The notes under the pieces: model-generated
Told to the model about the DNA's origin: nothing
Databases searched by the model: none
The model's input: only the letters and a program-made list of their open reading frames with translations
Part shown: positions 1 to 35,581 of the stretch, piece after piece
Numbering within the stretch: the stretch's first letter is position 1
Layout: the number at the start of each line of letters is the position of its first letter
Source of the DNA: a virus
Reading direction: 5' to 3' (one strand)
DNA length: 35,581 nucleotides
Virus record (IMG/VR): IMGVR_UViG_3300025645_000207
Location: 1 to 35,581 of that record
Made by a program: the position numbers and the translations under genes

Positions 1-1
1 C

Positions 2-238
2 GGCGTTGCATCCACCTTGAACGTGGGCACCTCGGCCACGGCCACTGAGCTGGTCGCTGCGGGCGCTGGCGGCACCTTGGGCGTCATCGGCCTTACCGCT
101 GGTGCAGATGCTACCCGTGTGGGCGCATGGGCCGACGTGGGCACCTCTGACGTCCAGATCTACGTCTTGTCGACCAACACCGGCGCGGGCGTTGGTAAGC
201 TGACCGTCAGCTACATCCAAGCTCAGGATATCGTATAA
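2..238 (+). CDS. Virion structural protein, C-terminal part (5' end outside window)
   Basis: The open frame enters from the left edge without a stop. A TTG at 17 could start it, but it has no ribosome site and the frame continues upstream, so I read this as the C-terminal 78 residues of a longer protein. The sequence is rich in Gly, Ala, Thr and Val in short beta-type patches, as in phage capsid decoration or major capsid proteins. The position ahead of the spike and fibre genes agrees with a head protein. The exact family is not recognised. Its TAA overlaps the ATG of the next small gene. Confidence 0.6.
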   Translation, partial: GVASTLNVGTSATATELVAAGAGGTLGVIGLTAGADATRVGAWADVGTSDVQIYVLSTNTGAGVGKLTVSYIQAQDIV

Positions 239-417
239 TGCGGACGGGCAATAAAAAACCCGCAATGTCGGTAAAGACTTCGGTATCTACCGGCAAGCCA
301 TCCTCGTCTGAGGATACGAGCGCTCACACCGCATCGGCCAATAAAACTGTGACGGGCGGAAAGCTCGTTCACGGCATGGCCCTGATGTCGGCGGCATCGA
401 TGAAAGCTAAAAACTAA
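238..417 (+). CDS. Small Lys/Ser-rich protein, unknown function
   Basis: A 59-codon frame starts at an ATG that overlaps the previous stop (TAATG), an arrangement typical of translational coupling. The product is basic and rich in Ser, Thr and Lys, with a disordered-looking first half and a Met/Ala-rich end (GMALMSAASMKAKN). No Shine-Dalgarno is obvious, so expression would depend on coupling. It fills the space between two virion genes on the same strand, where small head proteins are common. Function unknown. It could also be a chance frame, but the tight junction and the good ribosome site of the next gene just after it favour a real gene. Confidence 0.5.
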   Translation: MRTGNKKPAMSVKTSVSTGKPSSSEDTSAHTASANKTVTGGKLVHGMALMSAASMKAKN

Positions 418-455
418 GGGGGCCTCTGGCCCTCTTCTTCCACAGGAGTTTACCG

Positions 456-713
456 ATGAGTTCGCCATACCTAACCGCTGACGCCACTGTATCCGCCCGG
501 CGCGCAGCCGCTGTCACCACCAGCGACACCACGGTGTACGAAGAACCAACTCGCGGCGTATATGTCGGCGGTGGCGGCGATCTAAAGGTCGACATGGTCA
601 GCGGCGGCACGGTGACGTTTGTTGGCATTGGCGGCGGATCTCTGCTTCCAATCCAAGCAGTACGCTTCTATGCCACCGGGACGACCGCGACCAGCATCAT
701 CGCGATGTACTGA
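456..713 (+). CDS. Spike base protein, Rcc01079-like
   Basis: This 85-residue protein has the pattern of the RCAP_Rcc01079 spike-base family: a Thr/Ser-rich start, TRGVYVGGGGDLKV in the middle, a TVTF strand, then LLPIQAVRFYATGTTATSI and a final aromatic residue. In the Rhodobacter capsulatus gene transfer agent this family sits at the base of head spikes. By inference the phage version anchors a surface spike or fibre on the capsid. A CAGGAG ribosome site lies 8 bases before the ATG. Neighbouring small virion genes fit this role. Confidence 0.7.
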   Translation: MSSPYLTADATVSARRAAAVTTSDTTVYEEPTRGVYVGGGGDLKVDMVSGGTVTFVGIGGGSLLPIQAVRFYATGTTATSIIAMY

Positions 714-723
714 GGGGTATACC

Positions 724-957
724 ATGTTTATCGGCCTTGGAGTTTCCGTCAATGCTAGGGTGATCGGTGGAGGGTCTTCTCCGCCGCCATCCGGTGCTGA
801 CAACTTCATTCCGCTTGGGTCTACCGGCATGATCACGTCGGACGGCAGCATATTCAAGGTAGGCGCAGCCCCACCTTTGGTTTACAATGCATTCATCCCA
901 CTTGGGTCTACTGCCATGATCATGGCTGACGGAACCACATTCAAGGTCAAGGAGTAA
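724..957 (+). CDS. Small virion protein with two internal repeats
   Basis: I chose the ATG at 724, which follows an AGGGG ribosome site just after the spike-base stop. The frame is open further upstream but overlaps that gene. The 77-residue product contains the same roughly 20-residue unit twice: FIPLGSTGMITSDGSIFKV, then FIPLGSTAMIMADGTTFKV, joined by a Pro-rich linker. The repeat is also visible in the DNA. The unit looks like a beta hairpin, so a trimeric fibre knob or cement role is plausible. Family not recognised. Confidence 0.6.
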   Translation: MFIGLGVSVNARVIGGGSSPPPSGADNFIPLGSTGMITSDGSIFKVGAAPPLVYNAFIPLGSTAMIMADGTTFKVKE

Positions 958-962
958 CCTAA

Positions 963-1397
963 ATGGTCGACTACAATTCTGCATATACCGGAGCCGAAAT
1001 TGACGCAGGTATCGCTGCAGCCGTTACCGCTGTCCAGCCAGCTGCTCTCGGTACCCTTGCATCTCAAAATTCAGATGCCCTGACACTAACCGGATCCGTC
1101 ACCGAGGCCATCTTCGCCCTGACAGATGCCGACACGGTAGACGTCGACCCGGCGAATGGGACCATCCAGACGCTTGCGCTGACGGCTGCCGGGCGAACGC
1201 TGACGTTTACCAATATGGCCGCTGGAGAAGCGGTCACGCTGATGATCAACGCCGGGGCTTCCGGCACGATCACGACGTGGAATGTGACATTTGTCACCGC
1301 CGCTGGCGCTGTTCCGACGTTGGCCACCGCCGGTTACACCGTGGTGGCGCTGTGGAAGGTCAGCACCGTGGTTTATGCGGCAGTGGTTGGGGGATAA
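963..1397 (+). CDS. Virion/fibre protein with C-terminal beta module
   Basis: A 144-residue protein preceded by GGAG. Its first 40 residues (AYTGAEIDAGIAAAV) resemble the short helical anchors found at the start of phage fibre proteins. Residues from about 45 to the end form a beta-rich module with NGTIQTLALT, LMINAGA and VVALWKVSTVVYAA. The same module, with the same order of motifs, ends the protein encoded at 8074-8712, so the two are paralogous at their C-termini. Probably a head or tail fibre component. The function of the module is unknown. Confidence 0.6.
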   Translation: MVDYNSAYTGAEIDAGIAAAVTAVQPAALGTLASQNSDALTLTGSVTEAIFALTDADTVDVDPANGTIQTLALTAAGRTLTFTNMAAGEAVTLMINAGASGTITTWNVTFVTAAGAVPTLATAGYTVVALWKVSTVVYAAVVGG

Positions 1398-1401
1398 TAG
1401 G

Positions 1402-2007
1402 ATGCTGTGGAATAAAGCCATTGGCGCGGGGAGCGCTACACCTGCTGACCGAGGTGTCTTTGGTGGAGGTTCAGCTGGAGGAGCCTCGGCAGTCATGGAC
1501 TACATCACTATCGCTACAGCTGAAAATGCTACGACCTTTGGAAACCTTACTGTAGCTAGATCTGCTCTAGCAGGTGTTTCAAGTAATACTCGAGGTGTCT
1601 TCGGTGGAGGTTCAGTTGGAACAGCCTCGGCAGTCATGGACTACATCACTATAGCCACAACTAGTAACGCTACGACCTTTGGAAACCTTACTGTAGCTAG
1701 ATCTGCTCTAGCAGGAGTTTCAAGTAATACTCGAGGTGTCTTCGGTGGTGGTGCAACTGCAGTAGCCACAATGGACTACATCACTATAGCCACAACTAGT
1801 AATGCTACGACCTTTGGAAACCTTACTGTAGCTAGAAATAATCTAGCAGGAGTTTCAAACGGAACTCGAGGGGTATTTGGAGGAGGTTATAGTGGAACAG
1901 TTTCGGCAGTCATGGACTACATCACTATCGCTACAGCTGAAAATGCTACATCATTTGGAAATCTAACCGTAGCGAGGACTGCTGCTGGGGGTGTTTCAGG
2001 ACAATAA
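1402..2007 (+). CDS. Kelch-like repeat virion/fibre protein
   Basis: This 201-residue protein consists of a 17-residue leader and four tandem repeats of about 47 residues. Each begins GVFGGG and contains MDYITIAT, then a FGNLTVAR segment. Similar GVFGGG/DYITIAT repeats occur in proteins of marine phages and are usually described as Kelch-like. The leader starts at the ATG at 1402, directly after the previous stop. Base use is visibly more AT-rich than in neighbouring genes and the repeats are nearly identical in DNA, suggesting recent acquisition or expansion. Likely a surface adhesion module; four blades are fewer than the usual six or seven of a closed propeller, so it may oligomerise. Confidence 0.65.
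   Translation: MLWNKAIGAGSATPADRGVFGGGSAGGASAVMDYITIATAENATTFGNLTVARSALAGVSSNTRGVFGGGSVGTASAVMDYITIATTSNATTFGNLTVARSALAGVSSNTRGVFGGGATAVATMDYITIATTSNATTFGNLTVARNNLAGVSNGTRGVFGGGYSGTVSAVMDYITIATAENATSFGNLTVARTAAGGVSGQ
1453..2004 (+). repeat. Four tandem ~141-bp Kelch-like repeats
   Basis: Units lie at about 1453-1593, 1594-1734, 1735-1869 and 1870-2004. The first two are 141 bp and the last two 135 bp. Units 1-3 are almost identical over their distal two thirds, while the segment after GVFGGG varies between copies. The repeats stay in frame, so changes in copy number would lengthen or shorten the protein without disrupting it. Confidence 0.85.
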
Positions 2008-2008
2008 T

Positions 2009-2776
2009 ATGACAAACATAATCACGACAAAGAAAACGTACTTGCCGAGCGCTATTGAGGAGCTTGTTTCATCACGCCTTCCGGCCTTGTCTGCTAAGAC
2101 CGATCCGATCAGCCGCAGCAACAGCCAGACGACGATTACGATGATGACCTTGACCATGATGAATGGTCAGTCTCCGTTGCGGCAGATCAGGCAGATTTTG
2201 GCTGAGGTCTCTGCAAAAAAGTCGGCTCTTGCCGAGGCTCAGGTGAACTATGCCAAGATCAAAACCAAGGTGATCCTTGGCGATGGTGAGGTTGCTGATG
2301 CTGAGCGCAGAATGAACGGCTATCAGCTGCAGTCCCTAGAGGTTGCCGTTGAGAATGCGATGAAGGACATCGCCACGCTGATTTCGGCCTACGACGCTCT
2401 AGTTGCCAATCACGGCATTGAAAATTGGACCGAAGAAGACATGGAGCGGGCAGAAGCCAAGCACCATGTGCGGCGCGGTTTTGAGCTTTTGTACCGCAAT
2501 CTGATCGAAGGCGGACGCGCCCGGGAAGCGTCTATCGAGTACCTCCAGCAGTTTGGGGTTCATGTTCAGGTGGCTCTTGCAGAGGTTTCCGGCTATATTT
2601 TGTCGGTGGAGAATCTTATCAAAGAGGGTGGTCGCCCAAGCGCATCATCCATTGAAGACTTTCTCGATGCGATGTCTGAAAAGTATGAAGAATGCGTCAG
2701 CGAAGCATCCCTTCGCATGTTTGGCCGTAAAGATGTCGTGAATTCAAATCTAATGTCCTTGGTAGGAGAAAGCTAA
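2009..2776 (+). CDS. Helical (coiled-coil) protein, unknown, in the fibre gene block
   Basis: I start this 255-residue protein at the ATG at 2009, one base after the preceding stop. The product is mostly alpha-helical by eye. After a Thr/Met-rich N-terminus comes a long stretch of charged heptad-like sequence (SAKKSALAEAQVNYAKIKTK), then further helices ending in SLVGES. It contrasts with the beta-rich neighbours. It sits immediately upstream of a tail-assembly chaperone-like gene with no gap, so an assembly factor or a helical stalk are both possible. Family not recognised. Confidence 0.6.
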   Translation: MTNIITTKKTYLPSAIEELVSSRLPALSAKTDPISRSNSQTTITMMTLTMMNGQSPLRQIRQILAEVSAKKSALAEAQVNYAKIKTKVILGDGEVADAERRMNGYQLQSLEVAVENAMKDIATLISAYDALVANHGIENWTEEDMERAEAKHHVRRGFELLYRNLIEGGRAREASIEYLQQFGVHVQVALAEVSGYILSVENLIKEGGRPSASSIEDFLDAMSEKYEECVSEASLRMFGRKDVVNSNLMSLVGES

Positions 2777-3202
2777 ATGTACCTGAAACTTAACAATGGG
2801 GTTCCTGAGCCTTATTCGCTTGAACAGCTTCGCAACGACAACAAGCGCACCAGCTTTCCCAGCCACCCCAGCAGCGAGCTTCTCGCAAGCTACGATGTCT
2901 ACCCGTACACGATGCAGGCACAGCCTGACGTGGATTGGCTGACGTCTACGCTGAACGGCGGTCCGTTTGAACAAGATGCAACGGGCGCATGGGTGAAATC
3001 GTTTATCGTCGAGCAGCTTCCGATTGCGGATGCATCGAGCAATGTTCGCAATTATCGCGACACCTTGCTGACCCAGTCCGACTGGATGGCTCTGAGCGAT
3101 ACCCCGTCTATGAGCCCGGCTATGGCGACCTATCGTCAGGCTCTTCGTGATGTGACGGCTCAAAAGGGCTTTCCCTTCGCGGTCGTCTGGCCAGTGAAAT
3201 AA
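2777..3202 (+). CDS. Tail fibre assembly chaperone-like protein
   Basis: The 141-residue product ends with the signature of phage tail assembly chaperones: RNYRDTLLTQSDWMALSD, a variable Met/Pro-rich loop, then YRQALRDVTAQKGFPFAVVWP. Its N-terminal half resembles the substrate-facing domain of such proteins. These chaperones help fibre proteins fold or trimerise and are normally encoded next to their client. Here the 330-residue C1q-like fibre lies downstream and the coiled-coil protein directly upstream with no gap. Confidence 0.7.
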   Translation: MYLKLNNGVPEPYSLEQLRNDNKRTSFPSHPSSELLASYDVYPYTMQAQPDVDWLTSTLNGGPFEQDATGAWVKSFIVEQLPIADASSNVRNYRDTLLTQSDWMALSDTPSMSPAMATYRQALRDVTAQKGFPFAVVWPVK

Positions 3203-3224
3203 CTGAATCATAAGGGGGGGGTCC

Positions 3225-4217
3225 ATGGCGCAGACAAGGTTCACTGGCCCGGTTAAGTCTGACGCTGGCTTCCGTTTCGATACCAGCAACAGCTCTTTGA
3301 CCGGCGTCGGCGACGTCACATGGAACCCCGTATACGGCACCATAAACATCGGTATGCCGGGTGGCGTCACTCAGCAGGTCGGCATGGAAACATATATCTA
3401 TGTTGACAATGCCACCGGGTCCACGATCCCAAACGGCACTGTCGTGAGCTTTGGCGGGGTGAACGGACTGATTGAAGCTGTGCCGTTTGACGCATCTGGA
3501 GTGATCCCGGCCTTGTACCTTCTCGGGGTGACCACACAAGATATTGCCAGCGGTGGCTCCGGCTATGTCACTGTCTTCGGGGAGGTGCATGAGCTAAACA
3601 CCTCCGTCTGGCAGAGCGGAGACATCCTGTACGCCGATCCTGCGGTGCCCGGTGGGCTGACAGCTGTCAAGCCAACAGCCCCGAACGCCGTCGTCGTGGT
3701 GGCTGCCGTCCTCGTCTCCGGAACTACGGACGGCGCACTGTTTATCCGCACTACAATCCCGCTGGAGCAATTCTACGGCGATTTCTCCAGAATGACTAAC
3801 ATGACTGTCCCAACCATTGACACAGCATATACGCTGGAGTTTACCTCGACCGAGCAGTCGAATGGTGTGGTTTTGGGGACACCAGCAAGCCGCGTGGTGG
3901 TGCCTGAGAGCGGCCTGTATCGTGTGCAGGCAAACATCCAGCTGTCCAGCAGCAGTTCCAGCGCAAAGGTCTTCAGGGCTTGGTATCGCAAGAACGGAGT
4001 TGACGTGCCTAATTCTGCCCGGCTTGTCACTGTCTCCGAGAACAATGGCTTCACCCAGATTATCCTAGACTTGACGGCATCCCTGAATGCGAATGACTAC
4101 ATTGAGATTGTCTATTCTGCAGACTCGACCAACGTCACCCTCAATGCTGTGGCCGCAACAGGCTATTCTCCGGCCGGTCCATCTGTTAGAATGACCATAA
4201 CTCAGGCGCAGCTGTAA
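3225..4217 (+). CDS. Tail fibre protein with C1q-like C-terminal domain
   Basis: A 330-residue protein. Residues 1-50 contain short strands (MAQTRFTGPVKSDAGF) typical of fibre anchors. The middle, about 50-180, is beta-rich with IPNGTVVSFGG and GYVTVFGEV. From about 185 to the end the pattern matches C1q/TNF-like jelly rolls: YTLEFTS, VVVPESGLYRVQANIQLS, AWYRKNGVDV, LTASLNANDYIEIVYSADS. Such trimeric heads act in receptor binding. The ribosome site lies in an unusual run of eight G at 3214-3221. The chaperone-like gene just upstream probably serves it. Confidence 0.65.
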   Translation: MAQTRFTGPVKSDAGFRFDTSNSSLTGVGDVTWNPVYGTINIGMPGGVTQQVGMETYIYVDNATGSTIPNGTVVSFGGVNGLIEAVPFDASGVIPALYLLGVTTQDIASGGSGYVTVFGEVHELNTSVWQSGDILYADPAVPGGLTAVKPTAPNAVVVVAAVLVSGTTDGALFIRTTIPLEQFYGDFSRMTNMTVPTIDTAYTLEFTSTEQSNGVVLGTPASRVVVPESGLYRVQANIQLSSSSSSAKVFRAWYRKNGVDVPNSARLVTVSENNGFTQIILDLTASLNANDYIEIVYSADSTNVTLNAVAATGYSPAGPSVRMTITQAQL

Positions 4218-4229
4218 GGACACGACATC

Positions 4230-4910
4230 ATGACCACCAGCGGCACATACTCGTTCAATCCCGGTCTCGGTGAGATCACCCTTTATGCCTACATGAACAT
4301 CGGCATTCGCCCAACATCCTTGCTTCAAGAGCACATGGAAAGCGCGCGAATGGCAACGAACATGATGCTTTCCCGCTGGTCGAACCAAGGTGTAAACCTC
4401 TGGGCCGTCGACCTGATCGAAACGCCCTTGATCGAGGGGCAGGCAACGTATGCCGTCGACGCCAACACCGTGATGATCCTTGACGCCTATACATCAACCA
4501 CTGCTGGGATTGACCGGGTCATCATGCCGATCAGCCGCACTGAGTATTCGTCCTATCCAAACAAAGACCAGCAAGGCTACGTCACATCGTTTTGGTTTGA
4601 CCGACTGATCTCGCCAACCGTAACCTTGTGGCCGGTTCCGGACGGATCATCGGCAACTGTGCTGAAGTATTACCGCGTACGACGCATTCAGGATGCTGAT
4701 ATGGCCAATGGCCAGACCCCAGAGATCCCATATTTCTGGCTGGAAGCATTCTCTGATGGCTTGATCTATCGATTGGCGCGGATCTGGGCCCCGCAGATGG
4801 CAGTTGCCTTGAAGGCTCAGGCTGACGAAAGCTACAAGATTGCAGCCGACCAGAATGTTGAAACATCGAACTTCTACATCAGCCCAATGGTTGGGGGGTA
4901 TTTCCGCTAA
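4230..4910 (+). CDS. Head-tail connector / tail accessory factor, P22 gp4-like
   Basis: The 226-residue product begins with a helical segment typical of podovirus adaptor proteins: LYAYMNIGIRPTSLLQEHME, then ATNMMLSRWSNQGVNLWAVD. A beta region follows (VTLWPVPDGSSATVLKYYRV), then a long helical end (EAFSDGLIYRLARIWAP). This layout fits the P22 gp4 type of tail accessory factor that binds under the portal. It overlaps the next gene by one base (TAATG). A second adaptor-like protein is encoded at 11585, so the phage may use two connector layers. The assignment rests on motif recognition only. Confidence 0.65.
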   Translation: MTTSGTYSFNPGLGEITLYAYMNIGIRPTSLLQEHMESARMATNMMLSRWSNQGVNLWAVDLIETPLIEGQATYAVDANTVMILDAYTSTTAGIDRVIMPISRTEYSSYPNKDQQGYVTSFWFDRLISPTVTLWPVPDGSSATVLKYYRVRRIQDADMANGQTPEIPYFWLEAFSDGLIYRLARIWAPQMAVALKAQADESYKIAADQNVETSNFYISPMVGGYFR

Positions 4911-5410
4911 TGGGTTATGCTTCAAAGTCCGGCCGGGCCCGCACATCCGCCAGAAATCCGCAGGCACATGCGATATGCGACCGCTGCGGTGGGCGCTATA
5001 ATCACGTCGACCTAACGTGGCAAAACGACTGGGCCGGCGCTTCTATCATCAATAAGCGAATTCTGGTCTGCCGGCGCTGCAACGACACCCCGCAGCAGCA
5101 GTTGCGCTCAATTGTCATTCCGGCTGACCCAATGCCGATCCAGAATGCGCGCCCGGAGCGTTTTGCGGAATACGAGACAGATGTCCGGATCACCAATTAC
5201 CCCGTGGCCACCGATGCAAAAACCGGAATCATGGTGCCGTCGGGAGATGACCGCATCACAGAAGACAATCAGACGCGCGTCGTGCAGCAGACAGGTTTTG
5301 CAAATGGCAGCCTAAACCAGCGGCCGGGCACTGATCCAAACGCGCCGGGTGACAATGATCCCGGATTGCCGTATGGTAGCGTTGAAGTTCCAGAGACAGG
5401 CCCAATCTGA
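4910..5410 (+). CDS. Zinc-ribbon virion-associated protein
   Basis: A 166-residue protein with two Cys pairs, CDRCG near residue 23 and CRRCND near residue 54, forming a likely zinc ribbon around NHVDLTWQNDWAGAS. It continues with LVCRRC...QQQLRSIVIPADP and a Gly/Pro/Asn-rich, disordered-looking tail. Proteins with this N-terminal pattern recur as hypothetical proteins beside connector genes in podoviruses. It is coupled by one-base overlaps to the genes on both sides, which suggests fixed stoichiometry with the connector. Its role, perhaps connector plug or assembly factor, is inference. Confidence 0.55.
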   Translation: MGYASKSGRARTSARNPQAHAICDRCGGRYNHVDLTWQNDWAGASIINKRILVCRRCNDTPQQQLRSIVIPADPMPIQNARPERFAEYETDVRITNYPVATDAKTGIMVPSGDDRITEDNQTRVVQQTGFANGSLNQRPGTDPNAPGDNDPGLPYGSVEVPETGPI

Positions 5411-7230
5411 TGGCGAATGTACAGATCCCAAATCTACCTGCTGCCATCACCGCCCAGCGCAGTGACCTCTTGGAGGCCGTACAGGGCGGAACATCGGTAA
5501 AGCTGACGGTTGGTCAGGTTGCCGATCTGGCAAACAACGTGGTCAATGCTCAGACCGCAGATTATGCGACCGCCGCAGGCACCGCCGCGCTGGCCACTCA
5601 GGCGCTCGCAGCATCCACTGTGCCTGCAGATGGCGTCGAGATCCCTAATGGCTTCCAGTGGCCGTCCAGCACGATCCCCGGGACGTCTGTGGCGCGATCC
5701 TTCTACGTCACAATGACCGGTGATGACGCTAACGACGGAACAAGCGTGACAAAGCCAAAGGCTACGATCAACGCAGCGCTGTCGGCACTTGCTGCAAGCG
5801 GAAACCCCGGGATCGTAATTGTCTATCCGGGCGACTACATTGTGCAGCCGGAAACGGAAATACCGACAAACTGTGCGCTCTACGGGTATGACCTGCGGGT
5901 GACAAACCTGCGCTTGCCGATTGGCCAGTCTGTCAACAATATGTTCCTGATGACCTCAGGCATTAAGGTGCGCGGCTTCAGCTTCCGTGGCCTGCAGCAC
6001 GATGCGTATCAGATGGATCCTCTGTTTCCTGAAGCCATATCCCCGCCAACCAAGGGGTTTGCATTTGTCTTCAAGCCCGGTGCGATCCTTACACGGTCTC
6101 CCTACATTGCAGATTGCTCGCAGCTCCATGAGTTCTCGCAAGACGAGATGGTCCTCCCCATCAATCGCGCCGACGGGAATGCCGTATTCACCGAACAGGT
6201 TGGTTATGGCGGCGGAAACATCTTGGCGGATGGTGCTGTCCTGAGCGAGAACAGCCCCCTGAAATCCGTAGTCGTTGACAGCTTCACTGCCATCAACCCC
6301 AACGGCGTCGGTTACCTGATGGTCCATGACGCATTTGTGCAGCTGGTTTCCGTCTTTACAAACTGGGCTCGCGTCGGCATCTGGAGCCACCTCGGCGGCC
6401 ACGTCACGATGGCCAACTCCAACAACACCTTCGGCGATTACTCGCTTGTATCGACTGGGTATCGAGTCATCATCAAGGCCCCCAGCGTGACCGGCGTTAG
6501 CGCATACCCGGCGGCCGCAGATGAGATCACGGCAAATCTCGAGGCGATTGTCTCGGACCTGATGAACACGCGCTATCCGGCGCAAACCAACTGGGGCATC
6601 CTGAACGCCACCCAGATTGCTCAGACTGAGCGCGACACCCGCACCCTCCTGCGTCAGATCACCTATGACTTGGAGAGTGGCCAGTATCGCGCGAGCGAAT
6701 ACTTCGTGCAAAAGCTCGTGAACTGGGACGGCACATTGGTTTGGTCCGGCAGCCCTGACTTTGCAAACCTGACAACCCTGTTTATTGACTGCTGGACGCA
6801 AGTCATTGCTGCGGTGAACACCTATATCACGGATGTCGCCGCAGAGAATATGGTCGGACAGCTTATCGGCATGATTCAAACGGTGACGGCGGCAACGGCG
6901 GCATCTACGGTGCCCGGGGTCAACCCATATGCTCAGATCTTCTCGTCCCTGATCGAGGCCAACAACCAGCAGCTTTCCTACGCTGGCGCTGGCATCAACT
7001 ATAACTCGATGCCAGTCGCGCAGGGCGGCACTGGGCAAGCATTCCCGCTCACGACATTGATCAAGATCGACGGTGGTCGCATCTATGCTACGTTCAGCAC
7101 CGAAAATGGCGACACTTACCTTGGGCCAGATCTTCGTATAGACTTTGAGCGCAGCACCATTGAAGGTCAGGCGTTCTCTCGCGGCGTGCAGAACATCGCC
7201 CTTCCTCTTATTATCGCACTCGGGGGTTAA
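5410..7230 (+). CDS. Beta-helix tail spike-like structural protein
   Basis: A 606-residue protein. Residues 1-45 (IPNLPAAITAQRSDLLEAVQ) look like a virion-anchoring tip. From about 95 the pattern SFYVTMTGDDANDGTS with KATINAALSAL begins a right-handed beta-helix of the pectate-lyase type, followed by VIVYPGDYIVQPETEIPTNC. The segment VVVDSFTAINPNGVGYLMVH...AQLVSVF-like...SNNTFGDYSLVSTG closely recalls large structural proteins of T4-like cyanophages. The C-terminus includes MPVAQGGTG, common before fibre tips. No lyase active site is evident. Probably a host-recognition spike or baseplate-type protein. Confidence 0.65.
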   Translation: MANVQIPNLPAAITAQRSDLLEAVQGGTSVKLTVGQVADLANNVVNAQTADYATAAGTAALATQALAASTVPADGVEIPNGFQWPSSTIPGTSVARSFYVTMTGDDANDGTSVTKPKATINAALSALAASGNPGIVIVYPGDYIVQPETEIPTNCALYGYDLRVTNLRLPIGQSVNNMFLMTSGIKVRGFSFRGLQHDAYQMDPLFPEAISPPTKGFAFVFKPGAILTRSPYIADCSQLHEFSQDEMVLPINRADGNAVFTEQVGYGGGNILADGAVLSENSPLKSVVVDSFTAINPNGVGYLMVHDAFVQLVSVFTNWARVGIWSHLGGHVTMANSNNTFGDYSLVSTGYRVIIKAPSVTGVSAYPAAADEITANLEAIVSDLMNTRYPAQTNWGILNATQIAQTERDTRTLLRQITYDLESGQYRASEYFVQKLVNWDGTLVWSGSPDFANLTTLFIDCWTQVIAAVNTYITDVAAENMVGQLIGMIQTVTAATAASTVPGVNPYAQIFSSLIEANNQQLSYAGAGINYNSMPVAQGGTGQAFPLTTLIKIDGGRIYATFSTENGDTYLGPDLRIDFERSTIEGQAFSRGVQNIALPLIIALGG

Positions 7231-7233
7231 ACT

Positions 7234-7680
7234 TTGACAGTCATCACCACAGCTCGTCCCCCTCTAAACCTCTTTGAGGTTGTGCGGATGGAATTCACCA
7301 GCACTTGGATCGACCTATACGATGTCCCGGAATATCTGGTGCCCGTTGATGGCCCTACTCCGGCATACTTCGTTAATGCCGCAGCGATCATCACAAGCAT
7401 GATGGTGGTCAACACATCTGGATCGGCGGCGACGTTCAGCGTTCAGATTTTGGATCCGCAATCCGCAACCCCTGATCCATACGCCCCGGGCCCATATACC
7501 GCCTATCCAATCGTTGAAAACCTTTCCGTTCCCGCGAATAGCTTTGTCAACGTGAACTTAAATCGACAAGTTGTGAAATCTTTGCAGGTGGTTCAAGTAC
7601 AGGCTTCAGCTGGGGCCACTCTCACAGCTCACTTCAGTTTTGTGCTAAACCAGCGCGAACAGTTCACCGTAATTCCGTAA
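7234..7680 (+). CDS. Virion protein sharing a module with the 8775 gene
   Basis: I start this 148-residue protein at the TTG at 7234, which follows a G-rich stretch. An ATG at 7288 with TGAGGT upstream is the alternative. The TTG start is favoured because the region before 7288 encodes PPLNLFEVVR, matching PSNLYEVSRK at the same place in the C-terminal domain of the protein at 8775-9809. The rest also matches: a VPEY/VPGY motif, ITSMMVVNTSGSAATFSV, and an ending SFVLNQREQFTVI against SLLLNTQDYFEVI. A shared attachment or cap domain is likely; function unknown. Confidence 0.6.
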   Translation: MTVITTARPPLNLFEVVRMEFTSTWIDLYDVPEYLVPVDGPTPAYFVNAAAIITSMMVVNTSGSAATFSVQILDPQSATPDPYAPGPYTAYPIVENLSVPANSFVNVNLNRQVVKSLQVVQVQASAGATLTAHFSFVLNQREQFTVIP

Positions 7681-7692
7681 AGGAGATCTAAG

Positions 7693-8061
7693 ATGATCCT
7701 TCAAAGCAACGCCCGAAACGCATCTGTTGATGCTGCCACTGCCCTCTGGAACGGCGGCACGATCACCTTCTACAATAGCGGTGCGCCGGCAACTACTATC
7801 ATCACCGTGACGATTCCGTCCCCAGCGTTTGGCGCTGCGGCTACCGGATCAGCAACCGCAAATTCGTACGCAGAAGCAACGGCAACGAGTGCCGGCACAG
7901 TGAATGCCTATTCGGTGAAAAACAGCATCGGCACGCTGGTCTGCAGCGGCACTGTCGGCCTTACCGGATCTGGCGCGGACTTCATCTTCACGGATACGGC
8001 GTTCAACATTGCTGACCGCCTGCAGATCACCGGCATCACCTACACCCAACCAGCATCGTAA
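7693..8061 (+). CDS. Small beta-rich virion protein
   Basis: A 122-residue protein with an AAGGAG ribosome site 8 bases ahead of its ATG. It starts MILQSNARNASVDAATALWN, followed by GGTITFYNSGAP and TIPSPAFGAAATGSATAN, and ends FTDTAFNIADRLQITGITYT. Proteins of this size and pattern are frequent among phage head and fibre genes and are usually left as hypothetical. The gene sits between two fibre-type genes on the same strand. Probably a surface structural protein. Confidence 0.55.
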   Translation: MILQSNARNASVDAATALWNGGTITFYNSGAPATTIITVTIPSPAFGAAATGSATANSYAEATATSAGTVNAYSVKNSIGTLVCSGTVGLTGSGADFIFTDTAFNIADRLQITGITYTQPAS

Positions 8062-8073
8062 GGATAAACTTCG

Positions 8074-8712
8074 ATGGCGTTAAAGTATGGAAACAGGGTC
8101 AAGGTTAAGGCCGCGACAACCTCTGGATATTTCAACTTTATCCTTGGGGTTCCTGTCACTGGGTATCAATCGCTTGCTGCGGCCATCCCATCTCTGGTGA
8201 CGGGCGACACGTTTCGGTATGTCATCGAAGACGGTGCGAACTGGGAAATCGGGATCGGAACGTACAATTCCACCGGCCCTCAATTTGCCCGCACAATCGT
8301 AACGCAAAGTTCCGCCGGCGGGTCAACATTGATTGACGCCACGGCAAATGCCATCGTTATGATATCCGTTGCTGCTGGGGACTACATAACAAACCCAGAC
8401 GCTGTTTTCAGTGGTGCAATAACCGAAGCCGTTTATACGCTGACTGGAACCACCCCGACGATCACCGCAACTAATGGCACTATTCAGTCATGGACGCTGA
8501 CTGGGAACTCTACACCTGTAGACGGGCTTACCACAGGGCAGTCCATAAATCTTATGATCACGGCCGGCGCGACTTATACGGTCACTTGGCCGATCATCAC
8601 ATGGAAAACAGATGCCGGCGTGGCCCCAACGCTAAACATTTCTGGGGTTACCGCCATCGTCGTGTGGAAGGTGGGTTCTACCCTTTACGGCGCTCGCGTA
8701 GGAAACGCATAG
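8074..8712 (+). CDS. Two-module fibre/virion protein
   Basis: A 212-residue protein with an AAGGA ribosome site. Residues 1-110 form a module seen in many phage virion proteins: GNRVKVKAATTSGYFNF, a VTGYQSLAAAI segment, YVIEDGANWEIGIGTYNS and QFARTIVTQSSAGGS. Residues from about 112 to the end form a second module, ITEAVYTLTG...NGTIQSWTLTG...INLMITAGA...VVWKVGSTLYGARV, which repeats the C-terminal module of the protein at 963-1397. The combination looks like an anchor joined to a swappable distal domain. Confidence 0.6.
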   Translation: MALKYGNRVKVKAATTSGYFNFILGVPVTGYQSLAAAIPSLVTGDTFRYVIEDGANWEIGIGTYNSTGPQFARTIVTQSSAGGSTLIDATANAIVMISVAAGDYITNPDAVFSGAITEAVYTLTGTTPTITATNGTIQSWTLTGNSTPVDGLTTGQSINLMITAGATYTVTWPIITWKTDAGVAPTLNISGVTAIVVWKVGSTLYGARVGNA

Positions 8713-8744
8713 CATTAAACTTTAGCGGGCCGCCGGCAATGTGG

Positions 8745-8774
8745 TAGGTTGGGCATAATATCGGAGACCACTAG
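8745..8774 (+). promoter_or_regulatory. Weak promoter-like region before the 8775 gene
   Basis: The 62-base gap before 8775 holds GTAGGTTGGGC (8744-8754) followed by CATAAT (8754-8759), which resembles a -10 box. A related string, GTAGGATAGGC, lies before the gene at 11585. No clear -35 is present (TTAGCG 17 bases before TAGGTT is poor). A GGAG ribosome site follows at 8763. The promoter is an inference from similarity between two gaps in an otherwise tightly packed operon. Confidence 0.25.
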
Positions 8775-9809
8775 ATGTTCAGCGCCACAGACCCACTTGC
8801 CAGTTCACCTTTAGCCGCATCAGGGGCCGCCCGTATTGTCGAGGCGTCCGCCGTGCTTACCAGCGGAGCCCAGTCTATTGGCGGGTCTGCATCTGCGGCT
8901 TATGTGGTCTACGGCGGCGGCAATTTGTACCACGGGGTGCAGACGGTTGCTGGGGTATCATTCTCAAATCGCATCACCCTTGCCTCTGCAGATCTGGCGC
9001 AGGGCGCGCAAAGCGTTGCCGGTGCATCGATATCCGCAAGAACCCTGCTCGCCTCTGGGGATCTGTTTCAGGGCGCGCATGTTGTTTCTGGATCATCCGT
9101 AATCGTTAAGATCGCCCTTGCCTCTGGGGATCTTAACCAAGGAAGCCACGTCGTATTTGCGACCTGTTACGAGCTGCGGGTAAAACAGGCGTCCGCCGAC
9201 CTGCTGCAGGGCGTGCAGGCCATATCCTCTGTCGGCACCAAGCTGTCCAGCATCAAGGCCGTAGGGACGCTTTCTGCGGCCGCACAGGGGCTCAACGGTG
9301 CTGCGACGCGCCTGCGCCTACTCTATGGGGTGGGAGATCTAAATGCCCCAGCGCAGGGGCTCTACGGATCTGAGCTATGGCCAATCTGGATTAAGACCCC
9401 GGCCGCACCAAGCAACCTTTACGAGGTGTCTCGAAAGACCACCTCCGAGCCGTACAGCACGGCCAACAAATACCTGACAATCTATCAGGTTCCGGGATAC
9501 CGTGAGCTGCAGACCGATGGCACCTACCGCGACATCAATGTGACCGGAACCATCATGGCGATGTCAGCATCAACCGCCAATGGTACACCCCAAAGCGTGT
9601 CGGTGATCGTGATTAGGTCCGGGGACATCGTCTCCTATTCGGTCATGCCGACGTACCCTGTAATCAATGGTGCAGAGAATATCATGCCCATGCGGGACTT
9701 TAACCTAGTGACTGGAGACGTAATTCAGGTTAAATCTATAGGATCGGGTGATGCAACAATCACCATGAGCCTTTTGCTCAATACACAAGACTACTTTGAG
9801 GTGATTTAA
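8775..9809 (+). CDS. Repeat-containing fibre protein
   Basis: A 344-residue protein in three parts. Residues 1-23 are a short leader (PLASSPLAASG). Residues about 24-200 hold eight degenerate 23-residue repeats, each of the form ASGDLxQGxxxVxG followed by about nine residues; the clearest are ASADLAQGAQSVAG, ASGDLFQGAHVVSG and ASGDLNQGSHVV. Residues about 205-344 form a globular domain matching the whole protein encoded at 7234-7680. The repeats probably form a beta-solenoid or shaft and the C-terminal domain a tip or attachment point. It begins after a 62-base gap that may hold a promoter. Confidence 0.6.
   Translation: MFSATDPLASSPLAASGAARIVEASAVLTSGAQSIGGSASAAYVVYGGGNLYHGVQTVAGVSFSNRITLASADLAQGAQSVAGASISARTLLASGDLFQGAHVVSGSSVIVKIALASGDLNQGSHVVFATCYELRVKQASADLLQGVQAISSVGTKLSSIKAVGTLSAAAQGLNGAATRLRLLYGVGDLNAPAQGLYGSELWPIWIKTPAAPSNLYEVSRKTTSEPYSTANKYLTIYQVPGYRELQTDGTYRDINVTGTIMAMSASTANGTPQSVSVIVIRSGDIVSYSVMPTYPVINGAENIMPMRDFNLVTGDVIQVKSIGSGDATITMSLLLNTQDYFEVI
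8844..9372 (+). repeat. Eight degenerate 69-bp (23-residue) repeats
   Basis: The central part of the 8775 gene is a chain of about eight in-frame units of 69 bp. Conservation is clear in protein (ASGDLxQG at the start of each unit) but weak in DNA, so the array is older than the Kelch-like one at 1453-2004. The last two units have drifted to VGTLSAAAQGLNG and VGDLNAPAQGLYG. Confidence 0.7.
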
Positions 9810-10324
9810 TGCCCGGACCGCTATGGGAAGCCACGAGAAGCCTGCACCACTCGTGTGAAGCCCACGCTGTTGGCAAGGCGATGGCGTCAGGAAATCCATC
9901 ACCCCAGTGGTATATCGCTTGGCTCAAAGCCCTTCGGGTCATTCACAATGTGACTGATGAAAGCCTTCCTAAGTGCCTGCATCGCGTTGATAGGATCTCC
10001 CAAGACATTGATGCGATGGATGTCAATGTGCCGGTTCCGGCCGCAGCACTGGAATATACAGCCACTTTAACCACAGACAAAAAGCTTGCCGGTGCATCTT
10101 ATGTCTTGACCGGCGCGCACCTTATGGGCGGCGAAATCATGCGCCGCCGGCTTGAGGGATACCCGACAAATCACCTGACGTGGGATGATCGAAAAGAAGC
10201 ACTTGTCGAGCTGAACAAGTTCCGAGAGCGAAGCGATATATCGGAAGAAGCTGTGGCATGCTTCAAGGCCCTTCTTTCAATCATGGATGAAATCGAAGTG
10301 GGGTCTTGCTATGGATCTAATTGA
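9809..10324 (+). CDS. Heme-oxygenase-like protein
   Basis: The 171-residue product fits the bacterial heme-oxygenase pattern. It begins LWEATRSLHHSCEAH, where H13 falls at the place of the proximal heme-ligating His; continues with WYIAWLKALRVIHN; has ASYVLTGAHLMGGEIMRRRL (residues 96-115) in place of the distal Gly-rich helix; and ends with an AVACFKALLSIMDE helix. The usual GxxxGG spacing is shifted by one residue (G102, M106, G107, G108), so activity is uncertain. True enzymes cleave heme to biliverdin, iron and CO. It overlaps the previous stop by one base and the holin candidate by 14. A catalytically dead heme-oxygenase fold is the main alternative. Confidence 0.5.
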   Translation: MPGPLWEATRSLHHSCEAHAVGKAMASGNPSPQWYIAWLKALRVIHNVTDESLPKCLHRVDRISQDIDAMDVNVPVPAAALEYTATLTTDKKLAGASYVLTGAHLMGGEIMRRRLEGYPTNHLTWDDRKEALVELNKFRERSDISEEAVACFKALLSIMDEIEVGSCYGSN

Positions 10325-10535
10325 TTCCGCCATGAAATGGATCGTAGCCCCTGTCACCGCGTTTGTATGGCTTATGTATCGTACGCAGCAAATTCATGCG
10401 ACAGATATTGCGGTCTTGAAAGCCCAAGCTGTCGCCAACAAAGAGGCGCATGACCGTGAATTCAAACAGCTTCAAGATTCGTTTAAAGCTGTTTTCACTA
10501 AGCTTGATGATATTGAAAGGGCACTTAGAAAATGA
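10311..10535 (+). CDS. Holin candidate, one membrane segment plus coiled coil
   Basis: I choose the ATG at 10311 (74 residues). The frame is open further upstream, but this start directly gives an amphipathic beginning (MDLIDSAMKW) followed by one hydrophobic segment, WIVAPVTAFVWLMY. The rest is a charged coiled coil (HDREFKQLQDSFKAVF...DDIERALRK). Single-span proteins of this shape located before an endolysin act as holins or holin-associated membrane proteins. It overlaps the amidase ATG by four bases (ATGA). The role is inferred from topology and position, not from sequence identity. Confidence 0.5.
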   Translation: MDLIDSAMKWIVAPVTAFVWLMYRTQQIHATDIAVLKAQAVANKEAHDREFKQLQDSFKAVFTKLDDIERALRK

Positions 10536-11194
10536 GACCTCTTAACGAGATTATCGTTCACTGCACTGACACCCGCCCAGAGTGGGGCGAAAAGATGACG
10601 CCGGCCCGCGTCGTTGATGAAATTCGCCGCTGGCACACGGATCCGCCGCCGAAGGGGCGCGGTTGGAGTGATATCGGATACCACTTTGTGATCATGCGCG
10701 ACGGAACCGTGATGGCTGGACGCCCACTGGGTATCGTGGGTGCCCACGTTAAGGGTCACAACACCGGATCGATTGGGATCAGCCTTCTCGGTGGTCACGG
10801 TGGGTCGGCGAAGGACAAGTTTGAAGACCACTTTACACCTATGCAGCGCGCGGCGCTGCTGAAGCTGATCGACGGGCTTGAGACGCAATACCCCACGATC
10901 AAGAAGATCTCCGGGCACAACCAATATGCCGCCAAGGCTTGCCCTTGCTTCAACGTGCCGCAATTCATGAACGGAACGGCAGCGCCCATTGAGCGTGATA
11001 CGCCAGTGCAGTCAACCACCATGCAGGCATCCGCCGTTCAGGTGGCGTCTGCGGCCGGAGCGGGACTGACAGCTGTCTCTGCCCTAAGCGGAACAGCTCA
11101 GATCGTGGCACTGGTATTCTGTGGGACGGTTATTTTGGCAGCGCTTTGGATCATGCGTGAGCGCCTGCGGAAGTGGTCTGGGGGCGACCGCTAA
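10532..11194 (+). CDS. Endolysin, N-acetylmuramoyl-L-alanine amidase, with C-terminal membrane segment
   Basis: A 220-residue protein of the Amidase_2/PGRP fold, closest in layout to T7 lysozyme. Expected zinc ligands are H10 (IIVHCTDT), H129 (SGHN) and C137 (KACPCF). The eight-residue spacing from H129 to C137 equals that of T7 lysozyme H122-C130, and Y50 (DIGYHF) and K135 match its catalytic Tyr and Lys. It cleaves the amide between muramic acid and the peptide stem. Unlike T7 lysozyme it has a tail with a hydrophobic helix at about 187-207 (IVALVFCGTVILAALWIM) and a basic end, suggesting membrane tethering. It overlaps the i-spanin ATG by one base. Confidence 0.9.
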   Translation: MRPLNEIIVHCTDTRPEWGEKMTPARVVDEIRRWHTDPPPKGRGWSDIGYHFVIMRDGTVMAGRPLGIVGAHVKGHNTGSIGISLLGGHGGSAKDKFEDHFTPMQRAALLKLIDGLETQYPTIKKISGHNQYAAKACPCFNVPQFMNGTAAPIERDTPVQSTTMQASAVQVASAAGAGLTAVSALSGTAQIVALVFCGTVILAALWIMRERLRKWSGGDR

Positions 11195-11424
11195 TGTTGG
11201 CCCTTATGCCTGATGGCATGCGGCGCGCGCTGGCGTGGCTTGTAGCCGGCGCTATCGCGGTTGTGAGCATCTTTGCTGCTGGAAAGCGTAGCGCGCGCCA
11301 GCAGGCTTCCCTTGATGCCTCAGAGGCATATGCCAAGACACGAAAGGCAATCGACAATGCGGAACATGTTGGTGATGATCCTGCCGTTTTGCGTGAATGG
11401 CTGCGTCAGCGCGGTGAGCAGTAA
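11194..11424 (+). CDS. i-spanin (Rz-like)
   Basis: A 76-residue protein starting at the ATG that overlaps the amidase stop. It has one N-terminal membrane segment (ALAWLVAGAIAVVSIFAAG) followed by a charged helical tail (KRSARQQASLDASEAYAKTR), the topology of inner-membrane spanin subunits. These pair with an outer-membrane lipoprotein to fuse the membranes in the last step of lysis. The gene overlaps a lipoprotein gene in another frame at 11357-11557, the classical Rz/Rz1 arrangement. Spanins are hard to identify by sequence, so the call rests on topology and context. Confidence 0.65.
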   Translation: MLALMPDGMRRALAWLVAGAIAVVSIFAAGKRSARQQASLDASEAYAKTRKAIDNAEHVGDDPAVLREWLRQRGEQ

Positions 11425-11557
11425 CGCCATCTGCGACGGGACTTCTCAGTCTCGAAAGGCGCATGCCGCCGCCCTTGCTGTTGATGGGGGTGACAGGTCC
11501 ATCATCACCGGGGCCCAACTTATTGCAGAGATCGACGCCGCCTGCATTATGATGTAG
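11357..11557 (+). CDS. o-spanin lipoprotein (Rz1-like), overlapping the i-spanin
   Basis: Start chosen at the ATG at 11357, inside the i-spanin gene and in another frame. It gives MRNMLVMILPFCVNGC, a short signal peptide ending in a lipobox-like VNGC. The mature part would be about 50 residues, with two further Cys (AICDGT and IDAAC) that could form a disulfide. A product with one lipobox and a small periplasmic domain fits the outer-membrane spanin subunit. It overlaps the i-spanin by 68 bases. The lipobox is slightly off consensus (Asn at -2). An ATG at 11366 is an alternative start. Confidence 0.6.
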   Translation: MRNMLVMILPFCVNGCVSAVSSNAICDGTSQSRKAHAAALAVDGGDRSIITGAQLIAEIDAACIMM

Positions 11558-11560
11558 GAT
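11532..11560 (+). promoter_or_regulatory. Possible promoter before the 11585 connector gene
   Basis: TCGACG (11532-11537) and TAGGAT (11555-11560) are spaced 17 bases apart, each matching four of six consensus positions. The TAGGAT lies in GTAGGATAGGC, which resembles the string before 8775. It overlaps the end of the o-spanin gene and would serve the second virion gene block. Weak evidence. Confidence 0.3.
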
Positions 11561-11584
11561 AGGCCAAACCTAAAAGGTGGTGGC

Positions 11585-12325
11585 ATGCCCGGACTAACAT
11601 ATAGCACCTATGTGACGCAGATCGCCGAGATGGCGGTTGTCGACCCAACTGATGCAAATTTCCTGACGATTCTGCCGATGATGCTCGATTACGCCGAGCT
11701 TCGCATCTGCCGAGATCTAGATCTTGTCTTCACGTCCGCCAGTCTTTCTGGTCCGGGATTTGCTTTGAACGCTGGAAACCGAAACCTTGCCTTTGACGTC
11801 AATCAGCCAGACGGCAGCTATTTTGTCGTGAGCGAACAAATCAACCTGATCACGCCGGCCGGGCAGACCGATCCTGACGCCGCTGAGCGGGTTGCCTTGC
11901 TTCCGGCAACAAAAGAATTTCTGGACTCGGTTTACGGGTCTTCGCTTTCTGCAAATCGGGCGCAGCCGAAATACTACGCCGCGTTCAACGAAACGCTATT
12001 CTTGGTCGGCCCGGTGCCTGATCAGAAATACTACGTCGAGGTTGTCGGAACCCTGCGCCCCGCATCGCTGTCTGCATCCAACTCCACAACATTCATCAGC
12101 CAGTATTTGCCGGATCTGCTTGTCATGGCATCTATGGTCTATATCTCCGGATATCAGCGGAACTTTGGACGTCAATCTGACGATCCTCAGATGGCGCAGT
12201 CGTACGAAAGCCAGTACCAAGTGCTGTTGAAGAGCGCAGCTATTGAAGAGGCCCGGAAGAAGTACGAGGGCCCCGCATGGTCGTCACAATCCCCGGCCAT
12301 CGCCGCAACACCGACACGGGGGTAA
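11585..12325 (+). CDS. Phage adaptor / head-tail connector protein
   Basis: A 246-residue protein with an AAGGTGG ribosome site. The N-terminal helical part (YSTYVTQIAEMAVV, then FLTILPMMLDYAELRICRDLDL) is the pattern of podovirus adaptor proteins that line the channel below the portal. A beta-rich middle follows (YYAAFNETLFLVGPVPDQKYYVEVVGTLRP), then a helical end (AQSYESQYQVLLKSAAIEEARKK). It lies three bases before the tail nozzle gene, which normally docks onto the adaptor. The gene at 4230 encodes a second adaptor-like protein. Confidence 0.65.
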   Translation: MPGLTYSTYVTQIAEMAVVDPTDANFLTILPMMLDYAELRICRDLDLVFTSASLSGPGFALNAGNRNLAFDVNQPDGSYFVVSEQINLITPAGQTDPDAAERVALLPATKEFLDSVYGSSLSANRAQPKYYAAFNETLFLVGPVPDQKYYVEVVGTLRPASLSASNSTTFISQYLPDLLVMASMVYISGYQRNFGRQSDDPQMAQSYESQYQVLLKSAAIEEARKKYEGPAWSSQSPAIAATPTRG

Positions 12326-12328
12326 GGC

Positions 12329-14611
12329 ATGCCGCACGCGTCCCTTAAACTGATCCCGGGCGTAGATCAGAACCGTACGCCAGCTCTGAACGAGGCTGCG
12401 ATCTCCGAGAGCAACCTGATCAGGTTTGTCCCGGACCGGGCCGGAATGGCGCTGCCGCAAAAGCTTGGTGGATGGACGCGGTATTTCCCCACAACGATGA
12501 CTGCAGTCACCCGGGCGCTGTGGGCTTGGGCAGACACCAATGATGATCGGTATCTGTCTATTGGTACCGAAGATGGTGTTTACACCGTTCAGAACGGCAC
12601 GACACTCAGGAGCAGATCCCCGCAAAGCTACATCGCAGACCCCACGATGTCCTTTACGACGTCCTCGGGGTCAAACGAGGTGGAGATATCCGACGTTGGG
12701 TCGAACGTCCTCACCTACGACAGCATCTTCCTGTCGACGCACGTCGCCATTGGCGGCCTTGTCTTGTTCGGTTTTTACACCTGTGAGGCATCCACAACCG
12801 ACAGATATTCCATATTCTCAAAAAACATCATTGGGTCTCCGGTCAACGCTACTTCCAGCGTTCTGAATGGGGGAACGGTTACCACGTTCACATCTACGAA
12901 CAAATCTGCCTCATTCTTGACCCAGCTTGCAGGCCACAACCTTGCGGTCGGAGATACATTCCCGGTCCTGATCCCCACCACCGTCGGCGGGGTTGTCATT
13001 TATGGAAACTACATCGTACGAAGCGTTATTGACGCAAGCAAATTCATCATTGTTGCCGACAGCACTGCGACGTCGGTAGAGACCGTCTCCATCAATGGCG
13101 GCCGTCCGAGGATCACATATTACGCAGGGCAGACCGCACTGCCGCCGAGCACTGGCTACGGTATGGGCGGGTACGGATCCGGTGGCTACGGAACTGGCGT
13201 GACGGCGACCGGCGGCCGGACTTTCTCGACCGCCTCGGCAACCACGGCCGGAACTGTGGCAACCATTTCGTTCACTGGATATTACGACATCCCCGTAGGG
13301 TCTCTGGTAACGGTTTCGGGAGTTACTCCGGCCGGATACAACGGCAGCTGGACAGTGACGTCATCGACCGTTGGCCCGACCTCCAGCATTAGCTTTAGCG
13401 TCCCGTCGCCCCTAGGCGGACAGATCGTCTCTGGGGTTTTGACCGTGAATACTTGGGCATTCGGCACCGCATCCGACTGGTCTCTGGACAACTGGGGCGA
13501 ATATCTGATTGCCAATCCCACCGATAAGGAGATCTTTTACTGGAACCCGAACGATGGCGGTGCCTATGCCACGGTAGTTCCAAACGGGCCTAAGGTGAAT
13601 GAAGGTTGCTTTGTCGCCATGCCTGAGCGGCAGATCATCGCCTACGGGTCGACCTTTACTGGCATCAAGGATCCCCTGCTCGTCCGCTGGTGCGACATTG
13701 GCGATTTCACGACGTGGGTGGGCACCGTAACCAATCAGGCTGGTTCTTTCCGCATCCCTAAGGGGTCTCGCATTGTCGGCGGTATGCAGGGGCCACAGCA
13801 GGGCCTCCTCTGGACTGACCTCGGTGTATGGTCGATGCAATATGTAAACCTGCCATTTGTTTGGTCAATCAATGAAATCGGCAGCGGCTGCGGCCTGATA
13901 GGACGAAAAGCCAGCACTGCGATGAACGGCGTTGTCTATTGGATGGGGCAAAGCCAGTTTTTCATGTTGTCCGGCGGTGGCGTGCAATCCATTCCGTGCC
14001 CAGTTTGGGATGTCGTTTTTCAAGACATCGACATGGATCAGGTGGACAAAATCCGTTGCGCTGCAAACTCGCGCTTTGCCGAGATCTCTTGGTTCTACCC
14101 CACCATTGGGTCGGCCGGCGTACCTACAAAATACGTCAAATTCAACACCCTGTTAAACCAATGGGATTATGGAACCATGACGCGTACGGCTTGGATCGAT
14201 CAGTCGGTCCTCGGCGCGCCAATTGGATCTGGTGGAAACGGCATCATCTATCAGCACGAAACATCGACTGATGCCGACGGTTCCGCGATGAATTCATACA
14301 TCCAGACAGGCTATTTTTCGCTTCAAGACGGCGATCTAAAAACCTTTGTTGACCAGCTTTGGCCAGACATGAAATGGGGATACTACGGCGGAACACCATC
14401 TGCCACGGTGAAAATCACGTTTTATGTCGCAGATTATGCGGGTCAAACACCAAAGATTCACGGGCCATATTCGGTGACGCAGGCCACGCAATATATTACC
14501 CCAAGGCTGCGCGGTCGGCTTGTCTCAATCCGCGTGGAAAGCAACGACATTGGGTCTTTCTGGCGCATCGGAAACATTCGATATCGCCTGCAACCAGATG
14601 GAAAATACTGA
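12329..14611 (+). CDS. Tail nozzle/hub protein, P22 gp10-like
   Basis: A 760-residue beta-rich protein. It opens with LKLIPGVDQNRTPALNEAAI and NLIRFVPDRAGMALPQKLGG, a beginning typical of tail tubular/nozzle proteins of P22-like phages. WSLDNWGEYLIANPTDKEIFYW and LLWTDLGVWSMQYVN follow as propeller-like blades. A Gly/Tyr-rich linker (GYGMGGYGSGGYGTG) near residue 277 separates an inserted beta domain. Such proteins form the hexameric tube below the adaptor through which DNA leaves. The gene overlaps the next by one base (TGATG). Confidence 0.75.
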   Translation: MPHASLKLIPGVDQNRTPALNEAAISESNLIRFVPDRAGMALPQKLGGWTRYFPTTMTAVTRALWAWADTNDDRYLSIGTEDGVYTVQNGTTLRSRSPQSYIADPTMSFTTSSGSNEVEISDVGSNVLTYDSIFLSTHVAIGGLVLFGFYTCEASTTDRYSIFSKNIIGSPVNATSSVLNGGTVTTFTSTNKSASFLTQLAGHNLAVGDTFPVLIPTTVGGVVIYGNYIVRSVIDASKFIIVADSTATSVETVSINGGRPRITYYAGQTALPPSTGYGMGGYGSGGYGTGVTATGGRTFSTASATTAGTVATISFTGYYDIPVGSLVTVSGVTPAGYNGSWTVTSSTVGPTSSISFSVPSPLGGQIVSGVLTVNTWAFGTASDWSLDNWGEYLIANPTDKEIFYWNPNDGGAYATVVPNGPKVNEGCFVAMPERQIIAYGSTFTGIKDPLLVRWCDIGDFTTWVGTVTNQAGSFRIPKGSRIVGGMQGPQQGLLWTDLGVWSMQYVNLPFVWSINEIGSGCGLIGRKASTAMNGVVYWMGQSQFFMLSGGGVQSIPCPVWDVVFQDIDMDQVDKIRCAANSRFAEISWFYPTIGSAGVPTKYVKFNTLLNQWDYGTMTRTAWIDQSVLGAPIGSGGNGIIYQHETSTDADGSAMNSYIQTGYFSLQDGDLKTFVDQLWPDMKWGYYGGTPSATVKITFYVADYAGQTPKIHGPYSVTQATQYITPRLRGRLVSIRVESNDIGSFWRIGNIRYRLQPDGKY

Positions 14612-14952
14612 TGGCATCACTTTCAGACATTCTCACGACAGCCAAAAACATTGCGACAGGCATAAATCAGCTCGGACAGACGTATCTGTCTGTTTCTGGA
14701 TCAAAGGTCTATAGCAACATCACTGTGCCTACGTTGGTTTTGTCGGGTCAAGGTCGCGCTGTCCGCGTTTCGATTGTCGTGGCAGGAAGCGCAGATGGTG
14801 CGATTTATGACTCAAATTCGGCAACATCTATGGTCGATATTTTAGCTATTTTGCCTACATCTACAGGGATCATTGACATCAATCTTCCAGTCAATAACGG
14901 CATTGTCGTCTCCCCCGGGGCCGGCCAGACCATAGCCATCAGCTATTCGTGA
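14611..14952 (+). CDS. Small virion protein following the tail nozzle
   Basis: I start this 113-residue protein at the ATG overlapping the nozzle stop. The frame is open further upstream but overlaps the nozzle gene. It begins with a helix (MASLSDILTTAKNIATGINQ) and continues with beta strands (YSNITVPTLVLSGQGRAVRV), ending GIVVSPGAGQTIAISYS. The helix-plus-beta layout suits a small tail tip or internal virion protein. Family not recognised with confidence. Confidence 0.6.
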   Translation: MASLSDILTTAKNIATGINQLGQTYLSVSGSKVYSNITVPTLVLSGQGRAVRVSIVVAGSADGAIYDSNSATSMVDILAILPTSTGIIDINLPVNNGIVVSPGAGQTIAISYS

Positions 14953-14962
14953 GGGAAACGAT

Positions 14963-15859
14963 ATGCCATTAAATCCAGAAGATCATTCGATCACGGCAGC
15001 TCTAAACACTGCTCGAGACGGCATGAAGCGCGGCGGTGCAGGTAAGGTAAAAGTCCACTCGGGGCCGATCCACTCAACCGTTGCTGGCCGCACGGACCAC
15101 CTACCCATGCATGTTGCATCCGGATCCTATGTAATCCCGGCTGATATCATTTCCGCAATGGGCGAGGGTAACTCCATGGCCGGGTTCAAGGTTGCCAAGT
15201 CAATCTTTTCGAGCGCGGGCCCATACGGAAAAAGCACCAAGAGCATGCCTTACGGCGGCGGAAGCATGCCGTATGGTCAGCCGGCGGCGCGCAGAGCATC
15301 CGGTGGAAATGCTGTTGCTGATGCAAAGATCGCAGCTGGAGATACCCGCGTGGCGGCAAATAGAGCTGCATCTGCAAATTATGCACAACAGGCAAACCAG
15401 CGCGACGGCACACCAATTCCGTCGCACTTGCAGGGATATGGCGGCGGCGCGCCGGCCGGCGGCGGTGTTGCCGGGGGCACAGGGTCTTTCGGGCTTCCAA
15501 ATCCATCGACTGGCGGGCTCAAAAGTGTTTTTGGTATCACTGGCCCCAAAGATTTCATTGACGGCGGCGGTCTTGGCGCTTCCGGGCCAACCTTTAAGGG
15601 TGGCACAATTTCCGGGGCGATGAATCTCTTAGGGGTTACGCCGTACTCTCAAAAGGCTGATGGCGGACCAGCAGAGGCAGATGGTGCGGTACCAATCGTT
15701 GCCGCCGGGGGTGAGTATGTTGTTTCCCCCGAGGATGTGACGCATATCGGCAGCGGATCTATGGATGATGGCCACAAAGTGCTTGATGCTTTTGTGAAAA
15801 AGATGCGAAAAAAGACCATCAGAACCCTGCAGTCCTTGCCGGGGCCAAAGAAAGATTAA
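14963..15859 (+). CDS. Gly/Ala-rich internal virion protein
   Basis: A 298-residue protein. Residues 30-65 contain KVKVHSGPIHSTVAGRTDHL and ASGSYVIPADIISAMGEGN, and near residue 235 a similar stretch recurs (VPIVAAGGEYVVSPEDVTHI), so the two ends share a related motif. The middle is low-complexity Gly/Ala/Ser, probably disordered. The C-terminus is basic (KKMRKKTIRTLQ). Proteins like this accompany ejection-protein genes in podoviruses. A role inside the head or in DNA ejection is inferred from position. Confidence 0.6.
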   Translation: MPLNPEDHSITAALNTARDGMKRGGAGKVKVHSGPIHSTVAGRTDHLPMHVASGSYVIPADIISAMGEGNSMAGFKVAKSIFSSAGPYGKSTKSMPYGGGSMPYGQPAARRASGGNAVADAKIAAGDTRVAANRAASANYAQQANQRDGTPIPSHLQGYGGGAPAGGGVAGGTGSFGLPNPSTGGLKSVFGITGPKDFIDGGGLGASGPTFKGGTISGAMNLLGVTPYSQKADGGPAEADGAVPIVAAGGEYVVSPEDVTHIGSGSMDDGHKVLDAFVKKMRKKTIRTLQSLPGPKKD

Positions 15860-15863
15860 ACTG

Positions 15864-16358
15864 ATGGATGAAATTTCTGTTCGAACTGCAGTGGAAGCCG
15901 ATTTCAATGGCGTAATGGATATTGCTATTGCGGCAACGCGGGAAAATGCAGTTGTGATTCCAGATACCGAAAAGCTGGCACAGGTTGTTTATGGGGCACT
16001 CCTCATAAAAACAGGGATCTGCGGTGTTATTGGACCAGTTGGAGGTAAGCTTGAGGGGGCGGTCCTTCTCAGCATGGGCGAGATGTGGTATAGCAAGGAA
16101 TTGATCCTTGAGGAAAAAGCGATATTCGTTGATCCAGAGTATCGATCTGCAAAAGGCGGAAGGGCGCGAAAGCTGGCTGAGTTCGCAAAAAAAACGGCGG
16201 AAGATCTAAAAATCCCATTAGCGATTGGGGTACTTTCGACGCAGCGAACAGAAGCAAAAATGCGTTTATATAAGCGTGTATTTGGTCAGCCGGCTGGTGT
16301 ATACTTCCTTTACGGCGCAAAGACTGGCCTCTCTGAAGGCGAAGAAGGGGAATCCTGA
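15864..16358 (+). CDS. GNAT-family acetyltransferase-like protein
   Basis: A 164-residue protein with the GNAT pattern: an N-terminal strand-helix (ISVRTAVEADFNGVMDIA), a central strand pair ending EKAIFVDPEYRSAKGGRARKL, where RSAKGGRAR stands at the acyl-CoA pyrophosphate loop (R/Q-x-x-G-x-G/A), then a helix and PLAIGVLSTQ, and YKRVFGQPAGVYFLYG near the end. It overlaps the large ejection protein gene by one base. The substrate is unknown; virion-protein acetylation or modification of a host target are both possible. Confidence 0.65.
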   Translation: MDEISVRTAVEADFNGVMDIAIAATRENAVVIPDTEKLAQVVYGALLIKTGICGVIGPVGGKLEGAVLLSMGEMWYSKELILEEKAIFVDPEYRSAKGGRARKLAEFAKKTAEDLKIPLAIGVLSTQRTEAKMRLYKRVFGQPAGVYFLYGAKTGLSEGEEGES

Positions 16359-19300
16359 TGGGCGGCAAGAGTTCAACAACCACGCAGAGCGTACAAATCC
16401 CAAAAGAGGTGCTGGATCGATACAATTCGATCAACGCCCGGGCTGAGAGTGTGGCACAGACCCCATTTCAGCAATTCGGCACGCAGGGAAGCGATTTCGT
16501 CGCTCAGTTGAACAATCAGCAGCAGGCAGGCATTCAGAATATAAACAGCGCTGCCGGATCTGCGCAGCCATACTTTCAGGGTGCTACTGCAGCAACTCTC
16601 GGCGGAATGAATCAGGCAAATGCTGGAGATCTGAACGTCCAAAAATACATGAACCCATTTCAGCAGCAGGTGGTCGACGCTACCATGGCTCAAATGGGCC
16701 AAGCTAACCAGCAGGCGCAATCTGGCGCTCTTGGTACGGCTGCCTCCTCGGGTGCCTTTGGCGGGGATCGTGCAGGCATCGCTGCGGCAAATCTTGCAAA
16801 TCAGCAAGGACTTGCGATGGGTTCAACTCTTGCCGGCCTGAATGCGCAAAACTACAGCCAAGCCCTCGGCGCGGCACAGCAGCAGCAGGGCGTAAACCTG
16901 AGCGCAGATCAAGCAAACTTGGCGCGCCTTATGTCTGGCGGACAGCAGCTAGGCACTCTTGGTGCTGGGGCTCAGGCGGCCGGATTGCAGGGGGCGGAGG
17001 CTCAAATTAACGCCGGCACGCTCGGGCAGCAGACGGAGCAAGCTGGGATCAGCGCGCTGCAGAACCAGTTCCAGCAGCAGCAAGCATATCCATTTCAAGT
17101 TGCCCAATTCCTTGCCAATATCGGCATGGGCACCGGTGCACTATCCGGATCTACCACTGAGACCACGCAGCCATCGTCGTTCTTTTCGGATCGCCGCTTG
17201 AAAGAAGACATTCAGCGCATCGGCAAATCTGATGACGGACTGCCAATCTACAAATTCAAATACAAGGGTGATGAAAATCACCAGACACACGTCGGCTTTA
17301 TGGCTGACGAAGTGGAGCAGGTCAAACCCGATGCTGTTGGGGTTCACCCATCTGGCTATAAGACCGTTGACTATGACCGCGCCACCAAGGCGGGCGGCGG
17401 TGGCGTGGCCGGCCCATATGGTGCAGCTGTAGGGTCGCAACCGGGCTCAATGGGCTATGTTCCAGATGCCTATCTGCCAGTCGGTCAGCTGATGACGGCC
17501 GATCCTGCTGCCCTTTCAAATTCTCAGCAATCTATGGCTGAACAGCTTGCAGCTGCAGCAAGCTTTGGCGAAAATTTGAACAACCTTTCCGATCAGTATG
17601 GAACAGTGAAGGAAAAACTTCAAGCTTGGCGCGAAAAACAGCATGCGCAAAAGCAGGCAGATAGCGGCAAGATTGGATATGCAAGTGGAGGATCTGCTGA
17701 GTATCTGCGCAACGCACCTGATGCGACTGGCTTAAAACCTGAAGGCCAAGGCGACTATATGTCCGGCATTTTGGCCAATCAGGGCGAAGATCAGGCGCAA
17801 CGCGATTTGATGAAGCCAAACTCCAACCCAAATCAACCACAAAGCACCGTCAGCAAAATCGGTGATGCTGCCGACACAGCCATGAAGATCGCATCCCTGT
17901 TTCTGTTCAATCAGGGCGGCGCGGTCGGCAATCGCCATGGGTATGCGACGGATGGCAGCGTGCCAATGCGCGAAGAGGATATCCGCCGCCGCCGTATGTT
18001 ATCTGGAGATATGCTCCCCACTGCCGGCGTGGCACCAACCCGCACATCCGCTATTCTGCAGGGACCAGATACGGGTTCTGATTTTGGTGGTGTGTCTGGC
18101 GTTCCACAGATCCCGTCGCCACCACCGTCGGGTGTGGCACCAGCTCGCCAGTCCGTTATCTTGCAGGGTCCGGCCGCTGGATCAAATTTTGGCAGTGCAT
18201 CCAATGTGCAGCAAATCCCATCTCCTCCGGCTGGATTGTCCGGTCCCCGCATTGCCGAAGATACAACTGCTGCCCCTAGCCAGTCCGGTGTTTTAGCACC
18301 AGTTTTGCCTGCGGCTCATACCGCTCCGAAGACCCCTCTTGGCTTAGGAAGTGCTGCAGTAAACACAGGTGAAGTTTCGAAGGATGGATACAACCCAGTT
18401 GTGCCGTATAAAACGCAACTTGAATTTGTGTCCCATGAGCTTCAAAAGCCCGAATATAGCAAATACTTGCGGCAGGATTATGCGTCCCCCGCTGAAGCTG
18501 CTATTGCCTTTGACAGCGTGTACGAACGATCCGGAGGCGCAGGCAATGATAGAGCGGTGGCATATGCAAATGATGTGTATTCTGCAGCACAATCTGGGGA
18601 TACCTCCAAGTTGCCACCTAATGCTGCCGAGGCGTATAATCACTTCGTTTCTACGGGAATGGATCCCATCAAGGCCGCTGGGGCAACTGGCCGCCTAATG
18701 GTTGAAAGCTATCCACACATGGATCCAAATGCTCGAAACACTATAGGTGGTGGCAATGGGACATATGGCATCGCCCAGTGGCGCGGTCCGCGCATGGAGG
18801 AACTGGCTGGCTTCGCTGGAATTCCACTTGAGGCCATTACGTCATCCCCCGTTTCTACTCCTGAGGGGCGATATTATTCCACTGGGGTTGCCGGTGCATC
18901 GCAAACTTCCGAGCGTCAACAACCGCAATCCTCCATGTCATCCCCAGCAATCGGCGGCGTAAAGCCATACGAAGATCGCAATGCCCTCGGACAGATGATG
19001 TATGACAAAAACGGCAAGGTAGACAGAAACGCGCTTCTGTCCTTGCTGTCCGGCATCGGCACTATGGCATCATCCCCAAGCAGATACCTCGGGTCTGCAG
19101 TTCTTCAGGGCATCGGCGGCGCTGCGGGCGCTTACATGGGCCGTGAACAACAAGTGGCTGACATTGGAGCAAAGAACCTTGAGAATGCTCGGCAGGTTGC
19201 AATGGACACCATGCAGTGGAATGAGCTGAATGGCCAAAACCTGACCGTGGCCGAGTATGCCAAAATGGCTGGCCTAAACATGGACTTACCGCAGACAGCA

Positions 19301-20281
19301 ACGGCTCAAGACATCATTTCTGGTGCATATCAGCCTACGACTGACAGCAATCTGAACAAGGTCGACTTCAACGCCCTCCAAAACGGCGTCGTGAGTATCG
19401 ATGGAAAAGACGTTCGGATGCAAGATGATCCAAATTCCCTGCGTCGCTTCATTAACGACAATGGGTTTTTTGCTCCAGACACCCCTATTGGCCGTCAGGT
19501 TGCGATTGCTCAAAACCGCTTAAACGAGATTGAAGCCAGAGGTGGAATTACGTTTGATACGAATGGCAATGAGGTGACGTTGCCGGCCTATGTTACGGCA
19601 GCCAATACACAGGCGCAAAATGAAGCAAACCGCCAAGCTTCCATTTCGTTCCGCACAACTGCTACAGAACGCACGCCGCAGGTTGATCAGCAGCTTGCCG
19701 ATACAGACAAGCAGGTATTGCTCTTCACGCAACTTCCAGCTGGATCCTTGACCAATGAAAAGACGTCTGCCGCCGCTGTGCTTGACGCTCTCGGCATGCC
19801 GGCTCCAGACGGAATGCTTGCAGATAAGGCAATGGCTCAAGAGGCCATTAAGCTGGCTACATCTAAGATGCTGACCGAAATGAGCGGCCTTCCCGGCGGC
19901 GCACCGAAAGCAGAGCTTGACAGGCTGAGCCAGATTGCTGCCGATCCAAACTTGCAGCCTGAAGCTGTCAAGATGATCCTTGCCATGCAGAAAGCAGCAT
20001 TACTACAGGAACGCGATAAGTACGCCTTGCGAGATCAATGGAATGCTGAAAATCCAAATTCTTCTATGGATCAGCTTGCATATGAACAATGGTTTGCCAA
20101 AACTCACCCATTCGCTGCAAAGTACGACGAGGTGAAGAAGGACATGCCTATGTTTGCCGGTGAGCTTGGATCTGCTCAAAAGCCGCACAAGGTTATTGAT
20201 GACAGCCAGTTTGAGGCAAATGTCCCAATTGGGCAGTATTTTGTTGGCCCTGACGGCGTGACGCGGCAGAGAAGGAGCTAA
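16358..20281 (+). CDS. Large internal/ejection protein with S74-like and tail-lysozyme-like segments
   Basis: A 1307-residue protein. Residues 1-250 are Gln/Ala/Gly-rich (QSGALGTAASSGAFGGDRAG), typical of podovirus ejection proteins. At about 275-340 is a segment like the intramolecular chaperone of endosialidase/peptidase S74: FFSDRRLKEDIQRIG with S277 and K282 at the dyad positions, then THVGFMADEVEQVKPDAVGV and TVDYDRAT. Near 557-626 is a 35-residue tandem repeat. At about 754-825 a phage tail-lysozyme-like domain shows AAGATGRLMVESY (likely catalytic E783) and GTYGIAQWRGPRMEEL. The rest is helical and Ala-rich. It probably degrades peptidoglycan during DNA ejection. Confidence 0.7.
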   Translation: MGGKSSTTTQSVQIPKEVLDRYNSINARAESVAQTPFQQFGTQGSDFVAQLNNQQQAGIQNINSAAGSAQPYFQGATAATLGGMNQANAGDLNVQKYMNPFQQQVVDATMAQMGQANQQAQSGALGTAASSGAFGGDRAGIAAANLANQQGLAMGSTLAGLNAQNYSQALGAAQQQQGVNLSADQANLARLMSGGQQLGTLGAGAQAAGLQGAEAQINAGTLGQQTEQAGISALQNQFQQQQAYPFQVAQFLANIGMGTGALSGSTTETTQPSSFFSDRRLKEDIQRIGKSDDGLPIYKFKYKGDENHQTHVGFMADEVEQVKPDAVGVHPSGYKTVDYDRATKAGGGGVAGPYGAAVGSQPGSMGYVPDAYLPVGQLMTADPAALSNSQQSMAEQLAAAASFGENLNNLSDQYGTVKEKLQAWREKQHAQKQADSGKIGYASGGSAEYLRNAPDATGLKPEGQGDYMSGILANQGEDQAQRDLMKPNSNPNQPQSTVSKIGDAADTAMKIASLFLFNQGGAVGNRHGYATDGSVPMREEDIRRRRMLSGDMLPTAGVAPTRTSAILQGPDTGSDFGGVSGVPQIPSPPPSGVAPARQSVILQGPAAGSNFGSASNVQQIPSPPAGLSGPRIAEDTTAAPSQSGVLAPVLPAAHTAPKTPLGLGSAAVNTGEVSKDGYNPVVPYKTQLEFVSHELQKPEYSKYLRQDYASPAEAAIAFDSVYERSGGAGNDRAVAYANDVYSAAQSGDTSKLPPNAAEAYNHFVSTGMDPIKAAGATGRLMVESYPHMDPNARNTIGGGNGTYGIAQWRGPRMEELAGFAGIPLEAITSSPVSTPEGRYYSTGVAGASQTSERQQPQSSMSSPAIGGVKPYEDRNALGQMMYDKNGKVDRNALLSLLSGIGTMASSPSRYLGSAVLQGIGGAAGAYMGREQQVADIGAKNLENARQVAMDTMQWNELNGQNLTVAEYAKMAGLNMDLPQTATAQDIISGAYQPTTDSNLNKVDFNALQNGVVSIDGKDVRMQDDPNSLRRFINDNGFFAPDTPIGRQVAIAQNRLNEIEARGGITFDTNGNEVTLPAYVTAANTQAQNEANRQASISFRTTATERTPQVDQQLADTDKQVLLFTQLPAGSLTNEKTSAAAVLDALGMPAPDGMLADKAMAQEAIKLATSKMLTEMSGLPGGAPKAELDRLSQIAADPNLQPEAVKMILAMQKAALLQERDKYALRDQWNAENPNSSMDQLAYEQWFAKTHPFAAKYDEVKKDMPMFAGELGSAQKPHKVIDDSQFEANVPIGQYFVGPDGVTRQRRS
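18026..18235 (+). repeat. 105-bp tandem duplication in the ejection protein gene
   Basis: Two in-frame copies, 18026-18130 and 18131-18235, encode related 35-residue Pro/Gly-rich units: GVAPTRTSAILQGPDTGS and GVAPARQSVILQGPAAGS, each ending IPSPP. They probably form a flexible linker between the N-terminal part and the lysozyme-like domain. Confidence 0.75.
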
Positions 20282-20283
20282 TT

Positions 20284-22179
20284 ATGGGATGGCAAGATCA
20301 ACCAGCCGTAGACCAGCCTGTTGAAGCTGGCTCTTCTGCGCCTCAGATGCCGCAAACGTCACAGATGTCACGACAGCCTGTCGCGGAAGGGGCGTCAACC
20401 GAACGCAATCTAGGCTGGGGAGATACGGCCGCAGATGTTGGAAAGTCCCTTGCATCGGGGGCCCTTCGCGGGACGGCACAACTGGCCGATCTTCCGGGTG
20501 ATCTGACGCAGCTTGCCGGTGCCGGCCTAAAATATGCCACCGGGTATCAAATGCCAACATTTGACACCAGCTTTCGTGAAGGCATGAGTGGGATCACCGG
20601 CGGCTTCAGCGAACGTAATCCCGAAACTACGGCCGGTCGATATGCTGGGACGGTTGGAGAATTCATCCCCGGGGCGGTTGGAACCGCATTGACTGGCGGC
20701 GGATCCCTTGTCGGGAATGTCCTGCGCGGCGCTGTGGCTCCGGCCCTTGCAAGCGAAGGCCTCGGTCAGCTTGCATCTGAGAAGTATTCGGAAACTCCAT
20801 GGGTTGAGCCGGCCGCGCGACTTGCCGGAGCGATCTTGGGCGGCGCTGGCGCAAACAAAATTGAAAACTTTGCGCGCGGCGTCATTTCTCCCGGCGGAGG
20901 TGCGAGCGCTTCCCGTCTCGCCGCAGCAAAAGAGCTTCGGGATAAGGGCGTACCAATAACAGCTGGACAGGCAACTGGACGTGCCAATATAGCTGGGGCT
21001 GAAGCTGATACGGCGCTCGGTCAAGCCATCGCCGGCGCAGCGCCAGACAGCACGCAGGCAAAAGCATTTACCGGTGCGGTGATGAAGCACCTTGGCTCTG
21101 ACGAGGCTTTGGCCACTCCGGCCGCAATGACTATGGCGCGCGATGCTATCGTTAAAAAGATGAACGATGCTTTGAGTGGGGTTTCGGTCACCCCTGATGC
21201 GGCTTTGCGGAATAATGTCAATGCTGCGGCAAAGTATTATGGCGACGTGAAGTCCGTCGATGGCGTACGGATTATCAACAACGCAATCAACCGCTTGCGC
21301 AGTAAGGCCCCGCTAGATGGTGAGCAACTTGCATCATGGCGTTCAAGCCTAGGTGATCTTCTTGACCATAGTGATAAGGGTGTCCGGGGATCCGCCTATA
21401 TGCTTCGAGATGCAATCGATCAGGCGATTGATGGGACTATGAAAAATATGGGACAGCCTGAGCGCATGCAGGCATGGAAGCAGTCTCGTGACCAATATCG
21501 CAATTTCTTGGCAGCAAAAGATGCTTTGAAGGTCACAAAGGATATCGGCATCGAAGGCATCATTACGCCAAAGGATCTGATGGCGGCGCTGGCAAAGCAA
21601 GACAAGAACGGGATTGTCACTGGGTCGAGGGGAGACGTCGCGGATCTAGCTAGGGCTGGGATTAGCGTCATGAAGCCGCTTCCTGCATCGGGATCCCATG
21701 GGCTTGTTGATTCTGCAATCCGGCGCGTCGGACCCATAGCTGCTGCTGGCGGCGCAGGCCTTGGAGCTATGCAGCTTTCAAATATGGCTGGCCTAGGGCC
21801 ATTAGCCACGACAATCGGAACGGGCGCTGCAATGGCGAAACCGTTCTATGAGGCTGGAAAGGATATGGTTAAGGGATTTTCTATGAGCAAAATCCCCCAA
21901 AGATATCTGGAAAACCAACTGGTAAACTCCACAAGCGGAGCTTCCGGACTGGGTTCTGCTGCCCGCAGCGCCGCAATAGGTGCCCCAACCTATGGGGCTG
22001 ATCGCACGCAGCGCAAGTCTGGCGGCCGTGTAGGCGGCATGCACGACCGAATGGCAGACCAGTTGGTTGGAGCTGCCGAACGTGCTAAGAAGGGCATCAG
22101 CGCGGGCACAGAGCAATTGCTTGAGATGCCCGATGATCATATCGCACATGCGCTCGACGTAGCGAACAGGAGTATCTGA
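20284..22179 (+). CDS. Internal virion / DNA ejection protein
   Basis: A 631-residue protein preceded by AGGAG. It is Ala/Gly-rich and mostly helical, with several mildly hydrophobic stretches (PIAAAGGAGLGAMQLSNMAG, GAVGTALTGGGSLVG) and a middle helical region (RSKAPLDGEQLASWRSSLGD). The C-terminus is basic and polar (RKSGGRVGGMHDRMADQLVG). Position after the 1307-residue protein and this composition fit a second ejection protein of the P22 gp16/gp20 kind, which forms the trans-envelope conduit. A similar central pattern occurs in many podovirus proteins of unknown detail. Confidence 0.6.
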   Translation: MGWQDQPAVDQPVEAGSSAPQMPQTSQMSRQPVAEGASTERNLGWGDTAADVGKSLASGALRGTAQLADLPGDLTQLAGAGLKYATGYQMPTFDTSFREGMSGITGGFSERNPETTAGRYAGTVGEFIPGAVGTALTGGGSLVGNVLRGAVAPALASEGLGQLASEKYSETPWVEPAARLAGAILGGAGANKIENFARGVISPGGGASASRLAAAKELRDKGVPITAGQATGRANIAGAEADTALGQAIAGAAPDSTQAKAFTGAVMKHLGSDEALATPAAMTMARDAIVKKMNDALSGVSVTPDAALRNNVNAAAKYYGDVKSVDGVRIINNAINRLRSKAPLDGEQLASWRSSLGDLLDHSDKGVRGSAYMLRDAIDQAIDGTMKNMGQPERMQAWKQSRDQYRNFLAAKDALKVTKDIGIEGIITPKDLMAALAKQDKNGIVTGSRGDVADLARAGISVMKPLPASGSHGLVDSAIRRVGPIAAAGGAGLGAMQLSNMAGLGPLATTIGTGAAMAKPFYEAGKDMVKGFSMSKIPQRYLENQLVNSTSGASGLGSAARSAAIGAPTYGADRTQRKSGGRVGGMHDRMADQLVGAAERAKKGISAGTEQLLEMPDDHIAHALDVANRSI

Positions 22180-23021
22180 TGGCGACCACAAACAAAGGCC
22201 TAAACCAGCCGCTGTCGAATTCGACCAACTGGGAAGTCCCGCTGAACGCAAACTTCGGATATATCGATGCCGCGCTCGGATCCACGACGGAAAAAAGTGT
22301 CACCGGCATCAGCGCCCCTGTCGTTCTGACCGGCGCAGAATACCGAAGCCTAATCCTGCGATTTACCGGCACCCTGAGCGCGAACGTCGCCTATTACATC
22401 CCGGCCGGCGTTGGAGGCCAGTGGCAGGTGATCAACGCCACAACGGGCGCATATACCCTGACAATTGCAAGTGTCGGCGGCGGGTCTTCTGTGTCTGTCT
22501 CGCAGGGTGAAAATTTCACTGTATTTTCTGATGGTTCAGGTCTTTACACATCTCGGTCTTTAGCTCCAACAATCCCATCCGGCCTTATTTCCCTGTGGTC
22601 TGGATCTGTTGCGTCAATCCCGACTGGGTGGCTGCTGTGCGATGGTACCAGCGGCACACCAAACCTTCGGGATCGCTTTGTGGTTGGCGCTGGCGGTGCT
22701 TACGCTGTTGGTGCAACTGGGGGCGCAGATACTGTAGCGTTGGCAGAGGCAAATATGCCAGCACACGTACACTGGTTCGATGCAACTACTGGCGGCGCTG
22801 GCGCTCACACCCATGACTTAAAAGTCGGCGACGGTTATCAGGGAGGCGGAATCTATCTCGATCAAGGTGCGGAAAACGGTGGATATTACAGCAGCGGCTT
22901 CACAGCTGGAGTTGGAGATCATACCCACGCAATCAGCGGTACCACGTCATATGCCGGATCTGGCACTGCCCACGAAAACCGTCCGCCATACTATGCACTC
23001 GCCTACATCATGAAGTCGTGA
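22179..23021 (+). CDS. Tail collar-domain fibre (receptor-binding candidate)
   Basis: A 280-residue protein starting at an ATG that overlaps the previous TGA and has AGGAG upstream. Residues 1-30 (LNQPLSNSTNWEVPLNANFG) are a fibre anchor seen in many phages. Residues 132-175 (GLISLWSGS...IPTGWLLCDGTSGTPNLRD) match the tail collar/microcystin-dependent-protein domain. Three HxH motifs follow at 196-198, 210-212 and 248-250, the type that binds metal along fibre tips. The end ENRPPYYALAYIMK is standard for the family. It is the last gene of the late operon and converges with the minus-strand block, overlapping it by 14 bases. Confidence 0.8.
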   Translation: MATTNKGLNQPLSNSTNWEVPLNANFGYIDAALGSTTEKSVTGISAPVVLTGAEYRSLILRFTGTLSANVAYYIPAGVGGQWQVINATTGAYTLTIASVGGGSSVSVSQGENFTVFSDGSGLYTSRSLAPTIPSGLISLWSGSVASIPTGWLLCDGTSGTPNLRDRFVVGAGGAYAVGATGGADTVALAEANMPAHVHWFDATTGGAGAHTHDLKVGDGYQGGGIYLDQGAENGGYYSSGFTAGVGDHTHAISGTTSYAGSGTAHENRPPYYALAYIMKS

Positions 23022-23367
23022 TCTGCCTCAAATCCAAAACTAGCATCCCCTCCGCCCCGGAGGTGAGGGTGATGTCATGCAGGCCAAATGGAATAATCCC
23101 GGAGATCTCTCGGGGAATTGTAATCTTCACGGTATAGCTCGTTTTGCTTGTCTGGCGCACTGCATACTCTCCGGCCACGTCAAACTGAAAGGCGATCCGG
23201 CTGCCACCATCGTGATAGATTGAGACGCGCCCCATTGGGGCCATATCCTTGGGCATCATCATATAAGCGGCATCTGGGCGCTGAAGGCTTCGTGATATGC
23301 AAACACCGGTCCTGCGCGGGCGACTCGGCGCTACAAGGTTTGGGCGGGTGATCTTCTTCCACGGCAT
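23008..23367 (-). CDS. Conserved-looking hypothetical protein
   Basis: A 119-residue basic protein: MPWKKITRPNLVAPSRPRRT at the start, SLQRPDAAYMMMPKDMA in the middle, then RVSIYHDGGSRIAFQF and a final strand region KTSYTVKITIPREISG. It is the last gene of the minus-strand operon, and its end overlaps the end of the collar fibre gene. The product looks like a small alpha/beta protein. Function unknown. Position at the end of a recombination operon does not by itself imply a DNA role. Confidence 0.55.
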   Translation of the reverse strand: MPWKKITRPNLVAPSRPRRTGVCISRSLQRPDAAYMMMPKDMAPMGRVSIYHDGGSRIAFQFDVAGEYAVRQTSKTSYTVKITIPREISGIIPFGLHDITLTSGAEGMLVLDLRQITTS

Positions 23368-23381
23368 TCCTGCCTCCAGTC

Positions 23382-23636
23382 TCAGGCGTCGATTTTCACC
23401 TTGCCGATGTGCGCCACGTTCAAGAGGATGTCTCCGCGCGTATAATAGCCACCCTCGGGCCTCTTATAGAATTCCTCAACCACGATGAAGTCAACCTCCT
23501 GCACGAGCTCCTGCAGGCCCTGCAGCGTCTCTACGCCGGTCACCTGACCTATGATCTGGTGGGTAGGGTTTCCACTGCGCGACTGCATGTTCATCGTGAA
23601 GAAAAACTTTACCGATTCCGTTCGAAAATTCGCCAT
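23382..23636 (-). CDS. Small hypothetical protein
   Basis: An 84-residue protein starting MANFRTESVKFFFTMNMQSR and ending TRGDILLNVAHIGKVKIDA. It looks like a compact alpha/beta fold with alternating hydrophobic residues (QVTGVETLQGLQELVQEVDF). It overlaps the end of the preceding gene by 28 bases and is separated from the next by 14, which fits an operon. No family recognised. Confidence 0.5.
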   Translation of the reverse strand: MANFRTESVKFFFTMNMQSRSGNPTHQIIGQVTGVETLQGLQELVQEVDFIVVEEFYKRPEGGYYTRGDILLNVAHIGKVKIDA

Positions 23637-23851
23637 ACTTCTTTCTCTACATGCGGCCGGATCAAAGCCGGAATTTTGTTCAGGGCGGCGCGGCGCGCCT
23701 CTTTGTTTTTCATCTCTAAGATCTCTTTAGCACCCTGATAGATGTAAAGCGAGCAGGCTGACTGTATTGCGGGATCCTCATCTTCCATCCTCACCTTACC
23801 CATCAAAATCTGCTCGATCCTTTTGCTTGGTCGTGTCTTATCTGTCCACAT
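23609..23851 (-). CDS. Small charged hypothetical protein
   Basis: An 80-residue charged, helical protein (PSKRIEQILMGKVRMEDEDP, then AKEILEMKNKEARRAALNKI). The ribosome site is weak. The start lies within the end of the nuclease gene (14-base overlap) and the end overlaps the next gene by 28 bases, so it is probably expressed by coupling. It could be a small partner of the nuclease or helicase. No family recognised. Confidence 0.5.
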   Translation of the reverse strand: MWTDKTRPSKRIEQILMGKVRMEDEDPAIQSACSLYIYQGAKEILEMKNKEARRAALNKIPALIRPHVEKEVWRIFERNR

Positions 23852-24251
23852 GGTTTTTCAGCCAATCCTCAAACGCCTCCCATGCCGCATCAACGCCAAG
23901 GGCAATGCAGACATAGGCCCCCGCCGCCTGCGCCGCCGTCATATAGGCTATCTGCTCATCGCCCAGCTTGCTCTTGCTATGGTCTCGCCGTTTCAGCTCA
24001 CAGATAAACGGTGGGCAGGCGGGGATGATGATATCCGTCGCCCCTGTTGACATACCCTCGCTTTTTTCCTTAGCGGCCTGCAGCGGCGTGCGCTTTCCCT
24101 CATTCCTTGGGTGGCAAGCCAAGATCCCAAAGGTTTTCGGGTAGTGCCGTCTCAACCTCGAAAAGAACGTCACCTGTTCCAGCGTTTCCGCTGGGCAGTT
24201 TCCTCGGTACGCTAAGTTTCCCCAAATTGGGATGTCCTTCGGGAGCTTCAT
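23838..24251 (-). CDS. VRR-NUC-like (PD-(D/E)XK) nuclease
   Basis: I start at the ATG at 24251 because ACAGGA lies 6 bases before it; the frame is open up to 24299. The 137-residue product begins MKLPKDIPIWGNLAYRG, then EQVTFFSRLRRHYP and HPRNEGKR. The catalytic set is D73 in GATDIII, then E85-L-K87 in FICELKRRD and Q100 in DEQIAYM, the order of the VRR-NUC nucleases. Its first 152 bases overlap the helicase gene in another frame. VRR-NUC proteins often act with SF2 helicases on branched DNA, and this one lies directly downstream of one. Confidence 0.75.
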   Translation of the reverse strand: MKLPKDIPIWGNLAYRGNCPAETLEQVTFFSRLRRHYPKTFGILACHPRNEGKRTPLQAAKEKSEGMSTGATDIIIPACPPFICELKRRDHSKSKLGDEQIAYMTAAQAAGAYVCIALGVDAAWEAFEDWLKNHVDR

Positions 24252-26019
24252 CTTTTTTCCTGTCATATGCAGTGACGCGATAGAAACCAGTTTCGGCATC
24301 TTTTTTGTAGGTGATTGTCTCTGGCACCCGGCCGTTTAGGCTGTTCAGCATCGCCCTATCCTGCATCCCCATGGTATGGTTTGGCGTCCGCAAAACCCAG
24401 AATGAAAATGATCTGTATGGCGTAACAACGTCAACCCTGTCTACATCCTTGCCTGCCCGGGATACGCTCGGCCTTACAACCCAATCGATCACCTCGTCGG
24501 TTTGTAGTTTTGTCGGATCCTTCTTCAGCGCCTTGAAGTCCATTCGAAGCTTGTCGTTTGGGTTTACGATTTCACCCTTGCACTTTGTGCAGTACCGAGC
24601 AGCAATATCGTTTGGCTCTTCACAATGCGGGCATGGCTTTGACGTCCACCGGTAATTGCACTGCACGAGGTCTCCTGAGACGGTATCGCGACCTTGGCAG
24701 CGCCGGCCGTAATGCGCAGGCATAGCGCCCCATTCGGTATCTATGCGCAACCCGTCGAGATCTAGGAAGTATCCCTCGCCATCGACTTCATAGCCCTCTT
24801 CGTTTGGGCGGCCGGCAAATTCATTTTCAATGCCGCAATCTGGACAGGAACACTTCATGGTGAACTTCTCGCCGCCCGCGTGCCCCACCTTGATCTCTGG
24901 GGAGAATATGTCGCCATCCGGGCAGTGCCGGTCGATGTTTTGGGCATAGTCTAGGATCAAACAGTTTTCCTTGCCATCATCAATGCGAAGGCCACGGCCG
25001 ATGATCTGCTGGAGCAAGCCGACACTTTCCGTTGCCCGCAGCATCGCAACGACATCGACATGAGGCGCGTCAAATCCCGTTGTCAAAACCGAAACATTGA
25101 CCAGATATTTGATTTTGCGCGCCTTGAAGTCTCGCAGGATGCGCTTGCGGTCATCCTTTGCCGTATTTGCGGTCACCAGCGCCGACAGGGCGGGCGGCAG
25201 ACTATCCATGCATTCCTTGGCATGCTGCACAGTGGCTGCGAAGATCATGACCCCCTGACGGCCCGCTGCGTGAGCTACGACATCTGCAATGATAGCTGCA
25301 GTTTTGCGCCCCTGCCCGTGAAAGGCACGATCAACATCCGCTGCATCAAAATTTCCAAGGGCATTCACCTTCATGTTGATAGTATCGTACGATGGAGCCC
25401 CGATGGACCCTACGATGGGATCTGTGAGAAAACCCTGCTCAATCAGCTCGCGTGCCCGGACACGATAAACGCAGGCACCAAAATATGGATCTTTGGTTTG
25501 ATCCTCCCGCACTGGCTTTCCATCTGGCCACTGGCCAAACAGATATCCCGTTTTCATGCGATACGGGGTCGCGGACAGGCCCACAACACGCAGGTTTTGA
25601 TTTTGGTTCCGCATGTGGTCGATGATTGAAAGAACGGTCGGGGTCATCCCGTGGCATTCATCCACGATCACCATGGCAAACTCCGCGCCGAAGCGCGAAA
25701 TTCTGTTTTTTACGGTCAGCGGCGTTCCAAAAACAATCGGGTGCTTTAGGCTTTTCTCTCCTGCTGATGCGGAAAAGATGGAACACTGCGCCCCCGTAGC
25801 GCGGTACTTTTCGGCGTTTTGCGTTACCAGCTCGGCTGACGGCTGGAGTGACAAGACGCGCTTTCCTTTCGACACCTGATAGATGGTGTCTGCAATGGCG
25901 GCTATGATGTGGCTCTTGCCTGCGCCGGTGGCCGCCTCAATAAGGCAGGGCGAGCGGTTTTTCCTTACCCAACTGAACACCGAGTCATGGGCTTCCTGCT
26001 GATATGGACGCAAGCTCAC
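24100..26019 (-). CDS. Superfamily 2 DNA helicase with zinc-binding C-terminus
   Basis: A 639-residue protein. Residues 1-200 form the first RecA-like lobe: LRPYQQEAHD, Walker A ATGAGKS (30-36), DECH box (120-123) and SAT (149-151). The second lobe carries NVSVLTTGFDAPHVD and the arginine-finger motif QIIGRGLR (338-345). Beyond about 385 are Cys groups: C390, C392 and C395, then a zinc ribbon with C463/C466 and C477/C480. It resembles phage UvsW/RadD-like helicases that remodel recombination intermediates. It overlaps the upstream small gene by four bases. Its C-terminal coding region also encodes the start of the nuclease. Confidence 0.85.
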   Translation of the reverse strand: MSLRPYQQEAHDSVFSWVRKNRSPCLIEAATGAGKSHIIAAIADTIYQVSKGKRVLSLQPSAELVTQNAEKYRATGAQCSIFSASAGEKSLKHPIVFGTPLTVKNRISRFGAEFAMVIVDECHGMTPTVLSIIDHMRNQNQNLRVVGLSATPYRMKTGYLFGQWPDGKPVREDQTKDPYFGACVYRVRARELIEQGFLTDPIVGSIGAPSYDTINMKVNALGNFDAADVDRAFHGQGRKTAAIIADVVAHAAGRQGVMIFAATVQHAKECMDSLPPALSALVTANTAKDDRKRILRDFKARKIKYLVNVSVLTTGFDAPHVDVVAMLRATESVGLLQQIIGRGLRIDDGKENCLILDYAQNIDRHCPDGDIFSPEIKVGHAGGEKFTMKCSCPDCGIENEFAGRPNEEGYEVDGEGYFLDLDGLRIDTEWGAMPAHYGRRCQGRDTVSGDLVQCNYRWTSKPCPHCEEPNDIAARYCTKCKGEIVNPNDKLRMDFKALKKDPTKLQTDEVIDWVVRPSVSRAGKDVDRVDVVTPYRSFSFWVLRTPNHTMGMQDRAMLNSLNGRVPETITYKKDAETGFYRVTAYDRKKDEAPEGHPNLGKLSVPRKLPSGNAGTGDVLFEVETALPENLWDLGLPPKE

Positions 26020-26240
26020 TTTGCAATCTCCCTCAGGGCTTTGGCATAGACGTGGCCTGCGTGCGGCCAGTTCAGTCTGACTGGGCCCAGAGATACCTCC
26101 GAGGGCCCAGACGTGACTGCATGATCTTCACAAAATTGCGCTGCATAAAGAAGGGCGTCGCGGCGCGCCTTAGATAGCTGGCGCATCAAGCGAAGGTTAT
26201 GCACCTTCATGCGCGTAAGCTCGCTCACTTCAGCGTCCAT
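26016..26240 (-). CDS. Small helical hypothetical protein
   Basis: I start this 74-residue protein at the ATG at 26240 because AAGGGG lies 8 bases ahead; the frame is open to 26264. The product starts MDAEVSELTRMKVHNLRLMR and is helical and charged, with DALLYAAQFCEDHAV in the middle. It bridges the exonuclease and helicase genes, overlapping the first by 16 bases and the second by 4. A small partner protein is possible; no family recognised. Confidence 0.5.
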   Translation of the reverse strand: MDAEVSELTRMKVHNLRLMRQLSKARRDALLYAAQFCEDHAVTSGPSEVSLGPVRLNWPHAGHVYAKALREIAK

Positions 26241-27112
26241 GATGAAGACCCCTTTCCGCGCCAAGGCTCAAGGTTTGCATCTGGGGCGAGGTGCTTGATC
26301 GCCTTGGCATATGAAATGGATCCGGCACGATCAACCTTTGTCAGCTTTCGGCCGCCGAAGATCGCATTTTGACCCTTTGAGATCAAAACCATTTCCTCCA
26401 GCAGTTCTTTTTTGCGCTCTTCTGCCTGCTCAATTGCCGTCTTTAGGTCATCATATTCGGCAACCATTTGAAGGGCTCGCGACGTGTCGACAATCTTGCG
26501 GGCTTCCTCGAGGTAATCTTCGGGGCTGTCCCGGTTTACGAGGTACTCGCGATAGAATGCCTCTAAGGCGGGAAAGTTTTCGTCAATCCACTTAGGGTTG
26601 AACATCACGATATTCAGGTCCGTTGCATTCGGCGTCCACTGCCAGAAATAACAGACATGGCGGCCGGTGACGAACATCTGAATTTGCATCTGGGCAACGT
26701 AGTGCGGCTGATCTTCAGGCTTTTTGAATTCAGGCATTTCCTTGTCACGCAACCCGAACGGGCACTTGATCTCGATTAGTCCATTTTCGCCAATCAGGCC
26801 GTCCGGGCTCGCGCCGAGCCAGTCAATCTTTGGATGCACATAGAATGAGGCATCCTGAATGATGTGCCCCTGCGACCAGCAGAATTCATCACGGGCCTCG
26901 TTTTCGTGAATAACGCCCCACTGGGTGGCGATGTTTCCAATAAATTCGCGCGGTGCCCCGTGGTGTGCGCGAACCATTTCACGCATGACATCATTGGCAT
27001 CGCGGTATGGGTCAAACCCAAGAATTGCGCCCACGGATGAGGCTGTGATCCGGCCCTCTCGGGCCTTGAACCACGCTTCACTTCTCTGCTCGATGTTAGG
27101 AAAAATTTCCAT
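26225..27112 (-). CDS. YqaJ-type recombination exonuclease
   Basis: A 295-residue protein of the lambda-exonuclease/YqaJ family. Diagnostic motifs: RSEAWFKAREGRITASSVGA near the N-terminus; HENEARDEF at about 69-77; and the catalytic set ASPDG (D104) with LIEIKCP (E114, K116). Residues about 225-245 form a charged helix (IEQAEERKKELLEEM). The enzyme resects double-stranded ends to make 3' tails for annealing. It lies in an operon with a Sak4-like ATPase and an SSB-like protein. Its start overlaps the end of the inserted HNH gene by 17 bases. Confidence 0.9.
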   Translation of the reverse strand: MEIFPNIEQRSEAWFKAREGRITASSVGAILGFDPYRDANDVMREMVRAHHGAPREFIGNIATQWGVIHENEARDEFCWSQGHIIQDASFYVHPKIDWLGASPDGLIGENGLIEIKCPFGLRDKEMPEFKKPEDQPHYVAQMQIQMFVTGRHVCYFWQWTPNATDLNIVMFNPKWIDENFPALEAFYREYLVNRDSPEDYLEEARKIVDTSRALQMVAEYDDLKTAIEQAEERKKELLEEMVLISKGQNAIFGGRKLTKVDRAGSISYAKAIKHLAPDANLEPWRGKGSSSWTLK

Positions 27113-27587
27113 AATACTTACTCCTTGCTTTCATGTATGCGTCTTTAGCCGCCTTAACCGTGCCAAATGACCCAAGAGATATTTGATTACCCTCAACCGT
27201 TATTCTGGCGCCGAAGTTTCCACTTTTAAGAAGCTTAACCCCCATCGGTAGATTTCTTCCGGCCTTTCCGATTTTTCTGTTTTGGGAGTTTTGAAGGTAT
27301 GTTGCCACCCTAAGGTTTTCCCACTTGTCGTTCAGTGAGTTACCATCAATATGATCAACAACATCGCAAGAGGGAAGTGATCCAGTCATATAAAGAAAAG
27401 CCAAATGACTACGCTTCCACTTTTCTCCATTTACTTGAATTATATAATAGGTTTTACCGCGATTTTCTTGCTCATAACCAGCAATCTCACCCAATAGATC
27501 AGGGTGGTTATCCGGTGGAGAAATCCAATACATCAATCCGCTTTTCGGAGAGTATAAAAGAATCTTTTTGAGTTTTTCCTGTTTCAT
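27096..27587 (-). CDS. HNH homing-type endonuclease with AP2-like DNA-binding domain
   Basis: I use the ATG at 27587 (163 residues); a GTG at 27596 would add three. The first half ends in an HNH_3-type motif: SHLAFLYMTGSL, then VVDHIDGNSLNDKWENLRVA and NSQNRK. The C-terminal 50 residues match an AP2 domain: GVKLLKSGNFGARITVEGN, LGSFGTVKAAKDAY. HNH-AP2 proteins are mobile, free-standing homing endonucleases. Base content is visibly AT-rich against its neighbours and it interrupts a recombination operon, both signs of recent insertion. It follows a strong hairpin. Confidence 0.85.
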   Translation of the reverse strand: MKQEKLKKILLYSPKSGLMYWISPPDNHPDLLGEIAGYEQENRGKTYYIIQVNGEKWKRSHLAFLYMTGSLPSCDVVDHIDGNSLNDKWENLRVATYLQNSQNRKIGKAGRNLPMGVKLLKSGNFGARITVEGNQISLGSFGTVKAAKDAYMKARSKYYGNFS

Positions 27588-27609
27588 GCTTCTCACTCAG
27601 GTTTAGGTG

Positions 27610-27635
27610 ATGGTGGGGGCCGAAACCCCCACCAT
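27610..27635 (-). terminator. Strong hairpin between the SSB-like and HNH genes
   Basis: A perfect 10-bp stem (ATGGTGGGGG with CCCCCACCAT) closes a 6-base loop. It starts 9 bases after the stop of the SSB-like gene in the direction of transcription. No U-run follows on the minus strand, so a classic rho-independent terminator is not certain. It could lower transcription into the HNH gene or stabilise the 3' end of the upstream message. Confidence 0.5.
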
Positions 27636-27644
27636 GTCTTTGAT

Positions 27645-28238
27645 TTAGAATGGAATTTCGTCGTCCATGCCTTGGCGCGAGCGTCCGGAGCTTTGTGCCT
27701 TTGGCGGGGTGCTCGCAATCTTTTTGGCCGCCTCTTCTGACGAGGTGATGGGGCTAGATTTTGGCGAAACCGCGCCAACCCAGTTGCCCTGATTCATCTT
27801 GCCGGTGGCGCGATCTTCCATTTCCCAAACCATGATCTTGATCACCATTGGCTTATTGGTCAGGCCTCCAGTCAAGGTTTCATCGGTTGGACGCTTTCCG
27901 CCGGCCAGCAGTTTACCTCCTGCATTCAGATCGATTGCCGCCAGCATTCGCTTTGCCTTATCGCGGGTTTTTTCTGCATCCTTGGCCCCGGGCTTATCAT
28001 CAGCAACCCAAATCTTCTGGAATACCTTGCGGTTCTTGAACTCTTCTGGCGCAAGGATAGTCCAACGCAAAGAGATATACTCATCTTCGTCTTGGGTTTT
28101 TGCCCATTTAGCCTCGTCAATGATCGCCTTTACCGAGGTGTTATCCGGGATGACTTCCATGTTGCCGCCGCCGGCATCAAACTCGCCGTTGGTGGAGGAG
28201 GAAACGTCTTCGCCGTCCGAGAGATCCCAAAATGCCAT
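27645..28238 (-). CDS. DUF669 / single-strand DNA-binding-like protein
   Basis: A 197-residue protein with the DUF669 pattern: EVIPDNTSVKAIIDEAKW, EDEYISLRWTILAPEEFKNR, KVFQKIWVADD, and a KAKRMLAAIDLNAGG helix. The C-terminal end is disordered and finishes MDDEIPF, like the acidic tip by which SSB proteins recruit partners. It lies two bases downstream of the Sak4-like gene. Sak4 recombinases are known to work with a cognate SSB, which supports this role. AAAGG precedes its ATG. Confidence 0.75.
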   Translation of the reverse strand: MAFWDLSDGEDVSSSTNGEFDAGGGNMEVIPDNTSVKAIIDEAKWAKTQDEDEYISLRWTILAPEEFKNRKVFQKIWVADDKPGAKDAEKTRDKAKRMLAAIDLNAGGKLLAGGKRPTDETLTGGLTNKPMVIKIMVWEMEDRATGKMNQGNWVGAVSPKSSPITSSEEAAKKIASTPPKAQSSGRSRQGMDDEIPF

Positions 28239-28240
28239 GA

Positions 28241-29002
28241 TTATTTGCCTTTCGCTAGGTGTGGAATAAATTGAGCCAATGGGTTCTCGCCCAGTTTGAC
28301 TTCAAGAGGTTCGTTGATGTGGAAACGGTTCTTTGACACGTTGGTGGCCACGGCGTGGCATACCAATTGACGTGTTCCGTCAGAGATCGCCTTCTTGCGC
28401 TCGCTGTCGCCAGTCACAAAGGTTTCGAGCCGCAGGAACCCAACAAGGTCGACATTGTCGACGTACGGCTGCATCGATTTGTCGTGCAGGCGCATGCTGT
28501 ATTTCGTGTATGGGTCCGCATCTGGCGGCTCGATCCGGATGGTGTCTGTGTGAGCTAAGAATACCACGTTGACGCCCCTTTCAACAAGACGTCCCGCTGC
28601 CTTGCGCACACGGCGGTGCATCGTTCCGACCATATCCCGGCCCATGCCGTATCCACCGTGTGCCTGTTGCACGCCGCGCGGCTTCTTTGGATCGGTATCA
28701 ACAACGTGATCTACAAACATGGTTTCGAGCGCGGTGACGCTGTCGATTACAACCGTGTCGTATCCGTGGTCCTCTTGGATCAGCGCCATCAACTGATCCC
28801 ACAGGTCTCCGACTGAGGTCAGCACCGGAAGTGCCATCGGCCGGATGTCATCTGGAATTGACCCCATGCCATCCTCGGCACGGATAAAAACTGGATTTGG
28901 GAATGTTGCCCCCAGTGAGGTCTTGCCTAGGCCGGCGTCGCCGATAATGGTAACCACCACAGCCCCCTGCTTAGGCTTTGTCGCTTGGTCGAGAATACTC
29001 AT
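28241..29002 (-). CDS. Sak4-like RecA-type ATPase
   Basis: A 253-residue P-loop ATPase. Walker A is GDAGLGKTS (21-29) and Walker B is YDTVVIDS (81-88). RAEDGMGSIP follows the first strand, with GVNVVFLAHTDT as the next core strand and GFLRLE further on. The size, AAA_24-type layout and operon position match Sak4 single-strand annealing recombinases. AAAGGACAG precedes the ATG. It is the first gene of the minus-strand operon, so it should be expressed directly from the divergent promoter region. Confidence 0.8.
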   Translation of the reverse strand: MSILDQATKPKQGAVVVTIIGDAGLGKTSLGATFPNPVFIRAEDGMGSIPDDIRPMALPVLTSVGDLWDQLMALIQEDHGYDTVVIDSVTALETMFVDHVVDTDPKKPRGVQQAHGGYGMGRDMVGTMHRRVRKAAGRLVERGVNVVFLAHTDTIRIEPPDADPYTKYSMRLHDKSMQPYVDNVDLVGFLRLETFVTGDSERKKAISDGTRQLVCHAVATNVSKNRFHINEPLEVKLGENPLAQFIPHLAKGK

Positions 29003-29034
29003 TCTCTGTCCTTTCTTTTCCTACAACACCATTG

Positions 29035-29063
29035 ACGCTACATCCTGTTTGTGAGAGTGTCAA
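29035..29063 (-). promoter_or_regulatory. Leftward promoter of the recombination operon
   Basis: On the minus strand, TTGACA (29063-29058) and TAGCGT (29040-29035) are separated by 17 bases. The -35 is perfect and the -10 weak, as is common in alphaproteobacteria. It lies 32 bases before the Sak4-like ATG. A TTGACG also occurs on the plus strand at 29032-29037, so the 92-base gap probably holds divergent promoters. Confidence 0.5.
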
Positions 29064-29094
29064 CATACGATTTGTAACCTAGGAGACAATTTAA

Positions 29095-29310
29095 ATGTCG
29101 AATACAGAAGAAAGTCCCGCCAAGCTTATCCGGCAGACCGTAGAAGAACAGCTTGCACGCATACGCACCGCCTTAGATGATCGTCACCTGCAAAAGGTTG
29201 CCGCATCCACCGGGCTGCACGAAAACACCGTACGAAACATCGCGAAGGGTCGCGGCGAAATGCCAAGCCTTCAGACTATCGAGAAACTCGGCACCTATTT
29301 GTTCGGATAA
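29095..29310 (+). CDS. Small helix-turn-helix DNA-binding regulator
   Basis: A 71-residue protein with an HTH of the Cro/C1 type: DDRHLQKVAASTGLHENTVRNIAKG has the spacing of a helix (LQKVAAST), a turn (GLH) and a recognition helix (ENTVRNIAKG), followed by SLQTIEKLGTYL. AGGAG lies 9 bases ahead of the ATG. It is the first gene of the rightward early operon, opposite the recombination genes, the usual place for a phage switch regulator. Candidate operators are in the 29003-29094 gap and the palindrome at 31613-31631. Confidence 0.7.
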   Translation: MSNTEESPAKLIRQTVEEQLARIRTALDDRHLQKVAASTGLHENTVRNIAKGRGEMPSLQTIEKLGTYLFG

Positions 29311-29314
29311 AAAA

Positions 29315-31606
29315 ATGCTTCATAGACTTTTTTGGGAAGCCGGATATCGCGTATTCGGCCTTCACGGCGTGACGCCTGAGGGAAAATGCAAGTGCGGCGA
29401 TGCGGAGTGCAGGGCAGTTCTAAAGCACCCCCTTGTTTCAAACTGGCAGCATACGCCGGTATGGTCTGAAGAGCAGCTTGAGGTCATGGAAGAGATTGGC
29501 CAGTTCGACACCGGCTTCGGCGTCCTGCAGCGCGACCTGATCACTATCGACGTTGATGCGCGCAACGGTGGCTTGCTCAGCTATCAAAAGCTGCTCGAGG
29601 ATTTTCCAGAGGTTTCTGGCGCTGGCATGATCGTCAATACCGGATCTGGCCACGGGTCGAAGCACCTATATTTCTCAATGCCGGCCAGTGAGGCCATCGT
29701 GATTAAGCTCCCGGAATATCCGGGCATCGATTTCAAATCTGGTGCGGCATTCGTCGTCGGCCCCGGATCCTTGCATGCATCCGGAAATCGGTATGAGCTT
29801 GTCCAAGGCGGGCCGGAAGATATTGAGCCAATTCCAGCAGCGCTTCTTGCCAAACTCCGCAAGCCGGAGCGCCACCGGGCCGATATGGGCGGCCAGACCG
29901 TAGATGTCAGTAATTCAGATCTGCAGGACATGGTTTCGCACGTCGGTGATGTTGATGATTACGAGGTGTGGGTTCGCGTCGGCATGGCCCTTCATCACGC
30001 CTCCGGCGGCACGGCATTGGACGTGTGGGACACATGGTCATCAAAATCTGGAAAATACAACGCAGACGAGATCCCAAAGAAGTGGCACAGCTTCGGAAAG
30101 TCGGCCAACCCCGTTACCCTCGGGACGCTGGCGCACTATGCGGAGCAGGGCGGCTGGAAGGCACCGGTAACATTCAAGTCCGACGTGGAGTTTGACTTTA
30201 AGGTTGTTGACGAGGACACGGGCGAAAAGATCGACATTTCCGGCATCGACCTGCTTCGCCCGCCGGGTCTGACCGGCCGTCTGGCTCAGTGGATCAACAC
30301 ACGCGGCCGTCGCCCTCGCGAGCGCCTGTCGTCCATGGCAGCCATCTATGCGATGGGAAATATCGCGGGCCTATCCTACACCGACGACCGCGACCGGGCC
30401 ACGACGAACATCTTTGTGTTCAACGTCGCCGGATCCGGATCTGGCAAGGAAGCAATCGTTCAGGCTGTCGGCGAAATCATGCTGTCGTGCAACCTGTCGG
30501 CCGCAACCCATGGCACGATCAAGTCCGAGCAGGAAATCATTCGAAACCTGACGCGCCACCAAGCTGCGCTTTACGTCATCGACGAGATCGGCTTCCTGCT
30601 GCAGAAGATCAAATCTGCGCAGAAGGGCGGCGGCGCGATCTATATGGAGGGCGTGGTTGGCACGCTGATGTCGGCGTACTCCAAGGCTGATGGTCGCATG
30701 ACGATCAGCGGCGACGTGAAGGAAGACGTGCGCCTGAGCCTGCGCAAGGAGTTGTCACAGATCGACAAGCAGATGGACGAGTCTGGGTCAAAGCCATACC
30801 TACAGTTGCGACAGAACGCCCTGATCCACATGCTAGAGACGCTCGATCAGGGCTTGGATCGGCCTTTCCTATCGATGTGCGGGTTCACCACTGCCAAGAA
30901 CTTTGATGAGCTGGTCGATTATGAGGCAGCGGCAAACGGCTTTATCGGTCGCGCAATACTCTGCATCGAAACAGAGACGGCCCCGGAAACGCGGATGGGG
31001 TGGAAAAAGATTGCCCTGCCAGACGACATCAAGTTGTCGCTGCAGCAGATCGCCACGGGCGGATCTTTTGATGCTACGCGCCCTGCCGGCGCTCGCGTTG
31101 AAAACTATGGTGAGCGCATTGTGATCCCGACGGAAAAGGCGGCATCTGACATGCTCGACAGCATCATTCGGTACTTCGACCGGATGGCTCAGGAGCACAA
31201 AGAGCGCAGCGGCCTAGAGGCACTTGCAATGCGCGGCTATGAGCAGGTCACCAAGATCAGCCTGATCCTTGCGGTGCCCGAGGGAATTCGCACGGTCGAG
31301 CATGTTCGCTGGGCCTTTGCGCTGATCCGCCGCGATATGGAAAGCAAGATGCGGATGGTGACGGCCAATGACCGCGAGGTGGACGCCCCCGCGCTTGCAA
31401 TGAAGTCTCGGATCGCACAGCTGCTTTCCGGAGATGAAGGAGAAACCCTTGGCGTCATCCTGAACCGCATGAAGAAATTTCGGCGCGAAGATGTCGAAAG
31501 CTGCCTGCGCAGGATGGTGGAAAAGGAAGAGGTGAGGGCGGAGGAAGCAATTCACAGGTACAACAAAAAGAAGATAGTACGATACAAACTTGCAGATTTG
31601 TATTGA
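29315..31606 (+). CDS. Primase-polymerase / helicase replication protein
   Basis: I start at the ATG at 29315 (763 residues), four bases after the regulator stop; the frame is open into that gene but a start there would discard its conserved beginning. Residues 1-180 form a primase-polymerase domain: FWEAGYRVFGLHG, C25/C27/C32, then LITIDVDARNGG with D79 and D81, and GSGHGSKHLYF. Residues about 200-285 match PriCT-2 (DDYEVWVRVGMALHHASGG, KKWHSFG). A helicase domain follows with Walker A GSGSGKE (373-379) and Walker B LYVIDEIGF (D423, E424). It probably initiates and unwinds during phage DNA replication. Confidence 0.85.
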   Translation: MLHRLFWEAGYRVFGLHGVTPEGKCKCGDAECRAVLKHPLVSNWQHTPVWSEEQLEVMEEIGQFDTGFGVLQRDLITIDVDARNGGLLSYQKLLEDFPEVSGAGMIVNTGSGHGSKHLYFSMPASEAIVIKLPEYPGIDFKSGAAFVVGPGSLHASGNRYELVQGGPEDIEPIPAALLAKLRKPERHRADMGGQTVDVSNSDLQDMVSHVGDVDDYEVWVRVGMALHHASGGTALDVWDTWSSKSGKYNADEIPKKWHSFGKSANPVTLGTLAHYAEQGGWKAPVTFKSDVEFDFKVVDEDTGEKIDISGIDLLRPPGLTGRLAQWINTRGRRPRERLSSMAAIYAMGNIAGLSYTDDRDRATTNIFVFNVAGSGSGKEAIVQAVGEIMLSCNLSAATHGTIKSEQEIIRNLTRHQAALYVIDEIGFLLQKIKSAQKGGGAIYMEGVVGTLMSAYSKADGRMTISGDVKEDVRLSLRKELSQIDKQMDESGSKPYLQLRQNALIHMLETLDQGLDRPFLSMCGFTTAKNFDELVDYEAAANGFIGRAILCIETETAPETRMGWKKIALPDDIKLSLQQIATGGSFDATRPAGARVENYGERIVIPTEKAASDMLDSIIRYFDRMAQEHKERSGLEALAMRGYEQVTKISLILAVPEGIRTVEHVRWAFALIRRDMESKMRMVTANDREVDAPALAMKSRIAQLLSGDEGETLGVILNRMKKFRREDVESCLRRMVEKEEVRAEEAIHRYNKKKIVRYKLADLY

Positions 31607-31631
31607 CGTTATCTGATAGAGATACTATCAG
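31603..31631 (+). promoter_or_regulatory. Internal early promoter
   Basis: TTGACG (31603-31608) and TATCAG (31626-31631) are 17 bases apart, with the -35 box overlapping the stop of the primase-helicase gene. The -10 is partial. It sits ahead of a small ORF and the nucleotide and array genes, and its spacer is mostly filled by a perfect palindrome. Confidence 0.6.
31613..31631 (+). promoter_or_regulatory. Palindromic operator inside the promoter
   Basis: CTGATAG, a 5-base AGATA centre and CTATCAG form a perfect inverted repeat that covers the end of the spacer and the whole -10 box. A repressor bound here would block RNA polymerase. The low GC and lack of a U-run argue against a terminator. 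The regulator encoded at 29095 is the nearest candidate to bind it. Confidence 0.6.
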
Positions 31632-31664
31632 TCTAAACATGACTTACCATAAGGAGATAAGTAG

Positions 31665-31847
31665 ATGATGAAGAAAACCATCAAGGTTCCGCAGTGTGTT
31701 TATAGCGCAGCCCTAGACGTTGAGCGCACGATGTTTCGGTTGGTCAGTCTGCCCTGCCCCCCATGGGAATCGTCTGATGTGGAGCCCATGATGATCTGCC
31801 CGATGTCTGAAGCGAAATCATACGGCATTGACGCCGTTTTTCATTAA
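31665..31847 (+). CDS. Small hypothetical protein
   Basis: A 60-residue protein with a strong AAGGAG ribosome site 8 bases before the ATG at 31665; the next codon is also ATG. The product is MMKKTIKVPQCVYSAALDVE followed by a segment rich in Cys, Pro and Met (LPCPPWESSDVEPMMICPMS). It is the first gene after the operator-bearing promoter. The Cys pattern could bind metal but is not a known motif. Function unknown. Confidence 0.5.
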   Translation: MMKKTIKVPQCVYSAALDVERTMFRLVSLPCPPWESSDVEPMMICPMSEAKSYGIDAVFH

Positions 31848-31861
31848 AAGGAAAAAATCAA

Positions 31862-32473
31862 ATGAACCTTACAAGCAATATCCGCAGCAATATCTTATAT
31901 TCTGCTATGAAGAGCCTTCCTACAGCCAATTACATGGAGCTTTTGGTCCCAGTTGTGCAAAACGTGCTTTATGCATTTATGCCAACGGAAATCAAAGTTG
32001 CTTATGATAACCCAGAAACAAGAAAATACCTTCATTCTTTTGAGGTTTTGATAAAAGAGGGTAATGGGTATAATGGATCATCAGGGAATCTTAAAAGTGG
32101 AAATGGTATTGCTTATCTTTATGGATCAAAAGATCAAATAAGGAAGCTAGAGGTAAGAGTTGATAAGGCGGTAATGATGCATTTGAAAGAAGGAACTTTA
32201 AATCACGCGCTGTCAAAAGCCGTTATTAATTCTGGTCTTTTTTCTGCCTATGTTGAGCAATCGGCCTTGATTGAAAGCGTAAGAATTCGTTTGAGATCAA
32301 CGCTTGATAGTGTTCGAACTACCAAGCGTTTGTACGAAGTCTTGGAGCCAGAGCTGCACTATCTAGTGCCGAAGGATAATGATAAGACAGCAAACCTCCC
32401 CGCAAATGTTGCTCCTATTGTGGATGATTTGCGCAAACTTGGTGCGGTTTTACCTGAAGTGAATAAAGGATAA
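31862..32473 (+). CDS. AT-rich protein, possible Nmad5-like (nucleotide modification associated)
   Basis: A 203-residue protein with AAGGA before its ATG. The start NLTSNIRSNILYSAMKSLPT and the following AFMPTEIKVAYDNPETRKYL resemble the Nmad5 domain that occurs in phages near nucleotide-modifying enzymes; I recognise this only loosely. A Gly/Asn-rich loop and a helical end (RSTLDSVRTTKRLYEVLEPE) follow. Base content is visibly AT-rich compared with the genes on either side, suggesting transfer from another source. The next gene encodes a ThyX-like protein, which would fit nucleotide metabolism. An unrelated early phage protein is possible. Confidence 0.4.
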   Translation: MNLTSNIRSNILYSAMKSLPTANYMELLVPVVQNVLYAFMPTEIKVAYDNPETRKYLHSFEVLIKEGNGYNGSSGNLKSGNGIAYLYGSKDQIRKLEVRVDKAVMMHLKEGTLNHALSKAVINSGLFSAYVEQSALIESVRIRLRSTLDSVRTTKRLYEVLEPELHYLVPKDNDKTANLPANVAPIVDDLRKLGAVLPEVNKG

Positions 32474-32477
32474 AAAC

Positions 32478-33389
32478 ATGAAAAAAATATACAAACACCC
32501 GAAAAACCAAGAGATGCAGGTCGAAGTGGTTTTGGCGTCAAAGGGCGGTGACAACTGCCCAAATCTCTATACCATTCGGATGCGGTATCCCCGGATCATC
32601 CATGGCGAGATCCTGACCCACCGGGTATTTTCGCGGAATGGGCGGTCCTCGCGGGCGGTTCCTGTGAAGACCATGCTGGCAGAGCTGATGCAGATCCCGT
32701 TTGTCCCATGGCACTGGGGTAAGAACCAGAAGGGCATGCAGGCCTCGGAAGAATGCAATGAGATGATCAAGATACCTGATTGGGGTGATGTAAACTTTCA
32801 CGGCACCCCGAAGACCTATTCGCACACCCGTGAAGAAGCTTGGCTCTCTGCTCGCGATGCGGCCGTGTCTCACGCAGAAGCCTTTATGGCGGCCGGCTAT
32901 CACAAGCAGATCGTGAACCGTTTGCTGGAACCATTTGCGTGGATGGACACCTTAGTCACCTCGACCAGCTGGAACAATTTTCTGCATCTTCGCGATCATG
33001 TTGATGCAGAGCCTCACTTGAAGGATCTGGCGCGGATGGTACGGCAGGCCATTGAAGAAGCCGATGTTGAGAAAATCGAACACGACAATTGGCACCTGCC
33101 CTATATCACTCAAGAAGATCGGGAAAATTTAGGCGGACACAAGATGAATTTGATCAAGGTGTCGGCCGCGCGCTGTGCACGGATCAGCTACAAGCCGTTC
33201 AATGGGGATGCATCTTATGAGGCTGAGCTGGCGCGCTACGACGGCCTTGTGACCTCTGACAGGATCCATGCATCTCCCATGGAGCATCAGGCAAGCCCGG
33301 ACTCCCATTGGCTTGATCCTATGTATTCTGGAAACTTTATTGGATGGGCCCAGTACCGTAAACTGATCAAAGGGGAGTATGTCGAATGA
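32478..33389 (+). CDS. ThyX-like flavin-dependent thymidylate synthase, circularly permuted
   Basis: A 303-residue protein of a phage family usually annotated as ThyX. THR-x7-S (T47 H48 R49 ... S57) stands for the ThyX motif RHR-x7-S, with Thr replacing the first Arg. The dUMP-binding and helix part follows (NRLLEPFAWMDTLVTSTSWN, then NFLHLRDHVDAE). The segment that normally opens ThyX, the AARVSF and HETPFEH region, is instead near the end here: VSAARCARISY (228-238) and IHASPMEHQ (263-271). The order of the two ThyX parts is therefore swapped. ThyX makes dTMP from dUMP using methylenetetrahydrofolate and FAD. The gene overlaps the next ATG by four bases. Confidence 0.8.
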   Translation: MKKIYKHPKNQEMQVEVVLASKGGDNCPNLYTIRMRYPRIIHGEILTHRVFSRNGRSSRAVPVKTMLAELMQIPFVPWHWGKNQKGMQASEECNEMIKIPDWGDVNFHGTPKTYSHTREEAWLSARDAAVSHAEAFMAAGYHKQIVNRLLEPFAWMDTLVTSTSWNNFLHLRDHVDAEPHLKDLARMVRQAIEEADVEKIEHDNWHLPYITQEDRENLGGHKMNLIKVSAARCARISYKPFNGDASYEAELARYDGLVTSDRIHASPMEHQASPDSHWLDPMYSGNFIGWAQYRKLIKGEYVE

Positions 33390-33772
33390 GTGATGATCTT
33401 GTAGCCATTGCCCGCCGCGCGAAGGGCAGCGCCGTCCTGCCCACAGTCAGCTTTGGGGTGCTGAATGCCGAAACCCTGATCCTTAAGCTGGCCGACCGCA
33501 TCGAGGAACTGGAAGGGCAACTAAAAAACGTCCTTGACCGTGAAGCTGCGACTTTTGCTCGGTATGACGCAAAGCTGGATGCAGCAGATGCCAAGCTGGC
33601 GAAGGCGGAAGCTCTAATGTTCGCAGGGTTTGCAGAATATGAACGTAGGCTGGCCTTATCGGTGGAGTTTACGAAAGGGGTAATTCGTCACGCTGGTAAT
33701 AGCGGAGATGACTACTTAGCGGAACAAGCCCGCACCACCCTCGCAGAACTGAAAGGACAGGACGATGAGTGA
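33386..33772 (+). CDS. MSDD array protein 1, coiled coil
   Basis: A 128-residue protein starting MSDDLVAIARRAKGS and ending TTLAELKGQDDE. A coiled coil carries DRIEELEGQLKNV and later DAADAKLAKAEAL. It begins with ATGA overlapping the ThyX stop and ends with an 8-base overlap into member 2. It is the first of six neighbours with the same start and end but different middles. Proteins with the MSDDLV...DRIEELEAKL...ELKGE frame are common small accessory proteins of phages. Function unknown. Confidence 0.6.
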   Translation: MSDDLVAIARRAKGSAVLPTVSFGVLNAETLILKLADRIEELEGQLKNVLDREAATFARYDAKLDAADAKLAKAEALMFAGFAEYERRLALSVEFTKGVIRHAGNSGDDYLAEQARTTLAELKGQDDE

Positions 33773-33980
33773 TGATTTAGATACATCAAAACACACCTTC
33801 ACGTTTGGGTCTCCGACTGTGAATGAAGCAACTTTCCACTTTACGGACAAAAGCTATACGTTGCCTGCGGTAGAGCATAAACAATACGACCCTCTCACGT
33901 CCCTTTGTGCAGTTGTCGTCGAGCTTCACAATCGGGTTCAGGCGCTTGAGGCAGAACTGAAAGGACGGGACGATGAGTGA
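33765..33980 (+). CDS. MSDD array protein 2, short
   Basis: A 71-residue protein, the shortest member. It keeps MSDDLD at the start and EAELKGRDDE at the end, but the middle (TFTFGSPTVNEATFHFTDKS) is beta-like, and it lacks the RIEELE coiled-coil motif. LCAVVVELHNRVQALEAEL forms a short helix near the end. It overlaps its neighbours by 8 bases on both sides, unlike the 4-base overlaps later in the array. Function unknown. Confidence 0.55.
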   Translation: MSDDLDTSKHTFTFGSPTVNEATFHFTDKSYTLPAVEHKQYDPLTSLCAVVVELHNRVQALEAELKGRDDE

Positions 33981-34362
33981 TGATCTGGTGAAGCGGCTGC
34001 GCTTTTTCGGCCCACCCATTGGTGAAGAAGCCGCCGACCGCATCGAGGAGTTGGAGGCCGCAATAAAGCGTCAGGCTGGCGCTGCGAGAACTCTGCGTCA
34101 GCTTACTTTAGCAGAGGTGCAGCACTTATCTGACATGGACCGATCTGAATATTTTGCAGCGCAGACACTTAATAGTGAGCGAGATGCAAATGCCATACTT
34201 ACCGAACGCATCGAGGAACTGGAGGCTGATCGTGCGAAGGCAATTGAGGCTCTGGATGAGGCTATCTATTTGCTTGATCCCGATGAAGAAGACATTACCA
34301 AAGGGACTGGACTATATCGCATCGTCAAGGCTTTTAAAGAACTGAAAGGAGAACAGCTATGA
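33973..34362 (+). CDS. MSDD array protein 3, coiled coil
   Basis: A 129-residue protein starting MSDDLVKRLRFFGPP and ending AFKELKGEQL. The RIEELE motif appears twice: ADRIEELEAAIKRQ and TERIEELEADRAKA. The first is preceded by GEEAAD. A Leu-rich helix lies between them. The DNA at the start is nearly the same as in members 5 and 6 (MSDDLVKR). It overlaps the next gene by four bases. Confidence 0.6.
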   Translation: MSDDLVKRLRFFGPPIGEEAADRIEELEAAIKRQAGAARTLRQLTLAEVQHLSDMDRSEYFAAQTLNSERDANAILTERIEELEADRAKAIEALDEAIYLLDPDEEDITKGTGLYRIVKAFKELKGEQL

Positions 34363-34742
34363 GTGATGATATGACGATAGATGATCTGACAGTGGTTGGT
34401 ATTGACGGCATTAGGCGCAGCTTTGACGAACACTACGACACAATGATGTGCGTAGAACAAGACCCAACAGGCGCACACCATGTCATCCACAACCAACATG
34501 CTCGCATCGAGGAACTGGAGGCCAAGCTGGCGAAGGCGGTGGATGCGCTGGAAGGGTGGATAAACGTCTACACACATTGCACCATCGAAGCGGGCGTCTG
34601 TTGCTGCGGGGACGACATGAATGGCCACCAGCTGGCAATGGATAGCAACCACATGCCGCTGGATCACGGTGCTTACATTGCTGGAGAACTTGCAAAACAA
34701 ACAGAGACCACCCTCGCAGAAATGAAAGGAGAGCATCCATGA
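34359..34742 (+). CDS. MSDD array protein 4, with Cys/His cluster
   Basis: A 127-residue protein starting MSDDMTIDDLTV and ending TTLAEMKGEHP. The middle has ARIEELEAKLAKAVDALEGW, whose DNA is identical over 41 bases to member 5. The second half contains a Cys/His-rich segment (CTIEAGVCCCGDDMNGHQLA, then NHMPLDHGAY) that looks like a small metal-binding domain of a type seen in other phage proteins. It is the only member with this domain. Confidence 0.6.
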   Translation: MSDDMTIDDLTVVGIDGIRRSFDEHYDTMMCVEQDPTGAHHVIHNQHARIEELEAKLAKAVDALEGWINVYTHCTIEAGVCCCGDDMNGHQLAMDSNHMPLDHGAYIAGELAKQTETTLAEMKGEHP

Positions 34743-35116
34743 GTGATGATCTAGTGAAGCGGCTGCAATACTTAGGCCGTTGTGCAAAAGACTACGACCA
34801 AGAACATATGACCAGCGCGGATTATGAGATGATTCCCATAGTCACAAAAGAAGTTGCCGACCGCATCGAGGAACTGGAGGCCAAGCTGGCGAAGGCGGTG
34901 GAGGCGCTGTCATATGAAGGACTACGAACAGATGAAGCAGAAGCAAAACTGACAATAGCGATGGTTGGTCTTGTGCAGTCACGAGATGAACTCGATCAGT
35001 ACTCGCAGTGGGAATACCCCTCTGACCATCCAGTGCATGAACGCTATCGCAAGCGGGACTATGACGCAAACCCAGCCCGCATCGCCATCGCCAAAATCAA
35101 AGGAGAACAGCCATGA
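34739..35116 (+). CDS. MSDD array protein 5, coiled coil
   Basis: A 125-residue protein starting MSDDLVKRLQYLGRC and ending IAIAKIKGEQP. ADRIEELEAKLAKAVEALSY matches member 4 in DNA. The second half (LRTDEAEAKLTIAMVGLVQS, then a Tyr/His-rich loop) differs from all others. ATGA overlaps with both neighbours imply translational coupling along the array. Confidence 0.6.
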   Translation: MSDDLVKRLQYLGRCAKDYDQEHMTSADYEMIPIVTKEVADRIEELEAKLAKAVEALSYEGLRTDEAEAKLTIAMVGLVQSRDELDQYSQWEYPSDHPVHERYRKRDYDANPARIAIAKIKGEQP

Positions 35117-35505
35117 GTGATGATCTAGTGAAGCGGTGGGATGAATACGTTGACAGTATGGGTAGTGTCATGGGCGAAGTAGAACACATGGCACAGCAAA
35201 TGCGGGACCGTATCGAGGAACTGGAAGTCAAGCTGCAAGACGCAGAACAGCGGGGTTACGCTAATGCAATGGAAGCCGAACGCATATTGCATGAGGATCG
35301 CATCGAGGAACTGGAGAAAGCCTGCAAGGAATGGGCTGACGTATCACAGTCAAACTACCAGCGAGCAAAGGCGGCAGAGGCCAAGCTGGAGGTGGCTTTT
35401 ACTGACCTAGAACAAGATTGCGAGGCTGATTACCTACCGTCGTATGGTGCAATGAAGTATTATATACAGCGCGCACTTGCAGAACTGAAAGGAGAGCAGC
35501 CATGA
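35113..35505 (+). CDS. MSDD array protein 6, coiled coil
   Basis: A 130-residue protein starting MSDDLVKRWDEYVDSMGS and ending RALAELKGEQP. It has two RIEELE motifs (RDRIEELEVKLQDA, HEDRIEELEKACKEW) and AEAKLEVAFTDLEQD. Its final junction repeats the same ribosome-site DNA found between the other members, here leading into a different, Cys-rich gene. Confidence 0.6.
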   Translation: MSDDLVKRWDEYVDSMGSVMGEVEHMAQQMRDRIEELEVKLQDAEQRGYANAMEAERILHEDRIEELEKACKEWADVSQSNYQRAKAAEAKLEVAFTDLEQDCEADYLPSYGAMKYYIQRALAELKGEQP

Positions 35506-35581
35506 CCTGCCCACCCTGCAACCACAACTGCAACCAAGGGCGAGATTGCCCAGCACGGAAAGGTGAAAACATGAAACTTCC
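35502..35581 (+). CDS. Cys-rich small protein, partial (3' end outside window)
   Basis: The ATG overlaps the stop of array member 6 (ATGA) and follows the array's AAAGGAG ribosome site. The visible product is MTCPPCNHNCNQGRDCPARK and a few more residues, with five Cys in the first 16 residues, suggesting a metal-binding site. The frame stays open to the window edge. An in-frame ATG at 35571 could be a separate start or an internal Met. Confidence 0.5.
   Translation, partial: MTCPPCNHNCNQGRDCPARKGENMKL

Follow-up and report, generated by a model that had tools for sequence, protein, structure and literature searches.

How does a phage come to carry a run of small genes that begin and end alike and have unrelated interiors? 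The question is raised by an array of six overlapping ORFs at positions 33386 to 35505 of the window, the whole 35,581-bp stretch of viral DNA that we analyzed, on the plus strand and directly downstream of a gene for a ThyX-like thymidylate synthase (32478 to 33389, plus strand). The array phage is a tailed phage, probably of Rhodobacteraceae, as judged from a few isolates (Celeribacter and Sulfitobacter) with shared parts. We consider it highly probable that the locus is a modular array of small-protein genes that undergo homologous exchange at two kinds of short common DNA, an internal linker and the gene junction, here termed handles.

Six genes with common starts, tails, and linkers

All six genes start with ATGAGTGATGAT, and the 11-mer ATGAGTGATGA was found six times in the window, each time at the start of an array gene, with no copy on the opposite strand. 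The proteins end, in order, in ELKGQDDE, ELKGRDDE, ELKGEQL, EMKGEHP, KIKGEQP, and ELKGEQP; neighboring genes overlap by 4 or 8 nt, and the DNA of the tail (CTGAAAGGAGA...) is a purine-rich ribosome site for the following gene. The terminal tail and ribosome site of member 6 (35476 to 35505, plus strand) overlap a further ORF, MTCPPCNHNC..., which starts at 35502. The original prediction, of six genes with identical starts and an ELKGE-type tail whose DNA doubles as the next ribosome site, is borne out by these tails and overlaps.

The RIEELE/AKLAKA blocks that had been noticed inside the genes were recovered as exact linker stretches, all on the plus strand. Linker handles are located at 33488 to 33541 in member 1 (RIEELE, with a second block, GCCAAGCTGGCGAAGGCGG, at 33590 to 33608), 34033 to 34080 in member 3 (second copy, 34207 to 34254), 34503 to 34550 in member 4, 34856 to 34909 in member 5, and 35208 to 35240 in member 6 (second copy, 35299 to 35316). 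The 41 identical bases claimed for members 4 and 5 are indeed present (34503 to 34543 and 34862 to 34902), the remaining members having exact linker stretches of 17 to 23 nt in common, and the start regions of members 5 and 6 share an exact 26-nt stretch. Beyond such blocks, we found no recognizable duplication among the six, in line with the view that their other parts are unrelated.

The junction handles (tail, ribosome site, and start; plus strand) lie at 33728 to 33776 between members 1 and 2, where 49 nt are identical to the junction of another viral locus (L113; L-numbers designate the loci in assembled viral contigs used for comparison), and at 33943 to 34001 between members 2 and 3, where a 59-nt alignment (33920 to 33978) is 90% identical to the isolate P12053L. 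Those between members 3 and 4 and between members 4 and 5 occupy 34335 to 34372 and 34709 to 34764, respectively, and that between members 5 and 6 (35090 to 35138) has 36 nt identical to the L011 junction.

The handles are conserved at the DNA level

When the array was compared with 61 other viral contigs, exact matches of 24 nt or longer numbered 105, and every one fell inside a handle (linker or gene junction); handles make up 41% of the array. Junction sequences are near-identical between genes with unrelated N-modules, with exact matches of up to 49 nt, and the member 5 linker reaches 50 nt of identity with linkers of unrelated phages (L035). The shared handles of the array, which reach 26 to 50 nt, may be set against the minimal pairing segments of 31 to 34 bp for RecA and 23 to 27 bp for Red-beta (PMC3945230). 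Linker codons are fixed by position: Arg is CGC in 60/67 cases versus 24% usage, Ala is GCC in 43/47 (27% usage), and Lys is AAG in 34/34 (60% usage), and the same codon profile was seen in 23 genes from contigs retrieved by the junction pattern only. The linker is thus conserved at the DNA level between otherwise unrelated genes.

This conservation bears on two other explanations. Illegitimate recombination could strike anywhere, with selection keeping the rare in-frame joints at domain borders and the handles being maintained as ribosome site, start, and coiled coil. It has been deemed an attractive source of phage mosaicism, most joints being devoid of boundary sequences (PMC3029335), and the linker and junction clearly have coding and expression roles. 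However, codon choices fixed far beyond usage, and exact identities of 30 to 50 nt between unrelated genes that are confined to handles, are predicted by homologous exchange and not by protein constraint alone, and we regard this explanation as unlikely. Alternatively, the linker and junction could be a regulatory element (such as a site for protein binding, an operator, or an RNA element) at which recombination is incidental. Conservation of the linker as DNA would fit, and mycobacteriophages have conserved start-associated sequences of unknown role (PMC3203893). Yet the linker always keeps one reading frame, lies within a predicted helix, and is also carried by single genes outside arrays; moreover, such an element would be compatible with recombination at the same sites. 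We therefore find it decidedly unlikely as the explanation. The helix in question is predicted as single and continuous by structure models of low confidence (pLDDT, 59 and 68), which were too weak for a fold search.

Similarity between relatives breaks off at the linker

We compared 67 relatives in 43 viral contigs, in which the family genes consist of an N-module, the linker, a C-module, and the tail. The loci could not be grouped by shared 60-mers because the modules themselves are common to different phages. Since the linker or junction was part of the patterns used to retrieve some loci, the presence of a handle is partly ascertained, but the loss of similarity beyond it is free of this effect. 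Among the 40 pairs from different contigs that share an N-module, identity of the C-module is <0.3 in 38, and mean DNA identity falls from about 0.8 before the linker to about 0.27 after it; C-sharing pairs give the mirror image, and pairs sharing neither module are 0.83 to 0.90 identical at the linker only. Change-points were located in the linker in 37/38 N-sharing cases (8.5 expected if uniform), covering nine N-clusters and 23 contigs. In 8/8 C-sharing cases, they fell on the proximal edge of the linker or slightly ahead of it. Independent events are fewer than the pairs counted. Full-length homology was found in 5/157 family pairs, versus 208/297 homologous control pairs.

The members of the window (all on the plus strand) follow the same rule, having about 80 to 100% of an N- or C-module in common with other phages and nothing past the linker. 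Member 1 (33386 to 33772, 128 aa) has a middle segment, EALM.AGFAEYE.RLA, that recurs in L074. Member 2 (33765 to 33980, 71 aa) has a whole-length relative in L115 (63%) and one in the isolate P12053L with a 24-aa internal deletion. The C-module of member 3 (33973 to 34362, 129 aa) recurs in L118 behind a different N-module. The two modules of member 4 (34359 to 34742, 127 aa) recur in separate phages: its N-module is found in L013, L073, L074, L075, and L149 with unrelated C-modules, and its C-module, the Cys/His cluster noted earlier (CCCGDDMNGH), in L011 and the Klebsiella phage vB_Kpn2-P2. Member 5 (34739 to 35116, 125 aa) shares its N-module with L004 and L005 and its C-module (phrog_24044) with L002/L003, L006, L113, and the Sulfitobacter phages pCB2047-A/C. 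In member 6 (35113 to 35505, 130 aa), the N part (L077), the middle (L078 to L080, L089, and L099), and the C part (L018 and L081 to L086) recur separately in different phages.

Traces of exchange between phages

Recent replacements were seen in one group of near-identical phages. L202, L035, and L022 carry three different segments, one of them with an extra gene, each exactly between the linker and the next junction; the flanks of L202 and L022 are about 97 to 98% identical. L074 and L099 have a whole gene in common (5772 to 6002 in L074); the shared sequence sets in about 25 nt ahead of the start and ends near the stop, and the flanks are unrelated. The comparison with related phages that had been suggested as a check thus revealed changes in gene number and content with breakpoints at the shared blocks, and not a fixed order with evenly spread changes. 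Breakpoints do occur at the conserved ends, which had been proposed as the recombination handles, but the internal linker is more active as a handle than the ends are; likewise, whole genes do move, as predicted, but the smaller unit of exchange is the N- or C-module and not the middle.

Because every large comparison rests on assembled viral contigs, short repeats might have led assemblers to join unrelated genes. An artefact is unlikely for the array itself, which agrees in the window and in a near-identical second assembled contig, L046 (these six genes in identical order, with four internal SNPs over about 7.8 kb). For the exchanges, L202 and L205 carry the same allele, identity between L022 and L202 stays at about 97% to either side of the replaced segment, and the same swap is also seen in cultured phages (P12053L gp11 versus L115, and pCB2047-A for the member 5 C-module), which makes this explanation barely credible.

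Tandem duplication and divergence, in which six copies of an ancestral gene drifted in their middles under constraint on the ends and coiled coil, would explain why all six members are alike in start, tail, and linker. Some intragenomic copies do exist elsewhere, as two genes of L074 have a C-module in common. However, drift would not give abrupt steps, whereas the change-points are sharp, modules are shared with other phages up to the linker, and near-identical phages carry three alternative segments. Duplication is very unlikely as the origin of the array: the abrupt similarity steps contradict it for most members, and its simple form was rejected on their account.

A model of exchange at the handles

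The genes are built from a head (MSDDLVKRL), an N-module, the helical linker (ADRIEELEAKLAKAVEAL), a C-module, and a tail (ARTTLAELKGE) whose DNA also serves as ribosome site and start of the following gene. The in-frame linker and the junction, near-identical between otherwise unrelated genes, would allow homologous recombination between co-infecting phages. A crossover in the linker would exchange N-modules against C-modules, and two junction crossovers would insert, delete, or exchange whole genes, each exchange leaving reading frame, ribosome site, and start intact.

Candidate catalysts are encoded on the minus strand of the window: a Sak4-like single-strand annealing protein (28241 to 29002), an adjoining phage single-strand binding protein (27645 to 28238), and a RecE-like/YqaJ exonuclease (26225 to 27112), with matches to phrog_124 (4.3e-43), phrog_9002 (2.5e-57), and phrog_434 (2.6e-45). 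This module, or host RecA, may catalyze the exchange. Sak4 has low recombination activity in vivo (PMC5928155), and many array carriers, most of which are fragments, gave no match to the Sak4 of the array phage. Core relatives with PrimPol and Sak4 about 60% identical (L004 and L089) have one or two family genes, versus six here, and these core genes are not common to most array carriers tested. None of the scanned window proteins stood out as a site-specific recombinase, and breakpoints vary in position along the linker (+14 to +44 nt), which speaks against a fixed cut site.

Outside the contigs, tblastn searches of isolate phages with member 6 and an L074 member returned nothing, and the linker matched only coiled coils of Gordonia and Thermus phages, apparently by chance. 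Among 391 genomes belonging to the order of a Neomegalonema bin, none contained the 41-nt linker, even with up to 3 mismatches allowed, and thus no host prophage reservoir was found among them. The junction pattern had 45 scattered matches in bacterial genomes, mostly Firmicutes and apparently unrelated to the array, which a common ribosome-site-like sequence may explain.

Possible functions of the products

Scanned against Pfam and PHROG, the six proteins yielded little but coiled-coil noise and, for member 5, phrog_24044; none matched the Lar zinc domain (PF14354, TIGR03655). Among relatives, L211 has a Lar-like N-module (PF14354, E 1.6e-5, below the curated cutoff at 25.5 versus 28.6 bits; phrog_599, 7.9e-8), and the C-module of L149 is a sigma-70 region 4 helix-turn-helix. 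These two relatives are the hints of an anti-host or regulatory role, and the products might act in host takeover, anti-restriction, or regulation as oligomeric adaptors of the coiled-coil type. As this first connector-based pass already yields two such modules, searching for the connector and listing what is plugged into it offers a route to mine unknown phage proteins. It is also possible, though on the doubtful side, that linker and junction were selected as recombination handles; alphaproteobacterial phages would then have in common a stock of freely combinable N- and C-modules for host-takeover proteins, along with a DNA "connector standard" for in-frame exchange during co-infection via their own annealing recombinases.

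Comparison with known systems

In T4, repeated intergenic elements are promoter stem-loops that aid the exchange of small neighboring genes; the array handle differs in that it consists of coding sequence and a ribosome site, and exchange here extends to halves of genes. HsdS specificity subunits of type I restriction systems exchange variable domains via conserved helical regions, a similar exchange through helices with a different function and no expected sequence relationship. Ea22/Ead-like lambdoid early proteins, which are small and have a RIAELE-like helix flanked by variable ends, are similar in build, but the window members had no match to the Ea22/Ead-like Pfam family.

Start-associated sequences of Cluster K mycobacteriophages likewise precede the starts of many unrelated small genes, but the excerpt of PMC3203893 describes neither a conserved linker within these genes nor a conserved tail, and it shows no exchange role. 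Domain mosaicism of phage proteins is already known: fragments are continually shuffled between diverse phages, and much more is expected in accessory proteins of unknown function (PMC10684548). The array agrees in that a highly similar fragment is shared and the rest is unrelated; that study deals with core functions linked to host interaction, and its excerpted text reports no DNA handle, whereas here the exchange points are a fixed DNA sequence in arrays of small accessory proteins.

Also known are the boundary sequences between lambdoid genes, at which homologous recombination has been proposed to act (discussed in PMC3029335). As there, short conserved sequences at overlapping junctions of small early genes flank nonhomologous genes, and sequence traces show a whole-gene exchange bounded by junctions. 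The array differs in having a second handle inside the reading frame that joins protein modules, a junction handle that includes the coding tail, and handles common to otherwise unrelated phages; we found no description of this in-frame linker and junction arrangement. Whether mosaic joints stem from homologous exchange at boundary sequences or from illegitimate recombination is a long-standing question (PMC3029335). The array is a clear natural case of mosaic joints that coincide with short shared DNA, even within coding sequence, and makes the question testable, since its handles are short and synonymously recodable and recent exchanges are known in near-identical phages.

Six overlapping genes with common ends

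The array occupies positions 33386-35505 on the + strand, after the thymidylate synthase gene, and its six small genes overlap by 4 to 8 nt. As originally noted, all six members share an identical gene start (ATGAGTGATGAT) and close with an ELKGE-type tail, the DNA of which doubles as the next gene's ribosome site, and the 41 identical bases proposed between members 4 and 5 proved exact. Within the 35,581-bp window, a viral record, the 11-mer ATGAGTGATGA is confined to array gene starts. This tail and ribosome site also serve the gene that follows the array (35502-35581, MTCPPCNHNCNQGRDCPARKGENMKL...). A near-identical contig, L046, carries the same array with 4 internal SNPs in ∼7.8 kb; two of these, 15 nt apart and both synonymous, lie inside the linker of member 5 (34861 and 34876) and are possibly a small conversion tract.

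Other features of the window were also recorded. A 141-bp unit is repeated in 3.8 tandem copies (82% matches) at 1450-1973, inside an ORF (1291-2007) whose repeats encode TRGVFGGG...MDYITIAT and whose product has the appearance of a repetitive protein of the virion or a fibre. The protein encoded at 31862-32473, adjoining the thymidylate synthase gene, scores at the cut-off against Pfam Nmad5 (nucleotide modification associated) and may act in base modification.

Modules with changing partners

We collected relatives through searches with the member proteins, an IMG/VR scan for the junction pattern GAACTGAAAGGA-N5-12-ATGAGTGA (64 stretches), and a later linker scan (17 stretches); the first two sources yielded 67 linker-bearing genes in 43 contigs. 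The family consensus reads MSDDLVxxL ... ADRIEELEAK ... LAKAVExL ... ARxTLAELKGE, with great diversity between these blocks. Modules of all six window genes were found again elsewhere, mostly with different partners. The N-module of member 4 precedes a Cys/His module in the window; in L013 and L074 it is followed by a GNGDRYGNSDGN module, and in L149 by a sigma-70 region 4 helix-turn-helix. The C-module of member 5 is also found in L002/L003, L006, and pCB2047-A/C (cultured Sulfitobacter phages), each time after an unrelated N-module. In Klebsiella phage vB_Kpn2-P2 (L201, 2414-2737), an enterobacterial phage, the Cys/His module (GVCCCGDNMQGH...GHSPLD) follows a probable membrane helix, so that this module is more widely distributed than the array family.

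Among 40 array-bearing records tested, only L004 strongly matched both the window primase (60%) and Sak4 (63%); L089 likewise had strong matches to both. Downstream of their primase, these two carry one or two genes of the family, versus six in the window array, so that gene number and content vary among related phages, as had been anticipated.

Breakpoints at the linker

In 38/40 pairs sharing an N-module (all from different contigs), no similarity was detected in the C-module; for N-sharing pairs, mean DNA identity falls from ∼0.8 to 0.27 immediately past the linker. C-sharing pairs gave the mirror-image profile, and pairs with neither module in common were alike at the linker only. Maximum-likelihood change-points fell inside the linker in 37/38 N-sharing pairs (8.5 expected if uniform), which represent nine N-clusters from 23 contigs and thus fewer independent events than pairs. 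All 8 C-sharing change-points lay at, or just before, the proximal edge of the linker, as expected for crossovers within this handle. Full-length homology was found in 208/297 homologous control pairs (other ORFs of the same loci) versus 5/157 family pairs, which include pairs alike mainly via the handles; with handle residues discounted, whole-gene similarity remained in at most 14/75 family pairs.

Recent exchanges were also visible. L202, L035, and L022 are one phage type (∼98% identity just upstream) and share N-module MTSIDRMSVERLAEYISPDVRRVMLAQA and the linker, followed by three different segments (L202, 5768-5847; L035, 3194-3261; L022, 593-1185), the last of which includes one additional complete gene. 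At the next junction the sequences become alike again (L202 and L022 are 97% identical over 2 kb). In a whole-gene exchange between L074 (5772-6002) and L099, identity sets in ∼25 nt ahead of the start and is lost close to the stop. The Celeribacter isolate P12053L shares the C-module of its gp11 with L115 and differs in the N-module. An unannotated 24-aa gene (MSDEMAELHNRIQVLEAELKGQDYE) of P12053L (L045, NC_018280.1, ∼4057-4134) is apparently a member 2 relative with the middle deleted.

Handles conserved as DNA

Linker codons are position-fixed, well above usage. The same profile was found in 23 genes from contigs retrieved by the junction pattern alone, showing that codon fixation is not a product of linker-based searching. 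Comparison of the array with 61 further viral contigs gave 105 exact matches of at least 24 nt, all of them in linkers or junctions, although these account for 41% of the array; the two longest matches span 50 nt of linker (L035) and 49 nt of junction (L113). Some of the contigs had been retrieved through handle patterns, which partly biases this count. Around starts, similarity between genes with unrelated N-modules spans about -18 to +24 and is at background elsewhere.

Among the genes of the window phage are those for Sak4, its SSB, and a RecE/YqaJ-type exonuclease. According to published work, pairing requires at least 31-34 bp with RecA and 23-27 bp with Red-beta (PMC3945230). Together with its SSB, Sak4 can anneal strands, yet it has low in vivo activity (PMC5928155). 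Since the stretches shared by the handles reach 26-50 nt, a phage or host recombinase could plausibly carry out the exchange. An HNH/AP2 homing-type endonuclease gene (27096-27596, - strand) lies between the exonuclease and SSB genes.

Possible functions and known systems

The linker forms a continuous helix in low-confidence predicted models and has an a/d-like hydrophobic pattern, so that the products are likely coiled-coil adaptors. One relative has a Lar-like N-module (phrog_599, 7.9e-8; Pfam Lar, 1.6e-5, below the curated cut-off) and one a sigma-70 region 4 C-module above cut-off, which fits a possible role of the window genes in host takeover or regulation.

In the literature searched, we found no description of an in-frame linker handle combined with a junction handle as DNA common to otherwise unrelated phages. 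Boundary sequences at gene junctions are already known (PMC3029335), as are start-associated sequences (PMC3203893) and domain mosaicism of phage proteins (PMC10684548).
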